From NCBI RefSeq assembly GCF_900104945.1, contig NZ_LT629736.1, positions 3,003,001 through 3,067,000 of the forward strand: a stretch of 64,000 nucleotides of DNA, written 5' to 3'. The translations under genes and the position numbers were made by a program. A model generated the notes under the pieces. The model was not told where the DNA came from. It made no database searches and saw only the letters and a program-made list of their open reading frames with translations. Of the stretch, positions 1 to 64,000 are shown piece after piece. Each line of letters begins with the position of its first letter. The stretch's first letter is position 1. The stretch comes from Halopseudomonas xinjiangensis (GTDB lineage Bacteria > Pseudomonadota > Gammaproteobacteria > Pseudomonadales > Pseudomonadaceae).

Positions 1-1
1 T

Positions 2-94
2 CAGCAGACTCGCCGACCGAAGCCGATTCCGGCGACATTCCGTGAGGCAGTGAAAGGCTATGAGCGGACCGCGCCGGAGGATGCGGCGAAGTAG
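2..94 (+). CDS. C-terminal end of an unidentified protein (5' truncated)
   Basis: An open frame enters from the left edge and ends at TAG 92-94. It gives about 30 residues, basic then acidic, ending in ERTAPEDAAK. It converges with the DUF4124 gene that ends at 112. The tail does not resemble ArgB, which lies near pyrE in some Pseudomonas. The fragment is too short to assign, and it could be non-coding. Confidence 0.4.
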   Translation, partial: QQTRRPKPIPATFREAVKGYERTAPEDAAK

Positions 95-111
95 CCGCTC
101 GGCGCATCCGG

Positions 112-714
112 CTACTGAGGCTGAAGGTCGCCGATCAGCGCGACCAGCCGATCCCGTTGACGGGCAAAGGCCTGATTGACGTCGATAATCTCATCGCGCT
201 TGCTGGCGATCATCCGCTGCAGACGCAGCACTTCAGCGTCCACACCGCTCAATTCACTGATCAGCTGCGGATCGACCTGGCGGCCCGCACGCTCTTGGGC
301 AGCGGCACGCGCCTGCAGCTCGTCACGCTGATCGCGCAATGCGGCGATGTTGCCTTCAGTCGTGGTGATGAGGTTTTCGATCTGGGTGATCTGCCGCTGG
401 TGCGCTCGATCAAGATCGGTCGGGCTACTGTAGAGGCGCAGCAAGGTGGCATCGGAAGCGCGCTGACGTTCCTGATCGGCCCGAGCCCGACGAGTCGCTT
501 CTCGCTCTTCGCGGGTCGGCGCGGCGGGGATCACCTGCTTCACTCGGCCCTGGGCGTCGAGCACTTCGTAGCCGCGACTGACGAATTCAGCCGGCACGCG
601 GCTATCGAGAACGGTTGTCCCTCGGTCGTCGACGTAGCGATAGAGCTCCGCCTGCGCCAGAGCGGGCAGACTGCCCAACAGACCGAGACCTACCCAGCAC
701 AGCAGCTTGCGCAT
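112..714 (-). CDS. DUF4124-type exported coiled-coil protein
   Basis: This is a 200-residue protein of unknown function. The start at 714 is preferred over upstream in-frame starts because it opens directly into a signal peptide, MRKLLCWVGLG...ALAQA, with cleavage before ELYRYVDDRG. The mature N terminus has the short DUF4124 pattern (LYRYVDDRGTTVLDSRVP). Residues from about 70 to the end are rich in R, E, Q and A and look like a long coiled coil. A periplasmic location is inferred. It lies just downstream of pyrE on the same strand, so it may be co-transcribed with it. Confidence 0.8.
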   Translation of the reverse strand: MRKLLCWVGLGLLGSLPALAQAELYRYVDDRGTTVLDSRVPAEFVSRGYEVLDAQGRVKQVIPAAPTREEREATRRARADQERQRASDATLLRLYSSPTDLDRAHQRQITQIENLITTTEGNIAALRDQRDELQARAAAQERAGRQVDPQLISELSGVDAEVLRLQRMIASKRDEIIDVNQAFARQRDRLVALIGDLQPQ

Positions 715-757
715 AATCCGGATACCCCATCCTGGAGCCTGACGCTCATGGTCTAAT

Positions 758-1402
758 TCAAATTCCGTACTGCGCCCGATACGCCTGCACGGCAGGCAAG
801 TGGTGACGCAGCTCGGCATCCTCTTCGAGGAACGACAGGACCTGGGTAAGCGACACGATGCTGATCACCGGAATACCGAAATCACGTTCGACTTCCTGGA
901 TGGCCGACAGCTGACCCTGGCCACGCTCTTCTCGATTCAACGCGATCATCACAGCGGCCGGAGTAGCTCCGGCGGCGCGGATGATTTCCATCACTTCACG
1001 TACCGCAGTGCCTGCGGTGATCACGTCATCGATGATCAACACCCGACCCTGCAGCGGAGCGCCTACCAGCGATCCGCCTTCGCCATGATCCTTGGCTTCC
1101 TTGCGGTTGAAACAATACGGCAGATTGCGATCGAAGCTTTCCGCCAGTGCTACCGAAGTAACGGCTGCAAGCGGAATTCCTTTATAGGCCGGTCCGAAAA
1201 TAACGTCCACTTCGTCCAGTTCGCTATGGATGAAAGCCTGCGCGTAGTAACGCGCCAACCGTCCAAGCGAGGTACCGTCATTGAACAGCCCCGCATTGAA
1301 AAAGTACGGACTTTTGCGGCCGGATTTGAGGGTGAACTCGCCGAAGCGCAGGACGTCCCGATCAAGCGCAAAACGAATGAACTCTCGTTGATATTCTTGC
1401 AT
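758..1402 (-). CDS. pyrE: Orotate phosphoribosyltransferase
   Basis: PyrE converts orotate and PRPP to orotidine 5'-monophosphate in pyrimidine synthesis in the cytosol. The start at 1402 ([14 protein letters not shown]) gives 214 residues, the normal family length. An upstream in-frame start at 1444 would add 14 atypical residues. The PRPP-binding loop [13 protein letters not shown] and the segments [16 protein letters not shown] and [11 protein letters not shown] are intact. It is divergent from crc with about 70 bp between starts, the pyrE-crc arrangement known from Pseudomonas. Confidence 0.97.
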
Positions 1403-1471
1403 CCCACCCTCGTCTAACAAAAAACCCGCAAGCTCGGTTATCATACACGCTCGATTTCAGGGGAGCCATGC

Positions 1472-2251
1472 ATGCGAATAATCAGTCTGAATCTCAATGG
1501 CGTCGAGGCCGCTTCGGCCCGGGGTCTGTTCGACTGGCTACGCACGCAGGATGCCGATGTCATCTGCCTGCAGGACATTCGCGTTACCGCCCCCGAATTG
1601 GAGCAGGACCCGTACTGGATCGACGGTTACTGGCAGTACTGCTTCGAGGCGGAAGTGCCCAGCCAGGGTGGCGTTGCCATCTACACCAAGATTCAGCCGA
1701 AGGCGATCATCATGGGGCTCGGCTTCGAGCTGGCCGACCGTTACGGGCGCTTCATCCAGGCCGACTTCGACAAGGTCAGTATCGGCTGCCTGCTGCTGCC
1801 TTCCGGACGCAACGGCGATGCCGACCTGAACCAGAAATTCAAGTTCATGAACGAGTTCACCGGCTATCTGAACAAGCAGCGCCGCAAGCGCCGTGAATTC
1901 ATCTACTGCGGCTCGCTGCATGTGGCGCATCTGAAACTGGATGTGAAGAACTGGCGGGACTGTCAGCATCAGCCGGGGTTCATGGCGCCGGAACGGGCCT
2001 GGATGGACGAGATATTCGGCAACATGGGTTATGTCGATGCGCTGCGCGAGGTCACCCGCGAGTCGGATCTATACAGCTGGTGGCCGGACAGCGAGCAAGC
2101 CCAGGATCTCAATCTCGGGCTGCGCTTCGACTACCAGTTCCTTACCCCGGGCCTGCGACGCTTCGTGAAGAATGCACAGATTCCGCGCAAGGTCCGCTTC
2201 TCCGAACACGCGCCAGTCATCATCGACTATGACTGGACGCTGAGCATCTAA
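1472..2251 (+). CDS. crc: Catabolite repression control protein Crc
   Basis: The 259-residue protein has the exonuclease III/endonuclease-phosphatase fold (MRIISLNLNGVEAA, VICLQDIRV) of the pseudomonad Crc protein. From family knowledge, Crc has no significant nuclease activity. It works with Hfq on A-rich mRNA sites to repress secondary carbon-source genes, and is countered by CrcZ-type RNAs. The start at 1472 follows AGGGGAG at a good distance; another ATG at 1468 is in a different frame. Its position divergent from pyrE and near rph supports the call over plain ExoIII. Confidence 0.96.
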   Translation: MRIISLNLNGVEAASARGLFDWLRTQDADVICLQDIRVTAPELEQDPYWIDGYWQYCFEAEVPSQGGVAIYTKIQPKAIIMGLGFELADRYGRFIQADFDKVSIGCLLLPSGRNGDADLNQKFKFMNEFTGYLNKQRRKRREFIYCGSLHVAHLKLDVKNWRDCQHQPGFMAPERAWMDEIFGNMGYVDALREVTRESDLYSWWPDSEQAQDLNLGLRFDYQFLTPGLRRFVKNAQIPRKVRFSEHAPVIIDYDWTLSI

Positions 2252-2383
2252 CACAAACGGCAAACGTAACGAGCCTCGCCGCGTTTCCAGGCCAGGCATG
2301 CCGCTCGCTGACGACGATCGTGGCAAGACTGCCTCCCGCAGGGGCAGCTTGCCCGCTGGTAGCTCGTAGCTTGTCGCCCGGGT

Positions 2384-2758
2384 TTACTTGATGATCCGCC
2401 AGCAGAACGGGTAGCGGTACGCCTGCCCCTCGTTGGCCTTGATCGCCGCAATGATCATCAGCACCACCGCACCGATGGCCACGACCCAGATCAGCAGCAA
2501 GCCGATGACGATCAGCATCAGGAGCAGACAGATCAACGCGGCGATGGTGACCGTGATCTGGAAGTTGAGCGCTTCCTTGCCCTGGTCATCGATGAACGGA
2601 TGCTGATCCTTCTTCAGTTGCCAGACCAGCAACGGCCCGATCAGATTGCCCATCGGAATCAGGCAACCGAGAAAGCCGCTGAGATGGGCGAACAACGCCC
2701 ACTTGCGCGCTTCGGGATCGGGGGTGATAAGCGGGGATTGCTCCAGTTCGTCTGTCAT
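2384..2758 (-). CDS. DUF4870-like small membrane protein
   Basis: A 124-residue protein that starts MTDELEQSP and has hydrophobic segments at about residues 25-48 and 68-110, including the stretch LICLLLMLIVIGLLLIWVVA. The motif HPFIDDQGKEALNFQ between them is typical of DUF4870/TIC20-like proteins. The upstream in-frame start at 2905 was rejected because it runs back into rph. Function is unknown. It lies between crc and rph, where a small transmembrane protein also sits in P. aeruginosa (recalled synteny). Confidence 0.85.
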   Translation of the reverse strand: MTDELEQSPLITPDPEARKWALFAHLSGFLGCLIPMGNLIGPLLVWQLKKDQHPFIDDQGKEALNFQITVTIAALICLLLMLIVIGLLLIWVVAIGAVVLMIIAAIKANEGQAYRYPFCWRIIK

Positions 2759-2822
2759 ATGCGCTCTGTCCTTCGGTAGGCTTTCGTTATGAGGCCGGCC
2801 CGGAAGCATCCCCTCGGTGCGC

Positions 2823-3545
2823 CTAGTCTTCCAGCGCAGCCGCCTGCATGGCGAACAGCTGCTCGATTCCCTGCCTGGCCAGCGCCAGCATAGCATTGAG
2901 TTCATCGGCGCTGAACGGGGCTGCTTCGGCAGTGCCCTGAACTTCGATGAAGCCGCCCTTGTCGGTCATGACCACGTTGAGGTCGGTGTCGGCTGCCGAA
3001 TCTTCCAGATAATCCAGATCCAGCACCGGCTCGCCCTGGTAGATGCCGACCGACACCGCGGCGATCATCTGCACGGCTGGCACCTTCTTGATCGACCCAC
3101 GCTTTTTCAGCACGCGCAGCGCATCGACCAGCGCCACGCAGGCACCGGTGATGGAAGCGGTACGGGTACCACCGTCGGCCTGGATGACATCGCAATCCAG
3201 GTGGATGGTGTTCTCTCCGATGCTGCGCAGATCGACCGCTGCGCGCAAGGAACGGCCGATGAGTCGCTGAATCTCCAGCGTACGCCCGCCCTGCTTGCCC
3301 TTGCTCGCTTCACGCTGCATGCGCTCACCCGTGGCGCGCGGCAGCATGCCGTACTCGGCGGTGATCCAGCCCTGGCCCGACCCCCGCAGGAAGCGTGGCA
3401 CGCCCGCCTCGACGCTGGCGGTGCAGATGACCTTGGTGTCGCCGAACTCCACCAGCACCGAACCCTCGGCATGCTTGGTGTAGCCGCGGGTGATGGTCAC
3501 CTGGCGCATCTGGTCGGCTTCGCGGCCGCTGGGTCGTTTGCTCAT
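2823..3545 (-). CDS. rph: Ribonuclease PH
   Basis: RNase PH trims tRNA 3' ends by phosphorolysis. The 240-residue frame ([21 protein letters not shown]) has the family motifs [31 protein letters not shown] and [14 protein letters not shown], and a phosphate-binding GTAEAAPFS segment. A second Met lies one codon upstream at 3548 and cannot be excluded. It is divergent from yicC with about 125 bp between, the usual rph/yicC pairing in gammaproteobacteria. Confidence 0.97.
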
Positions 3546-3670
3546 CATGAATCCTTGTGTACTGCGTGTATGTGGCCGCCAGTATACGCGACCAGACCCG
3601 ACCCGGCTGTACCCGCTTCAAGCCGCAGGAGTACAATGCCGCCACATGGAACAGGACGATGAGGCCAATG

Positions 3671-4537
3671 ATGGTGTACAGCATGACCGCTTTCTCTCGC
3701 TGCGAACTCAGCACGGACCGGGGCAACCTGGCGTGGGAGATGCGCTCGGTCAACCATCGTTATCTCGAGCCTAGCCTGCGCCTGCCGGAGGCGTTCCGCG
3801 AACTGGAAGGCCCGCTGCGGGAGCGGCTGCGCAAGCAGCTCGGCCGGGGCAAGGTCGAATGTACGCTGCGTTTCAATCCCACCGCCGCGGGCGGTGCCCG
3901 ACTCGACCTCAATCAGCCTCTGGTGGACCAGCTTATCGCTGCCGCGCAGCAGCTGAGCCTCAATATGGTCAATCCGGCGCGGGTCAATCCGCTGGAGCTG
4001 CTTGCCTGGCCGGGTGTACTGACCAGCTCCGAGCCGGATGACAACGGGCTCATCCAGCAGGCTCGCAAGCTCTTCGATCGCGCATTGCAGGAGTTGATCG
4101 AGCAGCGCGCGCGTGAAGGCGCCGAGATGCGCAAGCTGCTCGAGGAAAGGCTGGACGCCATCGCCGAGCGCGTGGCAACCCTGCGCGAAATGATGCCGCA
4201 GCTGCTGGTCGCGCACCGGCAGAAACTCCTCGATCGCATCGCCGAGACCGGGCTGGACGTGGACAGTCAGCGCATCGAGCAGGAAGTCGTCCTGCTGGCG
4301 CAAAAGATCGACGTGGCCGAAGAACTTGATCGCCTCGATACGCACGTCGCCGAAACTCGCAGGATTCTCGCCGGTGGCGAGGCGATGGGACGCCGGCTGG
4401 ACTTCCTCATGCAGGAATTCAATCGCGAGGCCAATACGCTCGGCTCGAAGGCCATCGATACGCGCAGCACCCAGGCGGCAGTCGATCTCAAGGTGTATAT
4501 CGAACAGATGCGCGAGCAGGTTCAGAATATCGAATGA
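3671..4537 (+). CDS. yicC: YicC family endoribonuclease
   Basis: A 288-residue protein starting MVYSMTAFSRCE, the canonical YicC start; upstream in-frame starts back to 3557 lie in the rph/yicC intergenic region and were rejected. It contains the YicC N-terminal domain (WEMRSVNHRYLEPSLRLPE) and the C-terminal DUF1732 segment (GRRLDFLMQEFNREANTLGSK). Members are metal-dependent endoribonucleases. It lies between rph and the nucleotidase gene; in many pseudomonads it is followed by gmk. Confidence 0.95.
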   Translation: MVYSMTAFSRCELSTDRGNLAWEMRSVNHRYLEPSLRLPEAFRELEGPLRERLRKQLGRGKVECTLRFNPTAAGGARLDLNQPLVDQLIAAAQQLSLNMVNPARVNPLELLAWPGVLTSSEPDDNGLIQQARKLFDRALQELIEQRAREGAEMRKLLEERLDAIAERVATLREMMPQLLVAHRQKLLDRIAETGLDVDSQRIEQEVVLLAQKIDVAEELDRLDTHVAETRRILAGGEAMGRRLDFLMQEFNREANTLGSKAIDTRSTQAAVDLKVYIEQMREQVQNIE

Positions 4538-4684
4538 TCCCCGCGGCGCCGGACGCCCGCTGAGCTCCGGCCGTCTCGCCCCCCTTTCCTGCCGCCCTGC
4601 CCTGCGGAACGCCTGAGGCGTCATCTCGTCCAACGTGGCAACGGCGCTCCCGCCGATCCGTCATCGACATGCAGGTGAACCAAC

Positions 4685-5635
4685 ATGCGCGATACCCGAC
4701 GCCTCGAACGCTACGACAGCTCGGTCAACCAATACACCCTGGCAATCATTACCGACGAGGATCACGCCTCTCAGGTCGAGCTGGACGATGGTCAGGTGGC
4801 CTGGAGCTCCACGCTGCGCTACGACCGCCTGTTTCGCCATGCGCCGGACGCCTCTGGCCAGGCACGCTTCGGATTCGAGGAGATCCCCGCCGAACAGGGG
4901 GGCGAGCACCAGCTGATCAGCCTGGTGTCCGAAGGCGGGCGCGGCGCAGAATTTTCCGAGCTGGTGCTGTTCGGCAGCCGCTTGGTTACATTCGACGATC
5001 GCACCGGGCTGGTCTGCGAGATCCGCGACGAGAACAAGCTGATACCCAGGCAGATCCTCATGACCGGCAGCGGCGACGAGCGCTTCAAGGGCTTCAAGAG
5101 CGAATGGGCGACGCTCTACGGCGATCAGCTGGTGATTGGTAGTCACGGGAAGAAGCCCGAGGAAGAATGGGTGAAGATACTCGAAGGGGACTACGGGCTG
5201 GCCAGCGTCGACTGGAGCGAGCGCTATCAGCGGATGCGCGAGGCGCTGGGTGTCGGCGATCACGGCTATGTGATTCACGAAGCTGCGGAATGGCACCCGT
5301 ACCGCCGTGAATGGCTGTTCTTCCCGCGCAAGGTGTCGAGCCAACCCTTCGATGAGGCCATCGACGAGACCGAGTGCGGCTCGAACCTGCTGGTGATCGC
5401 CAACGAAGATTTCAGCGACATACGAACCCTGACCGTGGGCACCTGCTATCCGGACCGCGGCGTTTCGTCCTTCAAGATTCTGCCCGGGCATCCAAACGAA
5501 TGCGTGGCGCTGAAAAGCGTCGAAGTCGGCGAGCGCACCGAGAGCTACCTGTTCTGCTTCAACCTCGACGGCGAGGTGCTGCAAGAGGACCTGTTCATCG
5601 GCGACTACAAGTGCGAGGGCGTGGAGATTCTCTGA
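4685..5635 (+). CDS. Apyrase-family (CANT1-like) calcium-dependent nucleotidase
   Basis: The 316-residue protein matches the animal soluble calcium-activated nucleotidase family (Pfam Apyrase, human CANT1) along its whole length, judged from recalled family sequence. Matching blocks are ELVLFGSRLVTFDDRTG, KGFKSEWATLYGDQLVIG, EEWVKILEGDYG, GYVIHEAAEWHPYRREWLFF, GVSSFKILPGHPNECVALKS and CEGVEIL near the C terminus. The family is a five-bladed beta propeller that hydrolyses nucleoside di- and triphosphates. No signal peptide is visible, so a cytosolic location is inferred. The start has AGGTGA eight bases upstream. It interrupts the yicC-gmk neighbourhood. Confidence 0.85.
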   Translation: MRDTRRLERYDSSVNQYTLAIITDEDHASQVELDDGQVAWSSTLRYDRLFRHAPDASGQARFGFEEIPAEQGGEHQLISLVSEGGRGAEFSELVLFGSRLVTFDDRTGLVCEIRDENKLIPRQILMTGSGDERFKGFKSEWATLYGDQLVIGSHGKKPEEEWVKILEGDYGLASVDWSERYQRMREALGVGDHGYVIHEAAEWHPYRREWLFFPRKVSSQPFDEAIDETECGSNLLVIANEDFSDIRTLTVGTCYPDRGVSSFKILPGHPNECVALKSVEVGERTESYLFCFNLDGEVLQEDLFIGDYKCEGVEIL

Positions 5636-5658
5636 GGCCGGAGCAGCCGACAAACGAG

Positions 5659-7602
5659 TCAGGTAGCGAACTCGCCCAGGATGCCCATGGCCTTCTCCAC
5701 GCTGGCCGCCAGCTGCTCGGCGCTCGCCTGGCTTTCACTGGCATGCGCCTGTGTCGAGCCGGCCAGGGCGCGAATCGTTTCGATGTTGCCGTTGATGTCG
5801 GCTGCGGCGCGGCGCTGTTGCTCGGCGGCCGCGGCGATCTGCAGATTCATCGTGGTCATGGTGCGGAACGCTTCGGTGATGCAGTCCAGCTCCGCGCCGG
5901 ATGCCCTGGCGCTGTCGACGCTATGCAGTCTGTTCCGTTCAGCCTGCTCCATCGCACTGACCGTTTCGCGAGTAGCCTCCTGTAGCGCGATGATGGTGAG
6001 TTCGACCTGCTCGGTCGCCCGCCGGGTCCGCGCCGCCAGGGCACGAACTTCCTCGGCTACTACCGAAAACCCACGCCCCTGCTCTCCTGCCCTGGCGGCC
6101 TCGATGGCCGCGTTCAACGCCAGCAGATTGGTCTGGTCGGACACGCTCTGGATCACGTCGATCACCGCGCCGATATCACGGCTATAGGTTCCCAGCCGCT
6201 CGACCACGCCGTGCACTGCACTGAAGCTGGACGACAACTCGGAAATCGACGCCACGGTCTGATCCACGACCTGCTTGCCCAGCTTGGCCCGTTGCTCCGA
6301 TTCCAGGGCCGTGGCGGAACCCGATTCAGCGCTGGCCGCGACGCTGCCCGCGGCATCGCTCATCTCAGCCATGGCGCGGGCCAGCTGTTCCACCTCGGCC
6401 AGTTGCTCGTCCATGTGCTCCGACGCCCGCGCGCTGGCCGCCTTCGATTGACGGGACTGCTCCGAGACCGCGCCGACCTGCTGCTCAAGCACCACGAAAC
6501 TGCCATGCAGCTTCTCGATGATGCGGTTGAACGATCGCGCCAGCGCGGCAAGCTCGTCATTGCCACGCACCGGCAGCGCCGCCTTCAGGTCACCGCTGCC
6601 CTGGGCGATGGCGCTCAGCCCGACGACGACCTGGTTGATGCGCCTGGTCAGGCTGCGACCCAGCGCGAAGCTGATCAGCACGACCAGGGCGACGATGGCA
6701 ACCGCAGCCATGATCAACTGGCTGACGGTTCGATCAGCCTGCGCGATCAGCTGCGCCTGCTGAGTCATCAACATGGCGTTCACCGCCTCTTCGAGCCTGG
6801 CGATACTCTTCAGCGCCAGGTCGAAGTTCAGCGCGAACGCGGCAGGATTGGTTTCGCTTGCCAGGAGCTGTTCTTTATCAGCGGCAATGCTCGCGGTCAG
6901 CGCCTGCAGGTCGGTCAGCACGGTTTGCTGCTCGGCCGACAGCTCTGCCAGCCCGGTGCTGCCAGCCTCGACGTGCTTCAGGCCCTTGCGCAAGCTGTAA
7001 CGTGAATCGCTCATCGCGACCAGCACGGCGCCTTCCACCAGGCGCCCATAGTTCGCCGCAAGTTCGGCGAGAGGAAGCGTATCCACCAGCGCGCCGCCGA
7101 GGGCAGGTAAGGAAGCCGACAGGCTCGCTTGCAGCGGCAACCGCTGTACGCTCAGGTCACGCATGACCTGATAGATGCCTTCCGCTCCTTGTGCGTTGAC
7201 GCGGATCTGCTGCAGCAGGTCGCCCATCGTTTGTTCCTGCTCGCCTTCCTGCCCCGGCTTGACATCGAGGAACGCAGAGAGCGGAAGGGTCTTGAACGCC
7301 GCCCAGCGCGGCGCATCGAGCGCGTCCAGGCGCTCGCCAAGTAGCAGGAACTGCGCCTCGGTACGAGCGATGAAATTCTGCAGATCGGCCTCGGTGCGTG
7401 CGCTGGTCAGCTGATACCCGAGCAGGCTCACCTCACGTAGCGACTCGCCCGCCTTGACGGTCGCCTTGTAGAAGTCGACCGAGGCGGTGTACTCGGACTC
7501 CAGCGTGCGCGTCAGCGAACGCATATTGTGCAGGGTGAGCAGGACCTGGAAACTCAGGCCGAGAACGCAGACAGCGATGATAAGAGTCAGGACACGCTTC
7601 AT
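5659..7602 (-). CDS. Methyl-accepting chemotaxis protein
   Basis: A 647-residue chemoreceptor. It has a membrane segment at residues 4-24, a periplasmic helical ligand domain to about 290, a second membrane segment at 296-315 ([19 protein letters not shown]), a HAMP domain at about 316-370, and a cytoplasmic signalling helix bundle. The highly conserved tip [20 protein letters not shown] is present, so it should couple to CheA/CheW. The ligand is unknown. It is a single gene with no che genes nearby. Confidence 0.95.
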
Positions 7603-7750
7603 GACGGGGCTCGCAGCGACGGCCGGCAGCGCAGCTCGCTTACCGGCGAAAAATCCGTGTCTCGCTCGCCTCCGGATAATCTCGGCAAGGGACGGTCAAA
7701 GCGTATCGCCGCAATGTTGCAGTGCCATTACCGAAAAGTGACACCCCGAC

Positions 7751-9013
7751 TCAGCAGAGACTTAGAGTCCGCTCCGCGAGCTGTCTAACCCGAGCCTTGT
7801 CCTCGTCGAGCTGCAATGCCCGCTCGGCTCGCAGCAGGGCCAGCCGGGTATGCCGCTGGGCATTGCTGCGGTAGGCACTGCCGTATTGCGCCAGCATGCG
7901 CAGGGCCTCGTGCAGTTTTACCTGCACTTCCATTGTCCCCGCACCGTCGCGGGCGATGGGCGTGAACATTTCGTCGAACAGATCGCCCAGTTCGGTAGGC
8001 GGAACGTGTACCCGGCGGCGCTGCATCGTACCGAGCGGACCAAGCTCCTCGCCTTCGGACCAGTAGGTCAGCACCCGCACCACGCGTCCGAGCACGTCGA
8101 TCGCGGTACCCTGATCGTTGACGCCGGGAGACAGCGCGCGCGAGGCGATATCCGACATCACCGCCATTCCGTAGCGAGGGTCCTGATCGAACGACCGCTC
8201 CTTCCCCAGGGTGAAGCACTGACAGACATCTTTCGACACCTCCTCACATGGCGGCATGATCCAGGCCAGCGGCTCCGGCCGGTGCACAAAGCTTCCCGGC
8301 GGACTGGTGATGTAAACCTGCCCCTGATTCTCGCAGGCCCATTCATCCAGCCCCTGAATATCGATATGCATCACGTAGCCCACCTGGTCCGGGTAGACCG
8401 GCGTCGCTTCGGGAGGGATTTCCGTGTGCGGATCGAACAGTATGCTGGTACCCGCCGAGGGATGATCCACACGGCTGCAAATCGCCCTGACAATGGCGGC
8501 TTCGACTCGCTCAGTGGTGTCTGCCATCTGACCGAAGCTGGAAAGATGCTCGATCCAGCGCAGCATGGTGATGGCGATGAGCGCGACGACCAGCAGGCTG
8601 AAGAGAAACAGGACCAGTCGCCCGCGGGTGCCGTAGACCTCGGTATGCAGGGCGATGATGCCCACCAGCGAGAACAGGAAAGATCCAAGGAAAGTGCCGA
8701 GCACGTTCTGCGTGGTGGTGTCCTGCATGAGCAGACGGGTGGCACGCGGCGCGATGTTTGCTGTAGCGGAACCGTACGCCGACACCATTACCGTCAAGGA
8801 AAACGTGGTAACCGCCAGCATGCTGGTCGCGAGGATATCGAGAATGTCATTGACGGCCTCGGCCCCGAGATCCATCGGCGCCTCGCCCGGATAGAGTCGC
8901 TCCGCGGCAATCGCCAGCAGTGCCGCTCCGACGCCTAGCAGGGCGAACAACGAAGCCCGTATCCACAATGTGCGGCCGATCTGTGCCAACAACCACTGCC
9001 ATTTCGAAATCAT
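7751..9013 (-). CDS. DUF2254 family membrane protein
   Basis: A 420-residue protein with four hydrophobic segments in the first 165 residues and a soluble C-terminal part. The segment LATSMLAVTTFSLTVMVSAYGSATANIAPRA (roughly residues 60-90) and SRALSPGVNDQGTAIDV are typical of DUF2254. Function is unknown. It is divergent from gmk. Confidence 0.88.
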   Translation of the reverse strand: MISKWQWLLAQIGRTLWIRASLFALLGVGAALLAIAAERLYPGEAPMDLGAEAVNDILDILATSMLAVTTFSLTVMVSAYGSATANIAPRATRLLMQDTTTQNVLGTFLGSFLFSLVGIIALHTEVYGTRGRLVLFLFSLLVVALIAITMLRWIEHLSSFGQMADTTERVEAAIVRAICSRVDHPSAGTSILFDPHTEIPPEATPVYPDQVGYVMHIDIQGLDEWACENQGQVYITSPPGSFVHRPEPLAWIMPPCEEVSKDVCQCFTLGKERSFDQDPRYGMAVMSDIASRALSPGVNDQGTAIDVLGRVVRVLTYWSEGEELGPLGTMQRRRVHVPPTELGDLFDEMFTPIARDGAGTMEVQVKLHEALRMLAQYGSAYRSNAQRHTRLALLRAERALQLDEDKARVRQLAERTLSLC

Positions 9014-9069
9014 TTCGCCTTCCCGGTCCCGGTTCAGCTCAATAGACCGGCGAAATGCCGCCAGTGTCC

Positions 9070-9779
<710 letters not shown>

Positions 9780-9843
9780 ACTGTCAGGTCCCGCGCTCCG
9801 GTTGGAGCGCACCCGATTCTCAAGTAAGTTCCGGAGTACACCC

Positions 9844-10101
9844 ATGGCTCGCGTCACCGTTGAAGACTGCCTGGATAACGTAGAAAACCGTTTCGAGCTG
9901 GTCATGCTGGCCACCAAGCGTTCGCGTCAGATCGCCACTGGCGGGAAGGACCCGAAGGTCGCCTGGGAAAATGACAAGCCCACCGTGGTCGCCCTGCGCG
10001 AAATCGCCGCCGGCCTGGTCACCAACGAGATTCTCGCCGAGGAAGCCATTCAGGATCAGCAGGAGCCGCTGTACTCGCTGGAATCCGATCTGGCGGAGTA
10101 A
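9844..10101 (+). CDS. rpoZ: RNA polymerase omega subunit
   Basis: An 85-residue protein starting [17 protein letters not shown], followed by the conserved [12 protein letters not shown] and [15 protein letters not shown] segments. It stabilises beta-prime in RNA polymerase and contributes to a ppGpp site. An upstream in-frame start at 9802 was rejected in favour of the canonical MARVTVEDC start. It is 64 bp after gmk and 63 bp before spoT. Confidence 0.97.
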
Positions 10102-10164
10102 GGGCTTGCGCAGGACGTGCGTGCCGCAGGTGATGGCCCGTTCCGCCGGGCTCAGGAGCCTTGC

Positions 10165-12306
10165 ATGTCTGCAATAGAAGTGTTTGCCGAGCGACTCGGC
10201 GACTATCTCGAACCGGATCAGGTCAACCTGGTCCGGCGCGCCTATTTCTACGCCGAGCAGGCCCATGATGGCCAGACCCGGCGTAGTGGCGAACCCTACG
10301 TTACCCACCCGCTAGCCGTAGCCGGCATTCTCGCCGGCATGCACATGGATCATCAGAGCCTGATGGCGGCCATGCTGCACGATGTCATCGAAGACACCGG
10401 CATCCCCAAAGACGCGCTTATCTCGCAGTTTGGCGACACGGTTGCCGAGCTGGTTGATGGTGTCAGCAAGCTGACCCAGATGACCTTCGAGACTAAGGCC
10501 GAGGCGCAGGCGGAAAACTTCCAGAAGATGGCCCTCGCCATGGCGCGGGACATCCGCGTCATCCTGGTGAAGCTGGCCGACCGGCTACACAACATGCGCA
10601 CCCTGGGTGCCCTGTCTGGCGAGAAGCGCCGACGCATCGCCAAAGAAACGCTGGAGATCTACGCACCGATTGCCAACCGCCTGGGCATGCACAGCCTGAG
10701 CACCGAGTTCGAAGACCTCGGCTTCAAGGCCATGTACCCGATGCGCGCGCAGTTGATCGACCGCGCAGTGCGCAGCGCCCGGGGCAATCGCAAGGAACTG
10801 CTGAGCAAAATCCTCGACACGCTGCAAACCTGCCTGGAGCGCGAAGGGATCCCAGGCCGCGTGATCGGTCGCGAGAAGCATCTGTTCGGCATCTATCAAA
10901 AGATGCGCGGCAAGCGAAAGTCGTTCAACGAGATCATGGACGTGTACGCGTTCCGCATCATCGTCGACAAGGCCGACACCTGCTATCGCGCGCTCGGTGC
11001 AGTACATAACCTCTACAAGCCGTTCCCGGGACGCTTCAAGGATTACATCGCGATTCCCAAGGCGAACGGCTATCAGTCGCTGCACACCACGCTGTTCGGC
11101 ATGCATGGCGTGCCCATCGAAATCCAGATCCGCACCGAGGAGATGGAAGAGCTGGCCAACAACGGCATTGCCGCGCACTGGGTGTATAAATCCAAGGAAG
11201 ACGTGATCAACGGCAATCACGCGCGCACCCGCCAGTGGCTGAAGAGCGTACTGGAGCTGCAACAGCGCGCGGGTAACTCGCTGGAGTTCATCGAGAACGT
11301 CAAGATCGACCTGTTCCCGGACGAAGTCTACATTTTCACGCCCAAGGGGCGGATCATGGAGCTTCCGAAGGGCTCGACCCCGGTCGACTTCGCCTACGCC
11401 GTGCATACCGATGTAGGCAATAGCTGCATCGCCTGCCGCGTCAACCGGCGCCTGGCACCCCTTTCCGAACCGCTACAGAGCGGGCAGACCGTCGAGATCA
11501 TCACCGCGCCCGGTGCGCGGCCGAACCCAGCCTGGCTGAGCTTCGTCATCACCGGCAAGGCGCGCAGCAACATCCGTCACTTCCTCAAGCACCAGCGCCA
11601 TTCCGAATCCATCGCACTGGGCGAGCGGCTGCTGGAGAAGGTACTGGTCAGCTTCGACACTACCCTCAGCGACATACCGCAGCCTCGCGTGCACCAGGTG
11701 CTGGAAGATTGCGGCATGGACAGCCTGGAAGAACTGCTCGCCGACATCGGGCTGGGCAATCGCATGGCCTACGTGGTCGCGCGTCGCCTGCTGGCCAGCG
11801 AAAGCAGCGGCGAGATCGAGGCGGCGAAGGTCGCCGAGCCGGACGATGCGCAGATTCGCGAGATGCCGCTGGCGATCCGCGGCACCGAGGGCCTGGTGGT
11901 CAGCTTCGCGCGCTGCTGCAACCCGATCCCGGGGGATCCGATCGTCGGCTACCTCTCCTCCGGCAAGGGTATGGTGATTCACCAGGAAAACTGCAAGAAC
12001 CTCGCAGACAACCGTCATAGCGACGAGAACATACTGCATCTCACCTGGGACAAGGACGTGACCGGCGAATTTACTGTTGAGCTTCGCGTCGAGCTGGAGC
12101 ACGAGCGCGGCATCATCGCGCAGCTGGCCACCGGTATCACCATGGCCGACGCAAGTATCGACAAGATCAGCGTCGACGAGCGCGACGGCCGCACCAGCGT
12201 CGTTCAGCTGGTGGTGCGCGTACGCGACCGCCTGCACCTTTCCCAACTGATCAAGCGTATCCGTGTGTTGAGCGGCGTGCTGCGCATCACCCGACTGAAA
12301 AACTGA
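10165..12306 (+). CDS. spoT: Bifunctional (p)ppGpp synthetase/hydrolase SpoT
   Basis: A 713-residue RelA/SpoT homologue with an HD hydrolase domain ([13 protein letters not shown] and [13 protein letters not shown]), a synthetase domain ([14 protein letters not shown], then [16 protein letters not shown]), TGS ([20 protein letters not shown]) and a C-terminal ACT domain. The intact HD residues support hydrolase activity and so SpoT over RelA, as does the rpoZ-spoT position. The start at 10165 follows an AGGAG site. Confidence 0.97.
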
Positions 12307-12323
12307 TCCGATCCGGAGCAAAC

Positions 12324-12704
12324 ATGAACAAGCAAGTCATCACCAGCGACCAGGCACCGGCCGCTATCGGCACCTATTCACAGGCCATCAAGGTCGGCAA
12401 CACCGTATACCTGTCCGGGCAGATCCCGCTGGACCCGGCCACGATGGAAGTCGTCGAAGGCATGGAGCAGCAGATCTGTCGCGTATTCGACAACCTGCAG
12501 GCAGTGGCCGAAGCGGCCGGCGGCTCGCTGCAGCATATCGTCAAGCTGAACATCTTCCTGACTGATCTGAGTCACTTCGGTCTGGTCAACGAAGTCATGG
12601 CGCGCTATTTCAAGCAGCCCTACCCGGCGCGCGCCGCCATCGGCGTCGCGTCCTTGCCCAAGGGCGTGCCGGTCGAGATGGACGGCGTGATGGTCGTTGG
12701 CTAA
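12324..12704 (+). CDS. ridA: RidA family enamine/imine deaminase
   Basis: A 126-residue member of the RidA/YjgF family, which hydrolyses reactive enamine/imine intermediates such as 2-aminoacrylate. Motifs include [22 protein letters not shown] and the C-terminal [18 protein letters not shown] with the substrate-binding Arg. It follows spoT by 17 bp, as in other Pseudomonas, and is followed by a strong terminator. Confidence 0.96.
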
Positions 12705-12716
12705 TCGCCACCCAGC

Positions 12717-12742
12717 AAAAAGGCGCCATTCGGCGCCTTTTT
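12717..12742. terminator. Bidirectional rho-independent terminator between ridA and osmC
   Basis: A perfect 11-bp stem AAAAAGGCGCC / GGCGCCTTTTT with loop ATTC. T-runs follow on both strands, so it can serve convergent ridA and osmC. Confidence 0.9.
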
Positions 12743-12768
12743 TTGTACCCTTTCGTACCCGCCGCCTC

Positions 12769-13194
12769 TCACTGCGAGAGGTAGGCTTCCATGGTGATCT
12801 CGGCATTCAGCAACTTCGACACCGGGCATCCCGCCTTGGCCTTGTTGGCTATTTCGGTGAATTTATTTTCTTCGATCTCCGGGATGTGTGCCTGGACATC
12901 GAGATGCACTGCGGTGATGGCGAAACCGTCGGCCTGCTTCTCCAGCGATACCTCGGCGGTCGTGGCAATCTTTGTCGGCGTGTAGCCTTCCTGACCGAGC
13001 AGCATGGAGAATGCCATGGAAAAGCATCCGGCATGCGCCGCACCGATCAGTTCCTCGGGGTTGGTGCCCGGCCCGTCTTCGAACCGGGTGTTGAAACCAT
13101 AGGGTGAACTGTCCAACACACCGCTTTCGGTGGTGATGGTACCCGAGCCTTCCTTGACGCTACCTTCCCACTCAGCTGAACCTGTCTTTTTCAT
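12769..13194 (-). CDS. osmC: OsmC family peroxiredoxin
   Basis: The 141-residue protein is an OsmC-type thiol peroxidase that reduces organic hydroperoxides. The two redox cysteines are in [12 protein letters not shown] and [14 protein letters not shown]. The N-terminal segment [17 protein letters not shown] is typical of OsmC rather than Ohr. It lies close to oxyR, but direct control by OxyR is not shown by the sequence. Confidence 0.92.
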
Positions 13195-13259
13195 GGTGAT
13201 GCCCTCCGCGTTTAGAGTCCGGTGGACAACGCTCGCCGCCGAAGATTACCCAGCGACGC

Positions 13260-14105
13260 TCAGACCGCGTTCAGCATCGCCGCGTAGCCTTCCCGGTAAC
13301 TTGGGTAGACTGGCTCCCAGCCGCTTTCCCGAGCAAGCTCGTTACTGCACCGCTTGCTGCCTACCCGGCCGATTTCGCGCCCGTCAGGCTGCAGCGACGT
13401 GCCGAGTTGCTCGGCGAGCCAACTGCATACCGCGTGCAGCGGCGCCGGCTCGTCATCCACACCCAGATAACAGGGCGCGAGCAGTTCGCCGTTCTCTGCT
13501 TCGAGCAGAAGGTGCTCGAGCAGGCCAGCGGCGTCGTCACGATGAATGCGGTTGGAGTATTGTGGCGGCTCGGCCGGTACCGACACCCCCGCGCGCACCT
13601 GGTCGATCAATCGGTTGCGTCCCGGACCGTAGATCCCCGCCAGTCTCACCACCGAAGCCGGCATGCCGCTGCGCAGCGCCACGTCTTCAGCTTCGATCAG
13701 CACCCGGGCCGTTTCCGACCCGGCCAGGGCGGGGCTATTCTCGGTCACCCACTCGCCCTGAGTTTGTCCGTAAACGCCAGTGCTGGACACTTGCAGCAGA
13801 TGCCGCGCCTGTTGCCGGCGCTCCCGCATCCAGCCGACCAGGTTACGCAAGCCGGCGACATACAGCTGCTGGTACAACTCGGCGTCGCGCTTGCCCGCGG
13901 CAGGACAATAGACCAGGTAATCGACCTTCCGCGGCCAGGCTTCGGGGCACTCGGCTCGGGTAAGGTCGCCGGCGACCGGCAACACACCCTCGGGCAACCG
14001 GGATACATCCCGACGCAACCCATGGACCGCCCAGCCCCGAGCCATCAGTCGCTCGGCCAGAGCGCTACCCAGGTCGCCGCAACCGGCAATCACTACCTGT
14101 CTCAT
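13260..14105 (-). CDS. NAD(P)-dependent epimerase/SDR family protein (YeeZ-like)
   Basis: A 281-residue Rossmann-fold protein with an N-terminal dinucleotide motif GCGDLGSALAERL. The segment SSTGVYGQTQGEWVTENSP contains the extended-SDR Y position but lacks a clean YxxxK, so catalysis is uncertain. It resembles E. coli YeeZ-like epimerases. The substrate is unknown. It is divergent from oxyR. Confidence 0.85.
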   Translation of the reverse strand: MRQVVIAGCGDLGSALAERLMARGWAVHGLRRDVSRLPEGVLPVAGDLTRAECPEAWPRKVDYLVYCPAAGKRDAELYQQLYVAGLRNLVGWMRERRQQARHLLQVSSTGVYGQTQGEWVTENSPALAGSETARVLIEAEDVALRSGMPASVVRLAGIYGPGRNRLIDQVRAGVSVPAEPPQYSNRIHRDDAAGLLEHLLLEAENGELLAPCYLGVDDEPAPLHAVCSWLAEQLGTSLQPDGREIGRVGSKRCSNELARESGWEPVYPSYREGYAAMLNAV

Positions 14106-14174
14106 TCGATTGTTTTCCTCTATCGGCCAACCCGCTATGCTTGGCTTGAATACATTGTGGAATCAGTATAAGCC

Positions 14175-15098
14175 ATGACCCTCACTGAACTGCGCTACAT
14201 CGTCACCCTGGCCCAGGAACAGCACTTCGGCCACGCCGCCGAACGCTGTCACGTGTCGCAGCCGACGCTCAGCGTGGGCGTCAAGAAGCTCGAGGACGAG
14301 CTGGGCATCATGATCTTCGAACGCAGCAAGAGCGCCGTGCGGGTGACGCCGATTGGCGAGCGCATCGTTGCGCAGGCGCAGAAGGTGCTGGAAGAGGCCT
14401 TGGCCATTCGTGAACTGGCCACTGCCGGCAAGAATCAGCTGTCCGCGCCGCTGAAAGTGGGTGCTATCTATACGATCGGCCCGTATCTGTTCCCGCATCT
14501 GGTACCGCAGCTGCATCGCGTCGCGCCGGAGATGCCGCTGTACATCGAAGAAAACTTCACGCATGTGCTGCGTGACAAGCTGCGTAACGGCGAGCTTGAC
14601 GCGATCATCGTCGCGTTACCGTTCAACGAGCCGGACGTGCTGACCAAGCCGCTGTATGACGAGCCTTTCAGTCTGCTGGTGCCGGCCAACCATGCCTGGG
14701 CGAACCGCGATACGGTCACCCTTGATGAACTGGATGACAGCAAGCTGCTGCTGCTGGGTGAAGGCCATTGCTTCCGCGACCAGGTGCTTGAAGCCTGCCC
14801 GAGCATCCGCAAGGGCGAGGAGCAACACAAGCACACCACGGTGGAATCCAGTTCGCTGGAGACCATTCGCCACATGGTGGCTTCCGGCATCGGCATGACA
14901 GTACTGCCGATGTCCGCTGCCGATGATCGTTATTACAGCTCGGAACTGCTGGTGACCAAGCAGTTCCGCTCGCCGGTGCCCTACCGCACCGTGGCCATCG
15001 CCTGGCGCGCCAGCTTCCCGCGGCCCAAGGCCGTCGAGATGCTCAGTGACTCGATTCGCCTGTGCTCGATCAGCCAGCCCCCGCAAGCCGCCAAGTAA
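14175..15098 (+). CDS. oxyR: Hydrogen peroxide-sensing LysR regulator OxyR
   Basis: A 307-residue LysR-type regulator with an N-terminal winged helix (HFGHAAERCHVSQPTLS) and a C-terminal sensor domain. The two redox cysteines fall at residues 199 and 208 (GEGHCFRDQVLEACP), the same numbering as E. coli OxyR, with the conserved TTVESSSLETIRHMVASGIG segment after them. H2O2 forms a disulfide that activates catalase and peroxidase genes. recG starts 2 bp after its stop, the oxyR-recG operon known in Pseudomonas. Confidence 0.97.
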   Translation: MTLTELRYIVTLAQEQHFGHAAERCHVSQPTLSVGVKKLEDELGIMIFERSKSAVRVTPIGERIVAQAQKVLEEALAIRELATAGKNQLSAPLKVGAIYTIGPYLFPHLVPQLHRVAPEMPLYIEENFTHVLRDKLRNGELDAIIVALPFNEPDVLTKPLYDEPFSLLVPANHAWANRDTVTLDELDDSKLLLLGEGHCFRDQVLEACPSIRKGEEQHKHTTVESSSLETIRHMVASGIGMTVLPMSAADDRYYSSELLVTKQFRSPVPYRTVAIAWRASFPRPKAVEMLSDSIRLCSISQPPQAAK

Positions 15099-15100
15099 AG

Positions 15101-17185
15101 ATGTCGCCACGCTCCGAGCGCACCGGCCTGACGGTGATCAAGGGTGTCGGGCCGGCGCTGGCGGAGAAGCTCGAACGTCTCGGGCTGCGCAGCGTCGAGG
15201 ACGTGTTGTTTCATTTACCGCTGCGCTACCAGGATCGAACGCGCGTCACACCGATCGGCGCGCTGCGGCCGGGGATGGATGCGGTGGTCGAGGGCGTGGT
15301 GCAGGCCGCCGACGTGGTCATGGGCCGTCGCCGCAGTCTGCTTTGCAGGCTGCAGGACGGCACCGGCACCCTGAGCCTGCGCTTCTATCACTTTTCCGCG
15401 GCACTGAAGACCAGCCTGCAGCGCGGCACCCATCTGCGCTGCTATGGCGAGGTGCGCCCCGGCGCGTCCGGCCTGGAGATCTACCATCCGGAAATGCAGA
15501 ACCTGGAAAGCCGGGAGGCTGCCCCGGTCGCCGAAACCCTGACCCCGATCTACCCGGCCACCGAAGGGCTGTCTCAGTTGCGCCTGCGCAGCCTCAGCGA
15601 GGCCGCACTGCAGTGGCTTGAATCGGGCAACAGCCTGAGCGAACTGCTGCCAGCCGCTATCGCCGCCGACTACGAGCTGGCTCCTCTGCGCGAGGCAATC
15701 CGCACGCTGCATCGGCCGCCGCCGGACGTTGACCTGGAAGCACTGCAGGACGGTCGCCACTGGGCTCAGCACCGGCTGGCTTTCGAGGAGCTGATGGCCC
15801 ATCAGTTGGCCATGTTGCGTTTGCGGGCGCAAATCCGCTCGCGCCGTGCACCGGTGATGAGCGCCAGCGGCGAACTGGCCGGCCAGTATGTCAGGCAACT
15901 CGGTTTTCCTCTGACCGGTGCGCAGCGCCGGGTTGCCGAAGAGGTCGTGCGTGATCTGCAGCAGCCTCGCCCGATGTTGCGACTGGTGCAGGGCGACGTC
16001 GGCGCCGGCAAGACGGTGGTCGCCGCGCTGGCCGCGCTGCAAGCCCTGGAAGCCGGCTGGCAGGTCGCGTTGATGGCGCCGACCGAAATCCTCGCCGAAC
16101 AGCATTTCATCAACTTCCAACGCTGGTTCGCGCCGCTAGGCATCTCCGTCGCCTGGATGGCCGGCAAACTCAAGGGCAAGGCCCGCACCAACCAGCTGCA
16201 ACTGATTGCTACTGGCGATGCAGCCATGGTCGTCGGCACCCACGCCCTGTTTCAGGAAGAGGTGCGCTTTCACAATCTGGGGCTGGCGATCATCGACGAG
16301 CAGCATCGCTTCGGCGTGCAGCAACGCCTGGCCCTGCGTGACAAAGGCGCTGCCGGGCAGTTCTCGCCACACCAGTTGATCATGACCGCGACGCCGATCC
16401 CGCGTACGTTGGCGATGAGCGCCTACGCCGATCTGGACACCTCGGTACTCGACGAATTACCGCCGGGGCGCACGCCGATCAACACGGTTCTGATCTCCGA
16501 CAGCCGCCGCGAGGAAGTGGTCGAGCGTGTCCGCGCGGGGTGTTCGGAAGGCCGGCAGGCATACTGGGTCTGCACCTTGATCGAGGAATCCGAGCAGCTC
16601 CAGGCGCAGGCTGCCGAAGTCAGCTGGGCAGAGCTCTGCGAAATCCTCCCGGAGCTGTCCATCGGGTTGATCCACGGACGCATGAAGCCTGCGGAAAAAG
16701 CCGAGATTATGGCGGCCTTCAAGGCCGGCGACCTGCATCTTCTGGTCGCCACCACGGTGATCGAAGTCGGCGTGGATGTACCCAACGCCAGCCTGATGAT
16801 CATCGAGAACCCTGAGCGGCTGGGGCTGGCCCAGCTGCATCAGTTACGCGGCCGGGTCGGCCGGGGCAGCACCGCGAGCCACTGCGTCCTCCTGTATCAC
16901 GCGCCGTTGTCGGCGCTGGGTCGCGAACGCCTGGGCATCATGCGTGAAAGCTCCGATGGCTTTGTCATTGCTGAAAAGGACCTGGAGCTGCGTGGCCCCG
17001 GGGAAGTGCTCGGCACCCGGCAGACCGGTCTGGTGCAGTTTCGCGTGGCCGATCTGGTGCGCGATGCAGATTTGCTACCAGCTGTGCAGGAAGCGTCCAA
17101 ACGGCTTGCTCGCGAGTATCCCGACTGCGTGCAACCGCTTATCGACCGGTGGTTGGCTCAGGGGCAGCAATTCGCGCAAGTCTGA
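15101..17185 (+). CDS. recG: ATP-dependent DNA helicase RecG
   Basis: A 694-residue branch-migrating helicase that remodels stalled forks and D-loops. It starts MSPRSERTGLTVIKGVGP two bases after oxyR; the in-frame start at 15062 inside oxyR was rejected. It contains the wedge/OB domain, Walker A (QGDVGAGKTVVAALA), the DEQH box in IIDEQHRFGVQQR, motif III (MTATPIPRTLAM), and the C-terminal LRGRVGRG and TGLVQFRVADLVRD elements. Confidence 0.97.
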   Translation: MSPRSERTGLTVIKGVGPALAEKLERLGLRSVEDVLFHLPLRYQDRTRVTPIGALRPGMDAVVEGVVQAADVVMGRRRSLLCRLQDGTGTLSLRFYHFSAALKTSLQRGTHLRCYGEVRPGASGLEIYHPEMQNLESREAAPVAETLTPIYPATEGLSQLRLRSLSEAALQWLESGNSLSELLPAAIAADYELAPLREAIRTLHRPPPDVDLEALQDGRHWAQHRLAFEELMAHQLAMLRLRAQIRSRRAPVMSASGELAGQYVRQLGFPLTGAQRRVAEEVVRDLQQPRPMLRLVQGDVGAGKTVVAALAALQALEAGWQVALMAPTEILAEQHFINFQRWFAPLGISVAWMAGKLKGKARTNQLQLIATGDAAMVVGTHALFQEEVRFHNLGLAIIDEQHRFGVQQRLALRDKGAAGQFSPHQLIMTATPIPRTLAMSAYADLDTSVLDELPPGRTPINTVLISDSRREEVVERVRAGCSEGRQAYWVCTLIEESEQLQAQAAEVSWAELCEILPELSIGLIHGRMKPAEKAEIMAAFKAGDLHLLVATTVIEVGVDVPNASLMIIENPERLGLAQLHQLRGRVGRGSTASHCVLLYHAPLSALGRERLGIMRESSDGFVIAEKDLELRGPGEVLGTRQTGLVQFRVADLVRDADLLPAVQEASKRLAREYPDCVQPLIDRWLAQGQQFAQV

Positions 17186-17266
17186 CCCGTCCGGCCACGG
17201 TTGCCATGCTAAGATCAGCGAAAAAGCCTGAAGAGGCCTCCGGCCCGACCAAAAGGAACTCGCCTG

Positions 17267-18676
17267 ATGAACACGCTCGCCGTCACCGATGCAGGCCACA
17301 CCAGCCTGCCAGATTCGATCGAGAAGCTGCTGCAACAGCAGGGAATTGGCTATCACCTGCGCCAGGCGGACCAGCTCGGGCCGCTGGCACAACAGGTCCA
17401 GGCTTGCCTGCTAGGCGATAGCGTCGGCATGTTGCTGGCATTGTTCCCGCGTGACCGCCTGATCGATCTCAAGCGCATCGGCGAACTGCTCGGGCGTGAG
17501 CTGGAGCCGGTGCGTATGGCGCAGGCCGAGCGCATCCTCGCCAAGCATGGGATCAGCACCGTTCCCGGTCTGCCGATGATCTTCGGCTCTCCCTGCGTAT
17601 TCGAACAACAGCTGGTCGAGCACAACCGACTGTGGATCGACAGCGGTCTGCCGGGCCTGTATCTGGAGATCGAAAGCGACGATATCGGCTCGCTGATATC
17701 CAAGGCCAGTTCCGGCCGCTTCTCAGTGCCCCTGAGCAGCCTGGAACCCTTGCCCAGCGACCCCGAGCAGGACCGCAACAACATCAGCGATGCGGTGAAG
17801 AATTTCACGGCTTTGCGCATGCGCCAGCGGCTGGAAGAAACCATTGAGATTCCACCGCTACCGGAAACCGCGCAGAAAGTCATGAAGCTGCGGGTGGACC
17901 CGGATGCGACCATCGAACAACTGGCAGACGTGGTAGAAACCGACCCCAGCCTGGCCGCCCAGGTGGTCAGCTGGGCTTCATCTCCCTACTACGCCGCCCC
18001 AGGCAAGATCCGCTCGGTGGAAGACGCGATCGGTCGGGTGCTGGGCTTCGATCTGGTGATCAACCTGGCGGTGGGGCTAGCACTGGGCAAGACGTTCAGC
18101 CTGCCCAAGGACACCGCCGAAGGCAGCACCCAGTACTGGGAGCAGGCGATCTACAGCGCAGCGATAATCGAAGGTCTGGCCAAGGCCATGCCGCGCAACA
18201 AACGGCCCGAGCTGGGGCTGAATTACCTGGCCGGTCTGCTGCACAACTTTGGCTATCTGGTATTGGCCTATATCTTCCCGCCATACTTCAAGCTGATATG
18301 CCGGCATGTGGAGGCCAACCCGCATGTGCCGTCTCACCTGATCGAACAGCACCTGCTAGGCGTCACCCGCGATCAGATCGGTAGCTGGCTGATGCGTTAC
18401 TGGGACATGCCCGCGGAAGTCTCCACGGCGATTCGCTATCAGCACGACGCGAACTATGACGGCGACCTGCACGTGTACGCCAACCTGGTGTACCTGACGC
18501 TGGCGTTGCTCCGTGAGCGTGACATCGGCAGCGGACCGCAGATGCCGATCCCCGATGCGCTGCTGGAGCGGCTGAACCTGTCGCGCGACGATGCGGCAAA
18601 GGCGGCTGACAAGGTATTGGATGCGCGCGATGCCCTACGCGTGCTGGTGCACGAGTTCAAGCACGGCTGGAAATGA
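17267..18676 (+). CDS. YbaK-like/HDOD domain signalling protein
   Basis: A 469-residue two-part protein. Residues about 15-160 resemble the YbaK/aminoacyl-tRNA deacylase fold (CLLGDSVGMLLALFPRDRLIDL, GLPMIFGSPCVFEQQLVEH). Residues about 185-400 form an HDOD domain (IPPLPETAQKVMKLRVDPDATI, GLLHNFGYLVLAYIFP). HDOD proteins act in signalling and usually lack a full HD metal site. A homologue follows recG in P. aeruginosa (recalled synteny). The biochemical role is unknown. Confidence 0.88.
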   Translation: MNTLAVTDAGHTSLPDSIEKLLQQQGIGYHLRQADQLGPLAQQVQACLLGDSVGMLLALFPRDRLIDLKRIGELLGRELEPVRMAQAERILAKHGISTVPGLPMIFGSPCVFEQQLVEHNRLWIDSGLPGLYLEIESDDIGSLISKASSGRFSVPLSSLEPLPSDPEQDRNNISDAVKNFTALRMRQRLEETIEIPPLPETAQKVMKLRVDPDATIEQLADVVETDPSLAAQVVSWASSPYYAAPGKIRSVEDAIGRVLGFDLVINLAVGLALGKTFSLPKDTAEGSTQYWEQAIYSAAIIEGLAKAMPRNKRPELGLNYLAGLLHNFGYLVLAYIFPPYFKLICRHVEANPHVPSHLIEQHLLGVTRDQIGSWLMRYWDMPAEVSTAIRYQHDANYDGDLHVYANLVYLTLALLRERDIGSGPQMPIPDALLERLNLSRDDAAKAADKVLDARDALRVLVHEFKHGWK

Positions 18677-18687
18677 TGGTAGTCGCA

Positions 18688-18711
18688 CCGGAGGCCTGAA
18701 ACGGCCTCCGG
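18688..18711. terminator. Hairpin between the convergent HDOD gene and HU gene
   Basis: A perfect 9-bp stem CCGGAGGCC / GGCCTCCGG with a six-base loop. No strong T-run is seen, so it may be a weak terminator or an mRNA-stabilising hairpin. Confidence 0.5.
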
Positions 18712-18720
18712 CCGGCGGGC

Positions 18721-18993
18721 TCAATTAACCGAGTCGCGCAGACTCTTGCCCGGTTTGAAGGAAACGGTGTTGCTGGCCTTGATCTGGACCGGATCACCGG
18801 TCTGAGGGTTCTTCCCTGTGCGGGCTCCGCGATGACGCTGCAGGAACGTGCCGAACCCAACCAGGGTCACGGTATCCTTGCGGCTCAGAGCCTGGGTGAT
18901 TTCATCGAGAACCGCGTTCAGAACACGGTTGGCCTGGTCCTTGCTCAGGTCGGCCTTGTCGGCAATCGCCGCGGCGAGATCCGGTTTACGCAT
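18721..18993 (-). CDS. HU family DNA-binding protein
   Basis: A 90-residue HU/IHF-family nucleoid protein. It has an N-terminal helical dimerisation part (MRKPDLAAAIADKADLSKDQ), the VTLVGFGTFLQRHRGARTGKNPQTG strand-arm segment, and the DNA-contacting arm with the proline near GDPVQIKASNTVSFKPGK. The lack of IHF-specific features favours HU. It lies upstream of the rubredoxin reductase on the same strand order as in P. aeruginosa. Confidence 0.95.
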   Translation of the reverse strand: MRKPDLAAAIADKADLSKDQANRVLNAVLDEITQALSRKDTVTLVGFGTFLQRHRGARTGKNPQTGDPVQIKASNTVSFKPGKSLRDSVN

Positions 18994-19200
18994 ATTGAAG
19001 CCTCATTGTCTGTTGTTTTTGTTTTTCCTGCCGCGTCCTCGCGACAGCGCAAGGCGACCAGTACCCGGCGGCCTGGCATGTCCCAGCCAAGCCAGCATGG
19101 CATGAGTCGTGGCGTTGCGCCAGAGCTCAGGGCGACAGAGCCGGACAGAACATCGTCGTTTGCTGACAAAAGGCAGGCGAAACCCGCCAGACGGCCTATC

Positions 19201-20355
19201 TCAAGGCATCCATGGCGGTAATTGACGGTTCAGCTGAAGCTTTTCACTGACCAGCGCCCCTGTCAGTGCATAGCCGTGCAACTGACCGCTTTCATCTTTG
19301 AACAGGGCGCGGCGATCAGCGCCTTCGCCAGTGATGGTCCAGCTCCCCGAGGTTGCCGTCAGCGGGGGTGAGACGACCAGCGGGCAGGCCGGCGTTTTCA
19401 CCGTGATCGGCATTGGTCCGTAACTCAGCTCAGCGTCACCACCCGCCAGATTCTGCGCCAGCACCCGGGCTGCGGCCATCAACGGCATCACGTACATCAG
19501 GCTCAGCGACCCGACTTCGGCGCAATCGCCCAGAGCGAAAATGTGTTCGGCGGAGGTACGCAGACGTCGATCCACCTTGATGCCGTGCGCCACATCGATT
19601 CCGGCCTGTTCAGCCAGCGCCCGCCCCGGCACCAGACCGATTGCCGACAGACCCTGCTGGCCCTCGACCAGCGTACCGTCCTCGAGCGTCACGCGGATGC
19701 CTGCACCGCCGGGCTGGATGTCCCGAACGCCCTGTCCGAAATGGAACCGCACACCCAGGGCCTCGAGGCCGGCCCGCACCGCTTCGGCAATTTCCGGCGG
19801 CAGCAGACCGGCCATGACCTGGGTGTCCGGCGCCACGATCCGCACGGAAAAGCCAGCTGCGGCGAGATCATTGGCATACTCGCAACCGATCAGGCCGGCA
19901 CCGATGATGACCACATCCGATTTGCCGGCGACCGCCGCGCGAAACCGGGCGTAATCGCCCAGATCGTTGATCGACAGCAGCCGCTCGCCTAGCACCTCGG
20001 CCCATGGCAGGCGACGCGCCTCGGCGCCACTGGCCAGCACCAGATCGCTGTAGGCCAGCTGGCCCTGCGTGGTCAGCACGCGACGGGTGGCCGGATCGAG
20101 CCCGGTGACCCGGGTCTGGGTAAGGATCTCGGCGTTCAGCTGCTCGGCCATCGCCTCGGCCGATTGCATGGCCAGCTCGTCGGCCTCCTTGCCCTTGGCG
20201 AAGCCGGTCGAAATCATCGGCTTGGAATAGAACCGCCCGTCATCGGCGGTGACCAGGCACAGCGGTCGTTCGGTATCGAGCTTGCGAAACTCACGGGCCA
20301 GGTTGTAACCGGCCAGGCCGGTACCCAGGATCAACAGCGGAGCAGAATCAGACAC
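19201..20355 (-). CDS. rubB: Rubredoxin-NAD(+) reductase
   Basis: A 384-residue FAD/NAD pyridine nucleotide-disulfide oxidoreductase that passes electrons from NADH to rubredoxin. The FAD motif GTGLAGYNLAREFRKL is at the N terminus, the NAD motif VVIIGAGLIGCEYANDLAAAG is in the middle, and the FAD-binding HIFALGDCAEVGSLSLMYV is near residue 275. The start is GTG at 20355 (VSDSAPLLILG), which matches the family N terminus; the upstream ATG at 20433 adds unrelated sequence. Rubredoxin lies 23 bp upstream. Confidence 0.93.
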   Translation of the reverse strand: MSDSAPLLILGTGLAGYNLAREFRKLDTERPLCLVTADDGRFYSKPMISTGFAKGKEADELAMQSAEAMAEQLNAEILTQTRVTGLDPATRRVLTTQGQLAYSDLVLASGAEARRLPWAEVLGERLLSINDLGDYARFRAAVAGKSDVVIIGAGLIGCEYANDLAAAGFSVRIVAPDTQVMAGLLPPEIAEAVRAGLEALGVRFHFGQGVRDIQPGGAGIRVTLEDGTLVEGQQGLSAIGLVPGRALAEQAGIDVAHGIKVDRRLRTSAEHIFALGDCAEVGSLSLMYVMPLMAAARVLAQNLAGGDAELSYGPMPITVKTPACPLVVSPPLTATSGSWTITGEGADRRALFKDESGQLHGYALTGALVSEKLQLNRQLPPWMP

Positions 20356-20378
20356 GAGATATTTCCTGAACAGATGAA

Positions 20379-20546
20379 TCAGCCGATCTCGATCATCTCG
20401 AAATCTTCCTTGCCCACGCCGCAATCCGGACACATCCAGTCGGCGGGCACGTCTTCCCAGCGGGTGCCCGGCGCAATGCCGTCATCCGGCCAGCCTTCGG
20501 CCTCGTCATAGATCAGACCACACACTACACACTGCCACTTCTTCAT
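20379..20546 (-). CDS. rubA: Rubredoxin
   Basis: A 55-residue one-iron electron carrier. Four iron-ligand cysteines are at residues 6, 9, 39 and 42 ([17 protein letters not shown] and [13 protein letters not shown]). It donates electrons to alkane hydroxylases or oxygen/peroxide reductases in relatives. No alkB is in the window, so the partner is unknown. It forms an operon with the reductase gene. Only one rubredoxin is present here, while P. aeruginosa has two in tandem. Confidence 0.96.
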
Positions 20547-20690
20547 GAATATCGTCCCGAACCGTCTGTAGAAAAACTGCAGCGACACTACCGTAATCGA
20601 CCACCAGCGCCAAGCGCGCGGGGCGGCGTAGACGCGGGCAATCGTGCTAACCTTGCGCCTTCGCTTACCACCGAAGACCGTATTCTCCCC

Positions 20691-21212
20691 GTGACCGTTC
20701 CCGAGTGGCTCCCTGCACAACAGCACCCGCACCCTCCTGCCGATCCGCTATTCGACTGGCTCTGCGGCGAGGGGTCGTTGACCCGCCGTTTGATCGAAGC
20801 GGGACATGACGATTTTCGAGTGGAAGTGCTGCAACAGTCTGTGCAGCCTGCCCGGCATGACGAAGCCCTGGCGTTGAACATCGAGCCGGGCGAGAACGTC
20901 TGGTGCCGCGAAGTCTTGCTGCACACCGCCGGCGCACCGCGAGTGTTCGCTCGCAGCGTGGCCCCGCTCGCCTCGCTGGCCGATTCGGGTCTGGATCTCG
21001 ACACGCTGGGCCCGCGCAGTCTTGGTGAAGTGCTGTTCGCCGATGCGCGCATCGAACGCAGCGTCATCGAAATAAGCCGTTATCCCGCCGCATGGCTGCC
21101 TTCAAGCTGCAGTCATACCGGCCTCTGGGGTAGGCGGTCACAGTTTTCCCACGCCAGCTTGCGGCTGCTGGTCTGTGAAGTATTCTTGGACGGTTGGCCG
21201 CCGGCTGACTGA
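20691..21212 (+). CDS. ubiC: Chorismate pyruvate-lyase
   Basis: A 173-residue UbiC that cleaves chorismate to 4-hydroxybenzoate and pyruvate, the first committed step of ubiquinone synthesis. The start is GTG. Family features include [20 protein letters not shown] and the C-terminal [20 protein letters not shown]. It is divergent from rubA and followed 26 bp later by ubiA. Confidence 0.93.
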
Positions 21213-21238
21213 ACTGCCCTTTCGAGCGGAGAACAGCC

Positions 21239-22129
21239 TTGCTTGGCTTGCTGATCAAACCGTTGCGCCGCGTCCATCCGCGTGCCGACGACTTCATCCA
21301 ACTGATGCGCCTGGACCGGCCCATCGGCACCTATCTATTGCTGTGGCCGACGCTCTGGGCGCTATGGCTTGCAGCCGAAGGCGTCCCGGACCTAAAAAAT
21401 CTGGTGATCTTCGTGCTCGGGGTGATCTGCATGCGCGCGGCCGGCTGCGTGATCAACGACTATGCCGACCGGAACTTTGACGGTCATGTCTCGCGCACCC
21501 GGCAGCGTCCCCTGGCGACCGGCCGGGTGACACCCCGCGAGGCACTGATCCTGTTCGCGATTCTGGTCGCGATCAGTGCCGTGCTGGTTCTGTTCACCAA
21601 TGCTCTGACTATCAAGCTGGCGTTTGGCGGCATCGCCCTGGCGACGCTCTATCCGTTCTGCAAACGCTTTACCTTTTATCCGCAGGTGGTGCTCGGGGCT
21701 GCCTTCTCGTGGGCGATTCCGATGGCCTTCACGGCCCAGGCCGAAGCGCTGCCCGCGGCGATGTGGCTGGTGTTTCTGGCCAATCTTATCTGGACCGTCG
21801 CCTACGACACCGAGTACGCCATGTGCGATCGCGAGGACGACCTGCGCATCGGCATCAAGTCCACGGCAATCCTGTTCGGCGAGGCGGACCGGGCGATCAT
21901 CGCGCTGCTGCAGGGCCTGACCCTGGTCTGTCTGGTGCTGGTCGGCCAGCGCTTCGATCTCGGGCCGTTCTTCTATGTCGGGCTGGGCACCATGCTGCTC
22001 AGCTTCGCCTGGCAGCACTGGCTGATCCGCGAACGTGAACCGCATGCCTGCTTCAATGCGTTCCTGTCCAACCACTGGAGCGGCTTGCTGGTCTTCATTG
22101 GCCTGGCCCTGGACTACTGGATTCGCTGA
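21239..22129 (+). CDS. ubiA: 4-hydroxybenzoate polyprenyltransferase
   Basis: A 296-residue integral membrane prenyltransferase that joins the octa/nonaprenyl chain to 4-hydroxybenzoate. The two Asp-rich motifs are present: [20 protein letters not shown] and [20 protein letters not shown]. There are about eight to nine hydrophobic segments. The start appears to be TTG at 21239; no ATG lies upstream in frame close by. It follows ubiC. Confidence 0.95.
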
Positions 22130-22152
22130 GCCTTCACCGAATCGCAAGCGAT

Positions 22153-22181
22153 ACGTCATACAACTGCAACAAATCTGTTAT
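22153..22181 (+). promoter_or_regulatory. Pho box upstream of phoB
   Basis: Three 7-mers are spaced exactly 11 bp apart: ACGTCAT (22153), CTGCAAC (22164) and CTGTTAT (22175), separated by A/T-rich 4-mers. This matches the PhoB direct-repeat consensus CTGTCAT. It lies 43 bp ahead of the phoB start and suggests autoregulation. Confidence 0.75.
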
Positions 22182-22223
22182 CTAATCGGCGCATGTCAGG
22201 AATCTGCAACGAGACGGTAAACC

Positions 22224-22913
22224 ATGGCAGGCAAGAGCATATTGATCGTTGATGACGAAGCGCCGATCCGTGAAATGATTGCGGTGGCCCTAGAAATGGC
22301 CGGCTACGAATGCCTGGAAGCGGAGACCACGCAGCAGGCCCACGCCAGCATCATAGACAGCAAGCCCGACCTGATCCTGCTCGACTGGATGCTCCCGGGC
22401 ACCACCGGCATCGAGCTGGCCCGTCGTCTCAAGCGCGACGACATGACCTCGGATATTCCGATCATCATGCTCACCGCCAAAGGCGAGGAAGACAACAAGA
22501 TCCAGGGTCTTGAAGTCGGTGCCGACGATTACATCACCAAGCCTTTTTCGCCTCGCGAGCTGGTCGCTCGGCTCAAGGCCGTCCTGCGTCGCACCGGGCC
22601 GGTGGACAGCGAGGCGCCGATCGAAGTGAACGGGCTGCATCTGGATCCGGTCAGCCACCGCGTCACCATCGACGACAGCCCTGCCGAAATGGGCCCGACC
22701 GAATATCGCCTGTTGCAGTTCTTCATGACCCATCAGGAGCGCGCGTATACTCGCGGGCAGTTGCTCGATCAGGTCTGGGGTGGCAATGTCTACGTCGAAG
22801 AGCGCACCGTCGACGTACATATCCGCCGCTTGCGCAAGGCGCTGGGCAGCAACTACGAGTACCTGGTCCAGACAGTACGCGGGACCGGCTACCGCTTTTC
22901 CACACGAACCTGA
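22224..22913 (+). CDS. phoB: Phosphate regulon response regulator PhoB
   Basis: A 229-residue OmpR-family regulator. The receiver domain has the acidic pair ([10 protein letters not shown]), the phospho-acceptor Asp in [10 protein letters not shown] and Lys in [12 protein letters not shown]-terminal winged helix follows ([34 protein letters not shown]). When phosphorylated by PhoR it activates pst and other low-phosphate genes. phoR follows after 52 bp. Confidence 0.97.
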
Positions 22914-22965
22914 GCGTTCGGCCAGCATCAGCTGAAACACCGTTACAGTGACAAGGGAGTGATGC

Positions 22966-24261
22966 GTGACGATCAACTGGCTCCGTGCGGTCCTCTATCG
23001 TCTCGCCCTGCTCCTGATTGCCTGCGCCATTCTCGGTTTGCTGATCGACCAGCTTGCCTGGTGCCTCGTCGCCGGCCTGGCACTCCACGTCCTCTGGACG
23101 CTCCGCCAGTTGCTGCGCTTTCAGAACTGGTTGAAGAACCATCCTAACGAAGCCCCGCCGGACGCGCGCGGCGTCTGGCACGACATCTTCGACACCATCT
23201 ACCAGATGCAGCGCCGCGACGCCCGACATCGCCAGCGCCTGCAGGCTGTCATCGAGCGTATCCAGTCGTCCACCGCCGCGCTCAAGGACGCCGTAGTGAT
23301 GATCGACCGCGATGGGCATCTGGAATGGTGGAATCATGCTGCCGAACGCCTGCTGGGTCTGCGTGCGCCCTCCGACAGCGGGCAGACGGTCACCAATCTG
23401 ATTCGCGATCCTCGCTTCGTTGCCTTCTTCGAAAAGGGCGGCGACTACAAGGACGCGCTGGATATCCATTCGCCCATCGATGCCAGGGTCTGGCTGCAGT
23501 ACACCATCACCCGCTACGGTGATGGCGAAAGGCTGATGGTGGTGAGGGACGTCACCCGGGTCCACAACCTGGAACAGATGCGCAAGGATTTCGTCGCCAA
23601 CGTCTCCCACGAGCTGCGCACGCCTCTGACGGTTGTGGTCGGCTACCTGGAAACCCTTGCCGACAACGCCGACGAGATCAACCCCCGCTGGAAACGCGCG
23701 CTAATGCAGATGCAGCAGCAGGCGCGGCGCATGCAGAGCCTGCTCAATGATCTGTTGTTGCTGGCGCGACTGGAGACCTCGGATACCGCCGCAGAAACCA
23801 AGCCCATCGCGGTCGAGCGGATGCTGCTCACCATTCGCCAGGATGCGCAGGCGCTATCCGGCGAGCACAACCATCGCATCACACTCGAAGCCCTGTCCGA
23901 CCGGCGTCTGCTGGGCGTCGAAGGCGAACTGCGCAGCGCGTTCTCCAACCTGGTATTCAACGCAGTGAAGTACACCCCTGACGGCGGCGATATTCATGTT
24001 CGCTGGTGGGTCGACGACAACGGCGCGCACATGAGCGTGCGCGATAACGGGGTGGGTATAGCGCCGCAACACATCTCACGGCTGACCGAACGCTTCTATC
24101 GGGTGGACTCGAGCCGCAACAGCAACACCGGCGGCACTGGCCTGGGGTTGGCCATCGTCAAGCATGTGCTGATTCGCCACGATGGCGAGCTGAAGATCAA
24201 CAGTGTAGTCGGACAGGGCAGCAGTTTTACCTGTCACTTCCCGCTCAAACGCCTGGTCTGA
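22966..24261 (+). CDS. phoR: Phosphate regulon sensor kinase PhoR
   Basis: A 431-residue sensor histidine kinase. It has two N-terminal membrane segments (residues 5-50), a PAS domain at about 95-190, HisKA with the phosphorylated His in VANVSHELRTPLTVVVGYLE, and an HATPase domain (VFNAVKYTPDGG, GTGLGLAIVKHVLIRH). The start is GTG. PhoR lacks a large periplasmic sensor and is known to be controlled through PstSCAB-PhoU, encoded nearby at 25.8-30.5 kb. Confidence 0.97.
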   Translation: MTINWLRAVLYRLALLLIACAILGLLIDQLAWCLVAGLALHVLWTLRQLLRFQNWLKNHPNEAPPDARGVWHDIFDTIYQMQRRDARHRQRLQAVIERIQSSTAALKDAVVMIDRDGHLEWWNHAAERLLGLRAPSDSGQTVTNLIRDPRFVAFFEKGGDYKDALDIHSPIDARVWLQYTITRYGDGERLMVVRDVTRVHNLEQMRKDFVANVSHELRTPLTVVVGYLETLADNADEINPRWKRALMQMQQQARRMQSLLNDLLLLARLETSDTAAETKPIAVERMLLTIRQDAQALSGEHNHRITLEALSDRRLLGVEGELRSAFSNLVFNAVKYTPDGGDIHVRWWVDDNGAHMSVRDNGVGIAPQHISRLTERFYRVDSSRNSNTGGTGLGLAIVKHVLIRHDGELKINSVVGQGSSFTCHFPLKRLV

Positions 24262-24285
24262 ACGGGCCGCGACGATCCGGCGTTC

Positions 24286-25191
24286 TCAGGCGCTGGGAGA
24301 ATAATGCTGCTGTGCCGTACCGGAGGCGATCAGCCGCGAGAGATAGTCGAGCTTCTCCGGGTCCTGATCGACGAATCTAAGCGTCACCTTGACCCATTCG
24401 CAGTCCATGGTCGTTTCCATCGACGCGACGGCGTGAACGTAAGCGTTGATTCGCGCCACCGATCGATCGGAGTCCTGCTCCAGATCCAGCACACCGCTTT
24501 CAAACACCTGCGGCAGCTGCTCGCTACGGCGCACCACAACCAGCGCATCACGCAGACTCAGCGTCTTGATCACGCAGGCGAACTGCTGCCCCGGCAGGCG
24601 CAGCTGGGCCTGGCCACGCACGGATTGTGCGGCTGGGGTGTCTTCGGCGGCGGCACTCGTCGGCTTCTCCGCAGGCGCAACCGGCCGCGGCTTTGCCGGC
24701 TGAGGCGTGAGCGGCGGATCGGCCCGGCGATTACCAGTCAAAGCAGCGATGGTGTCCTGCCCGGTGCCACTGCCCGACTTGGGTGCGGCGCCTTGCAGCA
24801 GCGCGAGCCGGCCAGAGCGATGCAGGGCCTTCTTGACCTTGGCAATCAACTGCTCATTGCTGAACGGCTTGCCTATGTAATCACTCACGCCGGACTGAAT
24901 GGCTTCGACGACATTCTCCTTGTCGCCACGGCTGGTGACCATGACGAACGGCGTATTGCCGGTACCAGGCTGCCCGCGAAACCATCGGAGCAACTCCAGA
25001 CCGTTCATTTCGGGCATTTCCCAATCGCACAGGATCAGATCGAATTCAGCCCGGCTAAGCACCTGCTGAGCCTTGCGGCCGTTGATCGCCTCTTCAATCT
25101 GCAGACCGGGAAAATGACTGCGCAGGGCCTTCTTCACCAGGTCTCGAATGAACGGGGCATCGTCCACGACCAGGACGGATACTTTCGCCAT
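24286..25191 (-). CDS. Response regulator with C-terminal PilZ-like region
   Basis: A 301-residue protein. Residues 1-125 are a CheY-like receiver (VLVVDDAPFIRDLV, phospho-acceptor Asp in LILCDWEMPEMNG, Lys in YIGKPFSNEQL). A Pro/Ala-rich linker spans about 140-195. The last 100 residues look like a PilZ-type barrel, but the c-di-GMP-binding motif is not recognisable, so c-di-GMP binding is doubtful. It is convergent with phoR. A similar response regulator lies in this position in P. aeruginosa (recalled). Confidence 0.85.
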   Translation of the reverse strand: MAKVSVLVVDDAPFIRDLVKKALRSHFPGLQIEEAINGRKAQQVLSRAEFDLILCDWEMPEMNGLELLRWFRGQPGTGNTPFVMVTSRGDKENVVEAIQSGVSDYIGKPFSNEQLIAKVKKALHRSGRLALLQGAAPKSGSGTGQDTIAALTGNRRADPPLTPQPAKPRPVAPAEKPTSAAAEDTPAAQSVRGQAQLRLPGQQFACVIKTLSLRDALVVVRRSEQLPQVFESGVLDLEQDSDRSVARINAYVHAVASMETTMDCEWVKVTLRFVDQDPEKLDYLSRLIASGTAQQHYSPSA

Positions 25192-25453
25192 GTGATATCT
25201 CTCATCAGCTTCGTGCGTAGCTTACCGCAGACCCAAGGCCAAACCGCAAGACTTTGCAGCGAAACGCCATCACCATCCGCCGTACGGCCATTGGAAGGGC
25301 TCAAACCAGCGGCTGCATGACCACCTGCGACAATTTGCACGTTGATCCGAGGGGAGAAAACCTGCTAGTTATGGGGTCAATAGTTTGCGCGTCCCGAATC
25401 ACAAAGAACGAGGCAGCCATGAGCTGCCCCCAACGATAGCCTGAGGACACCCC

Positions 25454-25771
25454 ATGAAAAAGTTGCTGTTGCCTTTGATCGCTGCCGGCGCCCTGCTCTC
25501 TACGCATGCGGCCATGGCCCAGGACGGCGAAGCGCTGTTCAAGAGCAAGCCGTGCGCGGCCTGCCACCAGATGGATACCAAGGTCGTCGGCCCAGGTCTG
25601 AAGCAGGTGGCAGAGAAGTATGAAGATAACGAAGAAAATATCGCCATGCTCGCCGACCACATCAAGAACGGCCATGTCGGCACCTGGGGACAGATCCCGA
25701 TGCCGGCCAACCCGGTGACCGAGGAAGAAGCCAAGACCCTGGCTCAGTGGATCCTCAGTCTCAACGAGTGA
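25454..25771 (+). CDS. Cytochrome c551-like periplasmic electron carrier
   Basis: A 105-residue class I cytochrome c. The signal peptide ends ...STHAAMA before QDGEALF. Heme attachment is C34-A-A-C37-H38 and the likely axial Met is M83 in the IPMPANPV loop, as in Pseudomonas cytochrome c551. It can shuttle electrons to nitrite reductase or oxidases. No nir genes are in the window, so the partner is unknown. A terminator follows. Confidence 0.92.
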
Positions 25772-25781
25772 TCGACCGATC

Positions 25782-25815
25782 ATGAAAAAGCCCGCCAATT
25801 GGCGGGCTTTTTCAT
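25782..25815. terminator. Bidirectional terminator between cytochrome c gene and phoU
   Basis: A perfect 15-bp stem ATGAAAAAGCCCGCC / GGCGGGCTTTTTCAT with loop AATT. T-runs occur on both strands, as expected between convergent genes. Confidence 0.92.
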
Positions 25816-25834
25816 GGCGTAGGATCGCGACAGA

Positions 25835-26560
25835 TCAGTGACCGACGATCTTCTCGCGCTCGGCCATGGGCGTGTGCCGCACGTCCTCGCCTTCGACCAT
25901 GAAGATCACCTGCTCTGCGATGTTGCAGGCGTGGTCGCCCACCCGCTCGAGCGAGCGGAACACCCACATGATCGACAGGCAGCTGCTGATATTGCGCGGG
26001 TCTTCCATCATGAAGGTCACCAGCGTACGCGTAGCGGTCTTGTATTCCTCGTCGACGCGCTTGTCTTCCTTCATCACTTTCAGAGCCAGTGCCGTGTCGA
26101 AGCGGGCGAAAGCATCCAGCGCGTCGCGAACCATCTCGCTGACGTGATTGCTGATGTGCCGTGCCTCGAGCAACCCGCGCGGGCCGTGGACGTTGGAATC
26201 GTTTTCGCTCAGGCTGATGGCGAACTTGGAAATTTTCTTCGCCTCGTCACCGATACGCTCGAGGTCGGCGACCATCTTTACCACTGACATCACCAGGCGC
26301 AGGTCGCTGGCGGTAGGCTGACGCTTGGCGATGACCCGGTAGGCTTCCTCGTCGACCAGACGTTCCATCTGGTCGACTTCCTTGTCGGCGCTGCGGGTCT
26401 TTTCCGCCAGGTCGGTGTTCTGGTTGACCAGCGCCTCGATGGCCTGGCTGACCTGATCCTGAACCATCCCGCCCATTTTCAGAAAATCGGTACGCAGCTG
26501 GCCGAGCTCGGTATTGAACTGCTGCGAAATGTGCTGAAGATGACCATTTTTGTTGGGCAT
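25835..26560 (-). CDS. phoU: Phosphate signalling protein PhoU
   Basis: A 241-residue protein of two PhoU helical-bundle repeats, with metal-binding E/D clusters (VADLERIGDEAKKISKFA and FRSLERVGDHACNIAEQV). It mediates negative control of PhoR by the Pst transporter. It is the last gene of the pst operon, 41 bp after pstB. Confidence 0.97.
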   Translation of the reverse strand: MPNKNGHLQHISQQFNTELGQLRTDFLKMGGMVQDQVSQAIEALVNQNTDLAEKTRSADKEVDQMERLVDEEAYRVIAKRQPTASDLRLVMSVVKMVADLERIGDEAKKISKFAISLSENDSNVHGPRGLLEARHISNHVSEMVRDALDAFARFDTALALKVMKEDKRVDEEYKTATRTLVTFMMEDPRNISSCLSIMWVFRSLERVGDHACNIAEQVIFMVEGEDVRHTPMAEREKIVGH

Positions 26561-26601
26561 AATTGCTCCTTAGACCGTACGGGCCTGGACCCGTCGCGGA
26601 A

Positions 26602-27477
26602 TCAACCGAACCGACCAGTGATGTAATCCTCGGTGCGCTGGCACTTCGGACGCGTGAACAGCTCGTGCGTGTCGTTGTATTCGACCAGCTTGCCGAGATA
26701 CATGTAGGCGCTGTAATGCGAGACGCGAGCCGCCTGCTGCATGTTGTGCGTGACGATCAGAATAGTCACTTTTCCGTTCAGCTGGTCGATCAGATCCTCC
26801 ACCTTGGCGGTGGCTATCGGGTCGAGTGCCGAGGTCGGCTCGTCGAGCAACAGTACTTCCGGCTGCACGGCCAAAGCGCGGGCGATGCACAGGCGCTGCT
26901 GCTGGCCGCCGGACAGACTGAACGCCGACTGGTGTAACCGGTCCTTGACCTCATCCCACAGCGCCGCCTGCTGCAGCGACGTCTCGACGATCTCGTCGAG
27001 CTGGGTGCGGTTGCGGATGCCACGAATCTTCAAGCCCGCCGCAACGTTGTCGTAGATCGACTTGGGGAACGGGTTCGGCTTCTGGAACACCATACCGATG
27101 CGCATGCGCACCACGCTGGGGTCGAGTTCGATCAGGTTTTCGTTTTCCGGATACAGGTTGATTGCGCCGGAGTAGCGCACACCCTTGTACAGATCATGCA
27201 TGCGGTTGAAGCAGCGCAGCAGGGTACTCTTGCCGCAGCCGGACGGGCCGATCAGCGAAGTGACTTTCTTGTCCACCAACGGCAGATTGATGTCGTCAAT
27301 CGCCTGGGTGCCGTCGCCGTACCAGAACTTCAGATTGTCGACACGAGCGCGCAACGGTGCATCGGGTTGGAGATACCAACGATCCTGCGTTTTTTCGGCA
27401 TTGGTCTGGGTCATGACTGCTTGGCTCATATCGGGGGAAACCTTTGCGTTCATAAGAGAACTGCCTTGATCGTTCAT
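26602..27477 (-). CDS. pstB: Phosphate ABC transporter ATP-binding protein
   Basis: A 291-residue ATPase with Walker [20 protein letters not shown], signature [16 protein letters not shown] and Walker [14 protein letters not shown]. It energises high-affinity phosphate import through PstA/PstC. The start is uncertain: ATG at 27477 gives the longest frame but has no clear ribosome site. ATG at 27453 ([11 protein letters not shown]) is equally plausible. Confidence 0.97.
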
Positions 27478-27496
27478 TCGCGGACGCGGTCCGCAC

Positions 27497-28429
27497 TCAG
27501 CCTTTACGGGCGCGATAGCGGATGTAGATCGCCAGCGCGTTCATCATAAACGTCATCACGATCAGCACTACCCCTGCCGCAGCGGCGGTGAGGTGGAAGT
27601 CCGCCTGCGGGCGGGAAATCCAGCTGAACATCTGGATCGGCATGACCGTGAAGGGACTGAACAGCCACTCGAAGCTGATGAACGGGAAATCGCTCTGCAC
27701 CGGTGCCGGCGGCAGGAAGGCGATGAACGTCAGCGCGCCGATGGTAATGATGGGGGCGGTCTCGCCAATGGCGCGGGACAGGCCGACGATCGCACCCGTG
27801 ATGATACCCGGCTTGGCGGCCGGCAGAATGTACAGCGACATGGTCTGCCACTGGTCCGCGCCGAGGCCGTAGGAGGCCTCGCGAAGCTCCTTCGGAATCG
27901 AGCGAATCGCCTCACGGGTGGCGACGATGATGATCGGCAGGATCAGCAGGGCCAGTACCATACCGGCGACCAGCACGGTCTCGCTCATGCCGAAGGTATA
28001 GATGAACAGACCCAGCGCCAGCAGACCATAAACGATCGAGGGTACACCGGCCAGGTTCGATACATTGATCTCGATGATATCGGTCAGCCAGTTGCTGCTC
28101 GCATATTCTTCGAGATACAAACCGGCGCCGACACCCAGCGGCACGGCCAGCACGGCGGTCACGATCATCACCAGAATGGTACCGACCCAGGCCGAGAGAA
28201 TACCCGCCTGGAGCGGCTTGCGTGACGGGAACTCGGTATAGAAGTCCGGATCGACCAGACGCGGGTAGCCGGTCATGACCAGGTCGATGAACAAAGCCAG
28301 CAGGGTGGTGATGGCGATGAACAGAATGAAGATCCCGACCCCTGCCAGCACCATGTCCGTGGAACGGTTCTTCCGGGAAATCGAGGCGTAGTTGACGCCG
28401 GACTGCACGTTATCAGATAGCGTTTTCAT
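27497..28429 (-). CDS. pstA: Phosphate ABC transporter permease PstA
   Basis: A 310-residue permease with six hydrophobic segments and the ABC permease coupling motif region [29 protein letters not shown]. It pairs with PstC. It lies 12 bp from pstC and 19 bp from pstB. Confidence 0.96.
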
Positions 28430-28441
28430 GGGTAGCAGTCC

Positions 28442-29386
28442 TCAGTACGCCTGGCGGTAACGACGGCGCAGGTAGAAGCCGATAAGGTTGAACACCAGCG
28501 TCAGCAGGAACAGCACCAGTCCCGCTGCGAAGATCGATTGATAGGCGATCGATCCGTGGCGGACGTCACCCAGGGTGACCTGGACGATGAAGGTGGTAAT
28601 GGTTGCCGCGCCTTCCATGGGGTTGAAGGTGAAGTGCGGCATCTGGCCTGCGGCAATCGCCACCACCATGGTTTCACCAACGGCACGTGACATGGCCAGC
28701 ACGAACGAGGCGGTGATGCCGGAAATCGCTGCCGGGATGACCACGTTGAACGCGGTATGGAAGCGGGAATAACCCAGTGCGAAGCCGCCCTCGCGCAAGC
28801 CGTTCGGTACGGCGCGCATGGCGTCTTCGCTCAATGAGGTGACGTAGGGGAGAATCATGATCCCCAGCACCAGACCCGGCGCCAGCATGTTGAAGCCAGG
28901 CAACTCGGGGAAAATCTGCTGCAGCATGGGCGTGACCAGCAGCAGCGCAAAATAGCCGTATACAACGGTTGGAACGCCTTCGAGCAACTCGAGAATCGGC
29001 TTGACCACTTCCCGTACCCGGTTTGGTGCGTACTCGCTCAGATAGACCGCCAGCAACAGACCGAACGGGATGGCAATCGACAGGGCGATACCGGATACCG
29101 TCAGGGTGCCGGAGAGCAGCGGCCAGATGCCGAACTCAGGATTGGCGAATACCGGCGTCCAAGTGGTGGACGACACGAATTCCCATAGCGAAACGTGTTC
29201 GAAGAAAGCCAGCGATTCGCTGACCAGAACATAAACGATACCCGCGGTGACCAGCACTGAAAGCGCTGCGGAGGCCCACAATATCGCTCTGGCTAGCTCG
29301 TTGATGAATGCACGCCGGCGCATGAAGTGAGGCGAAACGGTGAAGCTGCGCTCGTGCCCCTGGTTGGCGGTAACGGTCTCGGTCAT
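28442..29386 (-). CDS. pstC: Phosphate ABC transporter permease PstC
   Basis: A 314-residue permease with about six membrane segments. The coupling segment is EGGFALGYSRFHTAFNVVIPAAISGITA. It forms the inner-membrane channel with PstA. The length is typical of PstC. It is separated from pstS by 81 bp that contain a strong hairpin. Confidence 0.96.
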   Translation of the reverse strand: MTETVTANQGHERSFTVSPHFMRRRAFINELARAILWASAALSVLVTAGIVYVLVSESLAFFEHVSLWEFVSSTTWTPVFANPEFGIWPLLSGTLTVSGIALSIAIPFGLLLAVYLSEYAPNRVREVVKPILELLEGVPTVVYGYFALLLVTPMLQQIFPELPGFNMLAPGLVLGIMILPYVTSLSEDAMRAVPNGLREGGFALGYSRFHTAFNVVIPAAISGITASFVLAMSRAVGETMVVAIAAGQMPHFTFNPMEGAATITTFIVQVTLGDVRHGSIAYQSIFAAGLVLFLLTLVFNLIGFYLRRRYRQAY

Positions 29387-29424
29387 CGATCAGGCTCGTT
29401 TCGAAATCTGCTGGATGTGGATGC

Positions 29425-29456
29425 GAGAAAGCGGAGGCCATGGCCCCCGCTTTCTC
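29425..29456 (-). other. Intercistronic hairpin between pstS and pstC
   Basis: A 10-bp perfect stem GAGAAAGCGG / CCGCTTTCTC, then one mismatch, then GGCC/GGCC around a two-base loop. No T-run follows on the minus strand. It is likely an mRNA-stabilising or attenuating element that lets pstS mRNA exceed that of the downstream genes. Confidence 0.6.
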
Positions 29457-29467
29457 AGCGGTAGTGC

Positions 29468-30460
29468 TTAGTAGTGCTTCTTGCGGTTCAGAGTCTCGAC
29501 CACGTCGACGCCAACTTCTGCGCCTTCGTAGGCAGTACCGACTTCCCGCTCTTTCAGGACGCGCTGGGCAGCCTGATACACCTTGTCGCCCATCGGAACG
29601 TAGCCAGCTTCCTGGACCAGTTCAGTGTTTTCCTGCGACAGCAGGAACTCGGCGAACTTCTCTACGTGCGGCTTGTTTTCCAGGGAAGACTTGCTCGCGT
29701 AGTAGTACAGCGGGCGGGTCAGCGGCTGGTAGCTGCCGTCACCAGCGGTTTCCAGGCTCGGCTCAACCGGATCCTTGCCCTTGTAGGCGATCGGCACGGC
29801 CTTCAGCTTGTTCTTGTTTTCTTCGTAGTAAGCCAGACCGAAGAAACCCAGAGCATTGCGGTCGTTGGAAACGCCCTGCACCAGAACGTTGTCGTCTTCG
29901 CTCGCGGTGTAATCGCCACGGCTGGAGTGCGACTTGCCGACAACGGCGGTGGTGAAGTAGTCATAGGTACCCGAATCGACGCCAGGGCCGAACAGGGTCA
30001 GCTTGCGGTCAGGGAAGCTTTCGCGAATCTGATTCCAGTTGTTGACCTTGCCTTGTGCTTCCGGCTCCCACATGGTCTTGAGCTCTTCCACGGTCAGGTG
30101 GTTGACCCAGTCATTCTGCGGGTTGACGACAACGGTCAGGGCGTCCATGGCAACAGGGAGTTCGATGAACTCGACGTTGTTTTCCTTGCACAGCTTCACT
30201 TCTTCCGGGCTGATCGGGCGGGAAGCGCCGGTCATGTCAGTTTCGCCACGGCAGAACTTCTTGAAGCCGCCGCCAGTACCGGAAACGCCGACGGTAACGC
30301 GGATGTTGCCCTTCTGTTCCGACTGGAACTCTTCAGCCATCGCTTCGGAGATCGGGAAAACTGTGCTGGAACCGTCGATTTGAACGGTTTCGGCCGCGTA
30401 AACGGCTTGTGCCAACAGGCTGCTCGCCAGAACAGCGGTAACCACCAGACCCTTCTTCAT
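29468..30460 (-). CDS. pstS: Phosphate-binding periplasmic protein PstS
   Basis: A 330-residue phosphate receptor. The signal peptide [22 protein letters not shown] is cleaved before [16 protein letters not shown]. Phosphate-binding motifs include [16 protein letters not shown] and [11 protein letters not shown]. It delivers phosphate to PstCA. It is the first gene of the operon and has a Pho box about 120 bp upstream. Confidence 0.97.
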
Positions 30461-30579
30461 GCTTTTTCTCCAGTTTTACATTGTCATCGGTACTAACGAC
30501 CAAGGCACTTGTATCAACGCTCGAATCTCGTCCTGAGACGCTCCATAGCAAGCACTGGAGCAAACGTTATGGGAGGAAC

Positions 30580-30619
30580 GTGACAATCGTATTCCGGAAA
30601 TATGACAGTTATGTGAACA
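30580..30619 (-). promoter_or_regulatory. Pho box upstream of pstS
   Basis: Read on the minus strand, TGTTCAC-ATAA-CTGTCAT (30619-30602) are two PhoB half sites 11 bp apart. A third in-phase repeat, TTGTCAC, lies 22 bp further at 30586-30580. The position, roughly 120-160 bp before the pstS start, fits PhoB activation. The rest of the 310-bp gap to the next gene shows nothing else clear. Confidence 0.75.
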
Positions 30620-30771
30620 CTGGAAAGCAGCGGGAACTTTTTGAAGTGCTACCTACGGATCATTGAGGGTGTGTCGCCAATCCCTTAAGATACGCGTTCT
30701 TGACGGCTGTCAACAGACCTCCGCCAGGCGTTTTCTGCCCAGAACAACTACAAAGACTCAACGAGAATTCC

Positions 30772-31164
30772 ATGCACGATGTAGACAAGGATCCGGTCCC
30801 GAAAGGAGATCTGGCGCTCAAGGTCACCGCGCTTCCGCGCGACTGCAACAGCTTCGGCGACATATATGGCGGCTGGCTGGTATCGCAGATGGACGTGGCC
30901 GGCACCGGCACCGCTTCGCGCATCGCTCGCGGGCGCGTCGCCACGGTAGCGATCGATCGCATGGGCTTCATGGTGCCGGTCCCGGTTGGCGCACAGCTGG
31001 CTTTTCATTGCCACGTGCTGGACATCGGCCGCAGCTCGATCAAGATCTGTGTTGAAGTCTGGAGCGAAGACCTCGCCCACGATGACAGCCGCAAGGTGAC
31101 CGAGGCCGTGTTCGTCTTCGTCGCTATCGACGACCGGGGTCGCACGCGCATCATTCCGTCCTGA
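30772..31164 (+). CDS. Acyl-CoA thioesterase (YciA-like hotdog)
   Basis: A 130-residue single hotdog-fold protein starting MHDVDKDPVPKGDLALKV. The motif NSFGDIYGGWLVSQMDVAG contains the conserved Asp of YciA-type thioesterases, and VATVAIDRMGFMVPVPVG follows. It should hydrolyse acyl-CoA in the cytosol. The in-frame start at 30700 lies in the upstream gap and was rejected. Confidence 0.88.
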   Translation: MHDVDKDPVPKGDLALKVTALPRDCNSFGDIYGGWLVSQMDVAGTGTASRIARGRVATVAIDRMGFMVPVPVGAQLAFHCHVLDIGRSSIKICVEVWSEDLAHDDSRKVTEAVFVFVAIDDRGRTRIIPS

Positions 31165-31269
31165 CGGCTGCACCGGTCGGCGATCGGCTCGCCTTCCCTT
31201 ACCGGCTTGTCCGGCTCGGCAGACCCGCGCGCAGCGTTTATCGATGACAGGAAACAGGGCAAAAACCGC

Positions 31270-32343
31270 ATGCCGCGCAATTCAGCTCCAACCAGTCCCA
31301 ATCAACCCATGCCCATGGGTATATTCGAACGCCATCTGACCTGGTGGGCCCTGTTGTGCATCGTCGCCGGCACACTGCTCGGACTGTTCGCGCCGGACGC
31401 GGCCCAGACCATCGGGCGGCTGGAAGTCGCCCAGGTCAACATTCCGGTCGGCATCCTCATTTGGGTGATGATCATCCCCATGCTGATGAAAATCGATTTC
31501 ACCGCACTGCGCGAGGTGTACCAGCACCGCGCCGGCATGGGCGTCACCCTTACGGTGAACTGGCTGATCAAGCCTTTCACCATGGCCGCCCTGGCCTGGC
31601 TGTTCATCGACCAGCTGTTCAGGGCCTGGCTCCCCGCCGGGGAGATCGATAGCTATATTGCAGGATTGATCCTGCTGGGCGCTGCGCCGTGCACCGCCAT
31701 GGTCTTCGTCTGGTCCAACCTCTGTCACGGCAACGCCAACTTCACCCTGACGCAGGTCGCCGTCAATGACGCGATCATGATCGTTGCCTTTGCGCCGATC
31801 GTCGCGCTTCTGCTCGGTGTGTCGGCGATTCCGGTGCCGTGGGACACGCTGCTGTTGTCGGTTGCCATGTACATCGTCGTGCCGCTGATCATTGCCCAGT
31901 TACTTCGCGCACGGCTGATGCGCCGGGGCGACGCAGCCTATCAGGCGGCGCTCAGGCGTATCGGTCCGTTCGCCATGGCCGCGCTGCTACTTACACTGGT
32001 GCTGTTGTTCTCGTTCCAGGGCCTGACGCTCATCGCCCAGCCGCTGATCATCGCCCTCCTGGCCGTGCCGATCCTGCTGCAAACGCTGTTGATCGCCGCG
32101 CTGGGCTACTGGCTCTGCCGACAGTTGAAGGTGCGGTACGATGTCGCCGGTCCGGCAGCCATGATCGGCGCCTCCAACTTTTTCGAGCTGGCCGTTGCCG
32201 TAGCAATCGCCTTGTATGGCTTCAACTCCGGCGCCGCGCTGGCCACCGTGGTCGGCGTGCTGATCGAAGTGCCGGTCATGCTCTGGCTGGTACGCATGAT
32301 CCGCCGGAGCCGTGGCTGGTACGAAGCCCGTGCCCTTCGCTAA
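31270..32343 (+). CDS. acr3: ACR3 family arsenite exporter
   Basis: A 357-residue ten-helix transporter. Family features are the N-terminal IPVGILIWVMIIPMLMKIDF, the transport-motif Cys in GLILLGAAPCTAMVFVWSNL and ASNFFELAVAVAIALYGF. ACR3 proteins extrude arsenite using the proton gradient. No arsR, arsC or arsH is beside it. Starts at ATG 31270; the TTG start at 31207 is unlikely. Confidence 0.9.
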   Translation: MPRNSAPTSPNQPMPMGIFERHLTWWALLCIVAGTLLGLFAPDAAQTIGRLEVAQVNIPVGILIWVMIIPMLMKIDFTALREVYQHRAGMGVTLTVNWLIKPFTMAALAWLFIDQLFRAWLPAGEIDSYIAGLILLGAAPCTAMVFVWSNLCHGNANFTLTQVAVNDAIMIVAFAPIVALLLGVSAIPVPWDTLLLSVAMYIVVPLIIAQLLRARLMRRGDAAYQAALRRIGPFAMAALLLTLVLLFSFQGLTLIAQPLIIALLAVPILLQTLLIAALGYWLCRQLKVRYDVAGPAAMIGASNFFELAVAVAIALYGFNSGAALATVVGVLIEVPVMLWLVRMIRRSRGWYEARALR

Positions 32344-32364
32344 CCCTCTTTTGGAACGCACCTG

Positions 32365-32925
32365 ATGAGCGGCCGACTCGCCTCGTATGCCCTGCGCCTT
32401 TCCCGCCTGATCGATTCGGCCAATGCCCTGCTCGGCCGGAGCGTCGCCTGGCTGTCAGTGCTGCTGGTGTCGCTGACCTGTGCCGTGGTGGTGCTGCGCT
32501 ATGCCTTCGGTATCGGCGCCACCGCCACTCAGGAACTGGTCATGTACGCCCACGCCCTGGTGTTCATGGGCGCAGCGGCCTGGGCGGTGCAGCGCGATGC
32601 GCATGTCAGGGTGGATATCTTCTTTCGCAGGCAGAATCCTCGGCGCCAGGCGCTGACCGATCTGCTCGGCACGCTGCTGCTGATGCTGCCGATGTGCCTG
32701 TTCCTCGCCTGGACCTGCTGGGACTACGTCGCCGTATCCTGGGCGCGCGGTGAGCGTTCGGCCGATGCCGGCGGCCTGCCCTTCGTCTATCTACAAAAGA
32801 GCATCATTTTGCTGCTGGTCGGCAGTCTCCTGCTGCAAGCGCTGTCGCAAATCATCAAGACGCTATGCGTACTGACCGGCCACCTGTCCACCCACCTGCA
32901 ACCTGACCACGCCGAGGCACTGTAA
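32365..32925 (+). CDS. TRAP transporter small permease subunit
   Basis: A 186-residue protein with four membrane segments, the DctQ topology. The segment YAFGIGATATQELVMYAHALVFMGAAAWAVQ (about residues 49-79) is typical of the mannitol/chloroaromatic (FcbT2-like) subtype. Its stop overlaps the start of the large subunit by one base (TAATG). The substrate is unknown, probably an organic acid. Confidence 0.92.
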   Translation: MSGRLASYALRLSRLIDSANALLGRSVAWLSVLLVSLTCAVVVLRYAFGIGATATQELVMYAHALVFMGAAAWAVQRDAHVRVDIFFRRQNPRRQALTDLLGTLLLMLPMCLFLAWTCWDYVAVSWARGERSADAGGLPFVYLQKSIILLLVGSLLLQALSQIIKTLCVLTGHLSTHLQPDHAEAL

Positions 32926-34301
32926 TGGGTCCAGAATTCATGGCAGTGCTGCTGTTCGTATGTCTGTGCCAGGCGCTGATGGCTGGCTTCCCGGTTGCGT
33001 TCACACTGGGCGGCGTGTCGCTGCTGTTCGCCGGCGTCGGTTCGCTGACCGGCACCTTCGAGCCAAGCTTCTTCGGCGCCCTGCCCAGCCGCCTGTTTGG
33101 CACCATGAACAACCAGACGCTGCTGGCCGTGCCGCTGTTCGTGTTCATGGGCGTGATGCTGGAAAAGTCGCGCATCGCCGAAGACCTGCTGGATGCCATG
33201 TCGCGGCTGTTCGGCGGATTGCGGGGCGGGTTGGCGATATCGGTCTGCCTGGTGGGCGCGCTGCTCGCCGCCAGCACCGGCATTGTCGGCGCCACCGTGG
33301 TTACTCTCGGCCTGCTGGCGCTGCCGACCATGCTGCGCCGTGGCTACGATCCGGCGCTGGCCACCGGCACACTAGCCGCGACCGGCACCCTGGGTCAGAT
33401 CATTCCGCCGTCAATCGTGCTGGTACTGCTGGGTGATGTGCTGTCCAGCGCCTATCAACAAGCGCAGCTGCGCATGGGTATCTTCTCGCCCAAGACGGTC
33501 ACCGTGGGCGACCTGTTCATCGGCGCACTTTTGCCGGGCCTGCTGCTGGTAGGCCTGTATCTGCTGTATCTGATCGGCATGGCGATCTTCAAGCCCAAGG
33601 CGCTGCCGGCGCTACCGGCGGAAGAACGCGGTCAGGTCAGCGTTGCCCAGTTACTGACCAGCCTGGTGCCGCCGCTCCTATTGATCATGTCGGTGCTCGG
33701 CTCGATCCTGGCCGGTATCGCCACACCGACCGAGGCCGCCGCCGTCGGCGCACTGGGCGCGGGCGTTCTAGCCGCGTTCAAGCGCCAGCTGAACCTGCAG
33801 CGCGTGCGCGAAGTCGCCTACGCCACCACCGAGATCAGCGCCATGGTATTCCTGATCCTCATCGGTGCCTCGATCTTCTCGCTGGTGTTCCGCGGCTTCG
33901 GCGGGGAAGACCTGATTCACGAAGTATTCGCCCAGCTGCCGGGCGGCGCCTTTACCGCCACGTTGCTGGTCATGCTGGTCATCTTCCTGCTCGGCTTCAT
34001 TCTCGACTTTATCGAGATCACCTTCGTCGTCGTGCCCATCGTCGGCCCGGTGTTGCTGGCCATGGGCATCGACCCGATCTGGCTCGGCGTGATGATCGCG
34101 CTGAACCTGCAGACTTCCTTTCTCACCCCGCCCTTCGGCTTCTCGCTGTTCTATCTGCGAAGTGTGACGCCGTCGAGCGTGCCGACTGCCGCCATTTATC
34201 GCGGCGTGTTACCGTTCATTGCGATACAGATACTGATGCTGGCGATTGCCGCGCTATGGCCGGGGCTGATCACCTGGCTACCAGAGACATTAGGACGCTA
34301 G
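32925..34301 (+). CDS. TRAP transporter large permease subunit
   Basis: A 458-residue DctM-type permease with about 12 hydrophobic segments, including TGTLAATGTLGQIIPPSIVLVLLG and the C-terminal NLQTSFLTPPFGFSLFYLRSV. It is the sodium-coupled translocating subunit and of the FcbT3-like subtype. The matching periplasmic receptor type is at 45960-47078, about 11.7 kb away. Confidence 0.94.
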   Translation: MGPEFMAVLLFVCLCQALMAGFPVAFTLGGVSLLFAGVGSLTGTFEPSFFGALPSRLFGTMNNQTLLAVPLFVFMGVMLEKSRIAEDLLDAMSRLFGGLRGGLAISVCLVGALLAASTGIVGATVVTLGLLALPTMLRRGYDPALATGTLAATGTLGQIIPPSIVLVLLGDVLSSAYQQAQLRMGIFSPKTVTVGDLFIGALLPGLLLVGLYLLYLIGMAIFKPKALPALPAEERGQVSVAQLLTSLVPPLLLIMSVLGSILAGIATPTEAAAVGALGAGVLAAFKRQLNLQRVREVAYATTEISAMVFLILIGASIFSLVFRGFGGEDLIHEVFAQLPGGAFTATLLVMLVIFLLGFILDFIEITFVVVPIVGPVLLAMGIDPIWLGVMIALNLQTSFLTPPFGFSLFYLRSVTPSSVPTAAIYRGVLPFIAIQILMLAIAALWPGLITWLPETLGR

Positions 34302-34335
34302 CCGCATGCGGTCAGCTCCCGCTCAAGGATGAACG

Positions 34336-35373
34336 ATGAAACTGAACCGCACACTACTCCAAGACGCCACCGAACAGGGCCTGCTGACCGAATCGCAGGC
34401 ACAGCAGCTTTGGGATTACCTTGCTGGCCGCGCCGCGCAGACGCCGGGCCTGCGCGCCACCCATGTGCTCTATTATCTCGGCGGCTGCATCGCCATCGGC
34501 GCCATGACCCTGTTCATGACGCTCGGCTGGGAGCGCTTCGGCGGCTGGGGCATCGTCTGCATAGCACTGGCGTACGCCGCCACCGGAATCTGGCTGACCG
34601 AGTCTCTGCTACGCAAGCAGCTGGCGATGCCCGCCGGCATTACCGGGGCCTTCGTCATCGCGCTTACGCCGCTCGCCGTCTATGGTCTGCAATCCGCGCT
34701 CGAATTGTGGGCTGAAGGGCACGTGTACCGCGACTACCATCGGTTGATCGACTGGCGCTGGGTGCTCATGGAACTGGCCACCCTGGCCTGTGGGGCGGTC
34801 ATGTTGTGGCGTTACAGGCTGCCTTTTCTGGTCATGCCCTTGGCGGTCACGCTCTGGTACATGAGCATGGACCTCACGCCCTTCCTGTTTGGCGAGGAAG
34901 CAGCGGTCTGGGAGCGTCGCAAGCTGGTCTCGCTGTGTTTCGGGCTGCTGATGATTGCGTTGGCGTTTCGCGTCGATCTGCGCGCACGCGGCGATCACGA
35001 CTACGCGTTCTGGCTGTATCTGTTCGGTGTGGTGGCTTTCTGGGGTGGATTGTCTTCGATGAATTCCGACAGCGAGCTGAGCAAGTTCGCCTACCTGTGT
35101 ATCAACTTGGCGATGATCGGCGTCGGGACGCTGCTTGGCCGGCGGGTCTTCGCGGTGTTCGGCGGGCTCGGCGCCGCCGGCTACTTCGGCCATCTGGCCT
35201 ATGACGTCTTCCAGGACAGCATGCTGTTTCCCTTTGTGCTGACGTTCCTCGGCCTCGGGGTAATCTACGGGGGCACGGTATGGCAACGTCACGAGGAGCG
35301 GCTGAGCAGCAGGCTACGCGGCATGCTGCCCGCGCTGCGCGAACTGGTCGATTCGAAGGATGGAGCGGCCTGA
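34336..35373 (+). CDS. Multi-pass membrane protein of unknown function (DUF2157-like)
   Basis: A 345-residue protein. The first 35 residues form a soluble helical segment (LLTESQAQQLWDYLAGRA) like that of DUF2157 proteins. About nine hydrophobic segments follow from residue 43. The C terminus is charged. It starts 34 bp after the TRAP large permease and may be co-transcribed. No function can be assigned. Confidence 0.8.
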   Translation: MKLNRTLLQDATEQGLLTESQAQQLWDYLAGRAAQTPGLRATHVLYYLGGCIAIGAMTLFMTLGWERFGGWGIVCIALAYAATGIWLTESLLRKQLAMPAGITGAFVIALTPLAVYGLQSALELWAEGHVYRDYHRLIDWRWVLMELATLACGAVMLWRYRLPFLVMPLAVTLWYMSMDLTPFLFGEEAAVWERRKLVSLCFGLLMIALAFRVDLRARGDHDYAFWLYLFGVVAFWGGLSSMNSDSELSKFAYLCINLAMIGVGTLLGRRVFAVFGGLGAAGYFGHLAYDVFQDSMLFPFVLTFLGLGVIYGGTVWQRHEERLSSRLRGMLPALRELVDSKDGAA

Positions 35374-35676
35374 GCCGGCGTGCGGGTTGGCAGCAAACAT
35401 CAAGCAGCGGACCTCAGGCGGGGCCCGCGCTCCCCTGTGTTCCAACCCACATGATCACGTAGCACACTGAGCGCCAGCAAATCGCTGGTCACCGGCTTGA
35501 ACACCTCCGCGAGCCACCCGGTGACCACTGCTACTTACAGCACCAGGCCGGTCAGAGCTTCGAACGTAGGAGCGCCGGTAGCCTGCTCATTCCGGGAAAC
35601 GCTCAAACCCCGGTAGCTGATCCGCACCATTCATCTCACCCTGTCGCTCTGCCGTCTGGACGGGCAGTTACCTTGG
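35374..35676. other. Non-coding gap at the left edge of the accessory island
   Basis: No convincing frame on either strand. The sequence contains short GC-rich palindromic pieces but no gene, terminator or insertion sequence that I recognise. It is where the TRAP locus gives way to accessory genes. Confidence 0.5.
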
Positions 35677-36168
35677 CTACGATGGTCGCACGCTGGCTTC
35701 AATCCGGCCGCCAAAAGGCCAATTCAAAAGGCCGGCGCTATACAAGGCCCACCAGACAGCCAGGGGCTGAAAGCCCAGGCGTACCCAGTAATACCACTGG
35801 TTGGCGGGCAGACCATCCACGGTCAACCCATGAATAGCGTTATGCACATTCGCAGGGAACACCGCAACGAAGTACACCGCCAACAAAAGTCCCGCCGAGC
35901 GTCGCAATCGGGGCACCAGCAAGCCCAGCCCTCCGGCGATTTCGCAGATGCCGGTTATGGCTACCATCTGCCCTGCCCATGGCAGCCATCCCTCAACCAT
36001 GGGTACGTAGCGTTCCGGAGTGAGCAGATGGTCTGTTCCAAAAAACACTAGCGCCGCAGCCAGCGCCAGCCTCATGCATGCCTGCGGGCCACGTAGACAG
36101 CTTACGCCCAGGCGGCCGACAAGCCAGGCGAGCCCGGTAAGAACGAGCAAAAAGAGGAAGAAAACCAT
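35677..36168 (-). CDS. DoxX family membrane protein
   Basis: A 163-residue protein with about four membrane segments, typical of DoxX/DoxD-like proteins. The segment FFGTDHLLTPERYVPMVEGWLPWAG and AGGLGLLVPRLRRSAGLLLAVYF fit the family. The start at 36168 (MVFFLFLLVL) is preferred because it opens the first membrane helix; ATG at 36201 is possible. It is divergent from a TetR regulator that probably controls it. Confidence 0.82.
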   Translation of the reverse strand: MVFFLFLLVLTGLAWLVGRLGVSCLRGPQACMRLALAAALVFFGTDHLLTPERYVPMVEGWLPWAGQMVAITGICEIAGGLGLLVPRLRRSAGLLLAVYFVAVFPANVHNAIHGLTVDGLPANQWYYWVRLGFQPLAVWWALYSAGLLNWPFGGRIEASVRPS

Positions 36169-36183
36169 GGCCGACTCCGTTAA

Positions 36184-36229
36184 TGTAGACAGCGTAAACA
36201 TATAAACCTGTAAGTAGGCACTGTCAACA
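36184..36229. promoter_or_regulatory. Candidate TetR operator between doxX-like and tetR genes
   Basis: TGTAGACAG (36184-36192) and CTGTCAACA (36221-36229) form an inverted repeat with one mismatch. A shorter palindrome TGTAGAC-AGC-GTAAACA (36184-36200) overlaps the left arm. It lies in the divergent promoter gap. Confidence 0.4.
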
Positions 36230-36814
36230 TTGGAATCCAAAGTCACCGATTACCATCATGGCCAACTGCGCGGGACCCTTCTCAAGGCGGCGCGGGAGAC
36301 CCTTGAACAAAACGGCGCAAGTGCTCTCAGCCTGCGAGACCTGGCGCGCCGAATTGGCGTTTCGCACGCTGCGCCCTACCGGCACTTCGCAAGCCGTGAC
36401 GATCTACTGGCGGCATTAGCCGAAAAAGGCTTCCACGAGCTTGCGGAGCGCTTGCGCGCTGATGCGGGGAAAGGCGGAACGCTAAAGGGGATGGGGCTGG
36501 CCTATGTCGAATTCGCTACCGGCAATCCTTCGCTGTACAAGCTGATGTTCAGTCCCGGACTGGACCGAACGAAGCCCGAATCGCTGGCGGAGGCAGCCCG
36601 CAGCGCGTTCGAGCTGCTGCAGACCCAGAGCGGCTCATCCGAACGGGACCAGAGTGGCACCCTCGCTGCCTGGTCCCTGGTGCACGGACTGTCTCAACTT
36701 CTTATCGACCGACTGGTCTCAGACGAGCTTCTACAATCCGAACCGCTTTCAAGACTGGTCGAGTCCGTGCTTGGACATCTACAGGTGCCCGGAGAGGCGG
36801 AAGAATCAAGCTGA
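36230..36814 (+). CDS. TetR/AcrR family regulator with WHG-type C-terminal domain
   Basis: A 194-residue repressor. The N-terminal helix-turn-helix is in LSLRDLARRIGVSHAAPYRHF (about residues 37-57). The C-terminal part (GLAYVEFATGNPSLYKLMFSP) is typical of the WHG/TetR_C_13 domain. The start appears to be TTG at 36230; no ATG is available nearby. It likely represses itself and the divergent DoxX gene; the ligand is unknown. Confidence 0.9.
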   Translation: MESKVTDYHHGQLRGTLLKAARETLEQNGASALSLRDLARRIGVSHAAPYRHFASRDDLLAALAEKGFHELAERLRADAGKGGTLKGMGLAYVEFATGNPSLYKLMFSPGLDRTKPESLAEAARSAFELLQTQSGSSERDQSGTLAAWSLVHGLSQLLIDRLVSDELLQSEPLSRLVESVLGHLQVPGEAEESS

Positions 36815-36849
36815 TGGTGTGGGCTCGCGCGGTGACGCTGTGCCGAGCA

Positions 36850-37248
36850 TCACCCAGGAAAGCGCTCGAACTCCGGCAACTGATCCAGATGCTTCATCCA
36901 GCCCTGGCGTTCGGCGGTCTGGATCTGCACCTGGGGCGCAAGCGACTCGGGAGCGTCGAGCGTGGCGGTCTGCACGTCGACGATGCCAGGCAGATTGATC
37001 GCGTTGTAGTAGAACAGACCGGTGCCGCAGTCCGGGCAGAAGCTGCGCACCGCGCCGCCCGAGCCGTTGATGCTTTTCGGTTCGCCCTGCGTCACCGTCA
37101 GCGCTTCTTCCGGAAACATCGCCCAGGACACCGCCGGCGCCCCGGCGCTGCGCTGGCAGTCGCTGCAATGACACAGGGCAACTACATTCGGCTCACCTGA
37201 CAGTTCATAACGAATGGCCCCGCAATAACAACGTCCTGTATGGCTCAT
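36850..37248 (-). CDS. GFA family zinc protein (Mss4-like)
   Basis: A 132-residue member of the GFA (glutathione-dependent formaldehyde-activating-like) family. Zinc-ligand cysteines are seen in GRCYCGAIRYEL, ALCHCSDCQRSAG and SFCPDCGTGLFYY. Most members have no proven enzymatic activity. It is one of three intact GFA genes in the window. It is convergent with the TetR gene. Confidence 0.92.
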   Translation of the reverse strand: MSHTGRCYCGAIRYELSGEPNVVALCHCSDCQRSAGAPAVSWAMFPEEALTVTQGEPKSINGSGGAVRSFCPDCGTGLFYYNAINLPGIVDVQTATLDAPESLAPQVQIQTAERQGWMKHLDQLPEFERFPG

Positions 37249-37281
37249 GACGATTCCTCGACTGGCTGGGGTGACGTTCGA

Positions 37282-37623
37282 TCACCAGATAAATAGAACG
37301 ATAAGCATGCAAACCAGAGTGACGATTGCCGCAACCAGCCTGGTCATCGGCGAGCTACCCATCCCGTCCGCCCTACGGAGCGCGCCGGACTTCTCACGAT
37401 CCGTCTCGCTATCGGCCCGCCCTTCATAGTCGGCGATCAGTCGTTTCGCTTCCGTGACATCCTCATCAGCCACATGCACCACGGCAAAATTCTGCACCGC
37501 CATATCGCCAATCGCACCCTGCAGGTAATGCCCGCCAACGAAGGCTTCCAGCCCATGCGCCTGCAGCATGCCGGAGACGATGTGAGCTTCAGTAATATCG
37601 CTGGCGCGGTAGATGAGTTGCAT
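37282..37623 (-). CDS. DUF2007 domain protein with C-terminal membrane anchor
   Basis: A 113-residue protein. Residues 1-68 match the DUF2007 putative signal-transducing fold (MQLIYRASDITEAHIVSGML, GLEAFVGGHYLQGAIG, EAKRLIADYE). A hydrophobic C-terminal helix (RLVAAIVTLVCMLIVLFIW) follows a charged linker. Function is unknown. Confidence 0.85.
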   Translation of the reverse strand: MQLIYRASDITEAHIVSGMLQAHGLEAFVGGHYLQGAIGDMAVQNFAVVHVADEDVTEAKRLIADYEGRADSETDREKSGALRRADGMGSSPMTRLVAAIVTLVCMLIVLFIW

Positions 37624-37658
37624 CGGGATGCCCTTCGATCCAGTGAGCAGCGCAGCCG

Positions 37659-38231
37659 TCAGCTAAACAACCAACGCTGCACCAGACGGGTGTAGCGCGG
37701 CATGATCACGTACACCATCAGAAAGACGATAATCGCCGTCACCATAAGCGTAGACAAAACCCGGCTCCCCGCTATGCCAAGCAAATCGAGAGCCGGGCCC
37801 ACCAGATACGGCACGCCCAGCACCAGCGGAAAGATGGCCGACCAGGTGATCAGGTACTGCTTCCAACGCTTGGGTACTTTCGCCTTGGCTCCTTCTGGAG
37901 CGAACCAGAAGTCCAGACCACTACTGATATAGAAGTCATCCGCGCCGGCGAACAGCGGCTTGACCTTGTCGATCAGCCGCTCGCGCTCGCTCGACTGCAT
38001 CCAGTTCCGCAGATGCTCGGCCGTATCGAAGCGGATGATGATGGTATAGGTTTCGGTCAGCCTCGGAATGGGCCGCACGATATGCCAGTCCAGATGACCC
38101 GGCCATGCGCGGCAAACCGGAGCGATCTCATTCAGCCACGCCTCGTATTGCGTGTGTTTCTCGCTTTGCACGCGGTGCGTGATCACAGCCGTCGCCCCGA
38201 CGTCGCGCGGGTCAGTCGAAACCGTGGTCAT
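37659..38231 (-). CDS. Antibiotic biosynthesis monooxygenase-domain membrane protein
   Basis: A 190-residue protein. Residues 10-110 form an ABM-like ferredoxin fold (AVITHRVQSEKHTQYEAWLNE, TYTIIIRFDTAEHLRNW). Two or three hydrophobic segments fill residues 125-180. It belongs to the group of ABM-plus-membrane proteins of unknown role. It overlaps the preceding acetyltransferase gene by 20 bp, which suggests co-translation. Confidence 0.85.
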   Translation of the reverse strand: MTTVSTDPRDVGATAVITHRVQSEKHTQYEAWLNEIAPVCRAWPGHLDWHIVRPIPRLTETYTIIIRFDTAEHLRNWMQSSERERLIDKVKPLFAGADDFYISSGLDFWFAPEGAKAKVPKRWKQYLITWSAIFPLVLGVPYLVGPALDLLGIAGSRVLSTLMVTAIIVFLMVYVIMPRYTRLVQRWLFS

Positions 38232-38826
38232 GGGGCCTCCCTTGTTCGTGGCTGACAGCCTCGCCGTCGCGCTGCTCGATGGGCCGTATCACTCTGCAGG
38301 GATTGCCTGCCGCCAGCACACCCTCCGGGATGTCCCGGGTGACCACGCTTCCCGCACCGATCACCGCTTTCGCACCAATCGTCACGCCAGGGCAGATGAT
38401 CGCCCCGCCGCCGATCCAGACGTCGGAGCCTATCTCCACCGGCCTGGCGAACTCCTGCTGCCGTCGCAGCTTCGCCTCGAATGGATGAGTCGCCGTGTAG
38501 ATATGCACACCCGGACCAAGCAGCGTGAAATCGCCGATGCGCACCTGCGCCACGTCGAGCACCACACAATTGAAGTTGAAGAATACGCTTTCACCGAGCT
38601 CGATATGGCTGCCGTAATCGCAGTAAAACGGCGGCTGCATGCGCACCGTGTCGCCACCGCGGCCGAACAGTTCGGCGAGCAAGCGCCGCCCTTCCGGCTC
38701 CTGCTCGCCCAGCGTCGCGTTGAGCGCCTGGCATAGCCTGGCAGACCGATTTCGCGCCTCGACCAGCTCCGGATCAAGCGGATCGTACAGCTCGCCGCTG
38801 AGCATCTTTTCCCGTTCCGTCGCCAT
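38212..38826 (-). CDS. Sugar O-acetyltransferase (Maa/NodL-like)
   Basis: A 204-residue left-handed beta-helix acetyltransferase. It has an N-terminal Mac domain (REKMLSGELYDPLDPELVEAR), the acetyl-CoA/active-site region GPGVHIYTATHPFEAKLRR with the catalytic His, and hexapeptide repeats (IGGGAIICPGVTIGAKAVIG). It acetylates a sugar or related acceptor from acetyl-CoA; the substrate is not predictable. It may be co-transcribed with the ABM protein. Confidence 0.92.
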   Translation of the reverse strand: MATEREKMLSGELYDPLDPELVEARNRSARLCQALNATLGEQEPEGRRLLAELFGRGGDTVRMQPPFYCDYGSHIELGESVFFNFNCVVLDVAQVRIGDFTLLGPGVHIYTATHPFEAKLRRQQEFARPVEIGSDVWIGGGAIICPGVTIGAKAVIGAGSVVTRDIPEGVLAAGNPCRVIRPIEQRDGEAVSHEQGRPHDHGFD

Positions 38827-39010
38827 TCGTTGCTCTCTCCCCCGTTAATGCATTGTCTCAGCAGCTTCGACTCCACGGGCTCGAAAAAGTCAGCGGGCGC
38901 GGGCCAATGCGGGGGAAGACTCGTGGTTGGATATTTCAGCGGAGCACCGGCCTGCTAGCGGATGCACTAGGCTATGAGGCGAACACATTCACTAGCGAGG
39001 CAGATCCAAC

Positions 39011-39397
39011 ATGGACTCGGTATGCGGCGGCTGCCTCTGTGGCAAGGTGCGCTTCAAGGCAGTGGGCGGACCTGACCGTGTCGGGCTATGCCACTGCCTG
39101 GATTGCCGCAAGCACCATGGCGCGCTGTTTCACGCCTCCGCGATCTTCCCGCAGCAGGCGGTGAAAGTCGAAGGCGTCCCGCATAGCTATGCGGGGCGCT
39201 ACTTCTGCCCAGATTGTGGGTCGTCCGTGTTCTCGCGTACGGGCGATGAAGTGGAGGTCAATCTGGGCTCCCTGGATGAGACGGATCGGTTTACGCCGAG
39301 TTATGAGTTGTGGACGGTGCGGCGGGAGGGGTGGTTGCCGGTGTTTCCGGTCGAGCGGCGGTATGAGGGGGATCGCGAGCCAGAAGACCGCAGTTGA
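39011..39397 (+). CDS. GFA family zinc protein
   Basis: A 128-residue GFA-family protein with zinc-ligand clusters GGCLCGKVRF, GLCHCLDCRKHHGALF and YFCPDCGSSVFSR. Its sequence from about 39070 onward is closely related to the decayed copy at 40290-40660, so the two arose by duplication. The role is unknown. Confidence 0.9.
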   Translation: MDSVCGGCLCGKVRFKAVGGPDRVGLCHCLDCRKHHGALFHASAIFPQQAVKVEGVPHSYAGRYFCPDCGSSVFSRTGDEVEVNLGSLDETDRFTPSYELWTVRREGWLPVFPVERRYEGDREPEDRS

Positions 39398-39514
39398 GTA
39401 CGGCTTCTCAAGGCCGAAAGAATGAATCGGTCGGCCTGGAACCCATCTAAACCGGCTCGGCATCGTACCGCTGTCAGCGGCTAGCTTGATCGGGGATGCG
39501 AGTGCGGCGCCTCG

Positions 39515-39830
39515 TTACCCATGGGCCAGCTTAAGACCGACGATACCCGCGCAAATCAACCCTAAGCTCACCAGCTTGAGAACGTCTGCCGACTCGCCGA
39601 ACAAAACCATGCCCAGCGAGGCCGTACCGACGGCACCGATACCCACCCATATCGCATAGGCTGTCCCGACAGGCAGCGTTTTCAGGGCCAAGCCTAGCAA
39701 CAGGAAACTGGCGAGCAGACAGCACACCGTTCCGACCGAGGGCCAGAGTTTCGTGAAACCATCGGTACTTCAGCCCGATCGCCCAACCAATCTCCAACAG
39801 GCCGGCTACAAACAAAATGATCCAACTCAT
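39515..39830 (-). pseudogene. gdx: Guanidinium exporter Gdx/SugE, frameshifted
   Basis: A small multidrug resistance-family gene of the guanidinium-exporter (SugE/Gdx) type. The first frame encodes MSWIILFVAGLLEIGWAIGL then KY. The rest (DGFTKLWPSVGTV... to ...GIVGLKLAHG) is in another frame. The break is at about 39764, where TACCGAT replaces an expected TAC-ACC-GAT. Adding two bases restores 105 residues, exactly the SugE length. The change is a two-base deletion or an assembly error. A guanidine-II riboswitch lies upstream. Confidence 0.88.
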
Positions 39831-39847
39831 ACTCGTCTCAGTTGGCG

Positions 39848-39893
39848 ATGGGTCGTCCCCGAACGGAATCGAGAGGTGAGGTCGTCCTCACTT
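39848..39893 (-). promoter_or_regulatory. Guanidine-II (mini-ykkC) riboswitch
   Basis: On the minus strand two hairpins carry the diagnostic ACGA loop: GTGAGG-ACGA-CCTCAC (39891-39876) and GGGG-ACGA-CCC (39860-39850), with 15 nt between. The second hairpin ends 19 nt before the gdx start codon. This is the known mini-ykkC architecture, which turns on translation when guanidinium binds. Confidence 0.88.
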
Positions 39894-40289
39894 CAACACG
39901 GCTGACGCTAACACCAACCGAGGCCCAACTGGGGCCTCGCTGCGGAAGCTAAATCTAATCTGATCTGCTTTAACCTCGGCCGTTCTTTTCAGAACCCCCT
40001 TGCGTTTCCGGGTGCTCTATTCCGGCCAGAGGCAGCTGTTAATCGGCTTGGCCATTATGGCTGGCTCATGTATAGGAAACTCGAAAAAGTAAGACGTCGC
40101 GCTCCACGTATATAGGTTTCCCTCTTTTCTATACATGTTGTGTTGGGTGCGCTCGCGCACTCTGCTGCGGCAGAGCGCATCGTCAGCTCTTACACCGCCG
40201 TATCCAGCCTTCGCCCGGCATCCGATCGAGCTGTTTCGCGCCGTTTGTTCTGCGAAGAGATCGTTGACGAAGTCGCGACCAGGACCGAG
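39894..40289. other. Gene-poor stretch between riboswitch and GFA pseudogene
   Basis: No convincing gene. CATGTATAGGAAAC near 40068 and CTTTTCTATACATG near 40124 form an imperfect inverted repeat about 70 bp across. The frames crossing this stretch have no recognisable domains. Confidence 0.4.
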
Positions 40290-40660
40290 CTGTCGCCTGA
40301 CCGGGTCGGCCTGCCATTGCCTGGATTGTCGCAAGCACCATGGCGCTCTATTCACGCTTCAGCGATCTATCCCGCTCAAGCGGTAACAGTCGAAGGCGAG
40401 ACGGGACGCTACTTCTGTTCGCAGTGCGGGTCGCCTGTATTCTCACGCACCGGCGATGAGGTAGAGGTCAACCCTGGCACCTTGGATGAGACGGATCGAT
40501 TCGTGCCGAGTTATGAGTTATGAGTTATGAGTTATGAGTTATGAGTTATGAGTTATGAGTTATGAGTTATGAGTTGTGGACCGTGCGTCGAGAGAGGTGG
40601 CTGCCAGCGTTTTCGGTTCAACTGCAGTATGAGCGGGATCGTGGCCGGAAACCGGGTATG
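40290..40660 (+). pseudogene. Decayed GFA-family paralogue with expanded heptamer repeat
   Basis: The sequence parallels 39060-39395 in the intact GFA gene (zinc motif YFCSQCGSPVFSRTGDEVEV, then DETDRF and PSYEL, then ELWTVRRERWLPAF). It has lost the 5' end including the first zinc ligands. It has a two-base loss near 40316, a deletion of about 12 bp near 40400, and a 56-bp heptamer insertion at 40508 that shifts frame and creates stops. Confidence 0.85.
40508..40577 (+). repeat. Tandem heptamer (GAGTTAT)9 plus one degenerate unit
   Basis: Nine perfect GAGTTAT units at 40508-40570 are followed by GAGTTGT. The paralogue at 39298-39311 has one GAGTTAT and one GAGTTGT. The expansion adds eight units (56 bp), which is not a multiple of three. 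Confidence 0.97.
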
Positions 40661-40697
40661 AGCGCTAAAATAAATCTGTCCCCTTTTCTGCAATGGT

Positions 40698-40781
40698 ACC
40701 TAACGCCGCCAGCACGCGCGGCTTTGGAATGGCGGCGAAGCCGCAATGTAAAAACCGTCGCAGTGACTGGCATGGTTAGCT
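40698..40781 (-). repeat. Integron attC site 4 (downstream of cassette 4)
   Basis: On the minus strand the site starts with AGCTAAC and ends with GTTAGGT, with an internal GCGGCTTCGCCGCC hairpin. It is 84 bp long. The stop codon of the cassette gene lies within the first core, typical of cassettes. Confidence 0.75.
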
Positions 40782-41174
40782 GGGCGAGGGACCAAAGAAT
40801 GACCGGGCCTTAGTCGCTAGGCTTGGCAACTGGCCAAACTCAGACTTGATTCGACTTGTAACTCGCCATTCCTCGACGATGCCCAGGTGACTCATTTCAA
40901 TATCAAAGGTGACCGCCCCTAGAGCACAACAGCTTGCATAGATATTGAATTCACCCTCGAGAGACTCCCAGCCCTCGGTTCCACTCCATGGCTTACTTTG
41001 CAATGCCATCCATTCAAATAGGTCTGCGAGCCCGTGAGCATCTGTGTAGGCCCATACATCCCGTCTCGCGTTAACCGGCCCCGATGATAGAGCTACTGTG
41101 AAATAATCGCCTCTGATGCCGGAAAACAACAGCGTAGCTTCTGTATCTGAAGACTCGATTTGAAACTCTGACAT
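40776..41174 (-). CDS. Cassette 4 protein, DUF6228-like
   Basis: A 132-residue soluble protein starting MSEFQIESSDTEATLLFSG. The segment GLADLFEWMALQSKPWSGTE and GWESLEGEFNIYASC resemble DUF6228 proteins, which are uncharacterised and may include immunity-type proteins; this assignment is from memory. The start lies 10 bp after the preceding attC and the stop falls inside the next attC, so it is a complete single-gene cassette. The in-frame start at 41261 lies inside attC and was rejected. Confidence 0.8.
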   Translation of the reverse strand: MSEFQIESSDTEATLLFSGIRGDYFTVALSSGPVNARRDVWAYTDAHGLADLFEWMALQSKPWSGTEGWESLEGEFNIYASCCALGAVTFDIEMSHLGIVEEWRVTSRIKSEFGQLPSLATKARSFFGPSPS

Positions 41175-41183
41175 TGCTTCTCC

Positions 41184-41270
41184 AGCTAACGATTGCATAA
41201 ACGGCGGCCTGACAAGGCCGTCCGGTGGAGGCCCTTCAGGGCCGGAACAAATTTGATGCACTTGTTAGGT
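41184..41270 (-). repeat. Integron attC site 3 (between cassettes 3 and 4)
   Basis: On the minus strand it starts ACCTAACAAGTGCATC and ends GCAATCGTTAGCT; 87 bp. Complementary internal arms are visible (GGCCCTGAAGGGCC, GGCGGCCT...AGGCCG). Confidence 0.82.
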
Positions 41271-41275
41271 CACTC

Positions 41276-41848
41276 CTACACATACTTCAACGTGTCTGTG
41301 AACAGATCGCGATGCTCTAGTACGGTAAATTTGAAGCGCTTTGACTTCATGGACTTCCATGCCGTCGCTACGGCCGACCAATTGACCTCTCTCCGATTTA
41401 GAGACGCATCGAAAGCCTCAATAAGGTCTGATTCTGATTTTGTGAGTTTTGCGGTCTTTTGTTCAAACGCATCCTGATCCCCAACGAGGCGCCGGAGCCT
41501 CACATTCAGATGAACATCAAGGGCGGCGGCATCTTTATACTTGGCAGGAAACGACAGAATCTTCTTTGCTCTCATTGGGTCTTTGGCAGATAGGCATAGC
41601 AACGCATATTGATTCTGCCGATAGGTAAACGCCTGGTCTGGGTGTTTAGAGAAGCGATGAAACTCTACGTCCAAAAGCTTCTCGACCTCGGACACATACG
41701 CATCATTTGCATTGGCGAGGTAGTAGGCCACCATCAGCTGGTGCCCATCTGCCATGTTTCGTTCCGCAACATCCGGGTTTGATTCGGCATGCTTTCGCGC
41801 CTCCTCGAATGCTCGCTGGGCATTTTGGTAGAGATGCTCGAAGTTCAT
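41276..41848 (-). CDS. Cassette 3 protein, unknown helical protein
   Basis: A 190-residue protein, charged and probably all helical (NAQRAFEEARKHAESNPDVAE, SEVEKLLDVEFHRFSKHP). No signal peptide, membrane segment or motif is recognised. Helical repeats suggest a TPR-like fold, which is a guess. It starts 7 bp after the preceding attC and stops 6 bp before the next one. Base composition is lower in GC than the flanking chromosome. Confidence 0.82.
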   Translation of the reverse strand: MNFEHLYQNAQRAFEEARKHAESNPDVAERNMADGHQLMVAYYLANANDAYVSEVEKLLDVEFHRFSKHPDQAFTYRQNQYALLCLSAKDPMRAKKILSFPAKYKDAAALDVHLNVRLRRLVGDQDAFEQKTAKLTKSESDLIEAFDASLNRREVNWSAVATAWKSMKSKRFKFTVLEHRDLFTDTLKYV

Positions 41849-41854
41849 AGAGTG

Positions 41855-41930
41855 GCCTAACGTCTGGTTGAGGGGCGGGCTTTAGCCTGTCCCCGTGAGC
41901 GAAGCGAACGGCTCGAACCACTTGTTAGGA
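41855..41930 (-). repeat. Integron attC site 2 (between cassettes 2 and 3)
   Basis: On the minus strand it starts TCCTAACAAGTGGTTCG and ends CCAGACGTTAGGC; 76 bp. The internal segment GAGCCGTTCGCTTCGCTCACG provides the hairpin centre. Confidence 0.85.
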
Positions 41931-42069
41931 GGTGTACCCTTACGATGCAATCTCCTTGGCGTGGATGGATCTCGACATTTGCGCCTGAGTCCTTTCGTCT
42001 CCGATTACTTGATATGACAGAGAGGTAGCCCTGCTTTTGAAAGCGCTCTAGGCGGCGATCAGTTAGCAT
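41857..42069 (-). CDS. Possible second small gene in cassette 2
   Basis: A 70-residue frame starting MLTDRRLERFQKQGYLSV. It runs through the attC site and stops at 41857, in the far core. Its first 45 residues are a plausible soluble domain; the C-terminal part is attC-encoded. It may be real or a chance frame. No family is recognised. Confidence 0.4.
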   Translation of the reverse strand: MLTDRRLERFQKQGYLSVISSNRRRKDSGANVEIHPRQGDCIVRVHLLTSGSSRSLRSRGQAKARPSTRR

Positions 42070-42106
42070 TTCGATCAAAACGCTCGGAAATTCACGTTCA
42101 AAGCAC

Positions 42107-42475
42107 TCAAAACGCTGACAAAAACATAATCGTTATGAAACAAGCGTTCGCGGCGATAAAGGAAATCGGTATCAATTTTTCCGAAATGAGGGCATGAACT
42201 GGACCGTACCACAACGCGAAGGATCTAAACTGGCATATCTTGAGCTCTTCATAACCTGCGGTAATAAAAAAGTGGTCGACCTTTATCCCAAATCTTGGCG
42301 CACGCAACGAAAAAGACATAGGCGCATAGAAACGTTTCCAAAATGTTTTATGAAATATCGTTAAGTACATATGCGTGGCCACGCTAATAATAATATAGGC
42401 AGCCGACAAAGCGATCCAAGCGACGAGTGAGGCAACAAAGCATCCGGCAAGGACGTAACGGCATAGCTCACTCAT
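42107..42475 (-). CDS. Cassette 2 membrane protein, unknown
   Basis: A 122-residue protein starting MSELCRYVLAGCFVASL. A long hydrophobic helix covers residues 7-35 and another hydrophobic segment is at the C terminus (ISFIAANACFITIMFLSAF). The middle is basic and aromatic-rich. No family is recognised. It begins 10 bp after attC site 1. Low GC compared with the chromosome supports acquisition. Confidence 0.78.
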   Translation of the reverse strand: MSELCRYVLAGCFVASLVAWIALSAAYIIISVATHMYLTIFHKTFWKRFYAPMSFSLRAPRFGIKVDHFFITAGYEELKICQFRSFALWYGPVHALISEKLIPISFIAANACFITIMFLSAF

Positions 42476-42484
42476 TTCGTTTCC

Positions 42485-42562
42485 GCCTAACGCAGAGCTT
42501 TGCGGCAATTTTGTAGCCGCGAAGCGGTGGAGAAATTGTCCGGCAACAGCGACTTGTTAGGC
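42485..42562 (-). repeat. Integron attC site 1 (between cassettes 1 and 2)
   Basis: A canonical site: GCCTAAC at one end and GTTAGGC at the other, perfectly complementary, 78 bp. Internal CAATTT/AAATTG arms flank a GCTTCGCGGC centre. The cassette 1 stop codon overlaps the first core. Confidence 0.92.
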
Positions 42563-42859
42563 ATTGCGGAGCCTCCATCGCTCGGGGAATCGCCTAATCT
42601 CGGCGATGTCTCTATTTGTCAGACCAAAATGAGTTTGGAGATAGACCTCATCAACCTCGACCGTTTCTGAAGGAGTGCCGTGTGCAAAGCCGGCGGGGCG
42701 GTCGCGGGTCTCAATGAAGATACTGGCTTCTGCCTCATAAAACACCAAGGCGCTCCACATCGGTTTGTTTCCGCTCGGCCCCTTAATCACGTCAATCACT
42801 GCGTCAAGATCGACCTGACCCATTTCACCAGACATCTTTATGTACGCACAAAGCATCAT
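42557..42859 (-). CDS. Cassette 1 protein, unknown
   Basis: A 100-residue soluble protein starting MMLCAYIKMSGEMG. It contains DAVIDVIKGPSGNKPMWSAL, FIETRDRPAGFAHGTPSET and a C-terminal helix HFGLTNRDIAEIRRFPERW. It has no recognised family. The stop lies inside attC site 1 and the start is 11 bp after a GTTAGGC core, so it is a complete cassette. A second ATG is one codon downstream. Confidence 0.8.
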   Translation of the reverse strand: MMLCAYIKMSGEMGQVDLDAVIDVIKGPSGNKPMWSALVFYEAEASIFIETRDRPAGFAHGTPSETVEVDEVYLQTHFGLTNRDIAEIRRFPERWRLRNA

Positions 42860-42869
42860 TTTTAGTGTC

Positions 42870-42876
42870 GCCTAAC
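42870..42876 (-). other. Core recombination site at the promoter-side end of the cassette array
   Basis: An isolated GTTAGGC core on the minus strand, directly before cassette 1. A possible partner, ACCTAAT, lies only 11 bp away, so no full attC is present. It may be a truncated attC or the old attI junction. Confidence 0.55.
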
Positions 42877-43098
42877 AGTGATTAGGTGGAACGCCGCGAT
42901 ATTACGCGTCATATCATTCAGCGCCCTAAATAGTTTTTCTGCCATATTTTCAGTCGGTTGCGCTTCAAATTTGCAACGGCACTCCGCTGGTTATACCGCG
43001 TTCCGCATAACCCCAATACAGCGGAACAGCCCGAAGCGCTCCAAACGCATCCTGACCGAGCGGCAAAAGCCAATGCGCCACCGCCCGGTCATCACGCA
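42877..43098. other. Gap between cassette array and lipoprotein gene
   Basis: No integrase gene is present. A minus-strand frame of about 40 codons (42858-42980) ends just past the GTTAGGC core and contains MAEKLFRALNDMTRNIAAFH. It could be the tail of a lost cassette gene. Confidence 0.4.
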
Positions 43099-43650
43099 TC
43101 ACTCCACCAACGAAACCTGCTTCGGCTCAATCTTCAACTGAGCCAACCGATTCAGAAAATTCTTAATGTTCTTCTTCGCCGAACCTTCGTTGGCCATGCG
43201 CAGGCGCGCGACGCCGGAGAAGGCATCGCCGACGGTGGCGGTGTGAGGCACGGCAACCAGTTCTTCGAGCAGGGTTTGGTTGGTCTGGGTGTCGATCAGG
43301 CTGTAGCGGATGCGGGTGGTGACGGTCATGTCGAAGCCGAACAGGGGCTGGTCGACGCCGACGAGGGTGGCCCGCAGCTTGTAGCGGCCGTTGTCGGAAT
43401 ACAGGTTCTGGGCGGAGAGGCTGTCTCGCAGCGCGCCGAAGAAGGCGTTATTGCTGATTTCCGAGGTCCAGGCCGGGTTCGTTTCGCGGCCGCCGGAGAC
43501 GGGCTCGACGTCTACGTTTCTGCTCAACTCCTGAGCGTAAGTCGCGGACTGGTAGGAGCGGTAGGTGATGTTTTCCTGCTTGGCGCCGGCGGCGCAACCG
43601 AACAGGTAGGTGCTTGCAGCGAAAATGGCCAAGAGCTTGATGAGTTTCAT
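43099..43650 (-). CDS. Putative lipoprotein of unknown function
   Basis: A 183-residue protein. The N terminus MKLIKLLAIFAASTYLFGC has a lipobox ending at Cys19. The mature part is mixed alpha/beta with repeated strands (YKLRATLVGVDQPLFGFDMT, TRIRYSLIDTQTNQTLLEEL). It is expected at a periplasmic membrane face. No family can be assigned with confidence. Confidence 0.78.
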   Translation of the reverse strand: MKLIKLLAIFAASTYLFGCAAGAKQENITYRSYQSATYAQELSRNVDVEPVSGGRETNPAWTSEISNNAFFGALRDSLSAQNLYSDNGRYKLRATLVGVDQPLFGFDMTVTTRIRYSLIDTQTNQTLLEELVAVPHTATVGDAFSGVARLRMANEGSAKKNIKNFLNRLAQLKIEPKQVSLVE

Positions 43651-43872
43651 GTGATGACTTCCGTGTTTTGGCAGTTTTTTATTGTGGTGTTACTGCGAAG
43701 CGTCAGGCGCGGGCCAGCCCGGGCGGGCAGGCGGCGATCGATCAGGAGAGCATCGTATCGGGCATCCTTGCCGAGGTGGGGTGCGATAGAGCGGTTCGCA
43801 GTGGGAGATAGTGCTATGAAATTTGTGGTTTTGCCAAGGGGGATTGCGATGGGTGGGGTCGAGGATTGAACT

Positions 43873-43915
43873 GGCGATGCGGGGCAACGCATCGCGCCGG
43901 GGACGACGCTCCCAC
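43873..43915. repeat. REP-like palindromic repeat, copy 1
   Basis: GCGATGCG and CGCATCGC form a perfect 8-bp stem at 43875-43895, followed by GCGCCGGGGACGACGCTCCC. A close copy is at 45854-45895. Confidence 0.75.
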
Positions 43916-43976
43916 GGAGGGGGGTGGGCTAGCGGCATGCGCGTGATTTCTTACACGCCATCGTTACCCGAACAAA

Positions 43977-44015
43977 CAAAAGCCCCGGTCTCGCGACCAA
44001 GGCTTTGTTTTTTTT
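43977..44015. terminator. Terminator at the 3' end of the ice-binding-domain gene
   Basis: AAAGCC and GGCTTT flank an inner GGTC/GACC stem. Eight T follow on the plus strand and TTTTGTTTGTT follows on the minus strand. It lies 40 bp past the minus-strand stop at 44055. Confidence 0.7.
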
Positions 44016-44054
44016 GCGGGAGCTCCTGAGAGTCCCCGCTCACACTGCTACCGG

Positions 44055-45596
44055 TTACGGCTGAGTAGCGTTTACTGCATCCAGCGTGACCAGAGTCTGG
44101 GCCAGTGCGCGACCGTTCAGGGTCGCACCGGTTTCCATGACGATCTGTGTCTTGCTCAGCAAGATGCCCTGCAGCGTGGCGCCCGTACGCAGCGTCACCT
44201 GACCGGCTACCTGCCAGAAGACGTTTTCTGCCTTGGCACCGCCAGTCAGTTGCACGGCTACGTTAGAACCCAGCAACAGGTCCTGCTCGATCTGCAGAAT
44301 CCAGACGTCATTCGGGCCGCCGTCAAAGGTGACGTCCGAAGTTGCCTGCACACTAGTGCCCCACTTGTACAAGCCGGGAGCCAGAGTCATGCCGGTGATA
44401 TCACCTGCACCCAGTTCAGTAGCTGCAGGGTCAGTGCGGCCCGCTGCGTTGGTGAAGGCCAGCTCCATGTCGCTGATGGCCGTGGTCAGGTAGCTTGGCG
44501 TCGGGGCGGCCATGTTGGCGGCAAAGATCTTGCCGGTCACCAAGTCGGAAGTGGAGAACGTGTTAGTGGCGTCACGCTCCTGGCTAAAGCCGGTGATGGC
44601 TGCTTCGTCGATCGGGCTGACGCCGATGTCACCGATGATGGCTGTGGTGCCGGTGGTGGTGACACCGGTTTTCGACAGAATCACGAAGTTGCCAGCGGTG
44701 CCCAGTACAACCGGTTCCGGCCCGGCAGCCGGTACCAGACTGTTCTCGGTGGTGAACTCGGCAATTTGCCCAGCTGCCAGCGCATTGGCCGGGTTGGCCA
44801 GGTCTGTGATGGCCGTGCTCAGCATCGCGGTGTAAAGCGTACCGGGCAGCAGGTCGGCGGTCGGATCGAAGATCGCCGTGCTACCCAGGTAGCTGACCGC
44901 GCCAGGCACCGGGTTACCACCAGTCGTCAGCGTAAAGTTGCTGGCGGTGATGGTGGTGGGGTCGAGGCTTTCGGAGAAGGTCGCGGTGATGTTCCGGTTG
45001 ATGGCTACCTGCGTATCGCCATCGAGCGGATCGAAGGTGACCGTGGGTGCGGTGGTATCGATCGTGTCGCCGGTGGTGAACTGCCAGCTGAGGTTGTTCT
45101 CCAGCGTGACGCCCGAAGCGCCCTGTACGTCGGTGGTCAGCGTGCCGGTATACAGCGTGTTATCCGTCAGACCGCTGTCAGGCGTGAAGATCGCCGTGCG
45201 GGTAGCCGGGTCGTAGGTGACCACGCCGACCACCGCAGGGCCTGTCTCGCCTTGCAGCAGGAAGGACGTGCCGTTGATGGTCTCGCCTTCCATATCCTGG
45301 TTGAAGGTAACGGCGAGCTTCTTGTTGGTGTTGACCGTGATGCTGTCGATGATCGGCCGCACCGCCTGGATCAGATCGGAATCGCCGATCGGGTCGGATG
45401 GGGTGGCTGTCGGGTCGTCGGTGCCTGGTGTACCTGGGGTGCCAGTCTCGGGCGTACCGGTCACGGGCGTTCCGCCGCCTGTGTTGGGATTGTCACTGTT
45501 GCTGCTACTGCCGCCTAAGCAACCGGCTAGCGATAAGCCGGACAGGACAATAGCGCTGACGGCCAGCAATCTGGCGGCAGGAAGGAATTTTTTCAT
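44055..45596 (-). CDS. DUF3494 ice-binding-domain lipoprotein with Ig-like (SbsA-type) domains
   Basis: A 513-residue exported protein. Residues 1-26 are a lipoprotein signal ending LAGC. A Gly/Thr/Pro linker follows to about 72. Two Ig-like Big_5/SbsA-type domains follow (about 80-175, DSITVNTNKKLAVTFNQDM; about 180-285, FDPLDGDTQVAINRNITATF). Residues about 295-510 are a DUF3494 ice-binding-like beta solenoid (LGTAGNFVILSKTGVTTTG, IIGDIGVSP, LAPGLYKWGTSVQATSDV, VFWQVAGQVTLRTGATLQGI). In the family this domain binds ice or mediates adhesion. Surface attachment is inferred. Confidence 0.9.
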   Translation of the reverse strand: MKKFLPAARLLAVSAIVLSGLSLAGCLGGSSSNSDNPNTGGGTPVTGTPETGTPGTPGTDDPTATPSDPIGDSDLIQAVRPIIDSITVNTNKKLAVTFNQDMEGETINGTSFLLQGETGPAVVGVVTYDPATRTAIFTPDSGLTDNTLYTGTLTTDVQGASGVTLENNLSWQFTTGDTIDTTAPTVTFDPLDGDTQVAINRNITATFSESLDPTTITASNFTLTTGGNPVPGAVSYLGSTAIFDPTADLLPGTLYTAMLSTAITDLANPANALAAGQIAEFTTENSLVPAAGPEPVVLGTAGNFVILSKTGVTTTGTTAIIGDIGVSPIDEAAITGFSQERDATNTFSTSDLVTGKIFAANMAAPTPSYLTTAISDMELAFTNAAGRTDPAATELGAGDITGMTLAPGLYKWGTSVQATSDVTFDGGPNDVWILQIEQDLLLGSNVAVQLTGGAKAENVFWQVAGQVTLRTGATLQGILLSKTQIVMETGATLNGRALAQTLVTLDAVNATQP

Positions 45597-45959
45597 GTGA
45601 GTTACCTATGTTGGAAAGCCGACCACGTCATGCAAGGTGCGGTGGCATCCGGTACCTGAGAGAAACTCGAATCTAAAACGGACGCTCACGATCCCTGTTT
45701 TGTTGTCAGTAAAGTTCAGGGCTTATGAGATGGCGTCGGGGATGGGAGTCTGGCGCAATGTGTTCACTAGCCAGACTGTTATACGCCCTATCCTGAAGAA
45801 TAGGTGGTTTATATTCGAGGGGGTCGGTGGAGGGGTGATTCGCTCGCAAACCCGGCGATGCAAAGCATCGCATCGCGCCGGGGGCAACGCTCCCATGAAA
45901 CCCAGGCCTGCGTGCCTCGCGCACTGGCGAGACTCCGCGAAACTGTGGAAGCGGTATGG
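45597..45959. other. Gap containing a REP-like palindrome
   Basis: No gene is supported. It is the upstream region of the ice-binding-domain gene and the right edge of the accessory island. A REP-like repeat lies at 45854-45895. Confidence 0.6.
45854..45895. repeat. REP-like palindromic repeat, copy 2
   Basis: GCGATGC-AAA-GCATCGC is a perfect 7-bp palindrome, followed by GCGCCGGGGGCAACGCTCCC. It is similar to the copy at 43873. Confidence 0.75.
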
Positions 45960-47078
45960 TTAGTGGCGTAGGCCGTACATAGCCTGTTCACTGATAGCGT
46001 GGTAGGCGGAGACTTTTTCGCGGAAGGCTTCCATCGAGTCCCATACCTGACGGGTCAACTGGTCGGTGTTGGCGGTGTCTTCGAGCACATCGGCAGACAG
46101 CTCGCGCAGGCGGTCGAGTACCGCTTCGGGTAGCTGGCGCAGCTGCACGCGGTGTTCGGTGACCAGGGTCTGCAGGGCTTCGGCGTTGCGGCGGGTGTAT
46201 TCGTCGAGCATGGCCTGGTTGGTCGAGCGGGCGGTCTGGCGGACGATGGCCTGCAGGTCGGCCGGCAGCGCTTCGAGTGCGGCCTGGTTGATGCTCAGCT
46301 CGAGCACGGCACAGGGCTCCTGCCAACCGGGGTAGTAGTAATACTTGGCCGCCTGATACAGACCAAAGGCGAGGTCGTTATACGGACTGACCCAGTCGGT
46401 GGCGTCGATCACGCCGGTTTCCAGCGCGGTGAAGATCTCACTGCCCGGCAGGTTGACCGTGGTGGCGCCAGCGCGCGCGAGTACTTCGCCGCCGAAGCCG
46501 GGCATACGGATCTTCAGCCCCTTGAGGTCATCGACGGCGTGGATTTCCTTGTTGAACCAACCGGCCATCTGCACGCCGGTGTTGCCGCAGGGCAGCGGTA
46601 CTACACCCATATCGGCGTAAGCCTGCTGCCACAGCTCCAGCCCGCCGCCCTCGTAGAGCCAGGCGTTCATTTCCTGGGCGTTCATGCCGAAGGGTACGGC
46701 GGTGAAGAACGGCGCGGCCGGGCTCTTGCCCTTCCAGTAATAGGCGGCGCTATGGCCGAGCTCGGCGGTGCCGTTGGAGACGGCGTCGAATACTTCCAGC
46801 GCGGGGACCAGCTCCCCAGCCGCGAAGACCTGCACGCTCAAGCGACCGCCGGATAGCTCGTTGACGGTATCGGCAAAGCGCTGCGCGGTGGTGCCCAGAC
46901 CGGGGAAGTTCTTCGGCCAGGAGGTGACCATCTTCCATTTATAGGTTTGCTGCTGGTTGGATTCGCACTCGGCTGCGGCCTGGTTCAGACCTTGATTCTG
47001 GTTGTCGCCCTTGCAGCCAGCGAGTGCAGCAGCCCCCAGGCCAAGCCCGGCAGCGGTGAGGATTTGACGTCGTTTCAT
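45960..47078 (-). CDS. TRAP transporter periplasmic receptor (FcbT1-like)
   Basis: A 372-residue solute receptor of the mannitol/chloroaromatic TRAP subtype. The N terminus MKRRQILTAAGLGLGAAALAGC has a twin-arginine-like pair and a lipobox at Cys22, so it may be a membrane-anchored lipoprotein. Conserved segments are YKWKMVTSWPKNFPGLGTTA, LKGLKIRMPGFGGEVL and GVIDATDWVSPYNDL. Matching permeases lie at 32365-34301, separated by the accessory island. Confidence 0.92.
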   Translation of the reverse strand: MKRRQILTAAGLGLGAAALAGCKGDNQNQGLNQAAAECESNQQQTYKWKMVTSWPKNFPGLGTTAQRFADTVNELSGGRLSVQVFAAGELVPALEVFDAVSNGTAELGHSAAYYWKGKSPAAPFFTAVPFGMNAQEMNAWLYEGGGLELWQQAYADMGVVPLPCGNTGVQMAGWFNKEIHAVDDLKGLKIRMPGFGGEVLARAGATTVNLPGSEIFTALETGVIDATDWVSPYNDLAFGLYQAAKYYYYPGWQEPCAVLELSINQAALEALPADLQAIVRQTARSTNQAMLDEYTRRNAEALQTLVTEHRVQLRQLPEAVLDRLRELSADVLEDTANTDQLTRQVWDSMEAFREKVSAYHAISEQAMYGLRH

Positions 47079-47160
47079 TCGGGCAGCTCCAGATTCAAGC
47101 GATGGGCTGCAGCGTCCATGCAGCGCCGGGGTTGTTCATTGCGATCATCGGCGTAGCGGT

Positions 47161-49332
47161 CTACAGCGGCTCCAGCTTGGCATAGGCGACCATCAGCCAC
47201 TTGCTGCCTTCATCATCGAAGTTCACCTGAATCCGCGCCTGCGCACCATGGCCTTCGTAGTTGAGCACTACGCCTTCGCCGAACAGCGAATGCATGACGC
47301 GCTGGCCCAGGGCGAAGCCGGTGCTTTCGCTGGCTTCCTGCTGGAACATGTTGTTCTTCGGCCCGAACGGGCGGCTGACCTGGCTGCTCAGGCGCACTTC
47401 CTTGATCAGCTCCGGCGGGATCTCACGGACGAAGCGCGAAACCTTGTTGAAGGTCTCGCTGCCGTACAGGCGGCGGGTTTCGGCCCAGGTGATCACCAGT
47501 TGCTGCATGGCGCGGGTGATGCCGACGTAAGCCAGGCGGCGCTCTTCTTCCAGCCGGCCGGGCTCTTCCAGGCTCATTTTGTGCGGGAACAGACCCTCTT
47601 CCACCCCAGCGAGGAACACCAGCGGGAATTCCAGACCTTTGGCGCTGTGCAGGGTCATCAGTTGCACGCTGTCTTCGTGGCGGTCGGCCTGGGTTTCGCC
47701 GGCTTCCAGCGAGGCGTGGGCGAGGAACGCGAGCAATGTGCTGCCCTCCTCTTCCTCTTCGATCACTTCGTTCTCGAAGCCGCGCGCGGCAGAGACCAGT
47801 TCTTCCAGGTTCTCGACGCGGGCCTGGGCCTTGTCGCCCTTTTCGTTCTCGTGAAAGCGCAGCAGGCCGCTGTGTTCGATCACCTGCTGGGTCATGCTGT
47901 ACAGCGGCAGGCCTTCGACGCGCAGGGCAATGTCTTCGATCAGCTGCAGGAAGGATTGCACGGCGTTGCCGGCGCGGCCGGTCAGACGCTTGAGGTCGAT
48001 CAGGTCGCACGCCGATTGCCACAGCGAGACGTCCTGTTCGCGGGCATGCTGGCGCAGCAGCTCGACGGTCTTGTCGCCGATCCCGCGGGTCGGCAGGTTG
48101 ATGATGCGCTCCAGCGCGCCATCGTCACCGCGGTTGGCCACCAGGCGCATATAGGCCATGGCGTTCTTGATCTCGGCGCGTTCGAAGAAGCGCTGGCCGC
48201 CATAGATGCGATACGGGATCGCTGCGCGCAGCAGCGCTTCTTCCAATACGCGGGACTGGGCGTTCGAGCGATAGAGAATGGCGATCTCGCTGCGCGCCAG
48301 ACCTGTGGCGATGCCCTGCTCGATGCGCTCGACGATGAAGCGCGCTTCATCCTGTTCGTTGTAGCCGGCATACAGCGAGATCGGATCGCCTTCGCAGCCT
48401 TCGGTCCACAGCTCCTTGCCCATGCGCCCTGCGTTGTTGCCGATCAACGAGTTGGCCGCACGGAGAATGCAGGCAGTGGAGCGGTAGTTCTGCTCCAGAC
48501 GGATCAGCTCGGCGTTGGGGTAGTCGGTCTGGAACTGCTGAATGTTCTCGATGCGCGCGCCGCGCCAGCCGTAGATCGACTGGTCGTCATCACCCACCAC
48601 CATCAGGCTGGGATTCTTGCCGGCGATCAGCCGCAGCCAGGCGTACTGCACTGCGTTGGTGTCCTGGAACTCGTCGACCAGCATGTGGCGGAAGCGCGCC
48701 TGGTACTGCTCGCGCAGGCTGACGTTGTCGCGCCACAGCTCCAGCGAGCGCAGCAGCAGCTCGGCAAAGTCGACCACCCCGGCGCGCGCGCAGGCCTGCT
48801 CGTAGGCCTGGTAGATACGCTGCATGGTGGCGAGGAACACATCGCCGGCCGGCTGAATGTGCTGCGGGCGCAAGCCTTCATCCTTCTGCCCGTTGATCCA
48901 CCACTGCGCCTGACGCGGCGCCCATTGGTTCTCGTCCAGGTTCAGCTCGCGGATGACGCGCTTGACCAGCCGCAGCTGATCGTCGCTGTCGAGAATCTGG
49001 AACTGCTCGGCCAGTCCGGCTTCACGCCAATGCGCACGCAGCAGGCGGTGCGCCAGGCCGTGAAAGGTGCCCACCCACATACCCTGCGGCGAAATGCCCA
49101 GCAGCTGCTCGATGCGATGACGCATCTCGTAGGCGGCCTTGTTGGTGAAGGTCACCGAAAGCACGCTCCACGGCGAGGCGTTCTCGACCTGGATCAGCCA
49201 GGCGATGCGGTGAACCAGGACCCGGGTCTTGCCGGAACCGGCGCCAGCCAGCACCAGCTGCTGGCCGACCGAAGCGGAAACGGCCTGGCGTTGGGCGTCA
49301 TTGAGCGAGTTGAGCAGATGAGAAATATCCAT
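47161..49332 (-). CDS. uvrD: DNA helicase II UvrD
   Basis: A 723-residue superfamily 1 helicase for nucleotide-excision and mismatch repair. It has Walker A (GAGSGKTRVLVHR, residues 30-36), the DEFQDT box, the GDDDQSIYGWRGA motif, and VMTLHSAKGLEFPLVFLAGVEEG near the C terminus. The C-terminal 50 residues form the UvrD Tudor-like tail (RVMHSLFGEGVVLNYEG). The uvrD-GGDEF/EAL-zwf order matches P. aeruginosa from memory. Confidence 0.97.
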   Translation of the reverse strand: MDISHLLNSLNDAQRQAVSASVGQQLVLAGAGSGKTRVLVHRIAWLIQVENASPWSVLSVTFTNKAAYEMRHRIEQLLGISPQGMWVGTFHGLAHRLLRAHWREAGLAEQFQILDSDDQLRLVKRVIRELNLDENQWAPRQAQWWINGQKDEGLRPQHIQPAGDVFLATMQRIYQAYEQACARAGVVDFAELLLRSLELWRDNVSLREQYQARFRHMLVDEFQDTNAVQYAWLRLIAGKNPSLMVVGDDDQSIYGWRGARIENIQQFQTDYPNAELIRLEQNYRSTACILRAANSLIGNNAGRMGKELWTEGCEGDPISLYAGYNEQDEARFIVERIEQGIATGLARSEIAILYRSNAQSRVLEEALLRAAIPYRIYGGQRFFERAEIKNAMAYMRLVANRGDDGALERIINLPTRGIGDKTVELLRQHAREQDVSLWQSACDLIDLKRLTGRAGNAVQSFLQLIEDIALRVEGLPLYSMTQQVIEHSGLLRFHENEKGDKAQARVENLEELVSAARGFENEVIEEEEEGSTLLAFLAHASLEAGETQADRHEDSVQLMTLHSAKGLEFPLVFLAGVEEGLFPHKMSLEEPGRLEEERRLAYVGITRAMQQLVITWAETRRLYGSETFNKVSRFVREIPPELIKEVRLSSQVSRPFGPKNNMFQQEASESTGFALGQRVMHSLFGEGVVLNYEGHGAQARIQVNFDDEGSKWLMVAYAKLEPL

Positions 49333-49548
49333 CGGCGCATTCTACCAGCGACAACCCAACCGCCGGAAGAAAACCGCCCAAGGCGTGTTCCAGACGCTAT
49401 TGGCCACGTTTTTCTGCGACCCGGGGGCTGTGCTGGCACTTAGGGCTCGTGTAAGGTGAGTCGCAGGGGAGCATCGCAGGCGCGTCGGGTGTTTGCGATG
49501 ACAATGAAATAACAAGAGACGCTTAGCGTTCAGAGGAAGCACGTCACT

Positions 49549-52398
49549 ATGGCGTTTCCGCATCATGCAATTCCGACATCGCGTCAGAAGGACCTGCGCA
49601 TACGGCAGCTTGATCTGCTGTACGAGTACTCGCGTCTGCCGCAATGGCTGATCATGCTCGCCGCGTTGGTAACATCGGTACTGGTCTGGGACCACGTCGC
49701 CCACCACCTCCTCATCGGTTGGCTGTTGTCGCTCGTGGTGCTGGCTCTTCTACGCAGCCAGCTGGTCAAGCGCTACCATGCAGCGAACGATACCCACCGT
49801 CTGCGCCTGCGCTGGCGCGCGATGTTCTATCTCGGCAACCTGCTTACCGGGCTGAGCCTGGGTATCGCACAGATTCTCATGGTGCCGCTGGACAATTTCA
49901 CGGTACAGGCTCCGGTATATGGGCTGGCCAGCGGCGCCGGCATCTGCGTGGCAGTGATCTATGCCAACCGCTTCCTGGCCTTCGCCACCTTCGTGATTCC
50001 AGCGTTCGTTCCGGCGACCATCTATCTCATCAGTCAGGATGACCCAACCAGCCCCTACTGGGGAATGATGGGCATCACCCTGTTCGGCTGCATCCTGCTG
50101 GCCGGTGCGTTCGTCAATCGCTCATCGCTGCGCGCACTGGTTGCCAGCGAACACAGCAATGCCCTGGTTACGCGGCTGGAAGAAGCCCGTGTACAGGCCG
50201 AAGGACTGAACCAGCAGTTGGCCCGCGAAATACAGCAGCGCCGCCAGGCCGAGCAGAACCTGCGTGAGAGCCATGACATTCTCGAGCAGCGCGTCGAACA
50301 GCGCACCGCCGAATTGGAAGAAGCCGGCCATGCGCTGCGCTCCAACCAGGCGCAGCTGAGCCTGGCGCTCGAGGCCAGTGAACTGGGCCTGTGGGACTGG
50401 GACCTGGCCTCCGATCGCGTCTACCACTCGCACGTCGAGGAAATCTTCGGGCTGTCGGCCGATGCGGTGCGCAGCATGGAACAGGACCTTCGCCCGCTGG
50501 TGCACCCGGACGATGCCGAGCCGGTTCGCCAGGCACTGGTTCGCCACCTCAAGGACCAGACCTCTGCCTACCGCATCGAGTACCGCGTGCGCCATGCCGA
50601 TGGCCGCTGGGTGTGGGTCGAAGACAGCGGCCGCGCAGTCGAGCGTGATGATCAAGGCCGTGTGCTGCGCATGATCGGTACCCGCCGCGATATCACCCCC
50701 CGGCGGCATCAGGCCGAGGCCGCGCAGCTGGCCGCGACCGTGTTCGAGGCCACATCCGAAGGCATCTTCATTCTCGATCCGCAGCTCAACATTCTCACGG
50801 TGAACAAGGCGTTCAGCGTGATCACCGGATATTCCGCCGATGACGCCATCGGGCGACGCATCATCAACATGGGGATGGAGAAGGACCGCGAGGACTTCGA
50901 TCGCTTGCGCAAGGTGCTGCATGATCAGGATCGCTGGCAAGGCGAGCGCATCGGCCAGCGCCGCAGCGGCGAGCAGTATCCGCAATGGCTGCAGCTGGCC
51001 GTGGTGCGTGATGCTCACGGCCAGCTCACCCATTACGTGGGCTTCTTCGCCGACCTGACCACCCGCCGGCAAACCGAAGAGCAGGTGCGATACCTGACCA
51101 ACTACGATCCGCTGACCCAGCTGGCCAACCGCAACCTCTTCACCCAGCGACTCAGCGAAACCACCGGCCGTGCACGCAAGAGCGGTGAACAGCTGGCGGT
51201 GATGCATATCGATCTGGACCGCTTCAAATACATTAACGATACCCTCGGCCACGACGTCGCTGACCAGCTGTTGCGCACCGTCGCCAAGCGGTTGAATGAT
51301 CTGGTGCCGGACGCGGAGATTCTCGCGCGGCTGTCCGCAGACGAATTCGTGGTGATCGTCGAGCAGCGTACGGCGAAGGACGAGCTGGTGCGCCTGGCCG
51401 AGCAGCTGCTCGAAGGGCTCAAGCACCCGGTGACCATCGATGGGCACGAGCTGGTGGTCACCGCATCGATCGGCATCAGCCAGTTCCCGCAGACGGCGCG
51501 TGACGCCCTGCTGATGATTACCCAGGCCAACCAGGCCATGCAGCACGCCAAACACCTGGGCGGTAACAGCTTCCAGTTCTTCACTCGCGACCTGCAGTCC
51601 TACAGCCTCGAGCGTCTGCAGTTGGAGAATCAGCTGCGCAAGGCGCTCGACGAGAACCAATTGGTGGTGCATTACCAGCCCAAGCTGCACCTTGCCAGCG
51701 ACCGCATTCGCAGCGCGGAAGCGCTGGTGCGCTGGAAGCATCCGCAGCGCGGCCTGATCATGCCCGGCGAGTTCATCGAGATGGCCGAGGAAACCGGCCT
51801 GATCCTGGCGCTGGGCGACATCGTGCTACAGCAGGCCTGTGCCCAGGCCAGCCGCTGGTACCACCAGGGCCCAACGGCGATTGCGGTGGCAGTCAACCTG
51901 TCGGTTCAGCAGTTGCGTCAGAGCCAGTTCGCCCAGCGTGTGAAGGGCATTCTGGAAGAGTGTGATCTACCGGCATCGATGCTGGAGCTGGAGTTGACCG
52001 AGAGCATGCTGCTGGAACACTCCGACGAGGTAACCCGCAACGTGGCGGAACTGCAGGAGATGGGCATTCGTCTGTCGGTGGACGATTTCGGTACGGGCTA
52101 TTCATCGCTGGCCTACCTCAAGCGCTTCCCGCTGCATACGCTGAAGATCGATCGTACCTTCGTGTCCGGGCTCGATGAGGAGGGTCGCGACGCGGCTATC
52201 GTCTGCGCGATCATCGCCATGTCACACAGTCTGGGGTTGAATGTCGTGGCCGAGGGCGTCGAGCATCACTCGCAGCTGGCCTTCCTCAAGGCCAATGGCT
52301 GTGACGAGGTACAGGGTTATCTGATCAGCCGGCCGCTACCGGCCAGGGAATTCACCGCACTGCTCGACAGCGAAAGCTCGACCAGCCCGACACACTGA
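49549..52398 (+). CDS. Membrane PAS-GGDEF-EAL protein with degenerate GGDEF
   Basis: A 949-residue c-di-GMP-related protein. Residues about 30-190 have about six membrane segments, then a coiled coil (about 195-265). Two PAS domains follow (about 270-390 and 395-515), then GGDEF (about 520-680) and EAL (about 690-945). The cyclase signature is replaced by SADEF (ARLSADEFVVIVE), so cyclase activity is doubtful. The EAL motif (SAEALVRWKHP) and DDFGTGYSSLAYL are intact, so it is probably a phosphodiesterase. Confidence 0.95.
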   Translation: MAFPHHAIPTSRQKDLRIRQLDLLYEYSRLPQWLIMLAALVTSVLVWDHVAHHLLIGWLLSLVVLALLRSQLVKRYHAANDTHRLRLRWRAMFYLGNLLTGLSLGIAQILMVPLDNFTVQAPVYGLASGAGICVAVIYANRFLAFATFVIPAFVPATIYLISQDDPTSPYWGMMGITLFGCILLAGAFVNRSSLRALVASEHSNALVTRLEEARVQAEGLNQQLAREIQQRRQAEQNLRESHDILEQRVEQRTAELEEAGHALRSNQAQLSLALEASELGLWDWDLASDRVYHSHVEEIFGLSADAVRSMEQDLRPLVHPDDAEPVRQALVRHLKDQTSAYRIEYRVRHADGRWVWVEDSGRAVERDDQGRVLRMIGTRRDITPRRHQAEAAQLAATVFEATSEGIFILDPQLNILTVNKAFSVITGYSADDAIGRRIINMGMEKDREDFDRLRKVLHDQDRWQGERIGQRRSGEQYPQWLQLAVVRDAHGQLTHYVGFFADLTTRRQTEEQVRYLTNYDPLTQLANRNLFTQRLSETTGRARKSGEQLAVMHIDLDRFKYINDTLGHDVADQLLRTVAKRLNDLVPDAEILARLSADEFVVIVEQRTAKDELVRLAEQLLEGLKHPVTIDGHELVVTASIGISQFPQTARDALLMITQANQAMQHAKHLGGNSFQFFTRDLQSYSLERLQLENQLRKALDENQLVVHYQPKLHLASDRIRSAEALVRWKHPQRGLIMPGEFIEMAEETGLILALGDIVLQQACAQASRWYHQGPTAIAVAVNLSVQQLRQSQFAQRVKGILEECDLPASMLELELTESMLLEHSDEVTRNVAELQEMGIRLSVDDFGTGYSSLAYLKRFPLHTLKIDRTFVSGLDEEGRDAAIVCAIIAMSHSLGLNVVAEGVEHHSQLAFLKANGCDEVQGYLISRPLPAREFTALLDSESSTSPTH

Positions 52399-52413
52399 GC
52401 GTCGAGCATCAGC

Positions 52414-53883
52414 TCAGCGTTCGTCGAACCAGGCGTGGCCGCTGCGTTCCAGCAGACTGTCTGCCGCATCCGGGCCGCGACTGCCGGCAGCGTAGCGCTT
52501 CGGTGACCGGTAGCAGTCCTGCCAGCCTTCGATAATCGGATCGACCCAACGCCAGGCGGCCTCGATTTCGTCGCGGCGCATGAACAGCGTGGCATCGCCC
52601 TGAATCACATCCAGCAGCAGCCGCTCGTACGCTTCCCAACGCCGCCGCTTGAAAGCTTCGGCGAAGTGCAGGTCCAGGTCGACTTCCTGCAACAACATGC
52701 CCCGCCCCGGTGACTTGGCCATCAGCGACAGGCTGATGCTCTCTTCCGGCTGCAGCCGGATGACCAGCCGGTTACCCGCCAACTGGTCGTTACTTTGCGG
52801 GAACAGCCGGTGCGGCACCGACTTGAACTGCACGATGATCTCGGACTTGCGCTGCGACGTGGCCTTGCCGGTACGCAGAAAGAACGGCACGCCGGCCCAG
52901 CGCCAGCTATCCACCTCGGCGCGCAGGGCGACGAAGGTTTCGGTGTTGCTGTCGTGGTCGACGCTCTTCTCGAAGTAATAGGCCGGCAGGGTTTCCCCGG
53001 CGCGGCTGCCCTTGGAATACTGCCCGCGTACGGTGCGATCCTGGACGTCCATCCCGGTAATCGGTCGCAGGGCCTCGAGCACCTTGAGCTTCTCGTTACG
53101 CACCGCCTCAGGCTCGAAATGCACCGGTGCTTCCATCGCGACCAGGCAGAGCAGCTGCAGCAAATGGTTTTGCATCATGTCGCGCATGGCCCCGGCGCGG
53201 TCGTAATAGTCGCCGCGATTTTCCACCCCGACGGTTTCCAGCACGCTGATCTGCACATGGTCCACGTGCGCGTTGCGCCAGAGCGGCTCGAACAGCGCGT
53301 TGCCGAAGCGCAGGGCAAGCAGATTCTGTACCGCTTCCTTGCCCAGGTAGTGATCGATCCGAAACACCCGCGATTCGTCGAACACCTTGCCGATTTCGTC
53401 GTTGATGCGGTTGGCTGTGCTCAGGCTCTCGCCGAGCGGTTTCTCCAGCACGATGCGCGCCCCGGCGTTGGCCAGGCCAACCGAATCGAGATGCTGGGCG
53501 ATGACGGCGAAGAGGTTGGGCGTTGTCGCCAGATAGAACACCCGCACTCGCCCGGGCTGGTCGCCGAGCGCCTTGGCCAGACGCGGGAAGGCGACACGCT
53601 GGGCCGCGTCCAGGCTGACGTAGCTGAAGCGTTCGGCAAAGGCATCCCAGGTGGCGGAGTCGAAGTCAGCCTTGGCTACATGCTGGCTGACATGGCGACG
53701 CATCAGCCGGCTGTAACTGGCCACGTCATGCTGGGCGCGGGCCAGCGCGACGATCCGCGTCTTCGGGTGCAGGTGGCGCTCGCGGTGGAGGTAGTAGAGA
53801 GCCGGCAGCAGCTTGCGCATGGCCAGATCACCGGTGCCGCCGAACACCACGATATCGCATTCGAGAGGGCTATCGATGGACAT
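52414..53883 (-). CDS. zwf: Glucose-6-phosphate 1-dehydrogenase
   Basis: A 489-residue enzyme that oxidises glucose 6-phosphate to 6-phosphogluconolactone with NADP+. It has the nucleotide-binding motif GGTGDLAMRKLLPALYYLHR and the active-site segment RIDHYLGKEAVQNLLALRFGN. It feeds the Entner-Doudoroff and pentose phosphate pathways. It is divergent from hexR, with a HexR palindrome between, so repression by HexR is expected. Confidence 0.97.
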   Translation of the reverse strand: MSIDSPLECDIVVFGGTGDLAMRKLLPALYYLHRERHLHPKTRIVALARAQHDVASYSRLMRRHVSQHVAKADFDSATWDAFAERFSYVSLDAAQRVAFPRLAKALGDQPGRVRVFYLATTPNLFAVIAQHLDSVGLANAGARIVLEKPLGESLSTANRINDEIGKVFDESRVFRIDHYLGKEAVQNLLALRFGNALFEPLWRNAHVDHVQISVLETVGVENRGDYYDRAGAMRDMMQNHLLQLLCLVAMEAPVHFEPEAVRNEKLKVLEALRPITGMDVQDRTVRGQYSKGSRAGETLPAYYFEKSVDHDSNTETFVALRAEVDSWRWAGVPFFLRTGKATSQRKSEIIVQFKSVPHRLFPQSNDQLAGNRLVIRLQPEESISLSLMAKSPGRGMLLQEVDLDLHFAEAFKRRRWEAYERLLLDVIQGDATLFMRRDEIEAAWRWVDPIIEGWQDCYRSPKRYAAGSRGPDAADSLLERSGHAWFDER

Positions 53884-53917
53884 GCCGGACCTCCATCAAG
53901 GGCAGTGAGGCGCGTTC

Positions 53918-53932
53918 TGTAGTATAACTACA
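53918..53932. promoter_or_regulatory. HexR operator between zwf and hexR
   Basis: The palindrome TGTAGT-ATA-ACTACA has perfect 6-bp arms and matches the known HexR consensus TGTARTWWWAYTACA. It lies 35 bp before zwf and 46 bp before hexR. Confidence 0.85.
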
Positions 53933-53977
53933 CGACACCCCGTTCTTCGGGTCACCAGAGACTAACACGAAGCCGCC

Positions 53978-54853
53978 GTGAATCTGCTCCAGCACATCGC
54001 CGCCAGCCGACAACAGCTGCGCAAATCCGAGCTCAAGGTAGCCGACCATGTCCTGGCCCAGGCGGCGCAGGTCATGCATTCGTCGATGGCCGACCTTGCC
54101 CGCGAGGTGGGCGTCAGCGAGCCGACCATCGTGCGCTTCTGCCGGGCGATCGGCTGTACCGGCTTCCAGGACCTCAAGCTGCGCCTGGCCCAGAGCCTGG
54201 CGGCGGGTGCCAACTTCGGCCAGTTCTCGATCAGTGAAGACGACAGCGTCGATGAGCTGTCGCACAAGATCTTCGATACCACCCTGGCAACCCTGATGGA
54301 CGTGCGCGAGCGGCTCGACCCGCGCGCCACCGAACAGGCCATCGAAGCGCTGGCCTCGGCGCGCCGGGTCGAATTCTACGGCTTCGGCGCGTCCGGCGCG
54401 GTCGCCAGTGACGCCCAGCACAAGTTCTTCCGTCTGCAGGTGAGCACCGCCGCCTACTCCGATCCGCACATGCAGGCGATGTCCGCCGTCACCCTGGGAC
54501 CGGAAGATGTCGCCGTGGCAATTTCCCAGACCGGCCGTACCAAGGATCTGCTGCATACCGCCGGGTTAGTAGTGGACAGCGGCGCCACGCTGATCAGCCT
54601 GTGCCCGAGCCAGACGCCGCTGGCCGAGCTGGCCCGGGTGCATATTCCCATCGACGTACCGGAGGATACCGACATCTATACGCCGCTCTCCTCGCGCATC
54701 GCCCATCTGGTGGTGATCGACGTGCTGGCCATGGGACTGTCGATGCGCCGTGGTCCGGAGCTGGTCAACCATCTGAAGAACGTCAAGCGCAGCCTGCGCG
54801 GTCTGCGCCTCTCGGCGCGAGCCGGTCAGCGTAGTCCGGACGCACAGGAGTAA
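53978..54853 (+). CDS. hexR: HexR-type RpiR family regulator
   Basis: A 291-residue repressor. The N-terminal HTH (MADLAREVGVSEPTIVRFCR) is followed by a SIS sugar-phosphate domain (about 120-260, FYGFGASGAVASDAQHKFFR, AISQTGRTKDLL). HexR is released from DNA by 2-keto-3-deoxy-6-phosphogluconate. It starts at GTG. It precedes ppiC by 2 bp. Confidence 0.95.
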   Translation: MNLLQHIAASRQQLRKSELKVADHVLAQAAQVMHSSMADLAREVGVSEPTIVRFCRAIGCTGFQDLKLRLAQSLAAGANFGQFSISEDDSVDELSHKIFDTTLATLMDVRERLDPRATEQAIEALASARRVEFYGFGASGAVASDAQHKFFRLQVSTAAYSDPHMQAMSAVTLGPEDVAVAISQTGRTKDLLHTAGLVVDSGATLISLCPSQTPLAELARVHIPIDVPEDTDIYTPLSSRIAHLVVIDVLAMGLSMRRGPELVNHLKNVKRSLRGLRLSARAGQRSPDAQE

Positions 54854-54855
54854 GC

Positions 54856-55134
54856 ATGCCAGTAGCCATGGCGCGTCATATTCTGGTGAAAACCGAGGCC
54901 GAAGCGGCGCAATTGAAAAAGCGCCTGGCCGCGGGAGAAGCCTTCGATGTGCTGGCGCGCAAACATTCCCTGTGTGCTTCGCGTAAGCGCGGTGGTGATC
55001 TGGGCGAGGTGCGACCGGGGCAGATGGTGCGCGCCATCGACCAGATCATCTTCAAGAAGCCACTAAAGACCATCCATGGTCCGGTAAAAACCCAGTTCGG
55101 CTATCACCTGGTGCAAGTGTTCTACCGGGACTGA
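54856..55134 (+). CDS. ppiC: Parvulin-type peptidyl-prolyl isomerase PpiC
   Basis: A 92-residue small parvulin matching E. coli PpiC in length and motifs: RHILVKTEAEAAQLKKRL, SRKRGGDLGEVRPGQMV, GPVKTQFGYHLVQVFYRD. It has no signal peptide and acts in the cytosol. It probably shares a transcript with hexR. Confidence 0.94.
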   Translation: MPVAMARHILVKTEAEAAQLKKRLAAGEAFDVLARKHSLCASRKRGGDLGEVRPGQMVRAIDQIIFKKPLKTIHGPVKTQFGYHLVQVFYRD

Positions 55135-55141
55135 GCGAGCC

Positions 55142-55615
55142 TCAACGCGTCATGCCGGTACGCTCGTGCCACTCGGCCAGCGACTCGTCCGGGTACTCCT
55201 CGAACTCCTTGTCGTTCGGACCTGCATCGATTTCAACCCAATTCGCCCGCGAGCCAAGCATCATATGTGTGTGCTCGGGCGGTACGGGCAGGTCGGTATC
55301 GATCGCCGAGGCGAACGGGTGAACGAGCTCCGGCCAATCCGGGCTGAACAACCACAACCCGCTGCCACACAGATGACAGAAATGCCGCTCGGCACTGCTG
55401 GCGCTGCCGTCCGGCATCTTCGCGTGGTACATGGTGATGTGTTCCTGACCGGTCACCTTCAGCGTCGTCGCGTCGCCGCCCAGGTTGATGGCGTAGCCAC
55501 CACCACCCTGGGTCTTGCGACAGATTGAGCAATAGCATCGCTGATAGGGCACCGGATGGGCGCTGTCGAGCTCGAAGCGAACCGAGCCGCAGTGACACGA
55601 ACCTTCAAGTCGCAT
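55142..55615 (-). CDS. GFA family zinc protein
   Basis: A 157-residue GFA-family protein with zinc-ligand clusters GSCHCGSVRFEL, QRCYCSICRKTQGGGGY and RHFCHLCGSGLWLF. It is longer at the C terminus than the other two and belongs to a different subgroup. Its role is unknown. It follows the small membrane-protein gene on the same strand by 8 bp. Confidence 0.92.
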   Translation of the reverse strand: MRLEGSCHCGSVRFELDSAHPVPYQRCYCSICRKTQGGGGYAINLGGDATTLKVTGQEHITMYHAKMPDGSASSAERHFCHLCGSGLWLFSPDWPELVHPFASAIDTDLPVPPEHTHMMLGSRANWVEIDAGPNDKEFEEYPDESLAEWHERTGMTR

Positions 55616-55623
55616 GTTTCACC

Positions 55624-56181
55624 TCAATGAAATTCCGCTCGAACGGGCGCCGAACACAGCCGGCGAATCACCCAGCCAATCAGCGCGCACACCAGAAGGG
55701 TGAACACCGTGCCGAACAGCAGCGAGGGCATGCTCGGCCCACGGAACACCGGTTGGTAGGCTGCCGCGGTGGCCGGCGCGTCGAATGGTGCGGTCTGCCA
55801 CAGCATCAGGATGCTGCCGACCGCCCAGAGAATCATCAGTCCCAGCACCACGATGAACATCAGCCGTGCCCAGTTGAAACGCTTGAGCAGGCCGATCGCG
55901 GCGATCAGTACAAGCATCGAAACGAACAGGTTCGACAGCGTCATCCAGGCCAGATTGTCGAGCACGAAGGCCGACAGGCTTGCCGCCTCGCCCTGCGCCG
56001 CCGCCGTAGCCTGATATTGGTCGATTACCTCCACCAATGGCGGCCAGAACAGCAATGCCAGCGCCTGACCCAGCGCAATCGCGACACTGAAGCCGGAAAT
56101 GACGATGAAGATCCAGGCCACACCGGTGACGAATCCCGACGGTGCAGCCGGTCCCGTAGCCGAATACGCGGGCTCAGCCAC
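55624..56181 (-). CDS. Small integral membrane protein, unknown
   Basis: A 185-residue protein with four hydrophobic segments, at about 20-48, 80-100, 105-125 and 150-172. No known family is recognised. It overlaps the end of sodC by 8 bp and is followed by the GFA gene, so a three-gene operon is likely. Confidence 0.82.
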   Translation of the reverse strand: MAEPAYSATGPAAPSGFVTGVAWIFIVISGFSVAIALGQALALLFWPPLVEVIDQYQATAAAQGEAASLSAFVLDNLAWMTLSNLFVSMLVLIAAIGLLKRFNWARLMFIVVLGLMILWAVGSILMLWQTAPFDAPATAAAYQPVFRGPSMPSLLFGTVFTLLVCALIGWVIRRLCSAPVRAEFH

Positions 56182-56701
56182 TGATCACCCCGCATGCCAC
56201 GCGAGCTCCACCGCCGCCGAGCGATTCCGGCTGGTCGGAGTAATTGTCGCCACCGGCGTGAATCATCAGGGCACGGTCGGCAATGGTTGAGACCTTGTCC
56301 AGGCGTGGGGCGAGGACCGGATGCTCGGCATTGCCGTTTTCGTCGACGTACAGCGCCGGCAAATCACCCATGTGGCCGTCGGCATAAGGACCCTCATGCT
56401 GATCGGCGTTTTCGGGCGTGTAATGCCCACCGGCAGCCGCCGCCGCGGTCATGTCGCCGTCCTTCTCAGCCGGCTCGCAGCTGGGGTTCTGATGCACGTG
56501 AAAGCCGTGCAGACCCGGCTCCAGACCCCGCAGGTTCGGCTCGAACAGCAGGCCGTGTTCGGTTTCGCTGATCCGCACGACGCCGATGGTCTCGTGTTTG
56601 CCTTCGGCGCTGACCTTGTGCATGGTGACTTCCCGCTCGGCGGCCTGCGCTACGCCAGCCGCGAGCGCTGCGCACATTACGATGCAATGTTTCAGTTTCA
56701 T
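56174..56701 (-). CDS. sodC: Periplasmic Cu/Zn superoxide dismutase
   Basis: A 175-residue SodC with signal peptide MKLKHCIVMCAALAAGVAQA. Copper/zinc ligands are in GFHVHQNPSCE, GGHYTPENADQHEGPYADGH and MIHAGGDNYSDQP. The C-terminal GGGGARVACGVI carries the disulfide partner and active-site Arg. It removes superoxide in the periplasm. The start at 56701 is preferred over 56776 because it opens the signal peptide. Confidence 0.95.
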   Translation of the reverse strand: MKLKHCIVMCAALAAGVAQAAEREVTMHKVSAEGKHETIGVVRISETEHGLLFEPNLRGLEPGLHGFHVHQNPSCEPAEKDGDMTAAAAAGGHYTPENADQHEGPYADGHMGDLPALYVDENGNAEHPVLAPRLDKVSTIADRALMIHAGGDNYSDQPESLGGGGARVACGVISG

Positions 56702-56954
56702 CTTCGGTGTCTCCTGCCATGACATGTACAGCTTCTGACCGGGCCCTGCGGCACGCGTTCCGAAGGCTGGCTGCAAGTGCGCGCCGAGGCACCGATGCGC
56801 TCAGTCGGAACAAGCCAGAGCGCCACCGGTCTGATGGGATAAGCGGGTACGCAGCGACGTGCCAAACCATCAATCGCTTGGGGTTTCGACGCGAATGTCG
56901 TATAAGGGACCGGGCTGAAATCACGTCCATTCCAGGCCAGCAGCAGGGTAGTGC

Positions 56955-57311
56955 ATGAGCAAAGTACTGATAGTAGAAGACGAAGCACTCATAGCCATGT
57001 TGCTGGAGGAGATGCTGGCCGACCGCGGTTTTGAGGTCGCCGGCCAGGCTGCCACGGTCGAAGAAGGCCAGGATATGGCCGAAAATCTCGACTTCGACGC
57101 AGCGATTCTCGACGTCAGCCTCAACGGCAGCTATGTGTTTCCCATCGCCGAACGGCTCGACGCCCGTGGTATTCCTTTCGTGTTCACCACTGGTTACGGC
57201 GAAGCCGGCCTGCCGAAAGCCTGGTCGGACCGCCCCGTGTTCACCAAACCCTATGATATTGGTGAACTGACCGAGGCACTGACGCAGCTGATCCCCACCT
57301 CCGTTAGCTGA
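56955..57311 (+). CDS. Single-domain response regulator
   Basis: A 118-residue receiver domain with no output domain. It has the acidic pair VEDEALIAM, the phospho-acceptor Asp in AAILDVSLNG and Lys in FTKPYDIGELTEAL. It lies 16 bp before a hybrid kinase and is probably its phosphotransfer partner. Confidence 0.93.
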   Translation: MSKVLIVEDEALIAMLLEEMLADRGFEVAGQAATVEEGQDMAENLDFDAAILDVSLNGSYVFPIAERLDARGIPFVFTTGYGEAGLPKAWSDRPVFTKPYDIGELTEALTQLIPTSVS

Positions 57312-57327
57312 CCTCACCTGAATTCTG

Positions 57328-60150
57328 ATGGCGAACACGGACGTGTCATTCCCGTTATTCCTGTCTGGCGGCGGCCGGATGGGGGAGCTTATTCGCGCTT
57401 ACGACTGGAGCGAAACGCCACTCGGAGCGCCTGATGCCTGGCCGCAGGCATTGCAGACGCTGGTTAGCGTGATCCTTTGCTCGCAGCAACCGATGTTCAT
57501 CGCCTGGGGGCCGCGACACACCTCGATCTACAACGACGCCTACAGCGAGATACTCGGCGCCAAGCATCCTGCCGCACTCGGACATCCCTTCCTGCAGGTT
57601 TGGAACGAGATTGCTGACGATCTGCTTCCGATCGTCGAGCAAGCCTACAATGGGCAGCCGGTGCATATGGACGACATCACGTTGATGATGGAGCGTCACG
57701 GTTACCGCGAAGAGACTCACTTTTCCTTTTCCTACACACCGGTGCGTGATGACAGCGGTGACGTCTGCGGCTTCTTCTGTCCGTGCATCGAAACCACCTC
57801 ACAGGTGCTTACCGAGCGCCGGATCAAGGAAGAGAACGAGCGTCAGCGACAGCTGTTCGAACTCGCGCCCGGCTTCATTGCTGCAGTCACCGGGCCGGAT
57901 CACGTATTCGAATTCGTCAACGAGGCGTACCGCAAACTGGTAGGACGCTCCGACCTGGTCGGCCGCACGGTCAGGGAGGCGCTGCCGGAGATCGCTGGCC
58001 AGGGCTTCCTCGAATGGCTGGATGAGGTGTACGGCAGCGGGGAACGCGTCGTCCAGTTCGAGGTTCCGGTCAGGCTGCGGCGCGGTCCCGAGGGCGAACT
58101 CGAGCAACGCTACGTCGACTTCATCTACGAGCCGGTCATCAATGACGCCGGACAGGTCACCGGCGTGCTGGTCGAAGGGCACGACGTCACCAATGCCCAT
58201 CTTGCCCAGGAAGCACTCAAGGCCAGCGAAGCTCAGTTCGAAGTGCTGGCTCAGGCCATGCCGAACATGGTCTGGACCGCACGGCCTGACGGTCGCATCG
58301 ATTGGTTCAACGAGCGAGCGCATCAATACACCGGGTTGGAAAACGGAGCGCTGACCGAAAACGTCTGGGCCGCGTTGATCCATCCTGCCGATTTCGAAGC
58401 TTCTCGCGAAAGCTGGCTGGGGGCCCTGACAAGCGGCACGCCCTACGAGGACGAGCTGCGCATCCGCCGGCATGATGGAGAGTATCGCTGGCATCTCTCG
58501 CGAGGCCTGCCAATCTACGGCGACGACGGCCTGCTGCTTCGCTGGATCGGCGCCAATACCGACATTCATGATCAGAAGCTCGCCGAGGAAACGCTGCGCG
58601 AGCTGAACGAAACGCTCGAGCGACGCGTTGCAGAACGCACCGTGCAACGCGACCGGGTATGGCGTAATTCGCGTGATCTGCTGTGCGTGGTCAATATCGA
58701 CGGCACGCTCCGCTCGGTCAACCCGGCCTGGACCGACATCCTCGGCTATGAACAGGCGGAGCTCGAAGGCCGCAGCTTCCTCGACTTCGTTTGGCCGGAC
58801 GATTTTTCCCTGTCACAGTCCGAGCACGACAAGGCCGCCAACGAGAATCTGACCAACTTCGAAAACCGCTTCCGGCACCGCGATGGATCAGTGCGCTGGA
58901 TATCCTGGCATACCTACGCCGAAGCCGACGCCATCTACGGCTACGGTCGGCATATTTCTGCGGAGAAGGAACAGGCCGAAGCCCTGCGCCATGCCGAGGA
59001 GCAGTTGCGCCACGCGCAGAAAATGGAAGCCATCGGGCAGCTAACAGGCGGGCTCGCCCACGACTTCAACAACATTCTCACCGGCATCATCGGCTCGCTG
59101 GAGTTGATGCTGGGCAGGATCGCCCAGGGCAAGACCGAATCGCTGGCCCGCTACTGCATGGCTGCCATGGGCTCGGCGCAGCGCGCGGCTTCGCTGACTC
59201 ACCGCTTGCTGGCCTTCGCCCGACGCCAGCCGCTCGATCCCAAGCAGGTCGACAGCAACAAGCTGTTGCTGAGCATGGAAGACCTGCTACGGCGCACACT
59301 CGGTCCGCTATACGACCTGCGGCTGCGCTTCGACAAGGGCTTGTGGGTGACCCGCTGCGATCCGTATCAGCTGGAAAGTGCCGTCTTGAACATCGCTATC
59401 AACGCTCGGGACGCGATGCCCGATGGCGGCTTTCTGACCATCGAAACCCTGAATGGCGCTTTCGATGAGCCGCGCCCGGCAACGCCGCACGATGTTCCCG
59501 CCGGGGAGTATGTGATGATCCGCATCACCGACACCGGCCGCGGCATGTCCCCCGAGGTGATTCGGCGCGCCGTGGAGCCCTTTTTCACCACCAAACCCCA
59601 GGGTCAGGGCACCGGCCTCGGGCTGTCCATGGTCTACGGGTTCGCCAGGCAGAGTGAGGGCTGTCTCGATATCGCATCAGAACCCGGTGGCGGCGCCTGC
59701 ATGACGCTGTATCTGCCGAGGTCGCACAGCCCGGCAGACCCCTCCCCCGGGCCCGAATTGACGCATGCGCCCTCCACCCGCTCGACGGCCCGCGTGCTGG
59801 TCGTCGAGGATGAGGCGCTGGTTCGTGAATTGATTGTCGAAGCCCTGCTGGATATGGGCTGCGAGGTTGTCCAGGCGACAGACGGCCCGGCTGGGCTGCG
59901 GGCGGTACGCTCCAAACAACCCTTCGAACTGATGATCAGCGACATCGGCATGCCCGGCATGAACGGCCAGCAACTGGCCGATCAGGCGTTGCAGCTGTAC
60001 CCGGCGCTCAAGGTATTGATGATTACCGGCTACGCCGAGAACGCAACACTGGCCGATGGCTTTCTCAAGCCCGGCATGGGCCTGATGACCAAGCCGTTTT
60101 CCGTCTCGGCGCTCCGGCGCCGCGTTGCGGACATGCTGCAGGACGCCTGA
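57328..60150 (+). CDS. Multi-PAS hybrid histidine kinase
   Basis: A 940-residue soluble kinase. It has about four PAS-type domains (residues 30-160, 175-295, 305-425, 450-560), HisKA with phosphorylated His578 (GGLAHDFNNILTGIIG), an HATPase domain (LNIAINARDAMPDGG, GTGLGLSMVYGFARQS) and a C-terminal receiver (phospho-acceptor Asp872, SDIGMPGMNGQQL). No membrane segment is seen. The signal is unknown. It is convergent with the next kinase, which has a similar core. Confidence 0.94.
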   Translation: MANTDVSFPLFLSGGGRMGELIRAYDWSETPLGAPDAWPQALQTLVSVILCSQQPMFIAWGPRHTSIYNDAYSEILGAKHPAALGHPFLQVWNEIADDLLPIVEQAYNGQPVHMDDITLMMERHGYREETHFSFSYTPVRDDSGDVCGFFCPCIETTSQVLTERRIKEENERQRQLFELAPGFIAAVTGPDHVFEFVNEAYRKLVGRSDLVGRTVREALPEIAGQGFLEWLDEVYGSGERVVQFEVPVRLRRGPEGELEQRYVDFIYEPVINDAGQVTGVLVEGHDVTNAHLAQEALKASEAQFEVLAQAMPNMVWTARPDGRIDWFNERAHQYTGLENGALTENVWAALIHPADFEASRESWLGALTSGTPYEDELRIRRHDGEYRWHLSRGLPIYGDDGLLLRWIGANTDIHDQKLAEETLRELNETLERRVAERTVQRDRVWRNSRDLLCVVNIDGTLRSVNPAWTDILGYEQAELEGRSFLDFVWPDDFSLSQSEHDKAANENLTNFENRFRHRDGSVRWISWHTYAEADAIYGYGRHISAEKEQAEALRHAEEQLRHAQKMEAIGQLTGGLAHDFNNILTGIIGSLELMLGRIAQGKTESLARYCMAAMGSAQRAASLTHRLLAFARRQPLDPKQVDSNKLLLSMEDLLRRTLGPLYDLRLRFDKGLWVTRCDPYQLESAVLNIAINARDAMPDGGFLTIETLNGAFDEPRPATPHDVPAGEYVMIRITDTGRGMSPEVIRRAVEPFFTTKPQGQGTGLGLSMVYGFARQSEGCLDIASEPGGGACMTLYLPRSHSPADPSPGPELTHAPSTRSTARVLVVEDEALVRELIVEALLDMGCEVVQATDGPAGLRAVRSKQPFELMISDIGMPGMNGQQLADQALQLYPALKVLMITGYAENATLADGFLKPGMGLMTKPFSVSALRRRVADMLQDA

Positions 60151-60159
60151 GCGTCAACT

Positions 60160-63009
60160 TCAAAGCTGCGCCAACAGCTCGCGCAACTGTTCCAGACTGA
60201 ACGGCTTGGCCAGCGCCAGCAGATCTCCGCCTGAGCCTTCCCCGTAGCCGGTGATCAGCGCGACGCGAGTCTCCGGCCAATTGCGCAGCACCCGCTCGGC
60301 AAGCTGTTCGCCGGACATGCCAGGCAGGCCCACATCGGTCAGCAGCGCGCTGAAACGTCGTTCGGCCAAAGCCTCGAGCGCCTCCTCGGCGCTGGCAACG
60401 GCCATCACCTCGTGGCCGAGCATGACCAGCAACTCGCGCGTCATCTCGAGCAGATCCTGCTGATCCTCCACCAGCAGGATGTCATGCACCTGACCCACCG
60501 TACCCGGTTCCGGCTCGCTGAGAATCGCCGGCATGGCCTGGGTTTGCGCCCGATTGGCCAGCAGATGACGGATCTTGCGGGCCAGATCCACCAGCCGGTA
60601 GGGCTTGCTGATGAGCTCCACACCAGCGTCCAGCTTGCCGCCGTGAACAATGGCGTTCTGCGTGTAGCCCGAGGTGAACAGTACGATCAGGTCAGGCAAT
60701 AGCTGCTTGGCCTGGCGCGCCAGCTCTGGGCTGCGTAGCGGACCGGGCATGACCACGTCGGTAAACAACACGTCGATATGCAGGCCGCTCTGGAGAATGC
60801 TCAGCGCGCTTTGCGCATCGTTGGCGCGCAGGACCTTGTAGCCGAGCCCGGCCAGTTGCTCGATCACCGCGGTCTGCACCGCCGGATCGTCTTCCACCAC
60901 CAGGATGGTCTCGCTTCCGCCGACTACCGGCCCGGTCAACGGTGTCACCGGCTCGACCTCTTCCTGCAACGAGCGCGGCAGGTACAGCTTCACCGTGGTG
61001 CCGTTGCCCGGCTCGCTATAGATGCGAATATGACCACCACTTTGCCGGGCGAACCCGTAGGCCATGGAGAGTCCCAACCCGGTGCCCTGCCCTTCGGGCT
61101 TGGTGGTGAAAAAGGGCTCGAAAGCCTGCTGGATGGTCTCGGCGGACATGCCGCATCCGGTATCCGATACAGCCAGGAGCACATACTGGCCGGGAGATAT
61201 CTCTGCGGCGCTACGCACGTACTCGTCGTCGAGCATGGCGTTGCTCAGTTCGAGCGTCAGTTTACCGCCGTCGCGCATGGCGTCGCGGGCATTGATCGCC
61301 AGGTTGAGGATGACGTTTTCCAACTGATGTGGATCGACCATCGTTGTCCACAAGCCGCCGGCGACCACCGTTTCGATCTGGATATCTTCGCCCAGCGCGC
61401 GACGCAGCAGATCGTCCATACCGCGAAGCTGGCGAGCCAGGTTAAGCGGCGAAGGTTGCAACGGTTGGCGACGGGCAAAGGCGAGCAGCTGCGAAGACAG
61501 CTTGGCGCCGCGCTCGACTGCCGAGGCTGCCGCCTCCAGGCGCCGCGCCAGACGCGGCTGGGAGGCCACGCCGTCACGCATCAGCTGCAGGTTGGCACCG
61601 ATGATCTGCAGCACGTTGTTGAAATCGTGCGCGACCCCACCGGTGAGCTTGCCTATCGCCTCGAGCTTCTGCGCCTGGTGCAGCGCCAGCTGGCTGCGTT
61701 CCAGCTCGCGGGTGCGCTCCTCGACCAGGGCTTCCAGATGCTCCTCGGAGCGCTTGAGCTGCTCCTGCATCAGCTTCTGCGCTGTCACGTCGTTGCCCTG
61801 GCAAAAGATACCCAAGGGCAGCCCGTGCTCGGACAGAACCGGCTGGAACACGAAATCGACGTAACGCAGTTCGGGCGAGGCGCTCGGCGAACGATGAATG
61901 AATACCGGCATGCCGCGACCAACGAACGGCCGGCGCGTGCCATACACGCGGTCGAGCAGCTCGGTGAGCGTTTCGCCTTCCATTTGCGGGAAGGCCTCGC
62001 TTGCCTGAAGGCCGATCACATCGCGCCGCCCTACCAACTGGTGAAACGCGCGGTTGGCCAGCTCCACCACATGACGCGGGCCTTGCGTGACCGCAACGAA
62101 ACCCGGCGCCTGGTGGAACAGCTGATATAGGTGCTGGTGCTCGGCGTGCATCAGCGCTTCGCTCGCAGCTCGCTGGGCGAGTACTGCCGATACGTCACGG
62201 ATCATCAGCGAGACGCCCAGCGGCATGCCATTGGCATCGCGCACACTGGAGCAATGAATCTCCAGCGCCAATTCACGCTCGTTCAGTTGACAGGCCCGTT
62301 CCACCACCATCGATCTGCCCCGACGGGCAAGCTCGTCGGGAACCGCCTCGAGTTCGTCACCCCAGAAGGGCATCTGCCTGACGCTGCATCCGACCGCTGC
62401 GCGCGAATCGACGCCGAACAGCTCCTCAGCTCCCGAACTCCAGAACAGGACCTGGTAGTTGAGGTCGATACCGACAATGGCGTCCTGGGCGAAGTCGATG
62501 AAGTTCGCCAGGTAATGATCGGCTACGTTGCTACGACCGGGGTCGCTGCCGAATAGGCGCAGCTGCAGGCTGGCATTGGCGCGGTCGAGCGTGGTGCGAA
62601 AGCGCGCCCGGCGCCGGGCGGCCGAGGCGGCTTCGACCAGCACCGGGCCGAGCGATGCCGGATTGACTTCGACGATGGACCAGTAGGACCCCAGCATCGG
62701 CGCCAGACCGAGGCTGCGGCGGAACTCCGCTGCGCGATCCGCCGACTGCAAAAAGATGATTTCACAGCGTGGCCAGTGCACCCGGGCCTGTCGGGCCAGG
62801 GCGGCTGGACGCTGGGTCGTGTCCGGGAACAGCAGAACAGCGGGCTCCTTGTCCGCGGCCTCCAGCGGCTCGATGTGCGCGGCGAAGTCAGTTTCGCCGC
62901 AGAGCGTCAGCGGCAGGTCGAGCGACGTGATGAGTTCCTTCAGCTGCCTGATGGTCGCGGCGTCCGGGTCGTGCTGTGGATGTATGAGAAATATGCGTTG
63001 GGTATTCAT
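60160..63009 (-). CDS. PAS hybrid histidine kinase with two receiver domains
   Basis: A 949-residue soluble kinase. It has an unusual N-terminal region (residues 1-145) of uncertain fold, then PAS domains (about 165-290 and 295-415), HisKA with His461 (GGVAHDFNNVLQIIGAN), HATPase (LNLAINARDAMRDGG, GTGLGLSMAYGFARQS) and two receivers in tandem (LFTDVVMPGPLRS and LLTDVGLPGMSGEQ). Its catalytic core resembles that of the convergent kinase, suggesting they are paralogues. Confidence 0.93.
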   Translation of the reverse strand: MNTQRIFLIHPQHDPDAATIRQLKELITSLDLPLTLCGETDFAAHIEPLEAADKEPAVLLFPDTTQRPAALARQARVHWPRCEIIFLQSADRAAEFRRSLGLAPMLGSYWSIVEVNPASLGPVLVEAASAARRRARFRTTLDRANASLQLRLFGSDPGRSNVADHYLANFIDFAQDAIVGIDLNYQVLFWSSGAEELFGVDSRAAVGCSVRQMPFWGDELEAVPDELARRGRSMVVERACQLNERELALEIHCSSVRDANGMPLGVSLMIRDVSAVLAQRAASEALMHAEHQHLYQLFHQAPGFVAVTQGPRHVVELANRAFHQLVGRRDVIGLQASEAFPQMEGETLTELLDRVYGTRRPFVGRGMPVFIHRSPSASPELRYVDFVFQPVLSEHGLPLGIFCQGNDVTAQKLMQEQLKRSEEHLEALVEERTRELERSQLALHQAQKLEAIGKLTGGVAHDFNNVLQIIGANLQLMRDGVASQPRLARRLEAAASAVERGAKLSSQLLAFARRQPLQPSPLNLARQLRGMDDLLRRALGEDIQIETVVAGGLWTTMVDPHQLENVILNLAINARDAMRDGGKLTLELSNAMLDDEYVRSAAEISPGQYVLLAVSDTGCGMSAETIQQAFEPFFTTKPEGQGTGLGLSMAYGFARQSGGHIRIYSEPGNGTTVKLYLPRSLQEEVEPVTPLTGPVVGGSETILVVEDDPAVQTAVIEQLAGLGYKVLRANDAQSALSILQSGLHIDVLFTDVVMPGPLRSPELARQAKQLLPDLIVLFTSGYTQNAIVHGGKLDAGVELISKPYRLVDLARKIRHLLANRAQTQAMPAILSEPEPGTVGQVHDILLVEDQQDLLEMTRELLVMLGHEVMAVASAEEALEALAERRFSALLTDVGLPGMSGEQLAERVLRNWPETRVALITGYGEGSGGDLLALAKPFSLEQLRELLAQL

Positions 63010-63012
63010 GTT

Positions 63013-64000
63013 CTATAACAGCGGCAGGCCGAGCAGACTTCGACCGGTCCAGAGTTTCAGCAGATCGGTGGTGGGCGACATAACATGGCTGGCGCGGGCA
63101 TCGCGCAGCATCTGCGCCACCCGACTGTTTTCCCGGTAGGCTGCCCCGCCGCACAGGGTCATGGCTTCGTTAGCCAGATGAACGGCCGTCTCGCCTGCTG
63201 CGGCCTTGCAGGCGAGGATATACGGCAGTGCTTCCGGGTGGCCGGCATCACCCATCTGCGCTGCCTCGCGAATCAACGCTCGCGTACGCGCCAGGTCGGT
63301 CCACATCTGCGCATAACGTGTCTGCAGGGTTTCGACATGGCGTAGCGTCTCGCCGGAATGCTCATAACGCCGGCTGCGCAGGTGCTCGCCTGCTGCGTCG
63401 AGTGCCGATTGGGCGATGCCCAGATAGGTCCCGGCCATCGCCATGAGAAAATACGGAGCGACCACCTCGAACACGTACCAGACCTGATCGCCGGATTCGC
63501 CCAGCAGATTGGCCATGGGCACTCGCGCATCCTCGAGCTGCAGCGCGCGCGACGAGTTACCGCGCATACCGAAGCCGTTCCAGTCGCCGACCCAGGTCAT
63601 TCCGGGCGTGTCTGCATCGAGAATCACGCAGCTGAAATCACCCGCTTCACCGGTGTCGCTGGCCACGGTCGACAGCACGTACGAGTCGGCATGTCCGCCA
63701 CTGGTAACGAACTGCTTGGTGCCACTGAGACGGTAGGCATCGCCATCGGCGACGAGGGTCGTTTCAGGAAGATAAAAGTGCGCGCCGGTACCACGCTCGG
63801 ACAGCGCCAGACTGGTCACGTGCTCGCCATGGGCAATCGCGCGTAGATAGTGCTCCTGTTGGTGCGCGGTGGCCTTGGCGGCGATCACCGCGGTGCCTAC
63901 GCAATGCATGCCGAAACACAGCGCCGAAGACGGACAGGCCTTGCCCAGCGTTTCGGTGATCACACTCAGCGCCAGCAAGCCCTGGCCTTGTCCGCCCTGC
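63013..64000 (-). CDS. Acyl-CoA dehydrogenase (5' end outside window)
   Basis: The visible 329 or so residues match the acyl-CoA dehydrogenase fold, with the FAD/substrate segment SLALSERGTGAHF and LSGTKQFVTSGGHADSYVL, and a C-terminal helical domain ending SPTTDLLKLWTGRSLLGLPLL. It oxidises an acyl-CoA to the 2-enoyl-CoA. The start lies beyond position 64000. It ends 3 bp before the kinase gene on the same strand. Confidence 0.92.
   Translation of the reverse strand, partial: QGGQGQGLLALSVITETLGKACPSSALCFGMHCVGTAVIAAKATAHQQEHYLRAIAHGEHVTSLALSERGTGAHFYLPETTLVADGDAYRLSGTKQFVTSGGHADSYVLSTVASDTGEAGDFSCVILDADTPGMTWVGDWNGFGMRGNSSRALQLEDARVPMANLLGESGDQVWYVFEVVAPYFLMAMAGTYLGIAQSALDAAGEHLRSRRYEHSGETLRHVETLQTRYAQMWTDLARTRALIREAAQMGDAGHPEALPYILACKAAAGETAVHLANEAMTLCGGAAYRENSRVAQMLRDARASHVMSPTTDLLKLWTGRSLLGLPLL

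Follow-up and report, generated by a model that had tools for sequence, protein, structure and literature searches.

The window, a 64,000-nucleotide stretch of the Halopseudomonas xinjiangensis genome, contains an array of four gene cassettes that is headed by an attI-like element and has no integron integrase gene (intI) beside it. The original prediction had described it as a cluster of attC sites lacking an integrase (CALIN). That reading stands insofar as we found a real cassette array with no intI nearby, to which the usual definition applies, but it missed the attI-like head. Because an attI-like site at 42870-43034 heads it, the array is more than an attC cluster. We consider it probable that the four-cassette array sits at a stand-alone attI platform, that this platform, like several others, was served in trans by one IntI, and that the array is now stranded. 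The features of the locus are as follows.

40684-43034, no strand: array plus head; G001, the nearest relative, has neither at the same place
40698-40781, minus strand: attC W1, last attC of the array; 84 bp, 26.1 bits with the held-out covariance model (CM)
40776-41174, minus strand: cassette 4 gene, DUF6228 protein, 132 residues from the ATG at 41174; stop within W1
41184-41270, minus strand: attC W2; 87 bp, held-out CM 31.7 bits
41276-41848, minus strand: cassette 3 gene, orphan, 190 residues
41855-41930, minus strand: attC W3; 76 bp, held-out CM 36.7 bits
42107-42475, minus strand: cassette 2 gene, open reading frame of 122 residues; no family match in Pfam, NCBIfam, PADLOC or PHROGs
42485-42562, minus strand: attC W4; 78 bp, held-out CM 31.1 bits
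42557-42859, minus strand: cassette 1 gene, nearest the head, open reading frame of 100 residues; stop within W4
42870-43034, plus strand (core towards the expected intI side): attI-like head, type 2, found with held-out profiles

The cassette array and its attI-like head

We built the CM from 12 attC sites of relatives and excluded the window from training. The training sites had been chosen by core and stem rules, so that their own pair statistics are partly built in, a bias of which the held-out matches in the window are free. The model recovered W1-W4 on the minus strand with E values from 7e-8 to 2e-4 (382 kb searched) and no further site in the window at E ≤ 1. The predicted four attC sites of 76-87 bp were thus borne out, and the spacing of W1-W4 reproduces the predicted cassette spans of 385, 630, 671 and 486 bp. 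All four sites came from a run with default filters and none of the four from a run with the filters off, presumably because the short model limits the length of its hits. A CM search of the whole genome recovered two of the four among the best 150 of 1906 candidates. A loose core-plus-stem regular expression over the 64 kb matched W1-W3 and no other site, W4 failing the stem rule, and a stricter attC pattern gave no matches. A separate pattern search returned W2-W4 and one extra site, which looks like chance; the reversed control also gave 9 and 7 matches.

The stems of W1-W3 show five of five inner pairs, a one-base bulge and three of three further pairs, whereas the inner stem of W4, read by eye, has three of five pairs and two mismatches. 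Apart from these mismatches, the outer R''/R' and inner L''/L' stems, the unpaired spacer and the extrahelical base typical of attC sites are present in the array. The bottom strands (the plus strand of the window), folded as DNA, formed hairpins as anticipated, with z-scores of -2.4, -4.3, -1.9 and -2.7 and with 3, 0, 10 and 3 of 200 shuffles folding as well. Folding alone cannot single out the bottom strand, since the top strands fold comparably (z-scores of -3.7, -3.4, -0.7 and -3.1). Among the matches listed, W1 is 76-86% identical to attC sites of the genus, W2 has 95% identical stretches in three other genomes (G025, G028 and G031), and W4 reaches up to 96% identity. When the DNA was searched against the 37 genomes of the genus, with at most the best eight candidates per genome scored, the matches listed outside the window fell on attC sites throughout and none on cassette bodies.

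As predicted, the cassette genes are all on the minus strand and two of them end inside an attC core, with stops at 42557 and 40776. The claim that most intergenic space is attC holds in part, as 176 bp from the cassette 2 gene to W3 are neither gene nor attC. Likewise, three of the four cassette proteins remain unassignable, but cassette 4 encodes a protein of DUF6228, a family of unknown function (longer open reading frame against Pfam PF19739, E 3e-28, 98.9 bits). Its homologues, 46-49% identical, occur in two of the 36 other genus genomes at loci where no attC was found, and distant matches exist in four Vibrio plasmid records; plasmid searches with the other three cassette proteins gave no match. 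Cassette 1 has no match in Pfam, NCBIfam or PADLOC and a weak one of unknown function in PHROGs (E 0.0014). The hydrophobic stretches of the cassette 2 product, read by eye, suggest a membrane protein. Cassette 3 has no Pfam match over the cut-off, none in NCBIfam, PADLOC or PHROGs, and no homologue outside its own genome among the 369 genomes of the class searched. The fold models of cassettes 1 and 3 (pLDDT of 54 and 51, low confidence) were too poor for a structure search, and no cassette function emerged from Rfam, NCBIfam, PADLOC or PHROGs.

The head comprises about 165 bp and begins with the core GCCTAAC (42870-42876), the presumed cassette insertion point; the original prediction had ended its array at the last base of this core, leaving the head unrecognised. 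A type-1 profile made of 11 intI-linked attI sites of the genus found its best place in the 64 kb at 42871-42905 (E 0.0066, 10.8 bits). Two type-2 profiles, with the window held out, matched nearly the full length of the head. The profile of eight sequences, including one outlier and one near-duplicate, gave 39.9 bits (E 6e-12), and that of six sequences 51.4 bits (E 8e-15). Neither profile matched the reversed window, L065 (the corresponding region of G001) in either direction, L066, L067 or L008 at E ≤ 10. The core of the type-2 head, AACAGTGATTAG, is the same as that of the intI-linked attI (type 1), and the sequences diverge further out. From this homology, we identify 42870-43034 as a putative attI at the head of the array, not ordinary flank.

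Inverted repeats in type-2 heads seemed by eye to covary well, but shuffles scored nearly as high, both for paired cells (77.2% against 75.3%, 24 of 500 shuffles as high) and for the covariation score (0.191 against 0.163, 18 of 500), and the claim was dropped. The window head has no sigma-70 consensus on the array-directed strand, and a consensus cassette promoter was found on that strand in one of 67 heads against 9.8 expected, such consensus scans being weak evidence.

The comparison with G001 delimits the insert. On the right, the window matches L065 (from 14530) from 43035 onward. The left edge is less sure, being set by 17 bp that match exactly (window 40667-40683, L065 14492-14508), left of which G001 carries about 440 bp of its own, including a gene that we named GNAT-like by eye. 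L065 contains neither an attC at E ≤ 1 nor a head match. The flanks at 3.04 Mb have the same order as in G001, and the GC content of the array is 50% compared with 62% for the window. A place devoid of attC and head in the nearest relative is also what one would see if an IntI from elsewhere had put cassettes into an arbitrary attG-like genomic site, a known route, as cited in PMC12444791 and PMC11023631. However, a short generic target would not give the 165 bp element that is also present at the heads of unrelated loci, and the window array has such an attI-like element where a generic target would have none. We therefore regard off-target insertion as extremely improbable.

The integrase and the native integron locus

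No intI is present in the window, as the original prediction had noted, and no intI signal was seen in 39001-46000, so that the array does not have the intI beside its attI of a complete integron. The complete genome (one contig, 3.54 Mb) has no match over the integron-integrase cut-off of TIGR02249, but a 28-codon IntI fragment lies 1 Mb away. The matches below the cut-off are two other tyrosine recombinase genes, which we take for xerC and xerD, and this 28-codon C-terminal match, LLGHSDVLTTQIYTHVLGQAFAGVQS, at C1:2039148-2039231. The fragment marks the native integron locus (2.04 Mb), as it sits where G001 carries intI. In G001, the interval holds an integron with an intI interrupted by two stop codons. 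In H. xinjiangensis, the integron has been lost except for the IntI end and another gene stands there, presumably LysE-like; the neighbours, likewise named by eye, are presumably a catalase and an EamA transporter. A DNA search also brought to light a second attI-headed array without intI at 3.32 Mb, with two attC sites and an attI profile match of 57.6 bits.

The two loci at 2.04 and 3.04 Mb hold complementary remnants, which could suggest that a native integron was split, with attI and cassettes moving to 3.04 Mb and the IntI fragment left behind. The type-1 profile match had pointed to such a relocation of the native attI, an idea that was dropped once the window head fitted type 2. The head scores 40-51 bits as type 2 (held out) against 10.8 bits as type 1. 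By contrast, G001 has a native attI of type 1, a sequence included in the training of the type-1 profile. The unchanged order of the flanks also speaks against a split, which we consider very improbable.

Our preferred reading, a stand-alone platform served in trans, would make the integron of the genus a distributed one, consisting of intI with its own attI and array and of several attI-headed arrays elsewhere. Cassettes would be excised as attC hairpins and would enter or leave at the core of any head whenever IntI is made. We infer that the IntI of the native integron would be the agent, acting in trans on all heads, which would themselves work as attI sites. Deletion of the native integron down to the IntI fragment would then have stranded both the window array and the array at 3.32 Mb, and both are probably frozen because IntI is gone from this genome.

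Heads without intI across the genus

We ran the type-1 attI model on 37 genus genomes, scoring the best 93 of 136-367 candidates per genome, and kept the rows with E ≤ 0.005 together with the weak row of the window itself, 105 in all; weaker rows were dropped. Heads were considered intI-linked if an intI match with E ≤ 1e-30 lay no more than 1.5 kb away, on the side and strand expected. Among at least 105 rows, 20 were with intI and 85 without. We examined 80 of these 85 with their surroundings. In 74 of the 80, the sequence on the intI side extends for 1 kb or more; there, 68 showed no intI signal and six carried intI N-terminal remnants. With type-2 matches of at least 38 bits added, at least 124 heads were classed in the 37 genomes, 20 with intI, six with a remnant and 98 without (at least 68 of type 1 and at least 30 of type 2), the label of a minority of the 98, heads close to a contig end or outside the set examined with surroundings, coming solely from the intI search at E ≤ 1e-30. 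At least 33 of the 37 genomes contain one or more intI-less heads. Broken assemblies are not the cause, because the nine single-contig genomes alone give at least five heads with intI, one with a remnant and 30 without.

The orientation of the heads agrees with that of the arrays. The 80 head regions gave 98 attC matches (E ≤ 0.1), every one of them on the predicted strand and on the side of the array. Such matches occur in 52 regions; the stretch examined has none in the other 28. Type-2 regions outside the window gave the same placement for 28 of 28 attC matches, nine of which are already among these 98 matches.

Some heads arise by intI loss in place, since six of the 74 screened heads keep intI N-terminal pieces. 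This counts against our preferred reading, as do the 28 regions with no attC match, the lack of a consensus cassette promoter in the heads, the unsupported covariation of inverted repeats, and an IntI-like recombinase gene on the array side of two of the 27 type-2 heads screened with surroundings. The intI loss in place can be extended to ordinary decay as a general explanation, in which each intI-less head is the relic of a complete integron and the cassette differences predate the loss of intI. A review lists intI loss beside off-target insertion and rearrangement as origins of CALINs (PMC8618304), and CALINs have been proposed to be degraded integrons (PMC9024848). The native locus of H. 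xinjiangensis indeed lost its intI by deletion. However, intI is absent from the expected side of all these 27 type-2 heads, and heads without intI, at least 98, stand against 20 with it. Moreover, 55 of the 80 heads lose their attI homology within profile positions 162-195 of 238, a fairly fixed end that decay would not obviously produce, even if selection for the part that is kept might account for it as well. Together with the apparently recent cassette difference described below, these observations make general decay a rather unlikely explanation, though one that keeps some weight.

Cassette differences at shared sites and relation to known integrons

Fifty of the 80 heads fall in 15 chromosomal sites, each common to two to eight genomes with a conserved flank; in eight genomes, for example, a head lies upstream of a gene that we recognised as presumably valS. 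Cassette sides differ at these common sites. A cassette-side match of at least 120 bp was found in four of 83 genome pairs; in 76 of the 83, the cassette side exceeds 500 bp in each genome. At seven sites, the mean pairwise identity is 0.70-0.85 over the initial 37 bp of the head and 0.17-0.41 immediately beyond the core towards the cassettes.

The clearest case is a type-2 locus common to G012 and G001, where the head side is 100% identical over 1,560 bp and the cassette side 99.94% identical over 1,789 bp (one mismatch). G012 carries 1,024 bp extra, comprising two cassettes, gained in one genome or lost in the other, that fit exactly between the type-2 core and the common array. Such a cassette-exact difference between near-identical loci looks recent, which argues against cassette differences that predate intI loss. 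The near-identity of the locus in two species suggests a recent transfer of the whole region. The intI of G001 has two stops and G012 showed only an intI fragment (E ≤ 1e-30), so that neither is an obvious source of the difference, a point against our reading.

A second case involves the Stutzerimonas stutzeri plasmid p1_PM101005 (NZ_CP046903.1), which carries a cassette block 99.4% identical to that of G012 over 1,119 bp, whereas its head is only 82.8% identical to the G012 head, and the change falls at the core. Of the three attC matches in this part of the plasmid, two conform to the expected side and strand, unlike the third, which is weak at 12.9 bits. One cassette block is thus common to two diverged heads. 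The cassette-exact difference and the common block lend indirect support to the heads as putative attI sites. No match to a type-1 orphan head turned up in a plasmid search. We judge it an even chance that many stand-alone attI platforms, located on plasmids and at fixed sites of the chromosome, are served by a single intI, and that type 2 has evolved as an intI-free docking site.

Like CALINs, the window array has two or more attC sites in tandem, in one orientation and with no intI nearby, but it differs from them in its conserved attI-like head. It shares with sedentary chromosomal integrons the attI-like core, the insertion point and the cassette order at the head; unlike them, it has no intI alongside and no recognisable cassette promoter, and where a sedentary chromosomal integron is one platform, this genus has many heads per genome. 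The CALINs of Xanthomonas likewise lie away from intI at chromosomal sites recurring across species, conserved loci that were contrasted with scattered attG insertion, and no attI is reported there in the passages considered (PMC12444791). Insertions at attG resemble our proposal in that cassettes lie far from intI and are served in trans (as cited in PMC12444791 and PMC11023631); attG sites are, however, described as consensus sites, neither attC nor attI, that are spread broadly over many loci, whereas in the window the target is conserved over a long stretch and the loci recur. Truncated attI sites within mobile-integron arrays recombine, according to a further report (PMC12901181). We found no attI-headed CALINs or stand-alone attI platforms in the titles and opening abstract lines of the literature matches listed, a scope outside which most subscription papers fall. 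The parts are already known, and stand-alone attI heads in two classes, several per genome, appear to be new within the literature searched.

CALINs are common, and if many of them carry a conserved attI head, they would be addressable landing sites. Integron-finding software could be extended to include head profiles. If our proposal is true, many CALINs would be live acquisition platforms, not debris, and the fixed positions of CALINs across species would be easier to explain; a stand-alone head is one possible explanation for those of Xanthomonas (PMC12444791). Several first positions per genome would then be within reach of one integrase, and a head-bearing plasmid could gather cassettes without an integrase of its own.

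Flanks of the cassette array in the window

Left of the array, the window contains an intact GFA-family gene and, near it, a second copy that appears decayed and includes a run of a 7-bp repeat (GAGTTAT). On the right side, a gene for a 513-residue protein has a copy of a 42-nt interspersed repeat on either side, the two copies being 86% identical.

39011-39397: GFA-family gene, intact copy
40140-40660: GFA-family gene, decayed-looking copy
~40508-40573: 7-bp repeat run
43873-43914: 42-nt repeat, first copy
44055-45596: 513-residue gene
45854-45895: 42-nt repeat, second copy

A second attI-headed array in the same genome

The genome holding the window carries a second attI-headed array at 3.32 Mb (locus L092). 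In its vicinity is the gene of a 722-residue ATPase-like protein, by eye a candidate defence gene; the observation concerns L092 5439-7607 and 8594-9665.

Integrase-like genes and attI-like heads in the genus

Many type-1 heads without intI share the motif ACGCTACCGCCC immediately beyond the right end of the attI homology. Class-1-like integrase genes are additionally present in genomes G030 and G020 (loci L009 and L010), and apparent resistance genes adjoin the one in L010. Three genomes carry an IntI-like tyrosine recombinase gene near a head, on its array side.

L193 1658-2431: IntI-like tyrosine recombinase gene, G030
L231 1773-2534: IntI-like tyrosine recombinase gene, G028
L232 3654-4425: IntI-like tyrosine recombinase gene, G029

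In the profile comparison, all three recombinases left segment ~176-234 unmatched, which we take to be the location of the IntI-specific helix. The recombinase gene beside the heads possibly represents an element targeting attI.
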